Positions 1 through 53,179 of a DNA stretch of 53,179 nucleotides are shown in pieces. Below the pieces are notes generated by a model. The model was not told the origin of the DNA. It saw only the letters and a program-made list of their open reading frames with translations, and did not search any database. The DNA lies in assembly GCA_903888345.1 (NCBI GenBank), contig CAISTG010000050.1:1-53179 (forward strand). The letters run 5' to 3'. The translations under genes and the position numbers were made by a program. Within the stretch, counting starts at the first letter, position 1; the number at the start of each line of letters is the position of its first letter. The stretch comes from Candidatus Buchananbacteria bacterium (GTDB lineage: Bacteria > Patescibacteriota > Patescibacteriia > 2-01-FULL-39-33).

Positions 1-38
1 TAAATTTAAATAAATATTTATATATACGAGCCATAATA

Positions 39-67
39 TTGACAAACAATAAAATATATGATACTAT
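39..67 (+). promoter_or_regulatory. Sigma70-type promoter of the first orphan gene
   Basis: A TTGACA -35 box lies at 39-44 and TACTAT at 62-67, separated by exactly 17 bp. A better TATAAT match at 65-70 would give 20 bp. It precedes the GTG start at 140 by a roughly 65-nt A/C-rich leader. Confidence 0.6.
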
Positions 68-139
68 AATCTATTGCTGTTAACCGAATTGTATCGCTTA
101 GCACCACAAGAACATATACAACCACCAAGGAGAACAACC

Positions 140-532
140 GTGGAAAAGATCAGAATCCTGCTACTGACGCATTTCATCATTACTACGTTTTGGAAATATA
201 CTGATTGGGCCGCCGCCGGCTACGAGCTAGAAGCTGTTTCTCTTTCGAACTCCTTTGACGAGTACTACCGGCCGTCGCTGTCAATGTGCGAAGAGATTCG
301 TGAACTGACTTCACAACATCAGGTTGATCTAGTAATTATTGGAAACAACCTGGGGGGCGGACTCAAGATGGCGGCATTTGTCCATGAGGACTTGCTGCCA
401 AAAACCGTCGTCGTCTGGAACTCCTACCGTGACGAAGAAACTGTACCGTATGCCAAAATGGGCATCCGCCACTTTGGTACCAGGGACCAGATCACACAAA
501 TCATCCAAAACATCCTGGGCGCCTCCATTTAG
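140..532 (+). CDS. Small orphan protein, possibly receiver-like fold
   Basis: A 130-aa cytosolic protein of no recognised family. I chose the GTG at 140 because AAGGAG (127-132) sits 7 nt upstream; an in-frame upstream ATG at 74 has no such site and lies right against the promoter. The chain alternates hydrophobic strands (KIRILLLTHF, VDLVIIGNN, KTVVVWNS) with helices and ends in an amphipathic helix (DQITQIIQNIL). This resembles the alpha/beta layout of response-regulator receiver domains, but the phosphorylatable Asp after the central strand is replaced by GNN. Any receiver relationship would therefore be to a pseudo-receiver. It is a single-gene unit with its own promoter and lies directly before tRNA-Leu. 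Function unknown. Confidence 0.75.
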   Translation: MEKIRILLLTHFIITTFWKYTDWAAAGYELEAVSLSNSFDEYYRPSLSMCEEIRELTSQHQVDLVIIGNNLGGGLKMAAFVHEDLLPKTVVVWNSYRDEETVPYAKMGIRHFGTRDQITQIIQNILGASI

Positions 533-543
533 TACCAACTTCC

Positions 544-630
544 GCGCGTGTGGTGGAATTGGCATACACGACGGACTTAAAATCCGTTCCTCGTAAGGGG
601 ATGAGAGTTCAAGTCTCTCCACGCGCACCA
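544..630 (+). tRNA. tRNA-Leu (anticodon UAA)
   Basis: The 87-nt gene folds as a class II tRNA. The acceptor stem GCGCGTG (544-550) pairs with CACGCGC (620-626), followed by A and an encoded CCA (628-630). The anticodon stem ACGGA/TCCGT (571-575/583-587) encloses the loop CTTAAAA with anticodon TAA at 578-580. A long variable arm (CCTCG..GGGG) and a GTTCAAG T-loop are present. It is followed by a terminator. Confidence 0.97.
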
Positions 631-640
631 TGCTCTTTCA

Positions 641-677
641 CGCCAGTCATCCTTTCCGGAAGGCTGGCGCTTTTTTA
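641..677 (+). terminator. Rho-independent terminator after tRNA-Leu
   Basis: CGCCAGTC (641-648) and AGGCTGGCG (661-669) form the stem, followed by a run of T from 671. Confidence 0.85.
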
Positions 678-693
678 TTTCTCTTTTGACTAT

Positions 694-722
694 TTGACAA
701 ACGTTTCCGTCTATGTTAAGTT
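694..722 (+). promoter_or_regulatory. Promoter of the 773 gene
   Basis: TTGACA at 694-699 and TAAGTT at 717-722 are spaced by 17 bp, with a TGT extended -10. The leader begins and ends with complementary TAAGTTG / CAACTTA segments that could form a hairpin just before the SD. Confidence 0.6.
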
Positions 723-772
723 GGCGACTCAGTAATAGCTGAAAACCGCAACTTAACCAGAGGAGACTCGAC

Positions 773-1222
773 GTGAAAAAGAAACTGTATCATGTTGCTG
801 ATGTGTTAACCATTACCACTCGTTATTTGCTTTCACCCCGGGGCGTTCCTGCCATTTATGACATTCTTAACTTCATGTCCGGTGATGATCTGTTTACGCA
901 CCAATTGCCGCGCGTTGCCAAAGAATGCACGCCGTATCTGTTGGAGCAATTCCCGCAACTCGATTCTCCAGAAATGAAGACGGCCGTCGCTGAATTAGTG
1001 GCAGCCCTTGTGCCCGTGCCGAGCGAAAATGACGCTGAGATCAATAAAATGATTCTCGATTGGACAGCGAAACTGACGAGCGGCCAATTCGGTATCGAAG
1101 TCAGTGAGATGCTGGAAGTGCAGCAGCTTCCTGCCGGCGTTCATCAGGCGAAAAACCCGCTGAGCGAACTTGCTGAAATGCTTGGACCGAAGAAACCTAT
1201 AGTCGTTGTTGATGCCGGTTAA
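773..1222 (+). CDS. Small protein resembling a phage-borne DUF (DUF7736-like)
   Basis: A 149-aa soluble protein starting at GTG 773, with AGAGGAG upstream. The N-terminal half (VADVLTITTRYLLSPRG, then IYDILNFMSGDDLFTHQLPR and LLEQFPQL) reads like a small family I recall from phage and prophage genomes, where the order is a TGRL-like motif, a 'YDILNYMTGD' segment and 'THQLPR'. That recollection (DUF7736) is from memory and unchecked. The C-terminal half is less typical and ends in a Pro/Val-rich tail. No catalytic motif is evident. It is a single-gene unit with its own promoter and terminator. If the family call holds, it points to phage ancestry, although nothing else nearby looks like a prophage. 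Confidence 0.7.
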   Translation: MKKKLYHVADVLTITTRYLLSPRGVPAIYDILNFMSGDDLFTHQLPRVAKECTPYLLEQFPQLDSPEMKTAVAELVAALVPVPSENDAEINKMILDWTAKLTSGQFGIEVSEMLEVQQLPAGVHQAKNPLSELAEMLGPKKPIVVVDAG

Positions 1223-1267
1223 GGCTACTGACTGCCAACACCATACAATTAATTAACCGCCCTTTCC

Positions 1268-1306
1268 AGCACTCGCTTGCCTTCCGGCCAGCAAGTGCTT
1301 TTTTAT
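1268..1306 (+). terminator. Terminator of the 773 gene
   Basis: AGCACT-C-GCTTGC (1268-1280) pairs with GCAAG-TGCT (1291-1299) with small bulges, followed by TTTTTT. Confidence 0.8.
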
Positions 1307-1322
1307 TTATAGAGTATACTAA

Positions 1323-1484
1323 ATAAATATCAGGCACCAACCATTACGCGCCATTATCACTGGACAATTAGCCCGCCAAGAACGCGAGCGAATCACTCAC
1401 TGCCAGAAATATTGTCGTATCATCGGTTGTAACTTTTCTCGCGGCCTCAAGGAACTACTGCCAACTAAATCTAATAATCGCTAA
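1323..1484 (+). other. Open stretch with no start codon (possible gene remnant)
   Basis: An open frame of 53 codons ends at TAA 1482-1484, immediately followed by a terminator, as at a real gene end. The encoded peptide looks protein-like (GQLARQERERITHCQKY, then IIGCNFSRGLKELL), but the frame holds no ATG, GTG or TTG and no SD is visible. It may be the 3' end of a decayed gene, or a start at an ATT/ATC codon. I cannot assign a function. The rest of the 1223-1570 gap holds only the two terminators and the trigger-factor promoter. Confidence 0.25.
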
Positions 1485-1511
1485 AGACCTGGCTCCGACC
1501 GGGTCTTTTTT
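1484..1511 (+). terminator. Rho-independent terminator
   Basis: AAGACC (1484-1489) pairs with GGTCTT (1502-1507) through an extended GG/CC helix, followed by a T run. It lies just upstream of the trigger-factor promoter. Confidence 0.75.
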
Positions 1512-1514
1512 GGG

Positions 1515-1542
1515 TTGACAAAAAGCCTGATTTCCTTATAAT
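1515..1542 (+). promoter_or_regulatory. Trigger factor promoter
   Basis: Consensus TTGACA (1515-1520) and TATAAT (1537-1542) with a 16-bp spacer. This gives a leader of only about 20 nt. Confidence 0.85.
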
Positions 1543-1570
1543 ATTAGGTAATCACTATTAAACAATTATT

Positions 1571-2860
1571 ATGAAAATTGAAGTTAAAAAACTGCCAAAA
1601 TCACTGGTGGAATTACTAATAGAAGTCGAGCCGTTAGAATTGGTTCCTTTTATGAAGCGCTCCGCCGAAAAGATTTCGGAAACCGCTAAGATCGAGGGCT
1701 TCCGTCCCGGCAAGGCTCCTTATGATATCATCAAAGGAAAGTTCGGTGAAATGGCAATTTTGCAAGAAGCGATTGATAGCATTATCATGGATACTTATTA
1801 TCAGGCAGTCAAAGAGCACAATCTCGTACCAATCGGCCAGCCGAAAATTGATTTAGAAAAAATCGCTCCGGAAAATCCTTTTGTCTATAAAGCCACGGTC
1901 ACGATCTTACCGGTAGTTAAAGTTGCCGATCTCTCTAAGATCTCGCTGAAGCGTGAAGAAATTAAAGTGAATGATGAAAAGGTTGCGACCATCTTAGAAG
2001 AAATCCGCTCCATGCGCGCCAAAGAACAATTGGTTGAACGTCACGCTCAATCAGGCGATCTAGTTAAATTTGATTTTAATGTTTACCGCGATGGAGTACC
2101 GATTGAAAATGGCGCTAGCAAAGACTATAGCTTAATCATCGGCGAGAATCGTTTCATTCCTGGTTTTGAAGATAATGTTATCGGTTTAGCTGCCGGCGAA
2201 GAAAAAGAATTCAAGTTAAAATTTCCGGAAGAATACCATGAAAAATCTTTAGCCGGTAAACCAGCTGAATTCAAAGTTAAACTTAATGAAGTTTTAGAAA
2301 TTATTAAACCAGAATTAACTGATGATTTAGCTAAAGAAATTTCTGGTGGCAAATTTGCGACCGTTACTGAGTTAAAAGAAAATATCACAAAAAATTTAAT
2401 CGAGGAAGAAACCGCCAAACAAGAACGCCGTTTAGAAATTGAAATGCTGGAAGCCATGGCTAAAGCCAGTGAATTTGAAGAGTTGCCAGAACTTTTAGTG
2501 CATGAAGAAATTCACAAGATGATGCATGAATTAGAAAGCGCTGTCGGTCAACAAGGTTTGGATTTTCCTCAATACTTAAATTCTTTGCAGAAAACTCCGG
2601 ACGACTTAGAAAAGGAATTTGAACCACAAGCAGAAATGCGCGTTAAGACTTCCATCATTGCGCGAGAAATTTATCAGGAACAAAAATTCGAAGTCTCCTC
2701 TGACGAAGTCGAGAAAGAAATCGAAGACATCTTGAAGAACTACCCGGCCAATCCCGATGTTCGCAAACAAATTGAAACTGAAACCTACAAGGAATATTTA
2801 AGAAATACGATCGGTAATCGCAAGGTAATGGATTACTTAAAATCAATTATCATCAAATAA
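1571..2860 (+). CDS. tig: Trigger factor (ribosome-associated chaperone, peptidyl-prolyl isomerase)
   Basis: A 429-aa trigger factor, which binds near the ribosome exit tunnel and shields nascent chains. The N-terminal ribosome-binding domain carries the signature loop GFRPGKAP at residues 43-50 (the family motif is G-F-R-x-G-x-x-P). A central FKBP-type domain covers about 150-240, with GDLVKFDFNVYRDG and PGFEDNVIGLAAGEEKEF. A long helical C-terminal chaperone region follows. Length is normal (E. coli about 432). The gene is monocistronic with a consensus promoter and terminator. No SD precedes the ATG (the leader ends in AAACAATTATT), a feature shared with galE and other core-type genes here. 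Clp protease genes, a frequent neighbour, are absent. Confidence 0.97.
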   Translation: MKIEVKKLPKSLVELLIEVEPLELVPFMKRSAEKISETAKIEGFRPGKAPYDIIKGKFGEMAILQEAIDSIIMDTYYQAVKEHNLVPIGQPKIDLEKIAPENPFVYKATVTILPVVKVADLSKISLKREEIKVNDEKVATILEEIRSMRAKEQLVERHAQSGDLVKFDFNVYRDGVPIENGASKDYSLIIGENRFIPGFEDNVIGLAAGEEKEFKLKFPEEYHEKSLAGKPAEFKVKLNEVLEIIKPELTDDLAKEISGGKFATVTELKENITKNLIEEETAKQERRLEIEMLEAMAKASEFEELPELLVHEEIHKMMHELESAVGQQGLDFPQYLNSLQKTPDDLEKEFEPQAEMRVKTSIIAREIYQEQKFEVSSDEVEKEIEDILKNYPANPDVRKQIETETYKEYLRNTIGNRKVMDYLKSIIIK

Positions 2861-2869
2861 CTCCAAAAA

Positions 2870-2902
2870 CCGTCCAACTCACTCGAGTCTGGACGGTTTT
2901 TT
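2870..2902 (+). terminator. Terminator of tig
   Basis: CCGTCC (2870-2875) and GGACGG (2891-2896), with additional inner pairing, then TTTTTT. Confidence 0.9.
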
Positions 2903-2946
2903 CATTGACAAACACCAGGCAATATGATAAAAATACCCATCGGACT

Positions 2947-2973
2947 TTGACAATTTAGTTAGCAAGCTAAAAT
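2947..2973 (+). promoter_or_regulatory. Promoter of the phosphoesterase-kinase operon with spacer palindrome
   Basis: TTGACA (2947-2952) and TAAAAT (2968-2973) with a 15-bp spacer. The spacer contains a 12-bp inverted repeat TTAGC-AA-GCTAA (2959-2970), which could be an operator. A second TTGACA at 2905-2910 has no well-spaced -10. Confidence 0.5.
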
Positions 2974-2996
2974 ATCAACCAAAAAGGAAAAAACCT

Positions 2997-3767
2997 GTGA
3001 AAATCGCCGTAATTTCTGATATTCATGGCAATTTGACGGCTTTAAAGGCCGTTCTCAAAGATTGCCGTGATCTCGCTATTGAGAAGATTTGGTGTCTGGG
3101 AGATATTATCGGCTACGGAGCCAACCCCTGGGAGTGTTGGAGTTTGGTACAATCAATTATTGAGCCCAACCACCTGATTAAAGGCAATCATGAAGATGCC
3201 TTAGAAAATCCTGAACATTTGAAGGATTTTACCAAAAATGCCCAGGCAGGGGTCAACTATGCTCGCCGCCAACTAGAATTGCCAGAAAATGTCAGCTACC
3301 AAGAGCAAGTCAAGCAAGGGATTCTCTCGACGCTACCACTAATGCTACGACTGACCGAATCGGGTGTTGCCTTAGTCCATGGAGACTATCTTAACCCGGC
3401 GGACTGGAGTTACGTCCATGACGAAGCGGAAGCGGAAGCGCAGATGAATGCCCTGCCAGAAAGTGTTAACTTTCTCGGCCATACCCACGTGCCCTTTGTT
3501 TTTCAGAGTGGTGGCCGCGGTCTCATCGATCGACTGCCAGATCGGTTCGAATTAAATCCGGACTGTAAATTTCTGATTAACCCCGGCAGTGTTGGTCAGC
3601 CACGTGATTCCGATTGTCGTTCCTGTTATGCACTACTTGAAATTGAGGGCAACCAAAAATTCTTTACCCTCCGACGAGTATTTTATGATATCGATGCTAC
3701 CGCCACTGCCATCAGGCAAGCGGGTCTACCAAATTATTTGGCTGAACGACTGTACCGCGGAGAATAA
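2997..3767 (+). CDS. Calcineurin-like metallophosphoesterase (YfcE/MJ0936 type)
   Basis: A 256-aa metallophosphoesterase. All family metal-binding motifs are visible in order: D8-x-H10 (SDIHGN), GD at 35-36 (CLGDIIGYG), GNHED at 63-67, HGD at 128-130 and GHTH at 161-164. These predict a two-metal active site hydrolysing phosphodiesters or phosphomonoesters. The substrate cannot be read from sequence. The start is GTG at 2997 with AAAGGA about 9 nt upstream. It is the first gene of a run: only 12 bp separate it from the kinase, which is followed 4 bp later by a VWA protein. That context makes protein dephosphorylation or nucleotide signalling plausible, by inference only. Confidence 0.92.
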   Translation: MKIAVISDIHGNLTALKAVLKDCRDLAIEKIWCLGDIIGYGANPWECWSLVQSIIEPNHLIKGNHEDALENPEHLKDFTKNAQAGVNYARRQLELPENVSYQEQVKQGILSTLPLMLRLTESGVALVHGDYLNPADWSYVHDEAEAEAQMNALPESVNFLGHTHVPFVFQSGGRGLIDRLPDRFELNPDCKFLINPGSVGQPRDSDCRSCYALLEIEGNQKFFTLRRVFYDIDATATAIRQAGLPNYLAERLYRGE

Positions 3768-3779
3768 GGAGCGCTCATC

Positions 3780-4595
3780 ATGGGAAAAATCGGTAACTAT
3801 AAAATCATTAAGCGAATTGGTGAAGGTGGTTTTGCTAAAACCTATTTAGCGGAGCACCTGCTTTTAGGAGAGATGGCTTGTATCAAACAGAATTTAGTCA
3901 CCGATGTCGAAGATGCCAAACTGTTGCGGCGCGAAGCCAAGTTGTTATGGCAAATTCATCATCATTCATTGCCGACCTTACGAGATTTCTTAGATTGCGG
4001 TGATGGTAGTTATGCCTTAGTGATGACTTACATCCCCGGTAAAGACCTCTGGAAAATTGTCGAAGAAGACTACCCCGAAGGAATTGATCCGGAGCATGTT
4101 TGTTGGATGGCTCAACGGTTACTGAATGCCCTACATTATTTACACTACTATGGTGTCATTCATTACGATGTCAAACCGCAAAATATCATCATCAATGCCA
4201 AGGAGCACAATGCGATTCTAGTGGACTACGGTCTGTCTAGTGTCCGACCAAAAGCGACGACTGTTGGCTTAGGCTATACACCCGCTTTCGCAGCTCCCGA
4301 ACAAATGGCTGACTTGCCACCGATTCCGGAAACTGACGTTTTCGGTTTAGGGGCTTCGTTGATTTATGCTTTGGGCGGTGATTATTTAGCCAAGACTTTT
4401 CCGGCGCATGTGCCCCGTAAACTTAAGGAGTTTATCAGTAAAATGGTTTTACATGAACCCTTGAAACGACCGAATGATTTATCGGCATTAGTTAAAGAAT
4501 TGTCTGATTTGCGATTCGAATTATTTGGCCATCGATCTTCTGAAAAAGTTTTAACAATCGACCTCGGCAAAGACAAGCCGAAAAAAAGGAGTTAA
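3780..4595 (+). CDS. Ser/Thr protein kinase (Hanks type), soluble
   Basis: A 271-aa stand-alone eukaryotic-like kinase domain. Visible motifs are the glycine loop GEGGFAKTY (14-22), catalytic Lys36 in ACIKQ, the helix C Glu at about 52, catalytic loop HYDVKPQN (128-135), the metal-binding DYG in place of DFG (149-151), APE (172-174) and DVFGLG in subdomain IX. All catalytic residues are present; HYD replaces HRD, so it is not an RD kinase and may not need activation-loop phosphorylation. No transmembrane or sensor domain is attached. AAGGAG precedes the ATG. It lies between a phosphoesterase and a VWA protein with a Ser-rich N-terminus, a likely substrate or partner. Confidence 0.95.
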   Translation: MGKIGNYKIIKRIGEGGFAKTYLAEHLLLGEMACIKQNLVTDVEDAKLLRREAKLLWQIHHHSLPTLRDFLDCGDGSYALVMTYIPGKDLWKIVEEDYPEGIDPEHVCWMAQRLLNALHYLHYYGVIHYDVKPQNIIINAKEHNAILVDYGLSSVRPKATTVGLGYTPAFAAPEQMADLPPIPETDVFGLGASLIYALGGDYLAKTFPAHVPRKLKEFISKMVLHEPLKRPNDLSALVKELSDLRFELFGHRSSEKVLTIDLGKDKPKKRS

Positions 4596-4599
4596 TGCT

Positions 4600-5628
4600 A
4601 TGGGTTACGGATGGGGTGATGACAGCAGTAGTCCTTCGACTAGTTCCACGGGCGGGCACAGCCATGAAGAGGCTCGCAAAGCTTATCCAAAACCAGTTTC
4701 GACCCCCAAGTCTTCGCCATCTCGCTCCAGCTCTTCAAGTTCGAGAAGCTCGGGATTTTCCAAAGCCTCGACACCGGTAGTGTCTTCAATCGATTCACGT
4801 CGGGCGCGAGCCTCTCTACCAGTCGGTAAGACAGTCAAGTCTAACAGCACCCACCCCTTAGTGATTGGTTGCGACCATACCGGGTCAATGAAAAAATGGC
4901 CCAGTATCTTTATTGAAAAATCTGCCCTTTTGGGCGACGAGGTGGCGCGTATTGCTCCGGACCATGAAATCAGCTTCTTCTTAATTGGCGATGGTCTTTG
5001 CGACACCCATGCCTTCCAAGCCAGGGATTTCGCCTCCGGCCCACCACTGACTGATCACCTTAATTGCTTGTATCCTGAAGGTGGGGGTGGTGATTCTGCC
5101 GAGTCTTATGCGCTAGCCGCCTACTATTACCTCCATCATTGCGAGATTAATAACGCCGTTAAGCCCATCTTCGTCATGGTGCTCGACGACATCGATCATG
5201 GCAAACTGTATAGCCGAGAGATCAAGAAATTTACTGGTGATGATACGACGAATCTAAACAGCAATGAAATCTTCGCCGAATTGGCCAAGAAGTTCTCTGT
5301 CTATATCGTTTTGCATGGCGATCACTACAAGTCACATTGGCAAGCTATCTTTGGCGAACAGCATGTCGTGACCATGGATGAACCGCGTGATATCGTGGAA
5401 ATCATCATTGGCATTATTTCCTGCGAACTGGGAGCGGCGAAAGAATTCGAAACCCGCTCCAAGAGCCGACACAGCGATCGCCCCGATCGCATCAGCCGCG
5501 TTTCCAAAGCTTTGACTTCTGTCCGCGAAGCGGCAGCTGCCAGCGAAGGCGACGAGGCGGTTGGTAAGAGCGTCACTCGTTCTAGCACCTCCAGTCGCGG
5601 CCTCAAGAGCCGATCGCTGGATGACTAA
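4600..5628 (+). CDS. VWA-domain protein with Ser-rich N-terminus
   Basis: A 342-aa protein, 4 bp after the kinase and with AGGAG overlapping the kinase end. Residues about 1-85 are low complexity and dominated by Ser (SRSSSSSSRSS) with Pro, Lys and Arg, and are presumably disordered. A von Willebrand A domain follows: the MIDAS motif is DHTGS (92-96, DxTxS variant of DxSxS), with a GGGGDSAES loop near 162-170 and FVMVLDDID as a core strand. A basic/Ser-rich tail (SRSSTSSRG-like) closes the protein. VWA-kinase-phosphatase trios are known from the TerY-P type of stress and tellurium-resistance systems. Here the phosphatase is calcineurin-like rather than PP2C. The Ser-rich ends are candidate kinase substrates (inference). 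Confidence 0.88.
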   Translation: MGYGWGDDSSSPSTSSTGGHSHEEARKAYPKPVSTPKSSPSRSSSSSSRSSGFSKASTPVVSSIDSRRARASLPVGKTVKSNSTHPLVIGCDHTGSMKKWPSIFIEKSALLGDEVARIAPDHEISFFLIGDGLCDTHAFQARDFASGPPLTDHLNCLYPEGGGGDSAESYALAAYYYLHHCEINNAVKPIFVMVLDDIDHGKLYSREIKKFTGDDTTNLNSNEIFAELAKKFSVYIVLHGDHYKSHWQAIFGEQHVVTMDEPRDIVEIIIGIISCELGAAKEFETRSKSRHSDRPDRISRVSKALTSVREAAAASEGDEAVGKSVTRSSTSSRGLKSRSLDD

Positions 5629-5659
5629 ACGGTAATTTAAGGAGGAAAAAACAACGCTA

Positions 5660-5693
5660 GGGCGCTCCGTCAATTACGGAGCGCCCTTTTCTC
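5660..5693 (+). terminator. Terminator after the VWA gene
   Basis: A perfect 10-bp stem, GGGCGCTCCG (5660-5669) with CGGAGCGCCC (5677-5686), followed by TTTTC. A perfect SD-like AAGGAGG (5639-5645) just upstream is followed by no start codon. The hairpin probably separates the kinase unit from the next gene, perhaps with read-through. Confidence 0.75.
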
Positions 5694-5708
5694 AAACTGG
5701 AGGTTACT

Positions 5709-6719
5709 ATGAAAGTCCTGACGACAATTCCACCCTATGCTCCCTATATTGAAGAAGTGTCAGAGCATCCAGTTATCGCTGGCTTGCGACTGAACACCAT
5801 GATGCCGATCAAGGAATCGGTGGGAGCCATGCTGACACGATTAAAAGCAGCGGCCTTAGGCAAACCTGTTTGGCTGGATTTAAAATGCCGGCAGATGCGG
5901 GTTGATTATGGCTTCTTCTTTAAGGAACCGATAACGCCACGCACTTACGAAATAGCTGGCGTCACCTATATTCTGGATCCCAGCAATCCTCGCGCTTACG
6001 GCGTTCTCAAGACTCCGCCTTGGGCCGAACTGAAGCTGACACACAAGATTAAGGTCGATTTATCGCACGGCCCGATTAAATGCTATCTACAAGATGGCTA
6101 TGACTCGGCGACGATCGCTGAAATTATCGACGGTGATCGCCTGATCATGCTCGATGGACCGAAGCGAATAGTCGGTGGTGGTGAGTCAATAAATATTCTT
6201 GATCCCAGTCTGGAGATTGAAGGTTTCTTCACCACGACCGATCTGGAATACATTGCTGCCGCCAAAGAAGTCGGCCTCCATTATTACATGTTGTCGTATG
6301 TCGAACAAAGCAGCGACATCGATGCCCTACTGGAACTTGATCCGGAGGCACAAATTATCGCCAAGATTGAATCGCAAAAAGGTTTGGACTGGGTCAAATC
6401 CGGTTACAAAAAATATGCGAAACGAGTCCGGTTAATGGCGGCACGCGGCGACCTTTACGTCGAGATTGGCATCAGCCGTCCCGAAAAAGTTTTGTCGGCG
6501 CTCACCACCATTATTAAAGCTGATCCAAAAGCGGTTGTCGCTTCGCGGATTTTAACTTCCTTGCGCGATAGCTCCCGCCCAACCTGTGCCGACATCACCG
6601 ATATCGGCTATCTGCTAGGCATTGGCTATCGTAATTTCATGGTTGGCGATGATATTTGTTTTGATCGCTCGACCCTATTACTGGCACTCGATATTTTGAA
6701 TGCCATCGGAGAAGGTTAA
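5709..6719 (+). CDS. Divergent pyruvate kinase-like TIM-barrel protein
   Basis: A 336-aa protein with pyruvate kinase landmarks in family order: a short B-domain-like segment (DGDRLIMLDGP, compare GDxIxxDDG), GFFTTTDLEYIAAAKEVG (compare LTEKDxxDI), AKIESQKGL (the catalytic Lys region AKIE), MAARGDL (compare MVARGDLG) and PTCADITDIG (compare PTRAEVSDVA). It is much shorter than true pyruvate kinase (about 470 aa) and lacks the C-terminal allosteric domain. The 'MLSGETA' region is replaced by MVGDD. The reaction is therefore uncertain; it may be a lyase- or kinase-like relative. An SD (GGAGG) precedes the ATG. Its stop overlaps the start of the radical SAM gene (TAATG), so the two are translationally coupled. 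Confidence 0.8.
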   Translation: MKVLTTIPPYAPYIEEVSEHPVIAGLRLNTMMPIKESVGAMLTRLKAAALGKPVWLDLKCRQMRVDYGFFFKEPITPRTYEIAGVTYILDPSNPRAYGVLKTPPWAELKLTHKIKVDLSHGPIKCYLQDGYDSATIAEIIDGDRLIMLDGPKRIVGGGESINILDPSLEIEGFFTTTDLEYIAAAKEVGLHYYMLSYVEQSSDIDALLELDPEAQIIAKIESQKGLDWVKSGYKKYAKRVRLMAARGDLYVEIGISRPEKVLSALTTIIKADPKAVVASRILTSLRDSSRPTCADITDIGYLLGIGYRNFMVGDDICFDRSTLLLALDILNAIGEG

Positions 6720-7540
6720 TGACCGTCCTCGAATTATTGAAGCGGCAGACGCTCGAGGATGGCCAAGGCATTATGTTGCGAGCCAAACTTGATGGTGCCG
6801 AGATTCTAGCCGTCGACAAACGGCGACCAGCAACTGCCGACACCAAGTCATTACGCAAGTTATGTGTTTCCGTTTGTTCCGGGTGTGCTATTGGCTGCAT
6901 TTATTGCTTTACCAATGGCCGACACCATTACCGTCCCTTAACCGCGACGGAAATAATTGAGCAAGTCGAGGCCCTAATTAAATTTGCCCCCGAAACTGCG
7001 CTGACTGACTTTGCCGAAACCAAGATCACTTTCAAAGAGATGGGTGATCCACTACTTAACCCTCAAGCAGTTTTAGCCACGATTGATCATTTGACGACAG
7101 TGAAGTCTGATTTTCATTTCATTGTCTCGACAGCGGCGCCGCAACTTAATTTGTGGTTTTATGAAGCCCTAGCGCAACGGCTGAAGACCAATCGCATTCG
7201 CCTGTGCTTTTCTTGCCACACTACCTCGACCGAAGAACGGTTGCGGCTCAATCCGAAAATGAAGATGCTTGATCTCAAGCAAATTTCGGAGCAAGTTCGT
7301 AAATGGCCCGGTCTACCGGTCACCTTGAATTTCATCGTCATCGATGGCTTCACTTATGACCTCGACCGCTTAGCCGAATTATTCGATCCCAATCGCGTTT
7401 TTATTAAACTGAACTATTTTGATGATAACGAATTCGTCAGAAAAGCCGGGCTCAAAAATGCGACACCAGAATGTGTCGCAAAACTTGAGCAAGAGCTTAC
7501 CGCCCGCGGCTATCAGTGGTCGCAACGACTTCGTCCTTAG
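6719..7540 (+). CDS. RlmN/Cfr-like radical SAM protein, short
   Basis: A 273-aa radical SAM enzyme. C56-x3-C60-x2-C63 (CAIGCIYC), preceded by CVSVCSG, matches the RlmN layout (CVSSQVGCxxGCxFC). FKEMGDPLLN at about 101-110 corresponds to the RlmN 'GMGEPLLN' SAM-binding segment. RlmN methylates 23S rRNA and tRNA A-positions using a C-terminal Cys. Here the C-terminal region shows no ACGQL-like Cys, and the N-terminal RNA-recognition domain is missing (273 versus about 350 aa). It may not be a methyltransferase. It overlaps the pyruvate-kinase-like gene by one base, suggesting a joint pathway. A terminator follows. Confidence 0.85.
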   Translation: MTVLELLKRQTLEDGQGIMLRAKLDGAEILAVDKRRPATADTKSLRKLCVSVCSGCAIGCIYCFTNGRHHYRPLTATEIIEQVEALIKFAPETALTDFAETKITFKEMGDPLLNPQAVLATIDHLTTVKSDFHFIVSTAAPQLNLWFYEALAQRLKTNRIRLCFSCHTTSTEERLRLNPKMKMLDLKQISEQVRKWPGLPVTLNFIVIDGFTYDLDRLAELFDPNRVFIKLNYFDDNEFVRKAGLKNATPECVAKLEQELTARGYQWSQRLRP

Positions 7541-7557
7541 TACTTTTAGTCCCAACA

Positions 7558-7584
7558 GCAACCGTAATTAACGGTTGCTTTTTT
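7558..7584 (+). terminator. Terminator after the RlmN-like gene
   Basis: GCAACCGT (7558-7565) with ACGGTTGC (7571-7578), then TTTTTT. Confidence 0.9.
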
Positions 7585-7644
7585 AATTGTTTAAAACTAC
7601 CACGATTTATAACTTTTGTCGGCCAAAACGACAACATCAACCTA

Positions 7645-7673
7645 TTGAATTGATTGGTTTTTTGCGCTAAGTT
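7645..7673 (+). promoter_or_regulatory. Promoter of the radical SAM-kinase-nucleotidyltransferase operon
   Basis: TTGAAT (7645-7650) and TAAGTT (7668-7673) are spaced by 17 bp. Transcription would start only about 7 nt before the ATG at 7687, so the message would be almost leaderless. Confidence 0.45.
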
Positions 7674-7686
7674 AGAGAGTAACAGT

Positions 7687-8871
7687 ATGACAAATTTTTA
7701 TCTCTACAATCAAAAAGTTTGCACCCGTCTTTATCTTTTTGGCCATGACTTGCGACAACTGCTCCTGGCTAACAACTGGCAGGAATCCGAACTAGCTCAA
7801 GCTGATTATATCTTTATTAATTCATGTTCGTTTTTGAAAACTACCGAGGATTATTTCATTACTAAAATTAAAGAGCTAGATCAACAGAAATCTGCTCAAC
7901 AAAAAATAGTGGTCTTTGGTTGTTTGCCCCATACTGCTTTGGAGCGCTTACAGCAAAATTTCTCCGGTGAAATTATCACGACTAGAGAACTCTCGGCTTT
8001 GGCTATGGCGCTCGGCCTAGAGCAAGTAGCGACTAATATTGGTTATACTGTTCCGCGCCAACTACGTTTCCGTGATCGGATTAACAAATTACTTAACACC
8101 TATCTAATTAAAGATGCTTACCTAGGCTTCTTATCAGGTGAACTCGCCTACTATCTCAATATTAGTCGTGGTTGCCTAGGAAATTGCTCCTATTGTTCGG
8201 AGAAAACGGCGCGTGGGAAGTTAAAAAGTCATTCAATTAGCGATATTAAGATCGCCTTTGAATCCGGTCTCCGCCAGCACTTCCGCCTCTTTTCCCTTAA
8301 CGCCGATGACGTAGGAGTTTTCGGTTGGGATAATCAAGAAAACATCGCTATATTATTAACCGAATTATTATCCTTCTCCGAAAATTTTAAATTGATTCTA
8401 ACCGAATTTAATCCCTGGGGACTAGCCAAATATCGCACTGAACTCCTGCCGTTACTTACCTCAACAAAAATTGCGCACATTACCATTCCCTTACAATCAG
8501 GCTCCGATCGAATCTTAAAACTAATGGATCGACCTTACTCCGCGAGTGATATTTTAGCAATAATTAAAACGATAAAATCCAAGCATCCGACTCTAGTTAT
8601 TAATACTCATTTGATTGTTGGCTTTCCTGGTGAACAAGCCGAGGATTTTCAAACGACGCTAAAACTAATCGAGTCCGGCCTATTTGATAAAGTAAAAATT
8701 TTTAAATATTCGGATCATGAGAAAGTCGCCAGCTACTTGTTACCAGACAAGGTTCCATTACCCATAATTGATAGTCGTTTCCGTCAACTCCGAAGCGCGA
8801 TCCTGAAACAATCATTGCGACGATTGAACTTAAGAAATATTCTACTTAACCTGCCACTCTACCTCAAATAA
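7687..8871 (+). CDS. MiaB/RimO-like radical SAM methylthiotransferase homologue
   Basis: A 394-aa protein. The N-terminal UPF0004-like domain has three spaced cysteines, C12, C47 (NSCSF) and C79 (FGCLPH), as in enzymes binding an auxiliary 4Fe-4S cluster. The radical SAM core carries C163-x3-C167-x2-C170 (RGCLGNCSYC) and IPLQSGSDRILKLMDRPY near 268-285, a hallmark of the MiaB/RimO/MtaB families. The C-terminal TRAM RNA-binding domain is absent and the tail is a short basic helix, so substrate recognition must differ. I chose ATG 7687 rather than the in-frame TTG at 7654, because the TTG lies in the promoter. The next gene starts 2 bp after its stop. Likely role: methylthiolation or another radical modification of RNA or protein (family knowledge). 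Confidence 0.88.
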   Translation: MTNFYLYNQKVCTRLYLFGHDLRQLLLANNWQESELAQADYIFINSCSFLKTTEDYFITKIKELDQQKSAQQKIVVFGCLPHTALERLQQNFSGEIITTRELSALAMALGLEQVATNIGYTVPRQLRFRDRINKLLNTYLIKDAYLGFLSGELAYYLNISRGCLGNCSYCSEKTARGKLKSHSISDIKIAFESGLRQHFRLFSLNADDVGVFGWDNQENIAILLTELLSFSENFKLILTEFNPWGLAKYRTELLPLLTSTKIAHITIPLQSGSDRILKLMDRPYSASDILAIIKTIKSKHPTLVINTHLIVGFPGEQAEDFQTTLKLIESGLFDKVKIFKYSDHEKVASYLLPDKVPLPIIDSRFRQLRSAILKQSLRRLNLRNILLNLPLYLK

Positions 8872-8873
8872 TT

Positions 8874-9446
8874 ATGTATATCTTAATTGGTGGACAACCA
8901 GGCACTGGCAAAACGACCTTGGCGCAAAATTTGAGCCGTAAATTTAACGCGCTCTATCTATCGACAGATAATCTCAAAATGTTTGCCCGGGCGATTAATT
9001 CAGCTGATCCCTTTATTTCTACTGATAGTCATAGTGCCTGGGAAAAGTTCGGACGCAAAACACCGGCTAATATCATTAAGGGTTATCGGGCGCATAATCA
9101 GTCTTTAGAAAAATTATTGTTAGCTGTCATTAAACAAGCTGCGGCCGTTAATAAACATTTAATTATTGAAGGTGTCCAGGTAACACCAGCTATTTATCGT
9201 CAGTTAACGGGTGAAAAATTAGCCGTTTATCTTGATTTGCCTCAGCGTAAAGTTCATACCAAAATTTTTGCCAAAAAGAATTCAGCACGAATTAATGAAA
9301 ATACTTTGTGGAACAAAAATTATGACGCCATCACTCTCATAAATGGACACGCCAAAGCTGCTGCCTCAGTAGCTGGCTTTACTATACTGCAGCATCAGAC
9401 CGCTAGCAAGTTAACTAAAATTGTTATCAATAAAATTCGCCTATGA
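8874..9446 (+). CDS. P-loop NTPase / small-molecule or RNA kinase-like protein
   Basis: A 190-aa P-loop protein. Walker A is GGQPGTGKTT at residues 6-15. YLSTDNL at about 29-35 and LIIEGVQV near 97-104 resemble the 'D at the end of strand 2' and 'Walker B / IEG' features of shikimate-kinase-, zeta-toxin- and 2-phosphoglycerate-kinase-like folds. A Lys/Arg-rich segment (KIFAKKNSAR) could be the lid. The substrate is unknown. It starts 2 bp after the radical SAM gene without an SD and overlaps the nucleotidyltransferase by 4 bp (ATGA), so the three genes are a translationally coupled set. Confidence 0.85.
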   Translation: MYILIGGQPGTGKTTLAQNLSRKFNALYLSTDNLKMFARAINSADPFISTDSHSAWEKFGRKTPANIIKGYRAHNQSLEKLLLAVIKQAAAVNKHLIIEGVQVTPAIYRQLTGEKLAVYLDLPQRKVHTKIFAKKNSARINENTLWNKNYDAITLINGHAKAAASVAGFTILQHQTASKLTKIVINKIRL

Positions 9447-10303
9447 TTTATCAAGAATGCGACTACTTCTGTGATCAGCAGGGTGATATTTATATTGTGC
9501 GTGGCTATCGCCATCCGCTCCCGCTAATTCGCGCCCAATTAATTTACCAGAAATGTGCCAACGGCACTCGAATTAGAAATACTGGAGAAAAATATCATAA
9601 AATTGTTAGAGATGAAATCGTCTATATTAATGAACAAGAAATTAGCGAATATTTTCAACCGAGAAACAATCCGATTCGTTACCAGTTAACGGGTATTTGG
9701 CTCGATATCTATAATCAATTAAAAGCGATTGTACCTGAATCAGCTATTGGAATTTTCGGTTCTACTCTTTTAAACTTTCCCGTCACCCGCGATGTAGACT
9801 TTATCGTTTATGGATTAACTAACTGTAAATTATTGAAAGAGAATTTTAACTCCTTTAAACTAGCCCTGCACGTACCAGGAATTTCTCTTGACCATATCGA
9901 CTATCAGACTAAAAAATTTGCCGCTTCTCATAACCTAAAGACTAACAGTCTAACAAAAACTTTAGCCAACAAGTGGTGTACTGTTCAAATCGCGCCAGGG
10001 ATTTCTAATACGATTATGTTTGGCTATGAACCAGATGAGCTTGCTGACTGGATAATTGCCGATGATGAAATTGGTCAGGAAATTCAAATTAGTGGAATTG
10101 TTTTAGATGATCTTCGGTCAAATTTTTGCCCCCGTGTTTTCAGTCTAGAGACTAACGATGGTAAAATCTACGATATAAAAACCTACTATTGGGCTTACCA
10201 TTCCTGTGTCAAAACTGGCGATCAGGTTACCATTACCGGCAAATTGGTTTCTAATAATGTAATCTTGCTCAATAACTTTAACCATGGAATTATAATTAAC
10301 TAG
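9443..10303 (+). CDS. Nucleotidyltransferase-fold protein with OB-like C-terminal region
   Basis: A 286-aa protein. The Pol beta-type nucleotidyltransferase signature is clear: FGS (G106, S107), nine residues, then D117-x-D119 (RDVDF), with a likely third acidic residue in LDHIDY. This predicts NMP transfer to a protein, RNA or small molecule. The N-terminal about 90 aa is unrecognised. The C-terminal about 80 aa (from IQISGIVLDDL to VTITGKLVSNNVILL) alternates strands in an OB-fold-like way, suggesting nucleic-acid binding. ATGA overlap with the P-loop gene places it last in the three-gene operon. A role with the other two in RNA modification or repair is inferred. Confidence 0.82.
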   Translation: MIYQECDYFCDQQGDIYIVRGYRHPLPLIRAQLIYQKCANGTRIRNTGEKYHKIVRDEIVYINEQEISEYFQPRNNPIRYQLTGIWLDIYNQLKAIVPESAIGIFGSTLLNFPVTRDVDFIVYGLTNCKLLKENFNSFKLALHVPGISLDHIDYQTKKFAASHNLKTNSLTKTLANKWCTVQIAPGISNTIMFGYEPDELADWIIADDEIGQEIQISGIVLDDLRSNFCPRVFSLETNDGKIYDIKTYYWAYHSCVKTGDQVTITGKLVSNNVILLNNFNHGIIIN

Positions 10304-10310
10304 CTTAGTC

Positions 10311-10339
10311 TTGTTTAATTAACGAGTATATATTAAGAT
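10311..10339 (+). promoter_or_regulatory. galE promoter
   Basis: TTGTTT (10311-10316) and TAAGAT (10334-10339) with a 17-bp spacer, leaving a leader of about 20 nt with no SD. Confidence 0.55.
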
Positions 10340-10366
10340 TAGAACAATTAATTAACCACTAATTAT

Positions 10367-11332
10367 ATGAAAGTCCTAGTCGTTGGCGGCGCCGGTTACA
10401 TCGGTAGTCACGTCTGTAAAGCCTTATTAAAGGCAGGTTACCAAGTTAGAATATTTGATAATCTCTCCACTGGCCTGAAAGAAAATATCTTATCTGGCGT
10501 AGAATTTATTGATGGTGATATTTTAAACCAATCACAAATTAAAGCGGCACTGACTGATTGCGAAGCCGTCATTCATTTGGCTGCCTTTAAAGCCGCTGGA
10601 GAATCAATGATCTATCCGGAAAAATATTCGGTCAACAACTTAGTTGGAACAATAAATTTGCTTAACGCCATTTCCGCTAGCCCCATTAGAAAAATAATCT
10701 TTTCCAGTAGCGCCGCTGTTTATGGTGAGCCGAAATATTTGCCTATGGATGAACAACATCCAACTGAACCCGTCAGTTACTATGGTTTTACTAAACTAGA
10801 AATAGAACGCTTTTTGAGTTGGTATGATCAATTAAAAAATCTTAAATTTGCAGCCTTGCGCTATTTTAATGCCGTTGGTTACGACAGTGAAGGAGAGCTA
10901 AAGGGTCTAGAAAAAAATCCAGCTAACTTACTGCCAATCGTGATGGAAGTCGCCCAAGGCACTCGACCTTATCTAGAAATTTATGGCGATGACTATGATA
11001 CTAAGGACGGAACTTGCATTCGTGATTATGTTCATGTCGACGATTTAGCTATTGGCCACGTTAAAGCCTTGCAATATTTAATCGATAACAATGTTAGCTT
11101 AACCGTAAATTTAGGAACCGAGCAGGGATTAAGTGTTAAAGAAATTATTAATGAAGCCGAAAAGCAATTGGGGCGCCAACTGGCCACCAAAATTAGTCCG
11201 CGCCGCGCCGGCGATCCGGCCGCAGTTTATGCCAATAGCAGTAAAGCCAAAGAACTCTTAGGTTGGGAAGCTAAATTTAGCGATATTAGTAATGTCATCA
11301 AGACCACACTAAATGCTTACGGGATTAAATAA
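10367..11332 (+). CDS. galE: UDP-glucose 4-epimerase
   Basis: A 321-aa extended short-chain dehydrogenase/reductase. NAD-binding GGAGYIG at 7-13, DNLSTG at 31-36 (a typical GalE segment), SSSAAVYG (113-120) and the catalytic Y139-x3-K143 (SYYGFTK) are all present. RYFNAVG and GTCIRDYVHVDDLA are further GalE landmarks. It interconverts UDP-glucose and UDP-galactose and supplies precursors for surface glycans in the cytosol. Related epimerases acting on GlcNAc or uronic acids cannot be excluded. It is monocistronic with its own promoter and a strong terminator, and has no SD. The many Ser/Thr/Asn residues of the giant surface protein could be glycosylation targets, a speculative link. Confidence 0.95.
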   Translation: MKVLVVGGAGYIGSHVCKALLKAGYQVRIFDNLSTGLKENILSGVEFIDGDILNQSQIKAALTDCEAVIHLAAFKAAGESMIYPEKYSVNNLVGTINLLNAISASPIRKIIFSSSAAVYGEPKYLPMDEQHPTEPVSYYGFTKLEIERFLSWYDQLKNLKFAALRYFNAVGYDSEGELKGLEKNPANLLPIVMEVAQGTRPYLEIYGDDYDTKDGTCIRDYVHVDDLAIGHVKALQYLIDNNVSLTVNLGTEQGLSVKEIINEAEKQLGRQLATKISPRRAGDPAAVYANSSKAKELLGWEAKFSDISNVIKTTLNAYGIK

Positions 11333-11350
11333 CTCTCGATATACAAAAAA

Positions 11351-11378
11351 GCAATTCAATATCCTGAATTGCTTTTTT
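11351..11378 (+). terminator. Terminator of galE
   Basis: GCAATTCA (11351-11358) pairs with TGAATTGC (11365-11372), followed by TTTTTT. A run of A upstream makes it bidirectional in form. Confidence 0.9.
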
Positions 11379-11537
11379 AATTTGTGCTTGGGGTATTAAA
11401 TCTCCTACACGAATCTAACTCAAAACAAGAAAATATACGAATTTGCCTAAAACCCTTCTTTCGTATCGCGGATATAAATTATTTAATTCCCTAATTTTAG
11501 CCACAAAAAATACATGAAAAATTGTAAACCTCGACCC

Positions 11538-11565
11538 TTGACAAAATAGAAATCTGCTTTATAAT
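11538..11565 (+). promoter_or_regulatory. Promoter of the novel ncRNA
   Basis: Consensus TTGACA (11538-11543) and TATAAT (11560-11565) with a 16-bp spacer. Predicted initiation at about 11572 coincides with the first base of the RNA's outer helix. Confidence 0.85.
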
Positions 11566-11571
11566 TAAAGT

Positions 11572-11802
11572 ATAAGATGATTCGGGACCAAAATAGTCGG
11601 TAAAATCAGTGGAATAATTCTTCTTTCACCTCACCCAACTCCACCTCCTTCCTCCATTATTCCACCCTTTCCACTTCCAAACCCCTCATCATCTTACCTC
11701 GCCCTTTCTTTCTCTCTTTCTCACTTCGCTCTTTCCTTCCTTCTCTTCGTACCTTCCCCCACCGCACCTTCCCTGGAACGACCTCTGGCCGTTCCTTTTT
11801 TT
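11572..11802 (+). ncRNA. Candidate structured ncRNA with anti-SD loop and pyrimidine-rich tail
   Basis: A transcription unit of about 231 nt with a consensus promoter, an intrinsic terminator and no ORF longer than eight codons. The outer helix pairs TAAGATGAT (11573-11581) with ATCATCTTA (11688-11696), then GGG (11584-11586) with CCC (11683-11685) after a 2x2 internal loop. An asymmetric bubble (11587-11608 / 11666-11682) leads to a second perfect 10-bp helix, GTGGAATAAT (11609-11618) with ATTATTCCAC (11656-11665). The 37-nt apical loop is almost G-free and contains CACCTCCTT (11642-11650), identical to the 3' anti-SD tail of 16S rRNA. From 11697 to 11774 a nearly pure C/T single strand follows. 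It matches no RNA family I recognise. It could pair with SDs as a regulatory RNA; that role is inferred. Confidence 0.7.
11775..11802 (+). terminator. Terminator of the ncRNA
   Basis: GGAACG (11775-11780) pairs with CGTTCC (11790-11795), followed by TTTTTTT. Confidence 0.85.
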
Positions 11803-11806
11803 ATCC

Positions 11807-11840
11807 ATAAAAAAACACTCGCCGTAACGAGTGTTTTATT
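11807..11840. terminator. Bidirectional terminator between the ncRNA and the HAD gene
   Basis: AACACTCG (11814-11821) pairs with CGAGTGTT (11828-11835). A-tract on the left and T-tract on the right allow termination both ways; on the minus strand it ends the HAD/TrmB operon. The 11381-11537 stretch between galE and the ncRNA promoter holds nothing I can support. Confidence 0.8.
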
Positions 11841-11842
11841 TT

Positions 11843-12550
11843 TTATAATTTATAGATCACGTCTTTTCTTTCCACTACTATTTCCCAACCATGTTTCTTT
11901 GCCTCTCGATATAATTTACTATTCGGATTAAAACAAATCGGTCGCTCCACAGTTTTCATTAAACTGATGTCACCTTCGGAATCACCGACGCCAATTGATC
12001 CCTTAAGAGATAAATTCTCTTTTTCTAAGGCACGCTTCAAAATCTTTGATTTATCAGCAATTAAATCGGCATGCAATGTTTGACCAGTAAACTGGCCCTT
12101 TTTATCAACTTCATAAAGTCGTCCATAAACCTTATCAAAACCTAAACCTTTTACAAATAATTTTACCAAATCGCGCGGTGAATGTGAGATCGCTAATAAA
12201 TAATAATTCTTCTTTTTTAAATCTTTAACTAGGTCGCGCGTAAAACGATAAACGCGCTTGTGATGAAAGGCCAAAACTTTTTTAGCAACTCGCTGGAAGT
12301 CTTTTTCTTTAACGGTAACAATATATTTTTCATACGCTACAATAACGGCATAAATATATTTGTCATAGGAATCTTTACGATTAGCCCAGTTTTCATAGGC
12401 CTTAGCATAAATAGTTCCGGCGGCCTCGGGAAATAATCCTTCTTGGATTAAGGCTTCAGTCATTTCAATCAGTAAGCTCGAACGAAAAATTGTGCCATCA
12501 ATATCGAAGACAGCGACTTTTTGTTTTTTGGTTGAAATTTTATTTGTCAT
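11843..12550 (-). CDS. HAD-superfamily phosphatase (SerB-like, subfamily IB)
   Basis: A 235-aa HAD hydrolase. Motif I is FDIDGT with nucleophile D16 and D18. Motif II is the Ser in AISHSP. Motif III is the Lys in DKSKIL. Motif IV is GVGDSEGDISLM. The helical cap between motifs I and II fits subfamily IB (phosphoserine phosphatase-like enzymes). The exact substrate is unknown. It lies 20 bp downstream of the TrmB-like regulator on the same strand and is probably cotranscribed with it. No SD is visible before the ATG, only an AT-rich leader. Confidence 0.9.
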   Translation of the reverse strand: MTNKISTKKQKVAVFDIDGTIFRSSLLIEMTEALIQEGLFPEAAGTIYAKAYENWANRKDSYDKYIYAVIVAYEKYIVTVKEKDFQRVAKKVLAFHHKRVYRFTRDLVKDLKKKNYYLLAISHSPRDLVKLFVKGLGFDKVYGRLYEVDKKGQFTGQTLHADLIADKSKILKRALEKENLSLKGSIGVGDSEGDISLMKTVERPICFNPNSKLYREAKKHGWEIVVERKDVIYKL

Positions 12551-12570
12551 ATTATTTTATAGTTACATTA

Positions 12571-13308
12571 TTATATTGACCGCCAAATCATCTCAAATAA
12601 TTCCCGATTCATTTTTATGATGCTTTCATTTTCAATCACCATCGCTAAGATTGGCGGCGTAATCTGATTTATCACTACTCGATGTGGAATTATGACCATG
12701 TTAGTTGTCAGTTTATATTCCTCCGGCATAATTTTAATCTGTTCATTGAATATCTTTTCGATATTCTTATGCTCACGAGCCACTGGCGAATCTTGTGCTA
12801 ATATTCTAATATTTATATTTAACTTGGCTCGCCGTTTAGTAAAGTCTAAAAAAAATTCCGGATCTTGTTTGAGCCACAAATCCGTATCACCAATAATTAA
12901 ATAATCTTCATGCGGCCGAATATCCCGCAATAAATTTTCATAGACATTTTTAACTCCTTCAAGACCTTCATAATAACTGATAAATGCTCCACTAGAATGC
13001 AAATTGTATAATGCCGTAAACTCCGGCAAATTCTTTTTAACTTGATGGCGCATCTGCTCAATCAGTGACTCTAACTTATCTGGACTTTCCGCCACATACA
13101 AAGTCTTCCAACCCATTAATTCAACCTTAATAAGACCCCTAGTTTTTAGGGATTCTAAAATTGAATAAACCGTCGTTCTTTTAACTTGCGCCGATTTAGC
13201 TATTTCCTGGACTTTACTGGGCCCCAATGACAAGGTCGCTAGATAAACTGAGGCCTCTTTTTCGGTTAAGCCAATACTAACAAGGGTATTTACCAGCTTA
13301 TTTTCCAT
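12571..13308 (-). CDS. TrmB-family transcriptional regulator
   Basis: A 245-aa regulator. Residues 1-80 form a winged helix-turn-helix typical of TrmB/MarR-like proteins: LVSIGLTEKEASVYLATL, VQEIAKSAQVKRTTVYSIL as the recognition region, then KTRGLIKVE as the wing. The C-terminal 160 aa resemble the ligand-sensing domain of TrmB proteins (GLEGVKNVYENLL, then DYLIIGDTD, then RRAKLNINIRILA). Related proteins bind sugars, but the ligand here is unknown. It is first in a two-gene unit with the HAD phosphatase and has a short, SD-less leader. Its promoter overlaps repeated TTTAG(A/T) motifs that could be an autoregulatory operator. Confidence 0.88.
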   Translation of the reverse strand: MENKLVNTLVSIGLTEKEASVYLATLSLGPSKVQEIAKSAQVKRTTVYSILESLKTRGLIKVELMGWKTLYVAESPDKLESLIEQMRHQVKKNLPEFTALYNLHSSGAFISYYEGLEGVKNVYENLLRDIRPHEDYLIIGDTDLWLKQDPEFFLDFTKRRAKLNINIRILAQDSPVAREHKNIEKIFNEQIKIMPEEYKLTTNMVIIPHRVVINQITPPILAMVIENESIIKMNRELFEMIWRSI

Positions 13309-13346
13309 ACTTTTATCTTTTTGTCTAAACTTTCGTCAACACTTTT

Positions 13347-13375
13347 ATTATATAATTTAGATAAAATTTAGTCAA
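13347..13375 (-). promoter_or_regulatory. Promoter of the TrmB-HAD operon
   Basis: On the minus strand, TTGACT (13375-13370) and TATAAT (13352-13347) are spaced by 17 bp. The region 13350-13380 contains repeated ATTTAG/TTTAG elements, a possible operator. Confidence 0.65.
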
Positions 13376-13398
13376 ATTTATATATCTTGTTGACAGAA

Positions 13399-13427
13399 CT
13401 GACAAAATATTGTTATTATCTTATACT
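13399..13427 (+). promoter_or_regulatory. Promoter of the 13.5-kb secreted orphan
   Basis: CTGACA (13399-13404) and TATACT (13422-13427) with a 17-bp spacer. An alternative TTGACA lies at 13390-13395. It is divergent from the TrmB promoter, with about 25 bp between the -35 boxes. Confidence 0.6.
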
Positions 13428-13513
13428 ATATTTGTAAGATGATATAGAAATCACTTACGCCTCTGCCAATGGTTGGCGAGGAAAGAACCTTACAACAACC
13501 AAGGAGAAGAATC

Positions 13514-13954
13514 ATGAAAAACAATTTCGCGATCCTGATGGTCATCATGGTAGCCTTCGCTGCTACCGCCGAAGAAAAGAACGCTACACTCTTGCAGATG
13601 ACGCCTGTCATCTCGAAGAATTTGACCGAAATCTTACCCCATAACACGGCAGCTTTGTTTGACACCGATGGTGATAATATATCAGAAATCTGTCAAACGA
13701 ATCTCACCGGACAATGTGATCAATGGAGCATAACAATCGATAATCCGACAATTACGTTTACAGCATTCGGGACCAACGGCCAATCCAAAGTGTCAGCTCG
13801 GATTTCCTTCCCCGGAAACGATCCGATAATTAGCGTATTTTTGATTAGTAACATCAAAGAGAATCTATTCCAGTGTGACTTAGTGGCCGTTACCAAAAAT
13901 CACCAGGTCAAAAAAGTGATAGTGGCTCAGAAAACTTTGACCGTCACTAATTAA
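13514..13954 (+). CDS. Secreted orphan protein with a calcium-loop-like motif
   Basis: A 146-aa protein. I chose ATG 13514 because AAGGAG lies 8 nt upstream and a signal peptide then begins at residue 1 (MKNNFAILMVIMVAFAATA, cleavage after ATA near residue 19). An upstream in-frame ATG at 13469 would bury the signal. The mature part contains DTDGDNISEIC, which resembles the DxDxDG calcium loop of dockerin/EF-hand-like repeats, and four cysteines in total that could form disulphides. The rest is predicted beta-rich. No family recognised. It is monocistronic, with an A/C-rich leader typical of the orphan genes here. Confidence 0.8.
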   Translation: MKNNFAILMVIMVAFAATAEEKNATLLQMTPVISKNLTEILPHNTAALFDTDGDNISEICQTNLTGQCDQWSITIDNPTITFTAFGTNGQSKVSARISFPGNDPIISVFLISNIKENLFQCDLVAVTKNHQVKKVIVAQKTLTVTN

Positions 13955-13965
13955 AGCACATTAAA

Positions 13966-14005
13966 CGCCGAGGACAGTCTTGTCCTCGGTGTCCAATTAT
14001 TTTTT
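13966..14005 (+). terminator. Terminator-like hairpin of the 13.5-kb gene
   Basis: A 10-bp stem, GCCGAGGACA (13967-13976) with TGTCCTCGGT (13981-13990); the TTTTTT tract follows only after about 9 nt. The stem begins with GCCGAG like several other terminators here. Confidence 0.6.
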
Positions 14006-14092
14006 ACCATCCTTCGGAATTTCATCCATCACTGAGCGATATATATGTATATATTGCTAGAGAGAAAAACTACCTTAACAAGGAGACAAGAC

Positions 14093-14791
14093 ATGACTTG
14101 GTTACGAAAAACGATACTGATTAGTATATATTTGATAATTACTGCTTTCATTTTGGGACTATGGTTTCTACTGGCAATAATTAACATTGTTGGACCTCAC
14201 CAGATATTCACAATTATTGGCGGTCTGATAGTTGTGCCACTGACACTGCTGGCTATGTTTTCACCGGTCATCTGCATCGGTGCTATTGCTAATCTGAACT
14301 CACCCGGAGAATACATTTTTGCTATACTTCTAGCTAAAGGCTCGATAATTTACGATAAGTCATCCGGCCGAATCGAAAAGATATTGAAGCAAGAAGAATT
14401 CTATTGGTGTTGGCAATATCCCTATTCAGATTATGAAACATTAGCACCACTCACAAATCGAAGCCTTTGGCTAAAAGTTGCACCGATCGCCTGTAATCCA
14501 GAAGTTCGACGACTAAAGCTAGGAGTGCTGATTGAGCCGCCAGTTACCCATATTGACTTTCAAAAGCTCAGCGACCGATTAGGAAAAATCTTTCCCGATT
14601 TCGACAAGGCGGTAATGAGCTTACTCTATGATTTCTGCGAAGAAAAATCCAACTTCCTAAGTACTCTCTATAATCCCTATCGAGATGAACAACAAGAACA
14701 ATTCAAAGAAGTGATCTTCGAATCACTGACGCCCAAACTGGCAGAATTTGGACTAACTATTAATGGAGCCGAATTCTCTTTTACTGACTAA
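14093..14791 (+). CDS. Membrane-anchored orphan, two N-terminal TM segments
   Basis: A 232-aa protein. ATG 14093 is favoured by AAGGAG at 14080-14085. An upstream in-frame ATG (14045) is less likely. Two hydrophobic segments (residues about 7-30 and 39-65) predict a short hairpin in the membrane. A soluble domain of about 165 aa follows, with FYWCWQYPYSDYETLAPL and a C-terminal LTPKLAEFGLTINGAEFSF, which resembles the end of band-7/SPFH domains (compare 'L...L..YGI.V..v.I'). That similarity is weak. It is a single-gene unit. Function unknown. Confidence 0.75.
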   Translation: MTWLRKTILISIYLIITAFILGLWFLLAIINIVGPHQIFTIIGGLIVVPLTLLAMFSPVICIGAIANLNSPGEYIFAILLAKGSIIYDKSSGRIEKILKQEEFYWCWQYPYSDYETLAPLTNRSLWLKVAPIACNPEVRRLKLGVLIEPPVTHIDFQKLSDRLGKIFPDFDKAVMSLLYDFCEEKSNFLSTLYNPYRDEQQEQFKEVIFESLTPKLAEFGLTINGAEFSFTD

Positions 14792-14809
14792 CCGCACCTT
14801 AATGACAAA

Positions 14810-14832
14810 CGCCGAGAATAATATTCTCGGCG
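14810..14832 (+). terminator. Hairpin after the 14.1-kb gene (GCCGAGAA family)
   Basis: A near-perfect palindrome: CGCCGAGAAT (14810-14819) with ATTCTCGGCG (14823-14832). The following stretch is TA-rich rather than a clean T run. Confidence 0.65.
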
Positions 14833-14938
14833 TTATATATTTATAAATTAATATAAACTACTATTTTCTAACCATAATAATCTATGACGGATTGAGAATA
14901 ATCGCTTAACGAAATAGTAATTTTGCACTTCAACTGCC

Positions 14939-14977
14939 CAGCCACAGTTAACCATAACTGCAGCTGAGTATTTTTAT
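14939..14977 (+). terminator. Second isolated terminator-like hairpin
   Basis: CAGC-CA-CAGTTA (14939-14950) pairs with TAACTG-CA-GCTG (14955-14966), with a CA/CA internal loop, followed by AGTATTTTTATTTT. It lies more than 100 nt after the previous terminator with no gene between, so it may end a small RNA or be a remnant. Confidence 0.4.
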
Positions 14978-14993
14978 TTTACTCTGCCACCTC

Positions 14994-15022
14994 TTGACAA
15001 ACACTGCTTGCCGTGCTAGACT
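14994..15022 (+). promoter_or_regulatory. Promoter of the nuclease gene (CCGTGC extended -10 class)
   Basis: TTGACA (14994-14999), 17-bp spacer ending CCGTGC, and TAGACT (15017-15022). Nearly the same -35 and extended -10 recur at 47933 and 52340. Confidence 0.75.
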
Positions 15023-15062
15023 ATTCTGATATTTAACGTACCTCAACAATAGAAGATGACCA

Positions 15063-15653
15063 TTGAGTAAAGATCCGCTTCACCCGACTGCTAACGAAAT
15101 CTACATTAGTACCGATATTGAAGCTAATGGCCCGATTCCCGGACCATACTCTATGTTAGCGCTTGGTGCCGGAGCATTTTCTGTCACCCGCGAGAAAGGC
15201 GTCGAATTGATCAGTGGTTTCAGTGCCAATCTTGAGGAATTGCCAGGTGCTGGCAGTGACCCCAAAACCATGGCCTGGTGGCAAGACTACCCTGAAGCCT
15301 GGGATCTTAATCGATCGAATCAGCAACCTCCAGAAAAGGCAATTAGCAGCTACGTTAATTGGCTCCAGAAATTGCCTGGCCGACCAGTCTTTGTGGCTTG
15401 GCCAGCAACCTATGACTTTACCTTTGTCTATTGGTATCTGATGTACTTCCTCAACCAGTCGCCCTTTAACTGGAGTGGCCTGGATGCTCGCAGCTATTCG
15501 ATGGCACTGACCCAAAAGCGCTGGTTCGATGTTTCAATGCATGATTTGCCACTAGTTAATGCGCAAAATCTTCATCCGCATGTTGCCTACTATGATGCGA
15601 TTCATCAGGGTCGACAAGTTTGTAAGTTGATTTACAACAACCTCTTTCGCTAG
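15063..15653 (+). CDS. DEDD-superfamily 3'-5' exonuclease-like protein
   Basis: A 196-aa protein. STDIEANGP (D18, E20) followed by GPYSMLALGA is the first exonuclease motif (DxE) of the DnaQ/RNase T superfamily, in a form also seen in small exoribonuclease-like proteins. FVAWPATYDFTFVYWYL near 117-133 fits motif II (the Asp of YDF). HPHVAYYDAIHQGR near the C-terminus fits the H-x4-D motif III of DEDDh enzymes. All four acidic residues appear present. The start is TTG at 15063; an ATG six bases earlier (15057) is out of the coding frame and hits a stop after four codons. The SD is weak. A single-gene unit with its own promoter and terminator. Confidence 0.82.
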   Translation: MSKDPLHPTANEIYISTDIEANGPIPGPYSMLALGAGAFSVTREKGVELISGFSANLEELPGAGSDPKTMAWWQDYPEAWDLNRSNQQPPEKAISSYVNWLQKLPGRPVFVAWPATYDFTFVYWYLMYFLNQSPFNWSGLDARSYSMALTQKRWFDVSMHDLPLVNAQNLHPHVAYYDAIHQGRQVCKLIYNNLFR

Positions 15654-15666
15654 GACTAAACACTTT

Positions 15667-15698
15667 CGCCGAAGACTCTCAAGTCTCCGGCGTTTTTT
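15667..15698 (+). terminator. Terminator of the nuclease gene
   Basis: CGCC-GAAGACT (15667-15677) with AGTCTC-CGGCG (15682-15692), one mismatch region, then TTTTTT. Confidence 0.85.
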
Positions 15699-15708
15699 AT
15701 TTTGCTAA

Positions 15709-16311
15709 TTATTGAATTATCTTTTCTACTTCTACCAGATTATCATCGCTCACTTGTAAATACCTGCTTTTACCAACGGAGGGACTAGTGGTAAATGGTT
15801 CGTCTGGTAATCGGTCAGCATAGTTTACTACCACCTGACCCGCCTTAATCTCGGTTGTTTGTGGTGCGATTCGATCACCTAGCAAGACAGCATTCAAACC
15901 ACGGTAACCTTGATTTGATCCTAAAGCAACTGCCACATAATAAAAAATTCCTGATCCACCAGTATCCTGCGTTAAAATAAAAGCAACATCTTCAATTCCA
16001 TCACCATTCAAATCACCTTTGGCTTCATTACCGAAATATTTCGTTGTCTGCTTAACGGCATAGTCGCTAGTAATCGCAATAACTGAAACGCCCTTAATTA
16101 AACGGACTGGTTCGTCATTAATATTGTAAGTATTATTTATTGCCCCGTCATGACTGCTGACTACTTCCGACTCGCAGCGAGCAACTGTAACATTCCAAGT
16201 TTGATTAGCAGGACAATTCTTGGGCGCCTGACGCGAAAAAAACCAGACATCAAGTCCAATTATCAATATTACTAATAATAGAATAGCTAAATAAGTATAC
16301 TTATTTTTCAT
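15709..16311 (-). CDS. Membrane-anchored FG-GAP-like protein
   Basis: A 200-aa protein. One N-terminal hydrophobic helix (residues about 6-26, YLAILLLVILIIGLDVWFF) with a following CPANQTWNVTVARCES segment suggests a membrane anchor and a small disulphide-bonded stretch outside the cell. GDLNGDGIEDVAFILTQD near 99-116 is a classic FG-GAP/dockerin-like calcium loop, followed by GSGIFYYVAVAL. Proteins of this layout are common in Patescibacteria genomes (family-level recollection). Ligand unknown. It is convergent with the nuclease gene. Its promoter shares a conserved 30-bp block with the VIT transporter promoter. Confidence 0.8.
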   Translation of the reverse strand: MKNKYTYLAILLLVILIIGLDVWFFSRQAPKNCPANQTWNVTVARCESEVVSSHDGAINNTYNINDEPVRLIKGVSVIAITSDYAVKQTTKYFGNEAKGDLNGDGIEDVAFILTQDTGGSGIFYYVAVALGSNQGYRGLNAVLLGDRIAPQTTEIKAGQVVVNYADRLPDEPFTTSPSVGKSRYLQVSDDNLVEVEKIIQ

Positions 16312-16342
16312 AGACCTTAATATGGTTAATTAACTTAACCCT

Positions 16343-16372
16343 AGTATAGCAAATATTTGCGTTAGAGGCGAC
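16343..16372 (-). promoter_or_regulatory. Extended -10 promoter with conserved ATTTGCTATA block
   Basis: On the minus strand, TGC-TATACT ends a block (16372-16343) that matches 22 of 30 positions of the VIT promoter at 49929-49900. It includes the palindrome GCAAATATTTGC (16349-16360). No clear -35. Confidence 0.55.
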
Positions 16373-16383
16373 TTTAACCAAAA

Positions 16384-16411
16384 TAAAAAACGAGACCCCG
16401 GGGGAGTCTCG
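16384..16411 (-). terminator. Terminator of the 16.9-kb secreted protein gene
   Basis: CGAGAC/GTCTCG with CCCC/GGGG extension spans 16391-16411. The A run 16384-16390 reads as T on the minus strand. Confidence 0.85.
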
Positions 16412-16424
16412 TGAAAATGTTCGA

Positions 16425-16949
16425 TTAGTAACCGGCTGCATCCAATGCCTGGCCGCCAGCAGTCGCGCCAGCAGTACCCACGGCGGTAGCAACGCCAGCA
16501 GTCCAAGCCTGACCTGCAAGCAGGTGAGTCGTGGTGGCTGCAGCATTGTTGAACACCAGCGGTCCAACAAGTCCGCCCCAGAAAGCGCCGGTAACGAGCC
16601 AATCGAGGCCAGCGTCCGTAATGACGGTATTCACACTACCATTTTCGCCACCAGCGATCTGCGGTGCTGCGGCCAACGGCTCGGCAGCGACAACAGTACG
16701 ACCGGCGGATTCAACAACGTCAAATGCCCCCTTGCGAACTGCATCCGGAATAAGCACGAGATTACTCGGCTTGCCCTTCTTGATGGTCTCGCCGACCGCA
16801 ATGAGCGGCGTGAACGGCAGGATCAAAACGCGGCCGACGGTCGTGGCAAAGCCTTTACCGATATTTTTGACATCGGCAGCTCCGGCGATCGGGGCGGCAA
16901 AGGCAAGAACCAGGGCGAGGACGAGGAGGACGGAGAAAGTCTTTTTCAT
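16425..16949 (-). CDS. Secreted Ala/Gly-rich orphan protein
   Basis: A 174-aa protein with a textbook signal peptide (MKKTFSVLLVLALVLAFAAPIAGAAD, cleavage near residue 24). The mature chain is rich in Ala, Gly, Val and Thr, with two hydrophobic stretches (GRVLILPFTPLIAVG and a C-terminal TAGVATAVGTAGATAGG region) that could insert into or lie on the membrane. No family recognised. Composition is markedly GC-rich compared with neighbours, which hints at transfer or strong codon selection for high expression. It has its own promoter, a leader of about 150 nt and an AAGGAA site. Confidence 0.75.
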   Translation of the reverse strand: MKKTFSVLLVLALVLAFAAPIAGAADVKNIGKGFATTVGRVLILPFTPLIAVGETIKKGKPSNLVLIPDAVRKGAFDVVESAGRTVVAAEPLAAAPQIAGGENGSVNTVITDAGLDWLVTGAFWGGLVGPLVFNNAAATTTHLLAGQAWTAGVATAVGTAGATAGGQALDAAGY

Positions 16950-17106
16950 GATCGAATTCCTTCTTCTTGAACGCGGTTATGGTAGCCTCAGCCGCATAGC
17001 TTTGGCTTTCTAGAAACCCTGTTCCCCAAATAGAGACAAACACCTCCTTTCTCGGGGACTTAATAACTTTAGCTGCGGTTTCTACTAAAATATACAATGT
17101 AGCGAT

Positions 17107-17135
17107 AACTTATCAAAATTACCTGATTATGTCAA
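17107..17135 (-). promoter_or_regulatory. Promoter of the 16.9-kb gene
   Basis: On the minus strand TTGACA (17135-17130) and TAAGTT (17112-17107), 17-bp spacer. The leader of about 150 nt includes the sequence complementary to CTCCTTTCTCGGGG at 17043-17056. The remaining 17140-17250 stretch is AT-rich with no feature I can support. Confidence 0.7.
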
Positions 17136-17253
17136 GAGTAATTTTAGCTATTTGTTATATTTTTCCGATTATTTATAATATTTAGCTAAATTTAGATAAA
17201 TTTTCTCTAATATTTGATTGGATACTCATCTTCAATATTCATATATAGATAAT

Positions 17254-17283
17254 AAAAGGCGCTCTGCTAGCAGAGCGCCTTTT
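17254..17283. terminator. Perfect bidirectional terminator
   Basis: A perfect 13-bp stem: AAAAGGCGCTCTG (17254-17266) pairs with CAGAGCGCCTTTT (17271-17283) around CTAG. It ends the 17.7-kb gene on the minus strand. Confidence 0.9.
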
Positions 17284-17304
17284 ATCGTAAGATCTATTCT
17301 ATGA

Positions 17305-17676
17305 CTAGCTTTGGGTACTTAATTTGGTTAGTAATAGGTTAAATAGGCCATAAAAATCCTGTTGGACCTCGGCCTGACCACTGGCATTAGTGAATTTTTT
17401 CCAGGCAGCGTAAATTTCCTCATCATTAATATCGCGAACAGCGTTTTCTAATTGGAGACGTTGGTCGAAGGAAACTGTTTGACCACCTTGGAGCACGTTG
17501 GCTACAAACAATTTAGAAAAGGATAACACCTTGGCATTAACTTGTTGCTGACTAATAGTTTTCTGCGCTGCTTGTAATTGCGCCTTTAAGGAAATCGCCT
17601 CCCAACCAAAAAATATCAGGCCGGCTAACATTAGGATAAAAACCAGAACACAAAGGACTTGCTTAGTTGTGGACAT
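17305..17676 (-). CDS. Small single-pass membrane protein with coiled coil
   Basis: A 123-aa protein. Residues about 6-28 are a transmembrane helix (VLCVLVFILMLAGLIFFGW) and 29-45 a short heptad-like stretch rich in Gln/Ala (LKAQLQAAQKTISQQQ). The C-terminal 75 aa (VLSFSKLFVANVLQGG to FYGLFNLLLTKL) is helical with amphipathic character. No family recognised. It follows the giant surface gene by 77 bp on the same strand and may assist it. However, an extended -10 in the gap (TGTTATAAT on the minus strand) suggests independent transcription. No SD. Confidence 0.75.
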   Translation of the reverse strand: MSTTKQVLCVLVFILMLAGLIFFGWEAISLKAQLQAAQKTISQQQVNAKVLSFSKLFVANVLQGGQTVSFDQRLQLENAVRDINDEEIYAAWKKFTNASGQAEVQQDFYGLFNLLLTKLSTQS

Positions 17677-17700
17677 ACTTTTATTTAATTTAATATTTAC

Positions 17701-17709
17701 ATTATAACA
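17701..17709 (-). promoter_or_regulatory. Extended -10 element of the 17.7-kb gene
   Basis: Minus-strand TG-T-TATAAT (17709-17701). The same GTGTTATAAT string occurs in the promoter of the giant gene (41954-41946), so the two may be coregulated. Confidence 0.5.
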
Positions 17710-17753
17710 CTTAAATATTTTTTTGGCTTGTGGTTAAGTTTTATTCCGCGGTT

Positions 17754-20700
17754 CTAAACCACTCTCTTTCTTTTAACCGTAAACAAAACCGCAAAATATA
17801 ACATCACTAACAGAATTCCGCCGAGTAAAACATTTTGCAAATTCAGCCAACCCAACCATGATGCTTTCGCTTTCATTTCAATATTCATAAAGACACCTTT
17901 GTTTTCTTCCACCTTGAAAATTTCACTCTGGTAGTTTCCGTAGTTGCCAGCCGTGGCCGTTAAATAATAATCGCCCGGTGGCACCAAGAAGGCATAACGA
18001 CCAGTCACATCAGTGGTGTGGGGATTCTCTTGGCGATAGTTGCCAGCTGGCCACAACTCAAATTTCTTGGTTTCAGGATTGAGCCAATAGATTGAAACAA
18101 TGGCACCAGTAATACGCGCTTCGCTGCCATCACTCAATTTACGGTAGACATAACCTTCTGGATCAACGATTACAATCATACTGACTGTTTCTGGCATGGC
18201 TTCCTTATTTTGGTATTCGACAACGGTGCGCAATTCATATTGACCAAGAACTAAAGGAGAGGTGACATCAGCGGTCCAAATGCCATTGGCCGATTCCTTG
18301 TATTCGAATTGGGCCAAGACCAAATCAGGTTCCTGTTTATTCTTGTTTGGTGTTGCTGGTACGCTGGCGCTAGTTTCACCGACGTTAACTTCGGCCTTCA
18401 TTTCCATCGCGCTAGCCGGAGTTGCAATCAGATCCATCGCCGAAAAATCCGAGTCATTCCGGACTTGATCCGGAATCTCGGTGCGACTCAATGCTTTAGG
18501 GCTCAGATTCCGGTTCAAGTTTACCCCGTTGGAGACCTTGGGGCCCGGAATGACATCGGGGGACGCCACGCCACTCCCCGTCATTCCCGCGAAGGCGGGA
18601 ATCCAGGTTGAATTCTTAGGGCTCAGATTCCTGGTCAAGCCAGGAATGACTTGGGATGTACTAGAAGCTTCAGCTTCACCGACATGGTTTGACTTATAAA
18701 TCAAATAACCCTTAACAGTTGCAGCGGGCTGATCGGGCTTAATGGCCAATGTCAGCGGATGACCTTGGATTGTGTTTAAGGTTTGCAGTGCTGTGCCTTG
18801 ATTAGAGATTGATAATTTCACATTAAGATCAAGATTGTTCTCTCCCCCTCGAGCAAAAACCATATTAGTTGGAACTTTCTGGCTTTGCGTTTTTGTCAAA
18901 TCATTAATCTCCAAGTTTGTAATACCTGATAATCCAACCGCTTCAGCAAGACCCGGCAAAGAAACCTTAGCAACTTCCAGTTGTCCGGCATCGCTCATTC
19001 TAGTGATGCCAACATTCTTTAAGGCGCTAGCCACCTGCGGGAATTTATTCGCAATATTCATAAAGTCACGAGGCAAAGTAGCAAAGACAAAATCATTCAT
19101 TGACGGCAAAGTTAAAATCAAATTATGCAGAAAAGCAAATGGCGTCTCTTTCGGCACCGCATTAGCTAGTGGTGGGAAATTCAGTGGCGTTTCTGTTTGC
19201 GGACTAAAGAAGCCAACTAAATTAGAGATACCCGCTTTGATTTGATCGCCAACACTAACAGTCGGGACGTTCATCGATGGTAATTTCAAATTAATATTTG
19301 CCGAGAAAGCGGGTGAATCTTGGCCAGCGGAATTTAAGAATTTGGTGTAAATGGTATAATCCTTGTTCAAACAACTAGCTTGACCTTGGCACAAGTCATA
19401 TTCAAATGAAGCTTGCCCAGTTGGTGAGGCAACGAATGGTAAGGTGACGGCATTGTTAAAGTCAGGGTTGGTAGAAATAATAACAGCAGTAGTACCCGGG
19501 GTTGGGGTTAATGTAATTGTTACTTTTGGTTTCGTAGTAACTTTAGTTCCGTTGTTAATTGTGATTACTGTTACGCCCTTAGGAGTTGTTGTTACAATCG
19601 CAATAGTTGAACTTGTCGTAGTTGGTAAAATAATAACTGGAGCGGGAGTTACTGGCCAGAAAATGAATCCTCCGGGTGGTTGCGGTACGTTATATGTAAC
19701 GCTAGTAATAGTCTCGACAGTATCCTTGTTACCCAAATAATCTTCACAAGCAAGGTAAACATTTTGCGTGCCATAACTGAAGTTTGGCAAAATACAAGTC
19801 ATCTGGATGCTATTAGACACAGAGCAAGAATAATCACTTACCATATTATCATATGACTTAGCAGAGAGGGCGAAACGGCAAATGCTTGGCTTATTGGTCG
19901 TAAAAGTGACGATCTGACCTGATTTGGCAATGTTACTGCCAATGGCTGGAGTGAGATTGGAGATGACTGGGGTAGCCTTGTCGATGCGAATTAGATTGGA
20001 AGTTTTAACGCCTTCGGCGTTGCCCAAATGATCAACAGAATAATATCTTACATACTGTTCAGTAGCAGTTCCACTGGCACCAATAACATTAATACTAGTC
20101 GAGGCTACAAGAATAGTCGGTGTGCAAGTACCGTCAGTATCAAGACAATAATATGTGCTAGAAACACCAGAGCCAGTGCCATCAGTAGTAACAAAATTAA
20201 TTATTTGATCGGCATTCGTCCAAGCGCTAGTGGCATCGTCAGTGGTGGTTGGGGCTATTGCATCGCCAGTGTAAGTAATAGTTGAAGTACCAGTCCCCTG
20301 ATTGCCAACATTATCTTTAACTCTAGTATTAAAAGTATAATATTCACTATCGTTAACTGACACGGCTGTTTTTTCACAATGATTAGTATTCCAGATTGCG
20401 GTGAGCCAATTTACTCCACCATTTAAAGTATATTCGCAAGTGGCAGTATCGACACCACTGGCAGTGTCGGTCGCATAGCCGCCAAGAACGGTGCCGGTGC
20501 CTTTGATGTAATTAGCGAAAGTAGTAAATCCGGGAATTGTTGTTGTCGCGACACTTGGTCCGATATAGTCAAAACCCCAATTCAAATTATGGCCGGAATC
20601 AGTGGAGTTGCTTTGAACAACTGTTGACCCACCACTAGCATCAGAGTAGGCAACGTTTACATAATTCGCATTAGCTACACCTGCAACATTTAGATACCAA

Positions 20701-23700
20701 GTACTGGTTGGATTCAGGGCGAGCAGTGAGCCAGCGTGACCAGCCACGTTGAAGTTGCCGCCTACCGTGAGAGTGGAGCCTATGAAACCAGAGGCGATAA
20801 CATTGGTAACAGTAGGAATCCCAACAGCACCGTTAGCCGGAGTCATACTACCAATAACTGACTCGGCAACATGTTGCCAGTTCAAACCAGTATTGCCTAA
20901 AGGCGAAGAAATTAACCAAGCTCTCCAAGCATCACCATACCACCATAAATAATACGTTCCATTTGTATAATACGGTCTAGCAGCTCCCGATTTGGTATAC
21001 ATCCCACCATAAGTATAAACCCCGGTTGCATCTGGTGTTAAGGTACCTGTCACTTGCATTTGATTATAATAAACAGAAGAATTCAAACCCGAAGCGGTCA
21101 CCTGCGCACCGTCGGCAATAGTGAAATTACCAGCAGTATTAATATTCCACCCCGCAGGATTCAAAGTGCCGGCTGTATGATTAAACGCACCGGTTGTCAC
21201 CAAGTTATCTGCCAAAGTCATTGTGCCTGATCCAGAATGAGTTAGATTATAGAATAACTGTCCGTTAGAAGTAATCGGCTGAGTGCTGGTGCCATTAAGA
21301 TTTAGAGTTGATGAGCCAGGAGTGACAGTGATACCAGTAAAGTTGATATTGCCAGAGACACTTAAATTAGAATTATTTAAAATAATTAAATTACCAGAGG
21401 TATCTCCCGAGTTTGCTCTGCCAAAGCTTGTAATATTGGCAGCTCCATTCAAGGTTAATTTACCATATTGGCCAGTGGCAATACTTCGTCCAAATGTTAC
21501 CGCTCCAGCGGTGAGGGTGTTATTACCCATATCTACGGCTCCGACACCGGAACCATACGATTCAATATTGAAAATACGTGATCCAATATTTAGATTACCC
21601 GTAAAAGTAACCGTAGCCGTAGGATTAGGCCGAACACTAAAATTACAATTCGTAGTCAAGGCAGATTGATTTATGTTGTTCGAACTCATAATCCAAAGTA
21701 TACCTGAACCCGAATATGATCCGCTTCCACTTATTGGGTTATCGCTGCTAGGAGAAAAAACAATAAAATCATTACTAGTTGCTAAGGTGCCGTTATTAAC
21801 TAAGGCCCTGGCCGTCACTTGGTCGCTTAAAGTGGTAGTAACTCCATTATTAATAATATAGGTTTTAAAGGCATTGTTTGAATTTGCATTGCCCACTGCT
21901 CCACTCGCGCCTTGAATCCAGCTTCCGGACGAGGTCAGAAGTCCAGCAATGTTAGGTATTGAGATGTTTCCATTTACAGTAACTGTCTTGCCATTATCAA
22001 TAAGAGTTCCCTGCGTTAATGTCGTGCTAGTCGCCACAAAATTATCGCGCAAAGTCCAGGCGCCACCGACGCCATTGAATTGAACGGCATTAAAAGGCAC
22101 AGAAGATGAGCCAGTGGTAATAGTCATGCCAGTTGAGGCTGAATTGAAGATAACCGTTGAACTCGCAGCGATAAACGTCGATGAGGCGGTACCATTCCCA
22201 AAGTTAAGCCAGTTTCCTCCGACGGTAATTATTGAATTACGTGTACTGGTCGAACCACTAGTGGCGTCTAAGGTTTTACGGCCGGAGTCAGAGCCTAAAC
22301 CGATTTGTAAATTTCCTCCTACTGTTAAGTTGTATCCATTAGTTTTCCAGGTAGAAACTTTTGCGGCAGTGTAAGTCAGATTCAAAAAATGTCCAGTGTT
22401 AATTACTATGTCTCCCATTTGGGTAACGATTGGAATTCCACCATTTCCACTTAAACTAATATTACAATCAAACCCATTGGTCAGAGTAGGTATATTGACA
22501 TTACCATCCTCATAAAAATTAATACTATTAATACTCAAACTCGAACTAGCATTAAAACTTAAAGGATTTTGTGATGCGGGGAAATTTATGTAACCCGTTG
22601 CACCCGTCAAAGTTCCAGAACCAATTGTTAATATATTTCGAATAGCGATACCAGAAGGCAAGGTGGTTATATTTCCATATTGACCAGTAACTAAATTATT
22701 AAATCCGTTGGCATAAACAGCAGACAAATTATTATAAGTTAAAGTGTTAGTGCCATTAAGCGTTGTAGTGGCATTATTAAACTGTCCCGAATCTAATGTT
22801 CCATCAGCAGTAAAATTACCATTACCATTCAAAGTGATAGTTGAGTTTCTGGCAATAAATCTAGATGAAGTCGTTTGTGAGAAATCACCGTTAACTGGGC
22901 TAGCACTACCAATTGTCACTGAATAGTTGCTACCCGACTTAGAGTCCAAAGTGCCAGCAGTCAAAGTGAGATTATGAGCGACCACTAATCCATCTTGTAA
23001 AGTGTAAGTTCCACCAATTCCATTTTGCATCAGATTATAAAAACTTGACCCACCAGAAGTGATCGTGCCAGAGCTACTCGTACCCATAAATGTCACCGTT
23101 GATGATCCGGAAATAAATGAATCATTATTGATATAATTGCCAGTTATATAAATATTAGAAGTACCGGCATCAACAGTATTATGAACAACTCCGTTGCCAG
23201 TCATAATATTTATACTGCCAGTAATAGTTACATTTGAATTATTGAGTATAAGTTTTCCCGCTCGACTTGTATTTGAATCACCAACAGTTACATCACCATT
23301 AACCGTTAAAGAATAACTGCTTGTAGCATTAGTATCTAAGGTATCAATATAACCGGACTGAGCATGAACATTAAGAGATGTGGCGGTCACCGAGCCTTGA
23401 AGGGTGTACTTATTACTGCCTGCAGTGCCGGAGGCAATAACAAGATTCTTATAATATGCTGATCCAGCAATATTTGCAGGTCCGGACTTCCTATAATAGA
23501 CGTTCGTTGGCAATAAGGTGGGCGTTCCGTTTAGAACTAACGGCGTACTATTGGTGCCACTATATAACTCAAAATCGCTCCCACCACTAACCCCTCCGCC
23601 ATACCCAACAGTTCCAATTGTACAAACATTTACTATATATTGACCTCCACTTGTCAGGGCGGTCGTATTGCCATTTTGACCAATCACTAAATCATAAAAC

Positions 23701-26700
23701 CAGGACCGCGAGGCGGAATAACCTGTTCCTGTGTTAAGACTACCACTGCCCGTTAGTGTCACAATTGATTTACCATAAGTAAAAGTAGCTGTGGGCGCAC
23801 TTGCATCCCAACTACCACTTAAAGTAATTTTAGAAATTCCTGATGCAATAACAGATCCGCCCGCACCAATAATTAAGTTGGTGGTTGTCCAGCCAGTACT
23901 TGTTGAAGCGCCAATAGTTAAAGTGCCATTAACAGTGGAGGTGCCCGCGATGGCCAAATTGTAAACACCAACAGCTAAAGTTGCGCCGGTGTTAATTATA
24001 ATAGTGTTGGCTGAAGTGGAAGTGGTAAGTACTGGTTGGTTGGTAGTGCTCGCGATTACGACATTGTCAGTGACGTTTGGCACATAACCCAGGTCCCAAT
24101 TCCCTGCCGTGTTCCAGTCAGTGCTCGAGGCACCAGTCCAGGTGACAGTCGAAGCTGGGAAAGTGATGTTAGTGTTGTTACTTAAGTTTTTGGAGTTAGT
24201 GGCGATAATCGCTCCGACAGAACTATTAACCGCATCAGAAATATTTAAGAAATTCAAAACTGCCGCTCCCAAAGGATTTATAAACCAAGCAGTACCAGGA
24301 ACAGAAGAAACCAAGGTCAGCAATTGGCTGGCGGCACCTTGCAAAGTGAGTGCGCCAGCAATAATTTGAGTTTTGGCGGCTTCAAAAGTTAGCGTCGCGG
24401 CGGTTGTGACAGTTTTGACTAGATTATAGAAAGTGGTCGAACCCATAATCGCTTGAGCGGCGGCGCCAATCAAATTGACGGTGCTGGTGCCATGGGCAAA
24501 GGTTGCGGTATTATTCCAAGTCCCGCCAACATTAATCACTTGTCCATTAGCATCAAGAACACCGCCCGAGTTGGTGAGGTCATTAGTGACGGTTAAAGAA
24601 CTAGTAGCGAGTTGCAAAGTGCCAGCACCGGAGTGAGTCAGATTATAGAAAGTGCTGCTGCCGGCATTAAGTATTTGCGTGCCGGAGGTTTTGTTGAAAA
24701 TGACAGTAGAGCTGACGGCTGTAAACATGCCGGTGTTAAGCCAATTACCTGCAGTGGTGATTGTTGAGCCAGCGACGAGCACACCCGTAGGTCTAATTTG
24801 CACATAACCACCAACTGTAAGACTGGTTCCACTAGCGTTAAGAACTTGGGTTCCAGTAATACTTGATATATTCAAATATCCACCAATCGCCCAGGGAGCA
24901 GTCATAGTCACAGTACTATCCCAGCCAGAAATATCAATATTACCAGTCATATTAATCGCACCCTGCTGATGACTGACATTATTTACGATACTAAGTCTAC
25001 CCAAGATATCAGAACCACTGCCCATAACTATAAAATTATCAACATTAGCCGCTCTGATTTGTATGCTCCGAGCCGTCGATCCTGATGTATCTATTTTAGC
25101 ATTAGTGCCTAAGACCAACTTCTTGGCAGTCACCTGGCTCCAACCAGCGCTCTCCGGATCGACAACTGTCACCGTCACTCCATTGGCAAGTTGGTATACT
25201 CCAAAAGAATAATAATTATAATTATCCATCGACGCTTCCCCACTGGCCGTATGCGTCCAAGTACCGCTTGAGGTTAAACCATCCCAAGCGTTATAAATAT
25301 AGACGTTAGACATGTTAACATTGCGTCCGGCATCATTTAATGAACCATCCAACAATTTTACCGTAGTCGCCGTCAAATCATCTTGCAACGTCCAAGCCCC
25401 GCCAGTGCCATTCAAAAAGACATTATAAAAAGCTGAGGTCGAAGAGCCGGAAGCGATTGTCTTACCGGTTGATGTCGCGTTGAAAATTACCGTTGAACTC
25501 CCGGCAACAAAGGTTGATGAGGCTGTACCGTTACCAAAGTTTAACCAATTGCCACCAACAGTAATAGTTGAAGTACGATTGCTTGATCCGCTGGCATCTA
25601 ATTTCATTAAGGCCGATGCCGCGTTGGCGCCGATGGTCAAATTGCCACCAACAGATAAATTATAGCCCGCAGTATTCCAAGTTGCTGGTGATGTTCCGTC
25701 AATAATGCGTCCGACATTAAAATTGTGCGGATAATTAATCACTACATTGCCAGTCTGTGACAACGTAGCATAATAATAAAGCTCGACATCAGAGTCATAG
25801 CCATTGGTAAGGGCGGGAATCATCAAATTTGATCCCGAACCAAAGAAAGAAATTTTGGAAACAGAAATTCTTGAACTCGTTTCAAAGATAAACGGAACCG
25901 GACTTCTGGTAAACAACAAATGACTGCCAGTCAAAACACCAGTTCCAATAGTAGTGTTTGATTTAATGCCGATGTCAGTCGCGATGGTGGTGGTGTTGCC
26001 ATTTTGGCCGGCCACCAAAACGCCAAAGCCTTGATTTTGCGGTGTACTAACAGAATTATACGCCAGAGAATTATTACCATTCAAAACCAAGGTGGCATTA
26101 TTATATTGAGAAATTGCCACTGATCCATCACCCGTAAACGTGCCATTGCCGTTAATAGTTATCAGCGACGTTCCGGCCAAAAATTTGGAAGTTGAATTGG
26201 ATTGATCGTAATTACCAGAAAGCGTGACTTTGGAATAAGTTCCGGAGAGAGAATAATAAATACCTGAAGCCGTCACATTGGCAAGCGTGGCGGTGCCAGA
26301 AGAACCGCCTCCGGTTGCCGCATAAGTTTGCACTGGATTAACGCCGCCGCTATTGCCAGCCCATCTAGGATCGCTTGATCCATTACCACCGGGCAAACCA
26401 TTACGGAATTTCCAATTAGAATCAGCGGTGTCAAACCAGAAGTACCAATAAATTTGAGTTCCACTGCCATTATCATGAGTTGTATTGCTCTTGTAATACG
26501 GCATGGAATTATACATTCCACCAACTGAATAAGTTCCAGTGATATCCGGGCTCAAAGTTCCGGTCACCGACACTTGACTATAATAAACAGTGGAATTAGC
26601 AGTCGAAGATGCAGTACCACCCGCGCCAATCGTTAAATTGGTCGTTGTCCAGCCGGTCCCGGCAGAAGCATCAATCGTCGTGGTAGCACTCGTGACGGCC

Positions 26701-29700
26701 GAATTTCCCGTAACCGCCAAATTTTTGGTGCCAATGTTTACAGTGCCAGCACTAATATTCAAATTATTACCAACAATCAAATTATCTTGCAACGTCCAAG
26801 CGCCACCAACACCAGTGAAATTCACATTGTAAAAAGGAGAATTGTTTGCGCCGGAAGTAATAGTTCTACCGGTTGTGGTCGAATTGAAAACAACAGTAGA
26901 GCTTGCCGCGATAAACAAAGACGAAGTGGCACCACTGCCATAATTTATCCAATTACTACCAATAGTAATTGTAGAATTGCGTCCGCCCGAGCCAGTGGCA
27001 TCAAGTTTTTTGAGTCCAGTGTCATTGCCCGCCCCGATTTGCAAATATCCACCGACAGTGAGATCGTAGCCATCAGTATTCCAAGCAACCGAAAGCGCCG
27101 GATTGCTATTGGCGGTAACCAGCAAATGTTTATTGGTCTTTAAAGTAATGTTGCCTGTTTGAGTAATGGAATAACCATTGACGTAAGCATAAATATTGCA
27201 ATCATAACCACTGGCTAAAGTTGGAATTGTTCGATTAGATCCGCCATAAAAATATAGTGAGCCGATTGAGAGTCGAGAATTAGCATCAAAGCTGAGTGGG
27301 TTTGCGCCACGTAACCAGATATCAAAATTATTTGAAACTAAGGCACCCGAGCCAATTGTTAAGACGCTACTAACGTCCAGCGTGCTCGCTAAGGTGGTGG
27401 TGCTCCCGCCTTGGCCTACAGTGAGATTTCTAAAACCATTATCATAATAAGCCGAATTATTATTGTACGTCAAAGTATTGTTACCATTTAAAACCAAAAT
27501 TGCACTATTATATTGTGTTCCATCCAATGTACCATCGGCAGTAAAATTACCGTTACCGTTTAAAGTAATCGTGGAACTGCGTGCCAAAACTTTGGTTGAG
27601 GTGGCTGATTGATTATAATTACCACCAATCGTGATTGGATTATTGCTACCAGATTTTGTATCAAGTGTGCCTGCGTTAATTGTCAAATTATTATTAACAA
27701 CCAATGCATCCTGTAAAGTTGTGGTGCCAGTACTACTTAATGTTAAATTATAAAAAGCTGAAGTTGAGGAACCTGAAGTGATTGTACCCGTCCCACTAGT
27801 GCCGGTCATAATCACAGTTGAACTGGCAGCGATAAATGTTGATGAAGCGCTACCATTGCCATAATTGAGCCAATTGCCACCAACAGTGATTGTCGAAGTG
27901 CGATTACCTGCTGCCGAATAATTTGTAGCATCTAACTTTTTAAGACCAGTATCTGCACCGGCACCAATATTCATAGAACCAGGCACAGTTAAATTATAAC
28001 CATCAGTTTTCCAAGTATTAACAGTGGAAATACTACCTTCTCCGTTTATTTTTAGGGAGTAACCGCTATTTAGCACAACATCCCCAGTTTGGGTCACTGA
28101 AGATCCACTAAGTTGCACTTGTATGTTACAATCATAACCCCTACTGAGGGTTGGTATAGTTTGATTAGAACCATAGAATACCAAATACGAAGTAATTAAT
28201 CTTGAATTAGGGTCAAAACTTAGGGGATTTGCCCCACGGAGATACAAGTACCCACCGCCAAAACTTAGCGTTCCAGAACCAACACTTAAAGTGTTACGCA
28301 TAGCCAAATAGGTAGTGATAGTTGTAACATTTCCATTTTGTCCCAGGATTAAATTATTAAACCCATTACTATAATATGTATTATTGTGGTTATAGGTTAG
28401 TGTGCTGGTCCCATTTAAAACCAAACTCGCATTATTATATTGACTAGCATCTAAGGACCCATCAGCCGTAAAAGTGCCATTACCGTTAACTGTAATTAAT
28501 GCGGAAGCGGCGAGGAATTTCGATGAGGTAGCAGATTGATCATAATTGCCGGAGATTGTAATTTTGGAATTATCCAACCTAGCGTATTCGCCTGAGGCGG
28601 TAACATTCGTGACGGAGGCATTGCCAGTAGCAGAACCATTAGGAGAATACGGATTTCCAGCAATTTGCGTACCATCAATTGTAGCGTTATACCGCCAAGA
28701 CGGTGACGTCCCATCTCCGATTGCCTGACTAATCAAATATCTAACGCTAGAGTACTCAAATCGTGAAATATACCAATTATCACTTCCCCGTCTATAATAT
28801 GGTCGCCCATTATAGCTGCCCGCCACCGTATAAGTCCCAGTCACATCAGGACTCAAAGTTCCACTCACCGTCACCTGATTATAATAGATGGTTCCAGCAG
28901 CTGTCGAAGAAACAACTCCGCCGGCGCCGATCGTCAGATTATTAGTCGTCCAGCCAGTACCCGATGACACCCCAATTGTTGTGGTGGCGTTAGTAACGGT
29001 AGAGTTGCCAGTAACTGCTAAATTATTTGAACCAACGTTTAAAACGCCAGCGACAACATTCAAATCGCCAAGTACACTAAAATTATCTTGCAAGGAATAA
29101 GCTCCACCTGTGCCGGTAAAGTTCACGTTATAAAAAGCCGAGGTAGATGAGCCAGAAGTAATCGTTTTTCCCGTTGTCGTTGAATTGAAAATAACAGTAG
29201 AGCTAGCAGCTATAAAAGTTGATGACACCGAACCATTACCATAATTGAGCCAATTACCACCAATAGTGATGATAGAATTGCGAGAACTAGTAGCAGCACT
29301 AACTGCATTTAACACTTTTAAACCTGAATCAGCTCCATTACCAATCGTAAGATTGCCACCAACCGTTAGGTTGTAACCCGCCGTATTCCAAGTATTTATT
29401 GATCCAACATTATTGCTAACCGATAAGTTATGGGGCGCATTAATTGTTAAATTATTAGTCTGGGTGACTGTGGCGGCGAATTGAAAAGCTATATCACAAT
29501 CATATCCCTTAGTCAGTGACGGTATCGTGGTATTAGTAGAGGAAAAAACCAAACTGCCGATTGATATCACTGAGTTCGCAGTATCAACTGCCAATCTAGC
29601 TGTCATAAATGTAATACCATTGCTACTCGTAAAAGTTCCAGAACCAACAGTCAAAGTATCCAAAACACTTAAGCCACTAGCTAAAGTAGTAGTCGCACCA

Positions 29701-32700
29701 AATTGACCAACTGTTAAATTATTAAAACCTCGATACCACCAGCCATTTAGATTATTATAAGCTAGAGTATTAATACCATTTAAGACCAAATTCGAGCTAT
29801 TTAACTGTGTTGAATCTATTGAGCCATCGGCTGTAAAATTTCCATTGCCGTTTAATGTAATAATCGAACTTCTAGCAGAAAACTTCGATGAAGTTGTTTG
29901 CGAAAAATCACCATTAACCGGATTGGCACTGCCGATCGTTACCGCATAACTATTACCACTCTTAGTATCCAAGGTTCCATTAGCAAGAACAAGATTATGG
30001 GTTACTGTCAGCGGATCCTGTAGCGTATATGTGCCGCCAATACTATTAATCGTCAGATTATTAAACTGGGCAGGCACTACGCCTGAAGTTATTGTTCCAT
30101 TAGCACTCGCACCTATCAGTACTACCGTAGAGCTACCAGCCACGAATTGCGACGGTACTGTTCCATTGCCATAGTTAGTAAAATTACCACCGATTGTGAT
30201 GGTAGAGTCACGTCCCCCAACGCTGGTCGCGTCGAACTTTTTAAGGCCAGAATCAGAACCGGCCCCGATTAGTAAATTGCCTCCAACTGTCAAGTTATAG
30301 CCAGCTGTCGCCCAAGTAGAAGTTCTATTAGCTGTATTTGAAAGCTGCAAAGAATTACCTCCATTTAATGTAATGTCCCCGCCTTGCGTTACTGTCATTG
30401 GTGTTCCCGTTAAAAGGAAGCTAACGTTGTATCCTTTATTTAAGGTTGGCACAACTACATTACCACCATAAAACCAAAATATTCCACCGCCAACCACAGA
30501 TGAATTAGTCGCATCAAATACTAAGGGAGTATTGCCTGTGAACAAAACCGAATATGTATTAACATTAAAAGCTCCGGTGCCGACAGTAACTGTATTATTG
30601 ATTCCAATACTAGAAAGCAAGGTTGAAGTACTGCCATTTTGGCCAACGGTCAGATTATTAAAACCAGTCCCGGCGATGTTTCCTCCCAGACCAGTTAATG
30701 TGACAGAATTATTACCGTTTAAAATTAAGGTTGCTCCTGAATACTGATTGGCCGTCAGCGTGCCATCACCAACAAAATTTCCATTGCCATTCATGGTGAT
30801 AACTGAACTACGCATCAATGCTCGCGAACTAGAGGCCGCCTGATTATAATTACCACCAATTGTGATTGGACTGCTACTCCCAGACTTTGTATCAAATGTG
30901 CCAGCACTAATAGTTAAATTATTTGTCACCACCAAAGCATCTTGTAAAGTGGTGGTGCCAGTACCACTTAATGTCAAATTATAGAAAGCAGAATTCGTCG
31001 CACCGGAAGTTATTGTTCCGCCCGCGCCAGTGCCCGTCATCACAACAGTTGAACTGGCAGCGATGAAGGTTGACGCGGCACTACCATTACCATAATTCGT
31101 CCAATTACCTCCAACAGTGATAGTTGAACTAGCGTTAACATCCGCATTATTATAATTTGTTGCATCTAGCCTTTTAAAACCAGAACTTGAATCTGAACTT
31201 TGACCTATTTGAACACTACCTCCAACAGTTATATTATAACCATTGGTTTTCCAAAAGACAGGATTTGTAGCTGAACCATCACCATTAATTATGAGATGAT
31301 ATGGAGCATTAATTTTAATATTTCCTGTTTGAATTATCGATTTAATACCAGTAATTCCGCCACCAGCATAGAGATACTGGCCTACCAGAGAACAATCATA
31401 ACCATTTACAAGTGGTGGGATTGTTTGATCCGTTCCATTATAATTAATAAATTTTAGTGAACCAATTGAAAGATGAGAGTTAACATCGAAGCTAAGTGGG
31501 TTGACACCTGCTAAATACAAGTTTTGATTAGAGCCGGAAGTTAGCGCGCCAGAACCAATTGTTAATACTGATTGAACTGCAAAAGTTGAATTTAATGTTG
31601 TAGTGGAGCCACCCTGACCAGTGATTAGATTATTAAACCCATTACGATAATACTGCGCTAGATTATTATAAGTTAAAAAATTTATTCCATTTAGTTTAAT
31701 TGTAGCGCCATTATATTGCGCCTGATTAACCGTTCCATCAGCCGTAAAAGTGCCATTGCCGTTAACCGTAATAAATGTGGAAGCGGCAAGGAACTTCGAT
31801 GAGACGTTCGACTGATCAAAATTACCAGCTATAGTGACTTTAGAATTGTCCCATCTGATATATTCGCCCGAAGCGGTTACGTTGCTTACATCTACGGATC
31901 CAGTGGCTCCATTTAACAACCCGGTATAATGGGCGTTCGGAGTCAAAGTCGAGTTTCCATACCACCTAACTCCGCCACCGTTCGGAAAGGCTAGACTTAT
32001 ACTCCACTTTGTACCTGCGGTCCAATAAATTGAATAGGCGCTATCGCCATTTCTGAGATAATAAGGCATTCCGTTATAAAGCCCGGCCACTGTATAGGTG
32101 CCATTAGGGCTAGTTGGACCGCCATCCCCACTCACCGTCACCTGATTATAATAAATAGTTCCAACTGCAGTTGAAGAAACCGTACCGCCGGCACCTATCG
32201 TCAAATTTACTGTCGTCCAACCAGTAGATGTCGCAATTCCCATTGTTGTTGTACCATTCACCAAAGAATTGCCACCAACCGCTAAATTATAAACACCAAG
32301 CGCCACCGTACCAGTCGCTACCGTAAAGTTTCCGGTAGTAGTCGCGTGGTTGGCCATGGTCCAAGTACCGCCGTTGCCGTTGAAATACACGTTCGCATAA
32401 GTGTTGCCGGCAGCCAGGCCAGAATAAGTGCTGGTTCCATAATAATAAACTAGACCGCCATTAGCAGAATCATTGGTAAGCCCGGTCAAAGTTTCGTTGC
32501 CCACTAATTTAAGTGTCCCGCTATTAGTAAACCCACCAACTAGAGTTAAATTCTGACCATTTAAATCTAAAACCGCACCGGAGTTGATCGTCAGATTATT
32601 GGCGGAAGTAGAAGTTGAGAGTACCGGTTGATTAGCGACATTAGGAATCGTTACATTGTCGGTTATGTTTGGAACATAACCAACATCCCAATTGCTAGCC

Positions 32701-35700
32701 GTATTCCAGTTGGTACTTGAAGCGCCGGTCCAAGTAACTGCTGTAGCTGAAAAAGTAAAATTAGTATTGTTGCCGGAGTTTTTGGAGTTGGTAGCAATAA
32801 TTGGACTAGACGAACTATTAACTCCATCGGAAATGTTTAGGAAGTTTAAAACAACTGAACTTAATGGATTAATAAACCAAGCCGTTCCCGGAATCGATGA
32901 GACTAAGGTTAACAATTGATTAGCGGCACCTTGTAAAGTCAAAACGCCGGCAATAATTTGCGTTTTCGCGGCTTCAAAAGTGAGAGTTGCCGCAGCGGTA
33001 ACGGTTTTAACTAAGTTATAAAAAGTTGTGGAACCCATGATGGCTTGAGATAAGCCAAACAGTGTGACGGTGCTCGTGCCATGCAAATAGTTAGCGGTAT
33101 TATTCCAACTACCACCAACGTTGATATTGAAACCATTGGCATCAAAAGTGCCGGCAGAGTTTACAAAATTATTGGTGATGGTTAAATTATTGACTAATAA
33201 CTGTAAGGTACTCGAGCCAGAGTGAGTTAGATTATAGAAAGTTGATGAAGCATAATTACCGCCAGCCGTAAGTGTTTGTGTGCCTGATGTTTTGTTAAAA
33301 ATAACCGTTGAGCTAGCCGCGATAAATCGAGATTCTTGCCCAGCTGTACCATTACCATAGTTGAGCCAATTGCCCCCAATAGTAATAGTTGAAGTACGAG
33401 TGCTGGTCGCACTAGTGGCGTCGAGAGTTTTGAGAGCAGAATCGGAACCTTGACCAATTTGAAGGTTGCCACCAACAGTTAAATTATAACCATCAGTTTT
33501 CCATGATTCGGCCCTATTTGTTGTACCATAACCATTAATTATAAGATTCTTCGGATAATTAATGACAATATTTCCCAATTGCATGACTGTTTGATTAACA
33601 CCAGTCACATAGACATTGGTATCATAGCCATTAACGAGTGGCGGCATGTTTTGAACACCACCGAGTTTATAAAGTCTAATTTCTGTCACTGTCAAATGTG
33701 AGCCCGAATCAACTATTAGTGGATTAATTCCGGGAAGCTCAATTGCCACACCCGTCAAGGTGCCCGATCCAATTGTAATCGTTGAAATAAAAGCCATTGT
33801 CCTGCTAACTGTGGTGACACTACCATTTTGTCCGCCAGTCAAGAAGTTAACTCCATTATTATATGCCGCCGTCAAATTATTGTAAGCCAAGGTATTGGTT
33901 CCATTCAAAACCAAACTCGCCCCATTGTACTGAGTTGACAACAAGGTTCCATCTGCCAAAAAATTACCATTTCCATTTACTGTAATCAACGAAGAAGCGG
34001 CAAGGAATTTGGAGGAGGTGTTGGATTGGTCATATGTTCCATTAACGGTGACTTTGGAGTTATCTAATCTGGTGTATTCTCCGGAAGCAGTGACGTTAGC
34101 GACAGAGGCGGTGCCGGTATATGCACCTGCCGGTTTATAATTCCCGCCAGCCAATGGAACGCCATTGGTTGTGCCTTGCCACCAGCTATCAGGATTCTGC
34201 CAATTGGTATTTGTCTCAATATTCCATTGCCAACCACTACCTTGCCAAATATACCAATTATCCGTTCCCCGTCGATAATAAGGATAACCATTGAACACAC
34301 CCGCAACCGTATAAACTCCAGTTGCATCTGGACTAATTGCCCCACTCACCGTTACTTGATTATAATAAACAGTCCCGGCAGCCGTCGACGAAACAACGCC
34401 ACCTGCACCAATCGTCAAATTATTAGTTGTCCAACCAGTTCCGGCGGAGATACCGATAGTCGTGGTGGCACTCGTGACAGTCGAGTTGCCTGAGACTGCC
34501 ATATTGTTAGTACCAATCGCCAAAGTGCCAGCTGAAACATTCAAATCACCCAGCGCAATAAAATTATCTTGCAAAGTCCAAGCACCGCCAACACCGGTAA
34601 AGCTGACGTTATTAAAAGCCGAGTTGGTTGCACCAGAGGTAATAGTTCTGCCAGTTGTGACAGAATTGAAAACAACCGTCGAGCTAGCAGCCGCAAAAGT
34701 TGATGAGGCTGTGCCATTACCATAGTTAATCCAACTTCCACCGACCGTGATCGTCGAATTGCGTGTTGAGGTCGCGCCACTTGTGGCATCAAGCGTTTTA
34801 CGTCCAGTATCGGCACCAGCACCGATTTGCAGATTACCGCCAACCGTCAAGTCATATCCATCGGTCTTCCAAACTTCGACCCAAGCTGTTCCTCCCCCAT
34901 CGCCGTCAATATTCAAATTTTTGCCGGAATTAATAACTACATTACCCGTTTGGGTAACGCTGTTTCCGGTTCCCGCAGAAATTCGAATATTACTGCTATA
35001 GCCATTTACTAAAGTGGGAATCGTTTGAGCGCCACTGCGTTGGAATGACAAGGAATTTACGGCCACTCTCGAACTAGTATTGAAGGTAAGCGGATTAGGG
35101 CCAGTCAAATATATTTGCCCATTGCCCGGCCCAACCAAAGCGCCGGTTCCGACGGTGACATTATTGATGCCAGCATAAAAATTTCCAGACAAGGTTGTGG
35201 TACTACCACCTTGGCCAGTGATTAAGGTGTTAAATCCATTGGCCCAACTGCTAGCCAAATTATTATAAGTAAGTGTGTTGTTGCCATTAAGCGACACCGT
35301 GGCATTATTGTATTGCGTTTTTTCTTGTGTTCCATCGGCAGTGAAAGTGCCATTGCCGGTTTGAGTGATAAGCGACGAGGCAGCGAGGAATTTGGATGAA
35401 GTAGCTGACTGGTCAAAATTGCCAGCGATAGAAATTTTGGAATTATTCAGCCTAGTGTATTCGCCTGAAGCTGTGACGTTAGCAACACCAGCATTACCGG
35501 TCGCTCCACTTTCGGGATTATAATTACCCGGCACAATATACTTCTCGCCAGTGGGGTTGTGATACCAATTGGGAGTACCGCTGTATGGCTGATTGGTAGC
35601 CACATTATACCATCCACCTGAATACATCTGGACATAGAAACTATCGGATCCTCTTTGATAATACGGATAGCCAAGATACATTCCTTTAACGGTGTAAGTA

Positions 35701-38700
35701 CCACTCGCATCCGGATTCAAAGTGCCAGCCACCGTCACTTGATTGTAATAAATAAGACCAACAGCCGTCGAAGAAACAACACCACCCGCGCCAATAGTTA
35801 AATTATTGGTCGTCCAACCGGTACTCGAAGAAACCCCAATAGTCGTGGTGGCGTTAGTGACAGTTGAGTTACCTGTGACTGCCAAATTGTAATTGCCAAC
35901 ATTTACCGTGCCAGCAACAACATTCAAGTCACCGCCAATAACCAAATTATCTTGCAAAGTATAGGCGCCACCAACACCAGCAAAATTTACATTATAAAAA
36001 GCCGAGTTGGTCGCACCAGAGGTTATGGTTTTACCAGTCGTGGTTGAGTTAAAAATAACAGTCGAACTCGCCGCAATAAACGTTGAAGAAGCAGAGCCAT
36101 TGCCATAATTAAGCCAGTTACCACCAATGGTGATGGTGGAGTTACGACCGCCAGAACCAGTGGCATCAAGTGTTTTGAGACCAGTATCGTTACTTGCACC
36201 GATTTGGATATTACCACCAACAGTTAAATTGTAACCGTCAGTATTCCATGTGTCCTTTCGATTTCCCTGACTGAGATATATTGAATATGGGGAATTAATA
36301 ACCACATTGCCCGTTTGGGTAACTCGATGATTTGAGGCTGGATCCCAACCAAACAAATAAATATTACAATCATAACCATTAACTAGTGTTGGAATATTCT
36401 GAACGGCATTACCAGCAAAAAAATTAATACTCGCCACCGAAAGATGTGAGGCAACATTAAAACTTAGGGTGTTAAGCTGATTATCTAACCATAATTGAAC
36501 TGCACCGGTTAAGGTTCCTGAACCAATTACTACCGAAGTCACGGCAATTCGTCCATCAAAAGGTGCTACTAGAGTTGTAGTATTTCCATTTTGGCCCACG
36601 GTTAATACGGAAAATCCATTGGCGTATCCAGGCGTCAAATTATTATAAGTAAGTGTATTTATTCCATTAAAAACTCCTGTCGCATAATTAAGTTGCGTCG
36701 AATCTATTGTTCCGTCAGCAGTAAAATTTCCATTGCCATTCAAAGTAATAATTGAACTGCGTGCTGAAAATTTTGATGAGGTGGTTTGCGAGAAATCACC
36801 ATTGATCGGACTTACACTACCAATCGTTACCGGATAATTACTTCCAGATTTAGTGTCAAGTATGCCTTTTGTCAATGTCAGGTTATGATTAACCACGAGC
36901 GCATCTTGCAAAGTTGAGGTACCATTATTATTAATTATCAGATTATTGAAAGGTGAATTTAAAGCGCCAGAAGTGACGGTGCCTGTGCCAGTCAAGACTA
37001 CTGTAGAGCTAGCCGCAATAAATGTTGACGAAGCGCTACCGGTACCCAAATTCTGCCAATTGCCACCGACGGTGATTATTGAATTACGAGTACTGGTTGA
37101 GCCACTGGTGGCGTCAAGCGTTTTGCGGCCAGAGTCATTGCCTTGTCCGATTTGCAGTTTGCCACCGATCGTCAAATTATAGCCGTCAGTTTTCCAAGTT
37201 TCGCTAACTGACAATTGCCCATCACCAGTAAGATACAAATAATGACTGCCATTAATAATGATATCACCAGTCTGTGTGACTACTTGCGTATCAAAATCAG
37301 TAACAATTGAACAATCATAGCCTTTCGTTAAGGTTGGAATTACTTGAGTGGAGCCCCAGAAAATTAAACTATAAACAGAAACTGCCGAGTTGGCGGTATC
37401 AAAGACGAGCGGAATTGCTCCACTTAAATAAATACTATAACCTCCGCCTGTCACTGTACCAGAACCAACAGTCAACGAATTACGTGCGTTAAAACTAGAA
37501 GCGATTGTTGTGGTGGCACCACCTTGGCCAGCCGTAAAATTCTTAATACCATTTTGCCAAAAACTTGCCAGATTATTATAAGTAAAAGTATTGGTTCCGT
37601 TTAATACAACTGACGCGCTATTTAACTGAGTTGATAACAAAGTACCATCAGCTGTAAAATTGCCATTACCATTTACAGTCACCAAAGTTGAAGCCGCAAT
37701 AAACCTTGACGAGGTAGCTGACTGATCAAAGTTTCCATTGACGTTGATTTTAGAATTATCTAAGCGGGTATATTCACCTGAGGCGGTGACGTTGGCGATT
37801 ATTGGTGCCCCTGTATAAGGAGCAACAGAATAATACGTTCCTACCAAATTTGTTGCTTGAGCCCAATATCCGCCTCCATCAAATGGCAAGGAGTCAGTGA
37901 AAATCCAATTGCCTAAATTATTCCAATATATATAATAACCAGTTTTTGAATAATATGGGCGTCCATTAAGAGTCCCAGATATCATATAAGTCCCACTCGC
38001 ATCCGGACTCAGTGTTCCACTCACTGTCACTTGATTATAATAAACCGTGCCAGCGGCAGTAGATGATACAACCCCATTAGCGCCAATAGTTAAATTATTA
38101 GTCGTCCAGCCAGTACCGGCGGAAACTCCAATGGTAGTGGTCGCATTAGTAATAGTCGAGTTGCCGGTGACAGCCAGATTATTAACTCCAATTGCCAATG
38201 TGCCTGCCGCTACATTCAAGTCTCCTGTGACACTTAGATTATCAGCGAGAGTATAAGTGCTGCCACTACCATTAATAGTAAGATTATTAAAAGCGGAAGT
38301 TGATGAACCAGAAGTGATAGTGCGACCAGCAGAAGCAGCATTTAAAATAACTGTCGAACTCGCAGCGATAAACGTTGATGAGGCGGTGCCATTACCATAG
38401 TTATACCAAATGCCACCAACAGTGATGGTTGAGCTCGCTACAGAGTTGGGATTAGTATAATTGGTGGCATCAAGTTTTTTGAGGCCAGTATCTGCTCCCA
38501 TACCAATTTGAATCATGCCACCAACAGTGAGATTATAGCCATTAGTATTCCACGTAGCCGGTTGAGAAGCGAGCCCGCCGGCTGTCACCGATAGATAATG
38601 TGTGCCATTGATGACAATGTTGCCAACTTGAGTCGCTATCGATCCAAGATGTACCAGCAGATTACTATCATAACCATTAGTAAGTTCGGGTATATTCTGA

Positions 38701-41700
38701 ATTCCGAAAACAAGCGGAAAAAGATAGATATTAAAATTTGAAATTTTTGAATTAGCATTAAAACTAAGCGGATTACTACCTCTTAAGAGCAGAGCTGTAC
38801 CGCCCCCGTTACGAGTCAATTCGCCCGACCCGATTGTTAATGTCGAAATAATTCCCACGCCATTGGTTGTCGATACCGTTGTAATATTACCGTTCTGACC
38901 AACAATTAAATTATTTAAACCATAAGCATTATTTGAAAGATTAAAATAACCAAAAGCATTCGTTCCATTCAAAATCAAACTAGTTCCATTATACTGAGTC
39001 GAATCTTTTGTCCCGTCAGCGGTGAAAGCGCCATTGCCGTTGACGGTTAAAAGAGATCCGCCAGCCAAAAATTTTGATGAGGTGGCTGATTGATCATAAC
39101 TACCAGAAATCGTAACCTTTGATTGACTCACGGGATAAATACCAGAAGAAGCGACATTAGCAATGGTAGTTGTACCAACAGAAAGAGGAGAATCCCCCGC
39201 GACGATTGTGTAGGTTCCGATAACAGCTAACTCAGAAATATTTTTAAAGAATCTAGGCGATCCAGGAATAACCTGCGGAGATGAATCATTAGATAAATAC
39301 CAAATACCATTACTTACTCGGCGTGTAATTACATAGTTTAATGAGCCGTGCTTATACCAAGGGACACCATTATATATGCCCTGGATAGAATAAGTGCCAT
39401 TAGCATCGGGATTAATTGCCCCTGTTACTGTCATCTGATTATAATAGGCGACAGTGCCAGTCGCGGTCGATGAAGCAAAACCGCCAACACCAATCGTCAA
39501 ATTATTCGTCGTCCAGCCAGTACTCGAAGAAACACCGATAGTAACCTTGCCTTGAATAAGCGAATCACCGACTACCGCCATATTATAAGTTCCAAAAGCC
39601 AGAGTTCCGGTATAACCAGGAGTCATGGTCAGTGATTTGACGCTGGCATCAGTGTTGAGAGTACAGTCAGCCGTGCTGCTGCCATTAAAGACAACGTCAT
39701 CAGCCGACGTCGGCACCCAACCATCGCCAGCACCACCAGAAGTGGTGGACCAGTTGGTGGGAGTGTTCCAATTGGCAGTGGCGCCTACCCAATAGAGGGT
39801 GGCGGGAGAAGGGTCGACGATGTAGTCGATTTGGAGGGTAAATAAGGCGGGATCAGATTCCGGGTCAAGCCCGGAATGACTTATCGAGGAAACGATGCGA
39901 AGGTCAAAAATATCTGTCGGACCGCCAACTAGTGGGCTGAGATTAGAGAGCAGAATACGATATTTGCCTTCGTGATCGATATTTGAGAAATCAGGGTTGC
40001 TGCCATCTTCGACTAAGGCGATTTTCGGACCCTGAGTTTGGTTGCCGTCAGCGTCAGTATATATGGGGTAGACTTCAATTGCGAAGCTGTCATTCCGGAT
40101 TTGATCCGGAATCTCTGTTTGAGTTATAGATGAAGTGGGCCCAGATTCCGGATTAAGACCGGAATGACTTGGATTAGTGGATGCGTTGCCGGCAGGTCGC
40201 GCATAAACAGTAATATCGCGCGAAGAATCTAATGGCTGATTAAAAGTTACCCGTACGAATTGACCAGCCGCAACTGTCGCATAATGACCATCTAAATTCT
40301 GGGTCTCAGAATAAATATCAGAGACAATATTTTGGTCGGCATCGAGCAAGAAAGCTTTCGAGATAAAAATAATTTCAAAGACTTGCTCAGATAAATGTGG
40401 CACCGTCCATTCAACATAATCCAGATAACCATCACTATTAGTATCATAAGCTTGGAAGCTCATGTCTTGATCACCATTATTTTTCCATTTGATATTAATT
40501 TTATCTTCCTCGCCCACCTTAAATAACTTTGGGATTTTAGTGGAAGCCAAAACATCGACTAATGGTGTGGCGGGATTTTCGTCGGGCGAAGAAATCGTTA
40601 CTAGCTTGCCATGGTCAGTCGTTTGCTCGCTAATAATCGGCGCTGGTGTTTCAAAATCAACTTTAACGAATTCAGAGGAGGTGGATGGCCCAGATTCCGG
40701 GTCAAGCCCGGAATGACTAGTACTAGTTCCAGTAAGCAACTCATTACCTGCACCGGTGTCAGTCGAGGTGTTGGACGTTGTTATTTCTGCGGTCGCCCCC
40801 AAAATACTATTATTTGCAGCAACAATCTCACTGGTGGTCGAAGTTGAAATCTCAGGGGCACTAACATTAGGAATTTCGGCTAATTTTTCAGTTTCGGTAT
40901 CGGATAAAGGAGTACTTATATCAGGGACAGAAATTACGGGAACTACTGGCGGTACAAAATCATCAACTGGAATAGCGGTGGATTGTTCGACTGGCGTTTC
41001 TTTAGCTGTTTGAGTCCAACCAACTTCAGTTGATAAATCAGTATCAGCGGTAATAGTCGTACCCTGAACTTCGGTCGGAATAAAAATATCTGTTTCAGCG
41101 GCTCTCGCGTTTTGAACAAAAATTAAACTATCACTGATCACGCGAATAAGAACTGACATTTTCGGCACAAAAGCCAACTTACTAAGAATCGAGTTACTGC
41201 CGGCTCGTGTTTGTTGGCCATTGCCTGACTCATTAACCGACTGACTAATTAACTGATCCGATAGATCAACGATAACTGCCGCTGCGATTGGTGCCTTAAG
41301 TTCACTAGATAATTTTCCTGCGACCGAACGAATTAGATTAACAACCGAAAAACTCGGTTTATTATTAGCAGATTGCGCTCGTTCTGTCGCCAAGGCTACG
41401 CGTTGGGCTAGTGGCGCAGGTTGAGTTGTTGTTGCTAGTACTGCTTGCGCTTGTTGTGCATCAATTCCTTCGACCGAAATATTATCAGCTAGCTGAGGTA
41501 ATTTAAGTAAATACTTATCGTCAGTAATTTCCGTTCGTCGCACCAAAACACTCCACTTAATCGGCTCACCACCGGCGACAATAGCCGATGTTTGTTTGAT
41601 GGTCGGATTTTTAATGACAAATGATTCACGAACTTTGGTCTGCGAAATCAAAAGGCTGGCTACTACCAACAGCAACGCCAAAAAACAACTCGTTTTAATG

Positions 41701-41816
41701 AGCGAAAGCGGTGACCGTGGTCGTTGATTCTGTTGTTTACCATTAGTAGGCAAACCAAAACTGACCGATCGTTTTAATCCGCCGTTAACAATTGATTTTT
41801 TTGGGAGTTTTATCAT
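17754..41816 (-). CDS. Giant modular surface protein (about 8,020 aa), membrane-anchored at both ends
   Basis: A single uninterrupted 24-kb frame. I start it at ATG 41816; the longer TTG start adds two residues. An N-terminal hydrophobic helix (about 41-58) acts as signal/anchor, followed by a Ser/Thr-rich spacer and a WKNNG/YDTNSDGYLDYVEW calcium-loop-like domain. A WVGATANWNTPTNW unit then leads into about 5,900 residues of repeated beta-rich modules (LTVGGNLQIGAG, NYGNGTASSTFIAASSTV), suggestive of a beta-helix or beta-solenoid stalk. The C-terminal part has Ig-like domains (ATDTASGVDTATCEYTLNGG, IAPTTTDD), a SdrD/Cna-B-like domain (VTGRYAFLVPPGDYYLT) and a final TM helix with KRKR. Likely an adhesin or contact fibre (inference). 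Giant adhesin-like proteins are known in such lineages. Length and exact repeat count should be checked for assembly collapse. Confidence 0.93.
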   Translation of the reverse strand: MIKLPKKSIVNGGLKRSVSFGLPTNGKQQNQRPRSPLSLIKTSCFLALLLVVASLLISQTKVRESFVIKNPTIKQTSAIVAGGEPIKWSVLVRRTEITDDKYLLKLPQLADNISVEGIDAQQAQAVLATTTQPAPLAQRVALATERAQSANNKPSFSVVNLIRSVAGKLSSELKAPIAAAVIVDLSDQLISQSVNESGNGQQTRAGSNSILSKLAFVPKMSVLIRVISDSLIFVQNARAAETDIFIPTEVQGTTITADTDLSTEVGWTQTAKETPVEQSTAIPVDDFVPPVVPVISVPDISTPLSDTETEKLAEIPNVSAPEISTSTTSEIVAANNSILGATAEITTSNTSTDTGAGNELLTGTSTSHSGLDPESGPSTSSEFVKVDFETPAPIISEQTTDHGKLVTISSPDENPATPLVDVLASTKIPKLFKVGEEDKINIKWKNNGDQDMSFQAYDTNSDGYLDYVEWTVPHLSEQVFEIIFISKAFLLDADQNIVSDIYSETQNLDGHYATVAAGQFVRVTFNQPLDSSRDITVYARPAGNASTNPSHSGLNPESGPTSSITQTEIPDQIRNDSFAIEVYPIYTDADGNQTQGPKIALVEDGSNPDFSNIDHEGKYRILLSNLSPLVGGPTDIFDLRIVSSISHSGLDPESDPALFTLQIDYIVDPSPATLYWVGATANWNTPTNWSTTSGGAGDGWVPTSADDVVFNGSSTADCTLNTDASVKSLTMTPGYTGTLAFGTYNMAVVGDSLIQGKVTIGVSSSTGWTTNNLTIGVGGFASSTATGTVAYYNQMTVTGAINPDANGTYSIQGIYNGVPWYKHGSLNYVITRRVSNGIWYLSNDSSPQVIPGSPRFFKNISELAVIGTYTIVAGDSPLSVGTTTIANVASSGIYPVSQSKVTISGSYDQSATSSKFLAGGSLLTVNGNGAFTADGTKDSTQYNGTSLILNGTNAFGYFNLSNNAYGLNNLIVGQNGNITTVSTTNGVGIISTLTIGSGELTRNGGGTALLLRGSNPLSFNANSKISNFNIYLFPLVFGIQNIPELTNGYDSNLLVHLGSIATQVGNIVINGTHYLSVTAGGLASQPATWNTNGYNLTVGGMIQIGMGADTGLKKLDATNYTNPNSVASSTITVGGIWYNYGNGTASSTFIAASSTVILNAASAGRTITSGSSTSAFNNLTINGSGSTYTLADNLSVTGDLNVAAGTLAIGVNNLAVTGNSTITNATTTIGVSAGTGWTTNNLTIGANGVVSSTAAGTVYYNQVTVSGTLSPDASGTYMISGTLNGRPYYSKTGYYIYWNNLGNWIFTDSLPFDGGGYWAQATNLVGTYYSVAPYTGAPIIANVTASGEYTRLDNSKINVNGNFDQSATSSRFIAASTLVTVNGNGNFTADGTLLSTQLNSASVVLNGTNTFTYNNLASFWQNGIKNFTAGQGGATTTIASSFNARNSLTVGSGTVTGGGYSIYLSGAIPLVFDTANSAVSVYSLIFWGSTQVIPTLTKGYDCSIVTDFDTQVVTQTGDIIINGSHYLYLTGDGQLSVSETWKTDGYNLTIGGKLQIGQGNDSGRKTLDATSGSTSTRNSIITVGGNWQNLGTGSASSTFIAASSTVVLTGTGTVTSGALNSPFNNLIINNNGTSTLQDALVVNHNLTLTKGILDTKSGSNYPVTIGSVSPINGDFSQTTSSKFSARSSIITLNGNGNFTADGTIDSTQLNYATGVFNGINTLTYNNLTPGYANGFSVLTVGQNGNTTTLVAPFDGRIAVTSVVIGSGTLTGAVQLWLDNQLNTLSFNVASHLSVASINFFAGNAVQNIPTLVNGYDCNIYLFGWDPASNHRVTQTGNVVINSPYSIYLSQGNRKDTWNTDGYNLTVGGNIQIGASNDTGLKTLDATGSGGRNSTITIGGNWLNYGNGSASSTFIAASSTVIFNSTTTGKTITSGATNSAFYNVNFAGVGGAYTLQDNLVIGGDLNVVAGTVNVGNYNLAVTGNSTVTNATTTIGVSSSTGWTTNNLTIGAGGVVSSTAVGLIYYNQVTVAGTLNPDASGTYTVKGMYLGYPYYQRGSDSFYVQMYSGGWYNVATNQPYSGTPNWYHNPTGEKYIVPGNYNPESGATGNAGVANVTASGEYTRLNNSKISIAGNFDQSATSSKFLAASSLITQTGNGTFTADGTQEKTQYNNATVSLNGNNTLTYNNLASSWANGFNTLITGQGGSTTTLSGNFYAGINNVTVGTGALVGPGNGQIYLTGPNPLTFNTSSRVAVNSLSFQRSGAQTIPTLVNGYSSNIRISAGTGNSVTQTGNVVINSGKNLNIDGDGGGTAWVEVWKTDGYDLTVGGNLQIGAGADTGRKTLDATSGATSTRNSTITVGGSWINYGNGTASSTFAAASSTVVFNSVTTGRTITSGATNSAFNNVSFTGVGGAWTLQDNFIALGDLNVSAGTLAIGTNNMAVSGNSTVTSATTTIGISAGTGWTTNNLTIGAGGVVSSTAAGTVYYNQVTVSGAISPDATGVYTVAGVFNGYPYYRRGTDNWYIWQGSGWQWNIETNTNWQNPDSWWQGTTNGVPLAGGNYKPAGAYTGTASVANVTASGEYTRLDNSKVTVNGTYDQSNTSSKFLAASSLITVNGNGNFLADGTLLSTQYNGASLVLNGTNTLAYNNLTAAYNNGVNFLTGGQNGSVTTVSRTMAFISTITIGSGTLTGVAIELPGINPLIVDSGSHLTVTEIRLYKLGGVQNMPPLVNGYDTNVYVTGVNQTVMQLGNIVINYPKNLIINGYGTTNRAESWKTDGYNLTVGGNLQIGQGSDSALKTLDATSATSTRTSTITIGGNWLNYGNGTAGQESRFIAASSTVIFNKTSGTQTLTAGGNYASSTFYNLTHSGSSTLQLLVNNLTITNNFVNSAGTFDANGFNINVGGSWNNTANYLHGTSTVTLFGLSQAIMGSTTFYNLVKTVTAAATLTFEAAKTQIIAGVLTLQGAANQLLTLVSSIPGTAWFINPLSSVVLNFLNISDGVNSSSSPIIATNSKNSGNNTNFTFSATAVTWTGASSTNWNTASNWDVGYVPNITDNVTIPNVANQPVLSTSTSANNLTINSGAVLDLNGQNLTLVGGFTNSGTLKLVGNETLTGLTNDSANGGLVYYYGTSTYSGLAAGNTYANVYFNGNGGTWTMANHATTTGNFTVATGTVALGVYNLAVGGNSLVNGTTTMGIATSTGWTTVNLTIGAGGTVSSTAVGTIYYNQVTVSGDGGPTSPNGTYTVAGLYNGMPYYLRNGDSAYSIYWTAGTKWSISLAFPNGGGVRWYGNSTLTPNAHYTGLLNGATGSVDVSNVTASGEYIRWDNSKVTIAGNFDQSNVSSKFLAASTFITVNGNGTFTADGTVNQAQYNGATIKLNGINFLTYNNLAQYYRNGFNNLITGQGGSTTTLNSTFAVQSVLTIGSGALTSGSNQNLYLAGVNPLSFDVNSHLSIGSLKFINYNGTDQTIPPLVNGYDCSLVGQYLYAGGGITGIKSIIQTGNIKINAPYHLIINGDGSATNPVFWKTNGYNITVGGSVQIGQSSDSSSGFKRLDATNYNNADVNASSTITVGGNWTNYGNGSAASTFIAASSTVVMTGTGAGGTITSGATNSAFYNLTLSGTGTTTLQDALVVTNNLTISAGTFDTKSGSSSPITIGGNYNQAASSSRALMRSSVITMNGNGNFVGDGTLTANQYSGATLILNGNNSVTLTGLGGNIAGTGFNNLTVGQNGSTSTLLSSIGINNTVTVGTGAFNVNTYSVLFTGNTPLVFDATNSSVVGGGIFWFYGGNVVVPTLNKGYNVSFLLTGTPMTVTQGGDITLNGGNSLQLSNTANRTSTWATAGYNLTVGGNLLIGAGSDSGLKKFDATSVGGRDSTITIGGNFTNYGNGTVPSQFVAGSSTVVLIGASANGTITSGVVPAQFNNLTINSIGGTYTLQDPLTVTHNLVLANGTLDTKSGNSYAVTIGSANPVNGDFSQTTSSKFSARSSIITLNGNGNFTADGSIDSTQLNSSNLVLNGINTLAYNNLNGWWYRGFNNLTVGQFGATTTLASGLSVLDTLTVGSGTFTSSNGITFMTARLAVDTANSVISIGSLVFSSTNTTIPSLTKGYDCDIAFQFAATVTQTNNLTINAPHNLSVSNNVGSINTWNTAGYNLTVGGNLTIGNGADSGLKVLNAVSAATSSRNSIITIGGNWLNYGNGSVSSTFIAASSTVIFNSTTTGKTITSGSSTSAFYNVNFTGTGGAYSLQDNFSVLGDLNVVAGVLNVGSNNLAVTGNSTVTNATTTIGVSSGTGWTTNNLTIGAGGVVSSTAAGTIYYNQVTVSGTLSPDVTGTYTVAGSYNGRPYYRRGSDNWYISRFEYSSVRYLISQAIGDGTSPSWRYNATIDGTQIAGNPYSPNGSATGNASVTNVTASGEYARLDNSKITISGNYDQSATSSKFLAASALITVNGNGTFTADGSLDASQYNNASLVLNGTSTLTYNHNNTYYSNGFNNLILGQNGNVTTITTYLAMRNTLSVGSGTLSFGGGYLYLRGANPLSFDPNSRLITSYLVFYGSNQTIPTLSRGYDCNIQVQLSGSSVTQTGDVVLNSGYSLKINGEGSISTVNTWKTDGYNLTVPGSMNIGAGADTGLKKLDATNYSAAGNRTSTITVGGNWLNYGNGSASSTFIAASSTVIMTGTSGTGTITSGSSTSAFYNLTLSSTGTTTLQDALVVNNNLTINAGTLDTKSGSNNPITIGGNYNQSATSTKVLARSSTITLNGNGNFTADGTLDGTQYNSAILVLNGNNTLTYNNNSAYYDNGFRNLTVGQGGSTTTLASTLDVSSVLTIGSGALVSNNFDIWLRGANPLSFDANSRLSIGSLYFYGGSNRTIPTLASGYDCNIYAYVNGYSITQTGNITLKTNKHLLVTANSNPALSVAWNTDGYDLTVGGYLQIGAGNDTGLKKLDATGSGGRNSTITIGSNWINYGSGATSSLFIAASSTVVFNSTTTGRTITSGANNSPFYNVNFTGVGGAWTLQDNLIVGNNLNISAGTVNIGTKNLAVTGNSAVTSATTTIDASAGTGWTTTNLTIGAGGTASSTANSTVYYSQVSVTGTLSPDITGTYSVGGMYNSMPYYKSNTTHDNGSGTQIYWYFWFDTADSNWKFRNGLPGGNGSSDPRWAGNSGGVNPVQTYAATGGGSSGTATLANVTASGIYYSLSGTYSKVTLSGNYDQSNSTSKFLAGTSLITINGNGTFTGDGSVAISQYNNATLVLNGNNSLAYNSVSTPQNQGFGVLVAGQNGNTTTIATDIGIKSNTTIGTGVLTGSHLLFTRSPVPFIFETSSRISVSKISFFGSGSNLMIPALTNGYDSDVELYYYATLSQTGNVVINYPHNFNVGRIIDGTSPATWNTAGYNLSVGGNLTIGANAASALMKLDASGSSNRTSTITVGGNWLNFGNGTASSTFVAGSSTVIFNATSTGKTIASGSSTSAFYNVFLNGTGGAWTLQDDLTATTVKLLDGSLNDAGRNVNMSNVYIYNAWDGLTSSGTWTHTASGEASMDNYNYYSFGVYQLANGVTVTVVDPESAGWSQVTAKKLVLGTNAKIDTSGSTARSIQIRAANVDNFIVMGSGSDILGRLSIVNNVSHQQGAINMTGNIDISGWDSTVTMTAPWAIGGYLNISSITGTQVLNASGTSLTVGGYVQIRPTGVLVAGSTITTAGNWLNTGMFTAVSSTVIFNKTSGTQILNAGSSTFYNLTHSGAGTLQLATSSLTVTNDLTNSGGVLDANGQVINVGGTWNNTATFAHGTSTVNLIGAAAQAIMGSTTFYNLVKTVTTAATLTFEAAKTQIIAGALTLQGAASQLLTLVSSVPGTAWFINPLGAAVLNFLNISDAVNSSVGAIIATNSKNLSNNTNITFPASTVTWTGASSTDWNTAGNWDLGYVPNVTDNVVIASTTNQPVLTTSTSANTIIINTGATLAVGVYNLAIAGTSTVNGTLTIGASTSTGWTTTNLIIGAGGSVIASGISKITLSGSWDASAPTATFTYGKSIVTLTGSGSLNTGTGYSASRSWFYDLVIGQNGNTTALTSGGQYIVNVCTIGTVGYGGGVSGGSDFELYSGTNSTPLVLNGTPTLLPTNVYYRKSGPANIAGSAYYKNLVIASGTAGSNKYTLQGSVTATSLNVHAQSGYIDTLDTNATSSYSLTVNGDVTVGDSNTSRAGKLILNNSNVTITGSINIMTGNGVVHNTVDAGTSNIYITGNYINNDSFISGSSTVTFMGTSSSGTITSGGSSFYNLMQNGIGGTYTLQDGLVVAHNLTLTAGTLDSKSGSNYSVTIGSASPVNGDFSQTTSSRFIARNSTITLNGNGNFTADGTLDSGQFNNATTTLNGTNTLTYNNLSAVYANGFNNLVTGQYGNITTLPSGIAIRNILTIGSGTLTGATGYINFPASQNPLSFNASSSLSINSINFYEDGNVNIPTLTNGFDCNISLSGNGGIPIVTQMGDIVINTGHFLNLTYTAAKVSTWKTNGYNLTVGGNLQIGLGSDSGRKTLDATSGSTSTRNSIITVGGNWLNFGNGTASSTFIAASSTVIFNSASTGMTITTGSSSVPFNAVQFNGVGGAWTLRDNFVATSTTLTQGTLIDNGKTVTVNGNISIPNIAGLLTSSGSWIQGASGAVGNANSNNAFKTYIINNGVTTTLSDQVTARALVNNGTLATSNDFIVFSPSSDNPISGSGSYSGSGILWIMSSNNINQSALTTNCNFSVRPNPTATVTFTGNLNIGSRIFNIESYGSGVGAVDMGNNTLTAGAVTFGRSIATGQYGKLTLNGAANITSFGRANSGDTSGNLIILNNSNLSVSGNINFTGITVTPGSSTLNLNGTSTQPITSNGQLFYNLTHSGSGTMTLADNLVTTGAFNHTAGTLNPAGWNINTAGNFTIADGAQVTASGLNSSVYYNQMQVTGTLTPDATGVYTYGGMYTKSGAARPYYTNGTYYLWWYGDAWRAWLISSPLGNTGLNWQHVAESVIGSMTPANGAVGIPTVTNVIASGFIGSTLTVGGNFNVAGHAGSLLALNPTSTWYLNVAGVANANYVNVAYSDASGGSTVVQSNSTDSGHNLNWGFDYIGPSVATTTIPGFTTFANYIKGTGTVLGGYATDTASGVDTATCEYTLNGGVNWLTAIWNTNHCEKTAVSVNDSEYYTFNTRVKDNVGNQGTGTSTITYTGDAIAPTTTDDATSAWTNADQIINFVTTDGTGSGVSSTYYCLDTDGTCTPTILVASTSINVIGASGTATEQYVRYYSVDHLGNAEGVKTSNLIRIDKATPVISNLTPAIGSNIAKSGQIVTFTTNKPSICRFALSAKSYDNMVSDYSCSVSNSIQMTCILPNFSYGTQNVYLACEDYLGNKDTVETITSVTYNVPQPPGGFIFWPVTPAPVIILPTTTSSTIAIVTTTPKGVTVITINNGTKVTTKPKVTITLTPTPGTTAVIISTNPDFNNAVTLPFVASPTGQASFEYDLCQGQASCLNKDYTIYTKFLNSAGQDSPAFSANINLKLPSMNVPTVSVGDQIKAGISNLVGFFSPQTETPLNFPPLANAVPKETPFAFLHNLILTLPSMNDFVFATLPRDFMNIANKFPQVASALKNVGITRMSDAGQLEVAKVSLPGLAEAVGLSGITNLEINDLTKTQSQKVPTNMVFARGGENNLDLNVKLSISNQGTALQTLNTIQGHPLTLAIKPDQPAATVKGYLIYKSNHVGEAEASSTSQVIPGLTRNLSPKNSTWIPAFAGMTGSGVASPDVIPGPKVSNGVNLNRNLSPKALSRTEIPDQVRNDSDFSAMDLIATPASAMEMKAEVNVGETSASVPATPNKNKQEPDLVLAQFEYKESANGIWTADVTSPLVLGQYELRTVVEYQNKEAMPETVSMIVIVDPEGYVYRKLSDGSEARITGAIVSIYWLNPETKKFELWPAGNYRQENPHTTDVTGRYAFLVPPGDYYLTATAGNYGNYQSEIFKVEENKGVFMNIEMKAKASWLGWLNLQNVLLGGILLVMLYFAVLFTVKRKRVV
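18453..18480. repeat. Palindromic element a
   Basis: GTCATTCCGG-ACTTGAT-CCGGAATC inverted repeat inside the giant gene. Read on the coding strand it gives EIPDQVRND. See elements b-h. Confidence 0.85.
18504..18554. repeat. Palindromic element b, interrupted
   Basis: CAGATTCCGG...CCCGGAATGAC with about 24 extra bases in the loop. It shares the preceding TTAGGGCTCAGATTCC with element d, so a longer unit was duplicated. Confidence 0.7.
18580..18605. repeat. Palindromic element c (dRS3-like)
   Basis: ATTCCC-GCGAAGGC-GGGAAT fits the ATTCCC-N8-GGGAAT form known as dRS3 in Neisseria and seen as a dispersed repeat in many bacteria. It encodes WIPAFAGMT here, a peptide often seen where such repeats are translated. 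Confidence 0.85.
18624..18650. repeat. Palindromic element d
   Basis: CAGATTCCTGG-TCAAG-CCAGGAATGAC, with compensatory changes on both arms (TGG/CCA) relative to the other copies. Encodes VIPGLTRNLS. Confidence 0.85.
22261..38470 (-). repeat. Tandem module array of the giant gene (12 copies, two sizes)
   Basis: The recurrent segment LTVGGNLQIG..D.GLK.LDAT marks one module each. On the DNA its LDAT codons fall near 38463, 37108, 36160, 34782, 33415, 31160, 30227, 29303, 27925, 26994, 25591 and 22261. Spacing is either about 925-950 bp or about 1,355-1,400 bp. The long form carries an extra unit of about 430 bp beginning YYNQVTVSG and containing a Trp/Tyr-rich variable segment. Two larger gaps (2.25 and 3.3 kb) contain WTGASSTNWNTA spacer units near 32.7 and 24.1 kb. 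Copies differ at many positions, so they are old, diverged duplications. Confidence 0.88.
39854..39880. repeat. Palindromic element e
   Basis: CAGATTCCGGG-TCAAG-CCCGGAATGAC inverted repeat, encoding HSGLDPES, in the region before the WVGATANW unit. Confidence 0.88.
40089..40115. repeat. Palindromic element f
   Basis: GTCATTCCGGA-TTTGA-TCCGGAATCTC, opposite orientation to e, encoding EIPDQIRND. Element g lies only 26 bp away. Confidence 0.88.
40142..40168. repeat. Palindromic element g
   Basis: CAGATTCCGGA-TTAAG-ACCGGAATGAC, encoding HSGLNPES. Elements f and g form an inverted pair. Confidence 0.85.
40691..40717. repeat. Palindromic element h
   Basis: CAGATTCCGGG-TCAAG-CCCGGAATGAC, identical in its core to element e 0.8 kb away. 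Encodes HSGLDPES. Confidence 0.88.
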
Positions 41817-41827
41817 AGACAATATTC

Positions 41828-41874
41828 CTGAAAATTCCTCATAGCATCAAGAAAAATTTCTTGATAATTTTCAG
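41828..41874 (-). promoter_or_regulatory. Leader hairpin with SD-like bulge upstream of the giant gene
   Basis: On the transcript, CTGAAAATT (41874-41866) pairs with AATTTTCAG (41836-41828) and the contiguous ATCAAGAAA (41865-41857) with TTTCTTGAT (41854-41846). The 9-nt bulge GCTATGAGG (41845-41837) holds an SD-like GAGG. The AGGA used for ATG 41816 overlaps the 3' end of the stem. The fold could mask initiation. Confidence 0.6.
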
Positions 41875-41945
41875 AAATAATAGTTACTTCGACTCGAACT
41901 AATAACCTGCGCTAATCAGTCCGATTGCGTAGTTATTCTGATAAT

Positions 41946-41954
41946 ATTATAACA
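41946..41954 (-). promoter_or_regulatory. Extended -10 of the giant gene promoter
   Basis: Minus-strand TG-T-TATAAT (41954-41946) without a good -35. Transcription would start near 41939, leaving a 5' leader of about 120 nt. The 41960-42150 stretch is AT-rich with nothing else I can support. Confidence 0.55.
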
Positions 41955-42156
41955 CATTTTTACCATTAAATCATAATTAATTTTGACGCGAATAATTAAT
42001 TAGATTTCGTCTAAAAAAATCATACTAAAACTAATCAATCTTTGTATCTCCCTGCCCCAAACCGACTAAATATTTCTACTAACTCGCCATATATAAAAAC
42101 GACAACGACTTTGAATATACGAAGTCAGCGAATATTTATCTAGCTAACTACTTCCA

Positions 42157-42185
42157 TTGACAATATTTAAGTTTTGTGATAGAGT
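42157..42185 (+). promoter_or_regulatory. Promoter of the 42.3-kb orphan
   Basis: TTGACA (42157-42162) and TAGAGT (42180-42185) with a 17-bp spacer. An untranslated leader of about 80 nt follows. Confidence 0.65.
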
Positions 42186-42274
42186 TGAGTGTCGTAGTTC
42201 TTTAGGTTGGTAAGCTTGCAATCAGGATTATGTGATCTTGATAAGAAGTAAGCCAAAAAAAGAAAGGTAGAATC

Positions 42275-42799
42275 ATGAGTAACACCGATTTTGTCAGTGC
42301 TTTTGGCCAGTCAGCCCAAATTCTTAACCTGATGTCGCGCCTCGCCCATCAACTGAAAACTCAGGGCGGTGAACAGAGCGACATCAAACTACTAGAAAAC
42401 GATCGAATTCTCGAGCGTGTGGCTCAGGTGATGATCCGGGCCGGCCAACTTCGTAAGCCTTTCCATATCTGGATGGAAAATGGGCCCGACTCCTGGATCC
42501 AAATCTATTTGCAAGAAATAAATTGTTCGAACTTTTCCGAGTTGAACAAATCGAGTTTCTGGCAAAGTGGCGCTCGTCTGGCAACTACCAAAGAATTGGA
42601 GTTGTTATGGAAAAAATATCCCGACATCCTGAAAGACGAAGATGAATTGACGATTGTCGGTGAACGAATTGAAAGTATCGGACCCAATCTACGCCATTAC
42701 GTAATGTCAAAGTCGGGTATTCGGGTCGCCTACTATCGGCCAACCGAGGCTTTCGACGCCAACTACCGTTTCGCCGTCACCTTTGATCCTAAATACTAA
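42275..42799 (+). CDS. Soluble orphan protein
   Basis: A 174-aa protein with an AAAGG site before ATG 42275. The N-terminal half is helical (ILNLMSRLAHQLKTQ, RILERVAQVMIRAG). The C-terminal half contains an aromatic stretch (FHIWMENGPDSWIQIYLQ) and ends in FAVTFDPKY. LATTKELELLWKKYP resembles the phrase used in small-family proteins where a residue is placed by a 'K/RELL' helix, but I recognise no domain. No signal peptide or TM helix. It is a single-gene unit with its own promoter and terminator. Function unknown. Confidence 0.75.
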   Translation: MSNTDFVSAFGQSAQILNLMSRLAHQLKTQGGEQSDIKLLENDRILERVAQVMIRAGQLRKPFHIWMENGPDSWIQIYLQEINCSNFSELNKSSFWQSGARLATTKELELLWKKYPDILKDEDELTIVGERIESIGPNLRHYVMSKSGIRVAYYRPTEAFDANYRFAVTFDPKY

Positions 42800-42811
42800 C
42801 CGTACAACCAC

Positions 42812-42838
42812 GCCGCGAACAACTGTTCACGGCTTTTT
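42812..42838 (+). terminator. Terminator of the 42.3-kb gene
   Basis: GCCG-C-GAAC (42812-42820) pairs with GTTC-A-CGGC (42825-42833), then TTTTT. Confidence 0.85.
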
Positions 42839-42846
42839 AATTAACT

Positions 42847-42873
42847 AAAAAAACGACAGACTAAGTCTGCCGT
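42847..42873 (-). terminator. Terminator of the pseudopilin-like gene
   Basis: A stem ACGACAGACT / AGTCTGCCGT spans 42853-42873, with one mismatch. The A run 42847-42853 is the T tract on the minus strand. Confidence 0.85.
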
Positions 42874-42912
42874 TATAAAGAACGAATATTTAGTTTACGA
42901 AAACAATCTTTA

Positions 42913-44271
42913 TCAAAAAACCATATCGCCATAGTTGGCGGGGTTATTTTTTCCGCCTTCGCTTTTCTCAAAAACATTTAGTTCAGCAAGATCATCTTTT
43001 CGGTCATGACCGATACTGTAAATTTTTCCGTCAACTAACTTGAATGGCTGACCGCTAAACGGATCAATGGGTACCGACTTAATGATGCCTGCCTCCACTA
43101 ATTGCTCCAAATTAGTTAATTTGGAGTGCGACTTGTTATACCAGGCTCGAGCAACCTTTAAATAGGTGCCACGATAGTACGCGTCGCGTCGTTTAAAAGC
43201 ATCCTTAGCCCGCAACAGCGCCGGCGCAGTAATATTCAGATAAACATTCGCCTTAATCGGACTAGAATCACCCTCCAAATAGGCTAGGGTTTCACGTTCT
43301 TGAATCGACTCGTAGGGGGCAGTGGCGAACTGTTCATCTTTGACGAGATATTCTTGCATCGCTGCCATGTTGCTGTGCTGCATCACAATAAAATATAGCC
43401 ACACCAGATTGCCGGCGATCGCCCGCGGTGCTTCAATCAGCGGGAATTTACTGCGATCGGCCATAGCCCACATCACATCGTATGCATAGCCACGCTGTGA
43501 GAACTTCTCCATCATGAAGCTCATGACCTGATTTTCTTGTTTCATTACCGCTGCATAACTAACAGCATTATTCGAGGCTACTTCCAACTCACCCATTACT
43601 ACTTGCAGCTGTGTCTCACTTAAACTATCGATGGTCGGCCACATGGCGCGCAAGGCAATCGTATCGATAGCAATACCAACTAACCCGTTAATCAAAACAC
43701 CGTTAGTGGCAACAGCTTGACCAAGCTTAAACGTATCGAAATAGTTTTGATAAGCGCCAGCAAAATCGCCACTACTTTCTTTGACTTTAGCGTCGAGCAC
43801 TTCCAATCGCGCCACATGACGGAAAACCGCCAAATATGCTAAGTGATCAAAATTGCTAGTAATATCGGGAACCGAACATGGCTTACTGATGCCCAGCTTT
43901 ACCAGCTTAAACGTCGTTTCGTTTTCCGCCGCTAATGCCAGTAACCGAGAATCGATTGGTTCCTTAACCGTATCGACTTCACACATATTGGAAAACTTAT
44001 TTTCCAGCGCGTTGCTTTTTTCAACATCACTGGTCCCAGCCAAAAATGTACTGGCTCTTCCAGCACAAAGCAAGTCATGGAAACCTTCTTTTTTGTAATG
44101 CAAGAAGTTTTCGATATACTGGCCCTGAGAGACTTTCTCATCAGTGAGTCTAGTAGCGTTGGGTAGCGGCACATTAAGCAACCCGCCACTCACTATCAGC
44201 ATCAGCAACGGCACCCAAATTCGTTTACGCAACCAAATTTTCTTTACTGGAGCAGTCGGAGTCTCGGTCAT
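42913..44271 (-). CDS. Membrane-anchored protein with a pseudopilin-like C-terminus
   Basis: A 452-aa protein. A basic N-terminus (KKIWLRKRIW) precedes one TM helix (residues about 19-36, VPLLMLIVSGGLLNV), so the rest should be extracytoplasmic. The middle is helical (LEVLDAKVKESSGDFAGAYQNYF), reminiscent of tetratricopeptide-like spacing. The C-terminal segment VPIDPFSGQPFKLVDGKIYSIGHDRKDD matches the 'P-x-DPF-x-G-x-P...y.iyS.G.D..DD' end of type II secretion GspG/pseudopilin-like proteins and related substrate-like proteins in Planctomycetes. The usual N-terminal prepilin motif is missing. GGGAGA precedes the ATG. Function unknown beyond cell-envelope location. Confidence 0.8.
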   Translation of the reverse strand: MTETPTAPVKKIWLRKRIWVPLLMLIVSGGLLNVPLPNATRLTDEKVSQGQYIENFLHYKKEGFHDLLCAGRASTFLAGTSDVEKSNALENKFSNMCEVDTVKEPIDSRLLALAAENETTFKLVKLGISKPCSVPDITSNFDHLAYLAVFRHVARLEVLDAKVKESSGDFAGAYQNYFDTFKLGQAVATNGVLINGLVGIAIDTIALRAMWPTIDSLSETQLQVVMGELEVASNNAVSYAAVMKQENQVMSFMMEKFSQRGYAYDVMWAMADRSKFPLIEAPRAIAGNLVWLYFIVMQHSNMAAMQEYLVKDEQFATAPYESIQERETLAYLEGDSSPIKANVYLNITAPALLRAKDAFKRRDAYYRGTYLKVARAWYNKSHSKLTNLEQLVEAGIIKSVPIDPFSGQPFKLVDGKIYSIGHDRKDDLAELNVFEKSEGGKNNPANYGDMVF

Positions 44272-44363
44272 CTTTTGCGTCTCCCATGGTTGTGGTTTTT
44301 TTCTAACTATTTAGCAACATCTAACTAATAATATTGAAAAGTACGCCCTCCTTTCTGTCCTCG

Positions 44364-44392
44364 ACGTTACTCCATTTTTGGCGCCCTGTCAA
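44364..44392 (-). promoter_or_regulatory. Promoter of the pseudopilin-like gene
   Basis: Minus-strand TTGACA (44392-44387) and TAACGT (44369-44364) with a 17-bp spacer. Leader of about 85 nt. Confidence 0.6.
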
Positions 44393-44408
44393 TTGCAGAT
44401 TTTTCGTA

Positions 44409-44440
44409 GAAAAAAATAACCCCATCTAAATGAGGTTATT
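44409..44440 (-). terminator. Terminator of the TfoX-domain operon
   Basis: Minus-strand AATAACC / GGTTATT stem within 44415-44440, followed by the T tract (A run 44409-44416 on plus). Confidence 0.8.
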
Positions 44441-44471
44441 AAAATTCAATTATTGGGACATATTCCACCAA

Positions 44472-44834
44472 TTATTTAGTTTTAGTTTTATACCAACCGA
44501 CCAGTAACGGCATGATAAAAGTTAAGCCATAATAGATATAAACATCCAATTTATAATAACCATCCGCCGGCTGAAACACTTTAACTAACAATAAGTAATC
44601 AAGAATAATAGCAATCAACGTCCAAACAATAGCCACCGCTAAATAATATTTTAACGATCCACTGGTAATCTTTTTAAATAGCACTAAAAGAGTGACGATG
44701 ATTCCAAAAGGCATAATCAACCAGCCTAGTAAAGCCGGAGGAATGAACGCAAAAAATATTATCCCTAAAATATAGCCGAACAGCCACAAACCAAATCCCC
44801 AACCGAAGGCATCTTTAAAAAATTGTTTGGTCAT
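44472..44834 (-). CDS. Small polytopic membrane protein
   Basis: A 120-aa protein with about four TM helices: FGLWLFGYILGIIFFAFI, LLGWLIMPFGIIVTLLVLF, YYLAVAIVWTLIAIILDYLLL and YYGLTFIMPLLVGWY. Charged residues are confined to short loops and the tail (YKTKTK). No family recognised; small DUF-type inner-membrane proteins of this shape are common. It is the last gene of a three-gene minus-strand operon, 16 bp after the previous gene, and has no SD. Confidence 0.75.
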   Translation of the reverse strand: MTKQFFKDAFGWGFGLWLFGYILGIIFFAFIPPALLGWLIMPFGIIVTLLVLFKKITSGSLKYYLAVAIVWTLIAIILDYLLLVKVFQPADGYYKLDVYIYYGLTFIMPLLVGWYKTKTK

Positions 44835-44850
44835 ATAAATTATTTAAAAA

Positions 44851-45183
44851 TTAATCTTTAGCAATTATCCAATTGCCATCTCGATAGCGAGCAACGGTTG
44901 CGCCACTGACTGGCATTCCATCTTGATAATAAGTCACTTGAATATCGCTGACTGCACTTTCGCCTTCAGGATAGGTGCCTTGTCGAACATAGAGATACTC
45001 ATTAACTTCGCCCGCTTCCTCGCCTGGTGCCTCTGCTTCAAACCAATATAACCCTTGTTCATCTTCGCGTTGCTTAGTTGCCTTTACTTCTCCCCCAGTC
45101 AATTCTTGTAATACTGCTCTAACTTCCTCAATAGTCGAAACTTTTTCTGCTACTCGCTCCAATGAATTAAAATTTTCTTTCAT
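44851..45183 (-). CDS. Small acidic orphan protein
   Basis: A 110-aa acidic soluble protein. A helical N-terminus (LERVAEKVSTIEEVRAVLQELTGG) leads into a beta-rich half (GLYWFEAEAPGEE, EYLYVRQGTYP, IQVTYYQDGMPVSGATVARYRDG). The last part could be a small barrel or a cystatin-like sheet. No family recognised. It is the middle gene of the operon, 9 bp after the TfoX-domain gene, with no SD. Confidence 0.75.
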   Translation of the reverse strand: MKENFNSLERVAEKVSTIEEVRAVLQELTGGEVKATKQREDEQGLYWFEAEAPGEEAGEVNEYLYVRQGTYPEGESAVSDIQVTYYQDGMPVSGATVARYRDGNWIIAKD

Positions 45184-45192
45184 AAATATAAT

Positions 45193-45546
45193 TTACTTAA
45201 TAATTGTAGCCTGCTGACTTCGAGATTTTTTGATACTAGATGGCTTGACGTTATCAGAAGTTATTTCGACTAATCGACTCAGCCACTGACCATCTTCTAT
45301 TTGATCTTCATTAATTAACATCGAAGCTTTTGCTCCAGGATAAGGATAGCCCTCGCTGAAATCTTGACCGACATAAGCTAGACCAGGCGGAGTTATTTTT
45401 ATAAACAAGGAGTTATTACAAATTAAACCGACCACCTTATTATCACAGTACAAAGCATACTCCCCGAACATCTTGCGCACGGAAACATTTTTTAGTTGAA
45501 CCAATTGGTCCAAAATATAATCAGTATATGATTGCTTGGTCGACAT
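45193..45546 (-). CDS. TfoX N-terminal domain protein
   Basis: A 117-aa protein. YILDQLVQLKNVSVRKMFGEYALYCDNKVVGLICNNSLFIK is the characteristic TfoX/Sxy N-terminal sequence (the family pattern is 'r.MFGgyglY.dG..fali.dg.LylK'). KASMLINEDQIEDGQWLSRLVEIT completes the domain. TfoX/Sxy activates competence genes in Gammaproteobacteria, but the stand-alone N-terminal domain is widespread with unknown biochemistry. The tail is basic. It is first in a three-gene operon. Its promoter leaves a leader of about 8 nt, nearly leaderless. Confidence 0.92.
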   Translation of the reverse strand: MSTKQSYTDYILDQLVQLKNVSVRKMFGEYALYCDNKVVGLICNNSLFIKITPPGLAYVGQDFSEGYPYPGAKASMLINEDQIEDGQWLSRLVEITSDNVKPSSIKKSRSQQATIIK

Positions 45547-45560
45547 AAAATTATAATAAT

Positions 45561-45569
45561 ATTATAGCA
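45561..45569 (-). promoter_or_regulatory. Extended -10 promoter of the TfoX operon
   Basis: Minus-strand TTTTGC-TATAAT, with the hexamer at 45566-45561, only 14 nt before the ATG at 45546. Transcription would start about 8 nt from the start codon. It shares TTTGCTATA with the promoters at 16343 and 49900. Confidence 0.6.
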
Positions 45570-45603
45570 AAAATCAACCTAAGAAGACATCCGCCGGCAT
45601 CAC

Positions 45604-45632
45604 TTGACAAATGACTAAAAATTTGTTATGAT
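45604..45632 (+). promoter_or_regulatory. Promoter of the 45.7-kb orphan operon
   Basis: TTGACA (45604-45609) and TATGAT (45627-45632) with a 17-bp spacer. The leader of about 100 nt contains a short CCTC/GAGG hairpin followed by TTTTT (45655-45671), a weak attenuator candidate. Confidence 0.65.
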
Positions 45633-45742
45633 TTAGTGTTATTTATTAATAACGCCTCGAGTGAGGTTTTTGGCCTTTAACAATCGAATTAGGGAAGTTT
45701 CATCATCAACAATGGGTACAATCCCACCACAAGGAGCAGAAA

Positions 45743-46918
45743 ATGAAGCCAAATGAGTTGACTGAACAGCCCACCGTTTCTGACGCCGGCAATTTGCCGG
45801 TTAGTGAGGTTCGACGAACCAAAGATAAGGAATATTCGGTTCTGGTCGACTATACGGTAGTCGGCAAGATTTTTCTTGACTATTATGATCAGGTCGACAA
45901 GGTGCTCTTCTATAGCGCCATCCCCAGCCAGCGACGTCTCGTCAAAGAGCTGGCATTGTCGCATGCCGTTCAGTTCATGATCCGCCGCGCCATCCAGTCT
46001 GCTGAAGTTTTGGCTTTGGCACCGAACCGTGAACTGCACGAATACACTTGCGAAAACCTGATGCGCCTGGAGCAAATACCAGACTCCATTAAGAATCTGG
46101 ACGGCGTGAAGTTGGATGCCTACTTGACTCTGTTTGCCAAGGTCTCAGAAGGGCGCTTCATCAACTTGGCAGTGATGCTGGAAAACTTAGTCTGCGAAAT
46201 TGCCCATGACTGCGGTATTTTCGTTGGTTTGCAAAAAGTCGAAAGTTCTTTCTCTGACCGTCTCAAGCTGACCTTCTGCGTCACTTCGCCCGAACACTCG
46301 TTTAAGATCTGGAAAAGTGCGGATGGCTATGGTCGCATTGGCGATTACCGTCTGCACATTACGCCACCTTATCATCCAGTGCTCTCGGGCAAGACTAAAT
46401 TCTGCCTGATCAATGGTGACACCGACTGCTATATTCGGGGTAGTGAGGCAGGAATTCGTTCCATCTTCGCTCCGAAGGATGCCGTCGTAGGAGAAAGATT
46501 TTTCGGATCGTCGTGGTCCAAATTGAATCACCCCTTCTATGCCGAGGGCAAGACCTTAACAATTGAATTGTGCCCGATACTTTGTCTGTCACACGAAGGT
46601 TACCAGACTTTGTTTGAATTGCTCCGCGCTGCTCTGAACCAGGGCGACAGTTACGTCGCCGTTAGCGGTGGCTTTCGCTCGCACTATGAGTACGTTGGCA
46701 ATCTTCTGGCACGGACAGGAATCAAATCACCAGCCGGACGACACGGCACTTATAACTATCGCGGCAGCGAACATGATTGCGTTTGGGAATACCGAGTTCT
46801 GGAAGCAGAAAATCAATTGACTGGCGCGCTCCTACCCGACTGGTTTCTGCGCGAAGGTTGGTTGAAGCTTTACGAAGAACATTCACCGAAAGGAACAGAC
46901 AATGACGACGAAGATTGA
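45743..46918 (+). CDS. Large orphan protein, first of an overlapping pair
   Basis: A 391-aa soluble protein with AAGGAG before ATG 45743. N-terminal helical segments (ELALSHAVQFMIRRAIQSAEVLAL) are followed by a mixed domain with PPYHPVLSG and CLINGDTDCYIRGSEAG, and a C-terminal part with TLFELLRAALNQGD and LPDWFLREGWLKLYEEH. No signal peptide, TM helix or catalytic signature is visible. The last 17 bp overlap the next gene in another frame, with that gene's SD (AAAGG) inside this one. I do not recognise a family. The two share size, composition and single-operon context, so they probably act together. Confidence 0.8.
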   Translation: MKPNELTEQPTVSDAGNLPVSEVRRTKDKEYSVLVDYTVVGKIFLDYYDQVDKVLFYSAIPSQRRLVKELALSHAVQFMIRRAIQSAEVLALAPNRELHEYTCENLMRLEQIPDSIKNLDGVKLDAYLTLFAKVSEGRFINLAVMLENLVCEIAHDCGIFVGLQKVESSFSDRLKLTFCVTSPEHSFKIWKSADGYGRIGDYRLHITPPYHPVLSGKTKFCLINGDTDCYIRGSEAGIRSIFAPKDAVVGERFFGSSWSKLNHPFYAEGKTLTIELCPILCLSHEGYQTLFELLRAALNQGDSYVAVSGGFRSHYEYVGNLLARTGIKSPAGRHGTYNYRGSEHDCVWEYRVLEAENQLTGALLPDWFLREGWLKLYEEHSPKGTDNDDED

Positions 46919-47876
46919 TCCCGAAAAGACCTTTACCGATGTGCCGGAAAATTTTTCTTCCGAATCCCAGCTGACTGCGGTCACAATCAGCAACAATAGC
47001 GCTGGCATCATTTTTGATAGCCTCGCTGATGTCGAGTTTGCTCTTCGCGTTTATAACGGAGAAGCCAAAGTAGCAGCACCAACCTCGAGCCATGCCAACC
47101 AAAACGAATTTCTCGACAACTTGGATCAGCAGGGCGGCGGAATTGGTGTTGCCTTCGGCCTTCTGGCGATTGACAAACAGCGGCAAGGCCGTGACTTTGT
47201 CGGTAGCATTATGGCGGAAGCCAAAAGTACACTGGCTGGCCATAGCATCTACTGTCGCGACTTCGACTACGACGGCATGGGTTCAAATTTCATGAAAACA
47301 ACCGTCAAGATTAAGGCACTTAAGGGCAAATTTGTGTTGGGACTCAATGCCGCCTGTGTTGGCAACAAGCCCGAACTCGATTTGGCAAAACTCCTGCAGC
47401 GACCCCTGGCCATTGCCAGTGTCTGGATTGAGCTGTCAATGAGTGTCGTTGACGATTACTGGTATAACACCAATTTGAGAGATGTCTTTGCTGCGCCGGT
47501 TACTTTCGTTGAAGCAAAAAATACCGAGTTCTGGGAACGCTTGGCCGAGATTCTGGCGATGCGTGACGACTCCCATTACAATTCAACACCGTGGAAGTAT
47601 GGTTTCACCTTCCGCCAGAGAATTGGCATTAAGCATCCCCTACACCGCCGAGACGGCACGATTGTGGCGATGGCCAAAGCTCGAGGCCTGAACTTGACCG
47701 GCTCCTCCTGGAACGTTTACAGTAACGAGCATGAGCCGGAAGAGCAAAAGCTCTATCTGTTGTTTAGCCTGGATGGCGACTACGAAAAGGGCTACGCCGT
47801 TGATCAAGATGAGCGCGCTGCCCTGGAATTGTTGACGCAGGAAACTGCCGTCTTACTGCTGAAACAAGTCAAGTAA
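46902..47876 (+). CDS. Orphan protein, second of an overlapping pair
   Basis: A 324-aa soluble protein beginning 17 bp inside the 45743 gene. Segments worth noting: NNSAGIIFDSLADVEFALRVYNGEAKVA (a strand-helix unit), GGGIGVAFGLLAIDKQRQGRD, SVWIELSMSVVDDYWYNT, and EEQKLYLLFSLDGDYEKGYAVDQDERAALELL at the C-terminus. No known motif. Many Asp/Glu residues and no TM helix imply a cytosolic protein. It ends the operon at a clear terminator. Confidence 0.8.
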   Translation: MTTKIDPEKTFTDVPENFSSESQLTAVTISNNSAGIIFDSLADVEFALRVYNGEAKVAAPTSSHANQNEFLDNLDQQGGGIGVAFGLLAIDKQRQGRDFVGSIMAEAKSTLAGHSIYCRDFDYDGMGSNFMKTTVKIKALKGKFVLGLNAACVGNKPELDLAKLLQRPLAIASVWIELSMSVVDDYWYNTNLRDVFAAPVTFVEAKNTEFWERLAEILAMRDDSHYNSTPWKYGFTFRQRIGIKHPLHRRDGTIVAMAKARGLNLTGSSWNVYSNEHEPEEQKLYLLFSLDGDYEKGYAVDQDERAALELLTQETAVLLLKQVK

Positions 47877-47891
47877 CATTTACGCACCTTA

Positions 47892-47918
47892 CCCCGCATT
47901 ACACTGTGCGGGGTTTTT
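47892..47918 (+). terminator. Terminator of the orphan pair
   Basis: CCCCGCA (47892-47898) pairs with TGCGGGG (47907-47913), followed by TTTTT. Confidence 0.9.
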
Positions 47919-47932
47919 ATTTTGACTAATTC

Positions 47933-47961
47933 TTGACAAATCAATGAGTCCGTGCTAAATT
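47933..47961 (+). promoter_or_regulatory. Promoter of the 48.0-kb orphan (CCGTGC class)
   Basis: TTGACA (47933-47938), 17-bp spacer ending CCGTGC, TAAATT (47956-47961). Same extended -10 block as at 14994 and 52340. Confidence 0.75.
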
Positions 47962-47970
47962 CGTTGATTG

Positions 47971-48033
47971 AGCAGGTGTTCTGCTTGATAGTTGACGGAA
48001 CGTCAGCTTCTTTACAACTACGGAACGTAGGAG
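47971..48033 (+). promoter_or_regulatory. Leader with three hairpins, the last holding the SD
   Basis: AGCAG-GTGTT-CTGCT (47971-47985), TGACG-GAA-CGTCA (47993-48005) and CTACG-GAA-CGTAG (48018-48030). The second and third share the ACGGAACGT core. The SD TAGGAG (48028-48033) overlaps the last stem. Confidence 0.55.
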
Positions 48034-48041
48034 AAAATCGC

Positions 48042-49067
48042 ATGAAAGCAACCGCACCGAAGAATCAGAAGTTAATCAAGCAATACCCGTTTGTGACTAA
48101 GCTACTTCAGAAATGGCTAGAGCCATATACCAGATGGCATAACACTCCGGAAGAAGCGCTACGGGTTGATGACCTGACCATTAAGGTCGAGCGAGCGGAT
48201 GGAAAACTGATGTTTCGTCGTGCCGACAATGTTGGCCTGGGTGAAAATTCATTCATTTTCCAATCCGGCGAGAAGCGCAAGGGTCAACTCATGCGCCGCG
48301 GTGAATATGCCTTTGCTATTGATAAGCAAGGAGCGATTATTAATCAACTCCAGTTTCCGCGTAATCGTGAAGAGCAGCGAAAATTTGACGGTGACACTTA
48401 TGCCTTCGCAGTACTTTGGGGGTCTAAAACCCTGAACGCAACCGGCACCTCACATATGTATTCCAACCCATTAGATGATGTCACCAAATATATCGTCTGG
48501 GTCACGGTTGAGGCATGGCATGCCGACACTAAGAATGATGAAGGCCTTGAATCGCGCTTTGGCGCCGTTCTTGATCGTTCGGTTCACATTACTATTTACG
48601 GTGAGCCAAAAGAAGGCTTTCGTAAACTTCAAGAAACTTCCAATGTCTACGAGCATCTAGTGTTGGATAGCCACAACATGATTCGCGGCGCCATTAAAAA
48701 AGATTACGACCTCATCACTATGGGTGGCATGCTTTACGAATTGTGCATCGCCTTCCAAGACGAAGTCTATTTCAATGGCATGAAGGAAATCTTTAACAGC
48801 GGCGAATTTCGTGGTGCGTCAGGCCAATTCGATTCGGTAAAAGTACTGGTGGCGGAAATGTGTGGCTATGAACGTATCATGATTGAAGACAGTGAGAGTT
48901 TCATCTCCTTGCAACTTCGTCCTGATGCCAAAAATCTTTACGTACTGGGTCAGCGAGGCACTCTCCCTCAGCTCCGCAATTTGATTAAGACAGTGATTCG
49001 GCTCTGGAATCAAAAACCCGAGTTACGAAAAAATTTCATTTCCGATCAGAATGTTACGGTGATGTAA
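48042..49067 (+). CDS. Large orphan protein with hairpin-rich leader
   Basis: A 341-aa soluble protein; ATG 48042 is chosen for TAGGAG 8 nt upstream. The longer in-frame start at 47952 would fall inside the promoter. Basic N-terminal 40 aa (KNQKLIKQYPFVTKLLQKWL) are followed by mixed alpha/beta sequence with VTVEAWHADTKNDEG, KDYDLITMGGMLYELCIAF and a C-terminal LRNLIKTVIRLWNQKPELRKNF. No motif that I recognise. A single-gene unit with a CCGTGC-class promoter, resembling the two preceding orphan genes in size and style. Confidence 0.8.
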   Translation: MKATAPKNQKLIKQYPFVTKLLQKWLEPYTRWHNTPEEALRVDDLTIKVERADGKLMFRRADNVGLGENSFIFQSGEKRKGQLMRRGEYAFAIDKQGAIINQLQFPRNREEQRKFDGDTYAFAVLWGSKTLNATGTSHMYSNPLDDVTKYIVWVTVEAWHADTKNDEGLESRFGAVLDRSVHITIYGEPKEGFRKLQETSNVYEHLVLDSHNMIRGAIKKDYDLITMGGMLYELCIAFQDEVYFNGMKEIFNSGEFRGASGQFDSVKVLVAEMCGYERIMIEDSESFISLQLRPDAKNLYVLGQRGTLPQLRNLIKTVIRLWNQKPELRKNFISDQNVTVM

Positions 49068-49094
49068 ACTCGTACTTTAAGTGAGAATTAATAT

Positions 49095-49127
49095 ACGCCA
49101 AGAACATACGTTCTCGGCGTTTTTTTA
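49095..49127 (+). terminator. Terminator of the 48.0-kb gene
   Basis: ACGCCAAGAAC (49095-49105) pairs with GTTCTCGGCGT (49110-49120) with one mismatch, followed by TTTTTTT. The right arm TTCTCGGC is shared with the terminators at 14810 and 52989. Confidence 0.88.
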
Positions 49128-49146
49128 TTGGCAATAATTAAAAAAT

Positions 49147-49872
49147 TTATCGCAAAGTAAATATATCCACAAAGTGACCAACAACAAAACCTAAAGCCAT
49201 AGCCACGCCGCCAATAATCATAATTTCTAATCCCGCTAAGATAACTTTTTGTTTGGTAAAATTACTCATGGCAGCACCCAAGCAAAACAATCCAATTAAT
49301 GCCATGATAACGGAAATAATAATCGCGACGGCGACTGGAAAAATTAAATAAGGCATCAGTGGAAATAAGCCGCCCAACATCCACGCAACAAACATTATCA
49401 CCGCCTTATAGAGCGGCCGCTTAAAACGATTAGGCACCACGCCCAATTCTCGATAAGCCATTTCCTTTAACATTAAATTATTATCCCGCGCCGCGCACTC
49501 GGCCATCTTTTGAGAAATTTCTTCGGGCCAACCGTCGGCAATAAATAACTCAATCACCTCTTCTTTTTCTTCAATTAAACTACTTTCAATTTCCTCTTTC
49601 TCTTCGGCCAGAATGCGCTTCTCAATTTTTGTTTCGGTCACCAGTGAATTATAAGTGCCAATCGCCATCGATAAGGCCGCGGTAAAAATGATCGATAATC
49701 CAGCAAGCAAAATCGTAAAGCGATCATTAGATCCAACCGCAATACCGGTCAAAGCGCCTGATAACGACACCATACCATCCTGCATGCCAAACATAATTTC
49801 CCGACCATAAAGATGGATGAAGCTATGTTGATGATGCAAGAAATGAGGATTGCGATGTTTAGGTTCGTGCAT
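49147..49872 (-). CDS. VIT1/CCC1-family transporter (predicted iron/manganese)
   Basis: A 241-aa membrane protein. GREIMFGMQDGMVSLSGALTGIAVGS at about 24-49 is the family's first TM segment ('..r..vfG..DGlvs.~g...Gv.....'). SIIFTAALSMAIGTYNSLVTE gives TM2 with the conserved Ser-Met-(A/G)-x-G motif. An acidic cytosolic stretch (EEKEEIESSLIEEKEEVIE) matches the metal-binding insert of VIT/CCC1 proteins. Three further helices fill the C-terminus (LYKAVIMFVAWMLGGLFPL, AIIISVIMALIGLFCLG, LEIMIIGGVAMALGFVVG). Likely moves Fe2+ or Mn2+ across the cell membrane (family knowledge). No SD. Confidence 0.92.
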   Translation of the reverse strand: MHEPKHRNPHFLHHQHSFIHLYGREIMFGMQDGMVSLSGALTGIAVGSNDRFTILLAGLSIIFTAALSMAIGTYNSLVTETKIEKRILAEEKEEIESSLIEEKEEVIELFIADGWPEEISQKMAECAARDNNLMLKEMAYRELGVVPNRFKRPLYKAVIMFVAWMLGGLFPLMPYLIFPVAVAIIISVIMALIGLFCLGAAMSNFTKQKVILAGLEIMIIGGVAMALGFVVGHFVDIFTLR

Positions 49873-49899
49873 ATTTAAATATTATCTAATTATGAGTCA

Positions 49900-49929
49900 A
49901 CTATAGCAAATATTCGCTTAGGTGGCGAA
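49900..49929 (-). promoter_or_regulatory. Extended -10 promoter with conserved ATTTGCTATA block
   Basis: Minus-strand block TTCGCCACCTAAGCGAATAT then TTGC-TATAGT (49929-49900). It matches the 16343-16372 block at 22 of 30 positions. Leader of about 20 nt. Confidence 0.55.
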
Positions 49930-49950
49930 CCCGGTTGTAAGATGCTGCTT

Positions 49951-49981
49951 AAAAAAATAGACCTCGAATAAATTCGGGGTC
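49951..49981 (-). terminator. Terminator of the JAMM-like gene
   Basis: GACCTCGAAT / ATTCGGGGTC stem spans 49960-49981 with one mismatch. The A run 49951-49957 is the T tract on the minus strand. Confidence 0.85.
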
Positions 49982-49986
49982 GTTGT

Positions 49987-50571
49987 TTATGTTCTCCACG
50001 GACAATAGTTAACGCGGCCATTGGTTTGTAACTGAAATATCCCGAGCTGGTTTTCAGCTGGACTCATTATTGCGTGAAACTGAGAAATAATCGGAAATTT
50101 TTTCATCAATCCCAACAGCTCCAAATAGTCACCACCAAATTCATCGTTGCGGCGATAATAAACGTTTGAGCAGATTGCGCCAAAACCCGCGGGATGCGTG
50201 TGGCCTAACATCACCTTAGTGCCACTAGCTCGAGCTGCCTGCATTGATCTTGGTAATAACGTCCCACAATCCCAGCTACAAAATCCCTTCGTGCCCAGCT
50301 GTCCCCTAAAGGTTTTAGTTATTATGCGTGCCGCTTCATCGATTAAGCAAGTAAAAGGAATTTCACAATTATTTTTTTGCGCCCGCTCGTTAATCTGTTC
50401 GAGTGAGTTGATACGATGAAACGATTTTGAGAAAGCTTCGGGAAGAACGATCATCGATGCTGTTAAATAATCTAACTGTAAATTTCGGTCCCCATTAAAT
50501 TGGCGAATCAACTGAGATAATTTACAATCAGCTTTGGCAATTTTAACTTGCTGAGCAAAATCACTCCACAT
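49987..50571 (-). CDS. JAMM/MPN-like metalloprotease-fold protein (tentative)
   Basis: A 194-aa protein. LGHTHPAGFGAICSN (HTHP at 124-127) with GGDYLELL (Asp148) resembles the H-x-H...S...D metal site of JAMM/MPN domains, though the spacing between the His pair and Asp (about 22 residues) is longer than the usual ten. DEAARIITK (Glu79) could supply the upstream Glu. JAMM proteins cleave isopeptide or amide bonds. Five cysteines are present (C16, C69, C75, C98, C102), three of them upstream of the His pair within 34 residues. AAGGAG lies ahead of ATG 50571. A single-gene unit. The call is uncertain; another metal-dependent hydrolase is possible. Confidence 0.6.
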   Translation of the reverse strand: MWSDFAQQVKIAKADCKLSQLIRQFNGDRNLQLDYLTASMIVLPEAFSKSFHRINSLEQINERAQKNNCEIPFTCLIDEAARIITKTFRGQLGTKGFCSWDCGTLLPRSMQAARASGTKVMLGHTHPAGFGAICSNVYYRRNDEFGGDYLELLGLMKKFPIISQFHAIMSPAENQLGIFQLQTNGRVNYCPWRT

Positions 50572-50615
50572 TGGTTATCTCCTTGTTTAATCAATAAGGT
50601 ACAAGTTGATTCTTT

Positions 50616-50645
50616 ATCCTAGCTCGATAGTTTGTATATTGTCAA
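50616..50645 (-). promoter_or_regulatory. Promoter of the JAMM-like gene
   Basis: Minus-strand TTGACA (50645-50640) and TAGGAT (50621-50616), 18-bp spacer. Confidence 0.55.
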
Positions 50646-50711
50646 TTAAAAGTACTAATCTGAACTATTTTTGGGCCGAATAATTAACAATTTAAGGTGC
50701 AACAACCACCA

Positions 50712-50740
50712 TTGACAAAACTTAGTTGTTATGATATAAT
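50712..50740 (+). promoter_or_regulatory. Promoter of the tiny-orphan cluster
   Basis: TTGACA (50712-50717) and consensus TATAAT (50735-50740) with a 17-bp spacer. Confidence 0.85.
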
Positions 50741-50814
50741 CAGTTATCGCAGTTCATTAACATCTAGGTAAAGCAAGCCATTTTACTAACCAACAAGAAA
50801 AGGATTCCGAAAAC

Positions 50815-51171
50815 ATGTATGAGTACCGGGAAAGTCTAAGTGAAAAAATCTATGACCTCCTGTTCATTTGCCCCATCCATTATCTACTGCGGATCCTCCT
50901 GAAAAGAAAAGATCCGAACACGGAGACACGACTCGAGAACATCATGAATGCTTATCTCTACCGTCCCGCGAGTCAGTTGCTGGGCCGAGGTAAGTTGCGA
51001 ACGAAAAGCCAATCGCGGCATCTCTGGGTCATCAGACAAGTTTTCAAAATCACGAATGATTATAATGGGTCCCGGTCTATCCGACTACAGCGCAAAGCGA
51101 TGCGCGCTGAATTCAGACGACTGGAGCGAGTAATGGATGAAGCTGATTCGGGTGCCTTAAAACCAAACTGA
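50815..51171 (+). CDS. Small basic orphan protein
   Basis: A 118-aa strongly basic protein with AAAAGGA before ATG 50815. It is predicted helical: KIYDLLFICPIHYLLRILLKRKD has a hydrophobic stretch that may touch the membrane, and the C-terminal half (RLQRKAMRAEFRRLERVMDE) is an Arg-rich helix suited to nucleic-acid or ribosome binding (inference). No family recognised. First of four co-oriented small genes sharing one promoter and one terminator (52264). Confidence 0.75.
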   Translation: MYEYRESLSEKIYDLLFICPIHYLLRILLKRKDPNTETRLENIMNAYLYRPASQLLGRGKLRTKSQSRHLWVIRQVFKITNDYNGSRSIRLQRKAMRAEFRRLERVMDEADSGALKPN

Positions 51172-51198
51172 CCACACCAAAACAACGGGAGAATAACC

Positions 51199-51591
51199 AT
51201 GGGATTGAGTCTCACTGTATTACCCTTAAAGGATCACAAAGAACTATTCAGTGATTCGGTACCCTGCTACGACCGCATCAGCTTCGACCGAGATTACAAA
51301 ATCTTCGCACAGTTCGTCGACTGCGGTGCACAGTTCGTCGACTGCGGTGAAACAGAAAAACCAACCATTAAGACGAGCATAATTCCTCCACTACTGTCAG
51401 TTGGAACTTACGAAGATGAGGGCCTCACCTGGACGCGCGTAGATAACTATGGAGAACAACTGACCTACGTTTATGCCCAGCAGTTCAAAGGGCTAGTGCT
51501 AACCGACAAGACTTCGCCGAAAAACAAAGCGATCTTGGCATTCATCGCCGCACTGCCAGTTGATACACCTATTATTCTTTTGTGGCGATAG
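51199..51591 (+). CDS. Small orphan with a fresh internal duplication
   Basis: A 130-aa protein with GGGAGA before ATG 51199. A perfect 21-bp tandem duplication gives the peptide AQFVDCGAQFVDCGE; without it the protein would be 123 aa. The rest is predicted beta-rich (LLSVGTYEDEGLTWTRVDNYGEQLTYVYAQQFKGLVL) and ends in a hydrophobic strand (TPIILLWR). No family recognised. Second gene of the small-gene operon. Confidence 0.75.
   Translation: MGLSLTVLPLKDHKELFSDSVPCYDRISFDRDYKIFAQFVDCGAQFVDCGETEKPTIKTSIIPPLLSVGTYEDEGLTWTRVDNYGEQLTYVYAQQFKGLVLTDKTSPKNKAILAFIAALPVDTPIILLWR
51307..51348 (+). repeat. Perfect 21-bp tandem duplication
   Basis: Two identical copies, 51307-51327 and 51328-51348, in frame within the 51199 gene. 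The absence of any mismatch suggests a recent event. Confidence 0.97.
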
Positions 51592-51623
51592 CATTACCAA
51601 ACCAAAAAACAAAGGAAAACGAA

Positions 51624-51929
51624 ATGACGGCTCACGTCTTGCCTGGTGATACTTTACTGATCTTTTTGGAATTATGTAAAGACTCATCTGTCGCGCCGGC
51701 GCCAGTTTATGTCACCGTCTTGGGGGTATCGCGCCGGTCTATTACGGTAGCAGACCCGGACAGTGCCAATGGAGTAGCAAAAATCACTTGCCATGCCGCT
51801 TCTGACGCTTGTGGTAAATACTGGTATGATTTCCACAGCCTTAAGACCAATAAAGATGAATTCTTCCATGTCGCTGAACTCCAATTGCTAAACGGCACCA
51901 AACTTGCCGTTGCTCACTTTATTGAATAG
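51624..51929 (+). CDS. Small orphan protein
   Basis: A 101-aa protein. ATG 51624 is chosen because AAAGGA sits 8-9 nt upstream; the longer frame from 51582 overlaps the previous gene and lacks an SD. It is beta-rich (YVTVLGVSRRSITVADPD) with three Cys and a YDFHSLKTNKDEFFHVAELQLL segment. It could be a small barrel of the Tudor/SH3 type, but I recognise no family. Third gene in the operon. Confidence 0.75.
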   Translation: MTAHVLPGDTLLIFLELCKDSSVAPAPVYVTVLGVSRRSITVADPDSANGVAKITCHAASDACGKYWYDFHSLKTNKDEFFHVAELQLLNGTKLAVAHFIE

Positions 51930-52008
51930 TGATAGCCAAGCCAACTGATTTTCGACTCCTTTGTTACTGCGATTACAAGATTTGAACAACCGACAAGGAG
52001 GTTAAACC

Positions 52009-52239
52009 ATGCAAGCTTTTCTCTACCAAGACACACAAGGTAACGAGGCAATTGTCATGGTAAACGATTATGATGCCGAGTTCGTCGGTCACCAAATGGA
52101 GCTGAACTTTAGAAAAAGTTGGTGGAAGGAGTCTGACAAAGGAGAGGCCACACCAATCGAACCAGATTCGTTCGTCATTACCGCGGGCATGTATGCCCAC
52201 CGAAGCGGAGCACATGACTTGTTTTGCGAATTGAAGTAG
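52009..52239 (+). CDS. Very small orphan protein
   Basis: A 76-aa protein with a strong ACAAGGAGG before ATG 52009. Sequence alternates strands and charged loops (EAIVMVNDYDAEFVGHQMELNF, SFVITAGMYAHRSG). No TM segment or known motif. Fourth and last gene of the operon that ends at the terminator at 52264. Confidence 0.7.
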   Translation: MQAFLYQDTQGNEAIVMVNDYDAEFVGHQMELNFRKSWWKESDKGEATPIEPDSFVITAGMYAHRSGAHDLFCELK

Positions 52240-52263
52240 ATCACGAAAGAACATTATTACAAT

Positions 52264-52290
52264 GCTGAGGAAAATATCCTCAGCTTTTTT
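52264..52290 (+). terminator. Terminator of the small-gene operon
   Basis: GCTGAGGA (52264-52271) pairs with TCCTCAGC (52277-52284), followed by TTTTTT. Confidence 0.9.
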
Positions 52291-52339
52291 ATTTAAATGA
52301 GAAGTAATATACAACATAAAAGCCGTCGAAACCAACAGA

Positions 52340-52368
52340 TTGACAAATTATCACGGCCGTGCTATAGT
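52340..52368 (+). promoter_or_regulatory. Promoter of the 52.4-kb gene pair (CCGTGC class)
   Basis: TTGACA (52340-52345), 17-bp spacer ending CCGTGC, TATAGT (52363-52368). Confidence 0.8.
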
Positions 52369-52432
52369 GTCATATTGTCAATAACGACAGTAGTTAGATT
52401 ACAAAACTGAACCTTAAAAAGGAGACCTAGTG

Positions 52433-52687
52433 ATGGCAAAATTGAGGATCATTAAAGTTTATCGCGTTGATATTGCTGGTGCCGAAAGTTATTATACGAG
52501 GAAAATTAAAGTAGCCCGGGCGATTATTCGGGGTCGCGATAAATGGTCCAATGGCTATCCGCCAACTGCTTATCTGACATCGGCGCTAGTAATTATCCAC
52601 GGCAAGCAAACGATTGCCATAACTGCCACTGGGGGCTACGAGGATAATGTTGTACTGCTGGATAAGCCACCCAAAGAACTCGCATAA
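52433..52687 (+). CDS. Very small basic orphan protein
   Basis: An 84-aa basic protein. ATG 52433 is preferred over the in-frame GTG at 52430 by its 8-nt distance to GGAG. The sequence begins with strands (LRIIKVYRVDIAGAESYYTRKIKVARAIIRG) and could bind nucleic acid. No family recognised. It is the first of two genes sharing a promoter and the final terminator. Confidence 0.72.
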   Translation: MAKLRIIKVYRVDIAGAESYYTRKIKVARAIIRGRDKWSNGYPPTAYLTSALVIIHGKQTIAITATGGYEDNVVLLDKPPKELA

Positions 52688-52729
52688 TCACTATTTTCAA
52701 TATCAAGTTCAACAACAAAGGAACGAACC

Positions 52730-52972
52730 ATGACGCTCACCGACGCAGAAAAGATCAGACGATTCGACGCGGGATTGGGCATCTTCAAGGATCTCAAAAT
52801 CCGCCTCAACAAATTTACCACCCACAATAATGATGAGGATCCTCATGATCGACGGGAAAAGGTAGCAGCGGCCATGTTATTAGTAACCACTATAAATGAA
52901 ATTCGGAAGTGCCTTGGTATCACTGACGAAGAAGAGGAGCTCATTAATCAAGAGCTTCGAATCACTCGTTAA
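52730..52972 (+). CDS. Very small helical orphan protein
   Basis: An 80-aa protein, 42 bp downstream of the previous gene, with AAAGGA before ATG 52730. Predicted mostly helical (LTDAEKIRRFDAGLGIFKDLKIRLNKF and KVAAAMLLVTTINEIRKCLGI) with a central HNNDEDPHDRRE loop. No family recognised. Confidence 0.72.
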   Translation: MTLTDAEKIRRFDAGLGIFKDLKIRLNKFTTHNNDEDPHDRREKVAAAMLLVTTINEIRKCLGITDEEEELINQELRITR

Positions 52973-52988
52973 TTTAGCAAAAAACATC

Positions 52989-53017
52989 GCCGAGAATAGT
53001 AAATTCTCGGCTTTTTT
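52989..53017 (+). terminator. Terminator of the 52.4-kb pair (GCCGAGAA family)
   Basis: GCCGAGAA (52989-52996) pairs with TTCTCGGC (53004-53011), followed by TTTTTT. Confidence 0.9.
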
Positions 53018-53042
53018 ATCAAAAATATATCCCAGGTTCTGT

Positions 53043-53179
53043 TTAGTTAACAGTCAAGGGTGACACTTTTGACTCGACCGATGACAGATATTGATTAAAT
53101 TTTTGTATTGGGGTTAATCCGTTCATATCCTTACCTAAGTGATATCTCTCGTGATTATACCAATGAACATACTCTCTTA
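53043..53179 (-). CDS. Partial transposase, integrase-core C-terminus (window edge)
   Basis: On the minus strand the last 45 codons of a gene enter from beyond the right edge and stop at TAA (53045-53043). The peptide YVHWYNHERYHLG...NGLTPIQKF has the 'W-x-YN-x-x-R-x-H' and 'G-x-TP-x-x-x-F' pattern of IS3/IS481-type rve integrase domains near their C-terminus, where the last catalytic Glu lies just upstream (outside this window). An insertion sequence therefore probably borders the window. Its right terminal inverted repeat should lie between about 53018 and 53042, but cannot be identified from one end. Confidence 0.8.
   Translation of the reverse strand, partial: REYVHWYNHERYHLGKDMNGLTPIQKFNQYLSSVESKVSPLTVN

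Follow-up and report, generated by a model that had tools for sequence, protein, structure and literature searches.

A predicted stand-alone, G-depleted small RNA gene of no described family in a candidate phyla radiation bacterium

The locus described here belongs to a member of the candidate phyla radiation (assembly of 1.39 Mb in 66 contigs, 98.5% complete) and lies within a stretch of 53,179 nucleotides that is referred to as the window. A predicted small RNA gene sits here between two terminated genes, a galE-like gene upstream and a convergent HAD hydrolase gene downstream. The features of the region are the following:

10367-11332: galE-like epimerase gene (PF01370/PF16363)
11345-11378, plus strand: intrinsic terminator of the galE-like gene, a 14-pair stem followed by a T-rich tail (terminator scan)
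11538-11565, plus strand: sigma-70 promoter TTGACA-N16-TATAAT, exact match at 12 of 12 positions
11573-11802, plus strand: predicted small RNA of about 230 nt
11573-11581, plus strand: 5' arm of the 9-bp closing helix, pairing perfectly with 11688-11696
11609-11618, plus strand: 5' arm of the 10-bp inner hairpin, pairing perfectly with 11656-11665
11619-11655, plus strand: 37-nt G-free loop, predicted to be wholly unpaired (mean unpaired probability 1.00)
11642-11650, plus strand: CACCTCCTT within the loop, identical to nine nucleotides of the organism's own 16S 3' tail (anti-Shine-Dalgarno sequence, anti-SD)
11656-11665, plus strand: 3' arm of the inner hairpin (fold, shuffle test)
11688-11696, plus strand: 3' arm of the closing helix (fold, shuffle test)
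11697-11774, plus strand: 78-nt pyrimidine-rich tail, predicted to be single-stranded (mean unpaired probability 0.99)
11776-11802, plus strand: intrinsic terminator of the RNA, GGAACG...CCGTTCC followed by seven T (sequence, fold)
11812-11837, no strand assigned: second terminator hairpin, a 10-pair stem with T-rich sequence on both sides (terminator scan, sequence)
11843-12550, minus strand: HAD hydrolase gene, convergent to the RNA gene

The terminator at 11345-11378 separates the galE-like gene from the RNA gene, and the hairpin at 11812-11837 can serve the convergent HAD gene as well as back up the RNA's own terminator. Among named organisms, the HAD protein has its nearest relatives in Candidatus Staskawiczbacteria and Kaiserbacteria, which makes it most likely that the bacterium belongs to the Patescibacteria.

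The promoter is composed of the -35 element TTGACA (11538-11543) and the -10 element TATAAT (11560-11565) separated by a spacer of 16 bp, and the transcription unit ends with the terminator at 11802, both exactly as stated in the first-pass annotation of this DNA. That annotation placed the transcription start at the very first base of the closing helix, and the spacing of 8 nt between the -10 box and this base agrees with it; however, 11572, 11573 and 11574 each lie 7-9 nt from the box, and the start is inferred as 11572-11574. No open reading frame of at least 40 amino acids covers the locus on either strand, again in line with the earlier claim. Perfect promoters of the TTGACA-N16-TATAAT type occur at 13 sites in the sampled 234 kb of the genome, one of them preceding the RNase P RNA (Rfam RF00010; the model match begins 10 nt downstream of the -10 box) and another preceding a tRNA. 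Since perfect promoters also drive these two kinds of RNA here, strong expression of the predicted RNA is plausible. The agreement of promoter, helices and terminator, the lack of an open reading frame and the stability of the fold (z = -3.6) make it well supported, judged from the sequence, that the locus is a stand-alone RNA gene, and no Rfam match assigns it to a described family, as the first reading had already proposed. An own promoter combined with an intrinsic terminator is moreover characteristic of the class of C/U-rich small RNAs binding to Shine-Dalgarno (SD) sequences. As a separate observation, strong promoters at position 52340 of the window and at L125 12897, L129 145 and L123 17934 are followed, some 10-50 nt downstream, by leaders sharing AACCTTGAAAA/AACTTTAAAAA-like words, which may represent a common leader element.

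The predicted fold comprises a domain of 124 nt, which is closed by the perfect 9-bp helix, extended by a GGG/CCC pairing (11584-11586/11683-11685), and which holds the perfect 10-bp hairpin with its 37-nt loop. Both helices had been described before and are beyond chance expectation: two Watson-Crick stems of at least 9 bp were formed by none of 2000 dinucleotide shuffles of the domain, and at least one such stem by 1.7%. The full fold has a minimum free energy of -34 kcal/mol (z = -3.6), and none of 200 shuffles was as stable; a competing 7-bp stem, AGTGGAA/TTCCACT, is present in the RNA. Next to the helices, the composition sets the RNA apart. No G occurs between 11613 and 11700, a stretch of ~85 nt, and the excess of C over G in a sliding frame of 150 nt peaks at 69 compared to a mean of 2.9 and a standard deviation of 9.1 across the window, i.e., it lies ~7 standard deviations above the mean. 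The loop at 11619-11655 is devoid of G and carries CACCTCCTT at 11642-11650, and the approximately 78 nt of nearly pure pyrimidine reported for the tail are indeed found at 11697-11774. This tract is the only one of 48 pyrimidines with three interruptions or fewer in the 1.39-Mb assembly; the pyrimidine-tract search returned mostly the antisense of Lys/Glu-rich coding sequence.

The first-pass annotation further stated that the RNA displays a copy of the 16S anti-SD sequence. The 3' end of the genome's own 16S rRNA, GGATCACCTCCTTTCT, was reached by a search for CACCTCCTT near the edge of a contig (contig C46 of the assembly G000, stretch L115), and a 16S model search of the genome reported no 16S gene. 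This 16S 3' fragment (L115 1501-1954, contig C46 from 7436) runs off the contig edge and the assembly is broken at the rRNA gene. The identity of nine nucleotides with the organism's own anti-SD is real, all nine bases are predicted to be unpaired (P = 0.99), and a second, partial match to the 16S tail, TCACCTC, is located at 11626-11632. The RNA thus exposes C/U-rich segments that complement the SD sequence of its own genome, as read from the 16S tail, with predicted unpaired probabilities of 0.99-1.00. Statistically the copy is marginal. After shuffling, the same 9-mer arises in 1.7% of the loops, again in 1.7% of the whole RNAs, and in 4.1% of the pyrimidine regions, and the sharing of words between loop and 16S tail reaches P = 0.015 for 5-mers, P = 0.034 for 6-mers and P = 0.029 for 7-mers. 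A short anti-SD match in a C/U-rich RNA is by itself weak evidence. As shuffled loops also bind SD-bearing starts similarly, the claim of an anti-SD copy is only partly supported and adds little beyond the C/U-rich composition. On the minus strand of the window (17041-17049), AAGGAGGTG occurs ~90 nt upstream of a gene for a predicted secreted protein (16425-16949, minus strand), i.e., not at its start.

Whether the RNA has a preference for SD-bearing starts was analysed in stretches amounting to 234 kb, ~17% of the genome. Anti-SD pairing energies of -6 kcal/mol or below were found in 22% of 140 start regions compared to 11% of gene interiors, and at -8 kcal/mol the values are 13% and 3.5%, showing that the SD-bearing genes of this genome form a real but minor set. 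The loop pairs with a mean energy of -12.0 kcal/mol with 31 SD-bearing starts compared to -5.0 kcal/mol with 91 SD-less starts, which agrees with the previously proposed sequestration of SD sequences; however, shuffled loops reach -11.4 kcal/mol (P = 0.19) and -4.9 kcal/mol (P = 0.21), respectively. Since shuffled loops prefer SD-bearing starts equally, composition explains the preference, and nothing points to selection for the exact anti-SD order or for particular targets. In addition, pairing at -10 kcal/mol or below does not favour starts, being found for 28 starts compared to 54 gene interiors out of 136 when all starts are considered. The strongest pairing is predicted for a bacterial sugar transferase (PF02397, -21.9 kcal/mol; L120 11244, minus strand) and an acyltransferase (PF01757, -21.1 kcal/mol; L132 7439, minus strand). 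Within the ~17% of the genome sampled, an equally good top score was obtained with 28% of the shuffles and an equally good second-best score with 1.3%, and these two putative targets, which are not significant singly, serve as leads only. Two further candidates were rejected, namely an 88% match at C28, which lies inside a gene in the same sense and thus presents no target, and a 14-nt complement in the mRNA of the neighbouring HAD gene, which by a rough estimate is at chance level. Among the few perfect AAGGAGGTGA SD sequences of the genome, one belongs to a small histone H1-like protein with Lys/Ala repeats (L113 around 1500; G000:C33:2811-2819). In another member of the class, a C-rich, G-poor 5' leader containing CACCTCC precedes a gene start bearing AAAGGAG (L058 301-480; G034:C2), and this leader possibly masks its own SD.

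The RNA is single-copy in the genome. Blastn against 57 related genomes detected no homologue, nor did the searches of phage, plasmid and viral-contig collections or of 286 class and 380 phylum genomes, the latter two sets being scanned with a covariance model of the domain. This covariance search had been suggested with the first annotation, and its weak matches (G001, G155, G216, G245 and G508) turned out on reading to be terminators, simple repeats or coding sequence. The RNA is missing from the genome of the same genus (95% complete) and from the remaining family genomes, the nine other genomes of this family lack the HAD gene, and the DNA adjoining galE orthologues holds nothing similar to the RNA. 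Searches of Rfam at gathering and permissive thresholds gave only chance matches, mainly to terminators. A blastn match in a phage covers only the terminator on the HAD side, and viral-contig matches to the exact 17-mer and hairpin patterns are unrelated. A pattern combining promoter and G-free sequence, whose gap was too short to take in the window's own site, yielded AT-rich mRNA leaders in 381 class genomes. As the large sets were searched with strict filters and the covariance model was built from a single sequence, distant relatives may be missed, but an RNA whose sequence is well conserved across the clade would have been picked up. Because neither the same-genus genome nor the remaining family genomes contain it, the RNA is no regulator conserved throughout the clade. 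No described small RNA of Patescibacteria was found in the literature searched.

Several known systems resemble the RNA in parts. Bacterial Y RNAs have an end-helix closing a pyrimidine-rich loop. The RNA described here shares this arrangement; however, even a permissive Rfam threshold gave no match to them and no tRNA-like domain was seen. LhrC of Listeria monocytogenes is a G-poor small RNA with redundant CU-rich sites in loops and single strands that pair with the SD of its targets, and Hfq is dispensable for it (PMC4132741). The predicted RNA is likewise G-poor and has several redundant CU-rich sites that are predicted to be unpaired, whereas LhrC exists in five copies whose small loops and terminator loop carry UCCC motifs; the single-copy RNA matches LhrC neither in sequence nor by Rfam model and is not counted as a member. 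The abundant sX13 of Xanthomonas represses mRNAs carrying G-rich motifs near the start through C-rich loops in an Hfq-independent manner (PMC3771888), but it has a length of ~115 nt and three small apical loops and lacks long single-stranded regions, in contrast to the one 37-nt loop and the 78-nt tail found here. Finally, the alpha-r14/NfeR1/'cuckoo' RNAs of Rhizobiales silence mRNAs at the start region by anti-SD sequences in loops (PMC10746234, PMC7143759, PMC3927594). These RNAs have three or four hairpins with identical CCUCCUCCC in each, a word that is absent here, where a single loop contains CACCUCCUU and one hairpin carries CACCTCCTTCCTCC. Lacking an Rfam match and CCUCCUCCC loops, and having one long loop and a 78-nt pyrimidine tail, the RNA belongs to none of LhrC, sX13, alpha-r14 (NfeR1) or the other described families tested. 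By analogy, the best reading would be an Hfq-independent C/U-rich small RNA which, if it acts at all, works like one of these three.

To this interpretation, a lineage-specific, stand-alone and strongly transcribed gene for a C/U-rich trans-acting small RNA occluding SD regions by redundant contacts, we give about an even chance on the basis of the sequence features. The helices would shield the RNA and keep the 37-nt loop open, and with so little G both loop and tail would stay unpaired with no help from a chaperone. The C/U stretches exposed in this way (CACCUCCUU, UCACCUC, CCUCC and others) might then pair with purine-rich SD regions, with several redundant C/U-rich contact sites in place of one precise anti-SD seed, and ribosome loading would be blocked on the mRNAs of the SD-bearing minority. 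A G-poor RNA that is single-stranded by composition would not need a chaperone, and Hfq was not detected in the genome, which is in line with the C-rich, Hfq-independent type (PMC3771888, PMC4132741). As only a minority of the genes has a strong SD, an RNA directed at SDs would act on a defined subset of genes. If expressed, the RNA would represent a well-delimited small RNA gene in a reduced genome in which Hfq and Rho both went undetected, and its extreme G depletion a neat example of an RNA kept single-stranded through composition alone.

The alternative that holds up best, although we consider it doubtful, is a functionless young transcript, in which a promoter and a terminator surround a drifting low-complexity tract and the helices and the anti-SD match are by-products. 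This would account for the lack of a homologue even within the genus, for an anti-SD match within 2-4% of chance and for pairing no better than that of shuffles; however, the perfect promoter, two perfect helices at once (0/2000 shuffles), the fold (z = -3.6) and a G depletion that is unique over 85-160 nt would be hard to gain and to keep by drift. Less probable, and in our view unlikely, is a protein decoy, the pyrimidine tracts of which bind a single-strand binder of the cold-shock or S1 type, or Era, without pairing to mRNA. Era is a factor of the 16S 3' end and its known contact is AUCACCUCC. The ~140 nt of unstructured, nearly G-free C/U sequence and the two overlapping pieces of the 16S tail in the loop (UCACCUC and CACCUCCUU; 5-mer sharing P = 0.015) would suit such a decoy, but AUCACCUCC is not present as a whole in the RNA and the sharing with the 16S tail is marginal. 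More speculative still, and improbable, is a ribosome-tail mimic, i.e., an abundant RNA with a long open loop that copies the 16S 3' end and with a pyrimidine tail, which would titrate the minority of SD-bearing mRNAs or a 16S 3'-end factor and act as a global translational switch in this reduced bacterium.

A rut-like, C-rich and G-poor Rho-loading element or a Rho decoy is very improbable: the long C-over-G bubble is a classical mark of rut sites, but the RNA-binding domain of Rho (PF07497) was not detected in the 98.5% complete assembly, with the control search finding it in 9 named genomes, and the unit carries its own intrinsic terminator. A short coding gene, starting at the ATG at 11577 (MIRDQNSR, 8 codons) or using a stop-free frame, is similarly improbable, as the 8-codon frame starts inside the closing helix and the tract, where all three forward frames are open over much of the length because of the C/T-rich composition, contains no start codon and no open reading frame of at least 40 amino acids. 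Elsewhere, nearly half of the window (17754-41822, minus strand) is occupied by a single open reading frame of 8022 amino acids, the last 748 residues of which match only a weak carboxypeptidase regulatory-like domain while the first 607 are without a Pfam match, and which probably encodes a giant surface protein. Moreover, a eukaryote-like Ser/Thr protein kinase (PF00069) is encoded at 3780-4595 and is followed 4 bases on by a gene for a protein with a Ser-rich N-terminus (4600-5628).
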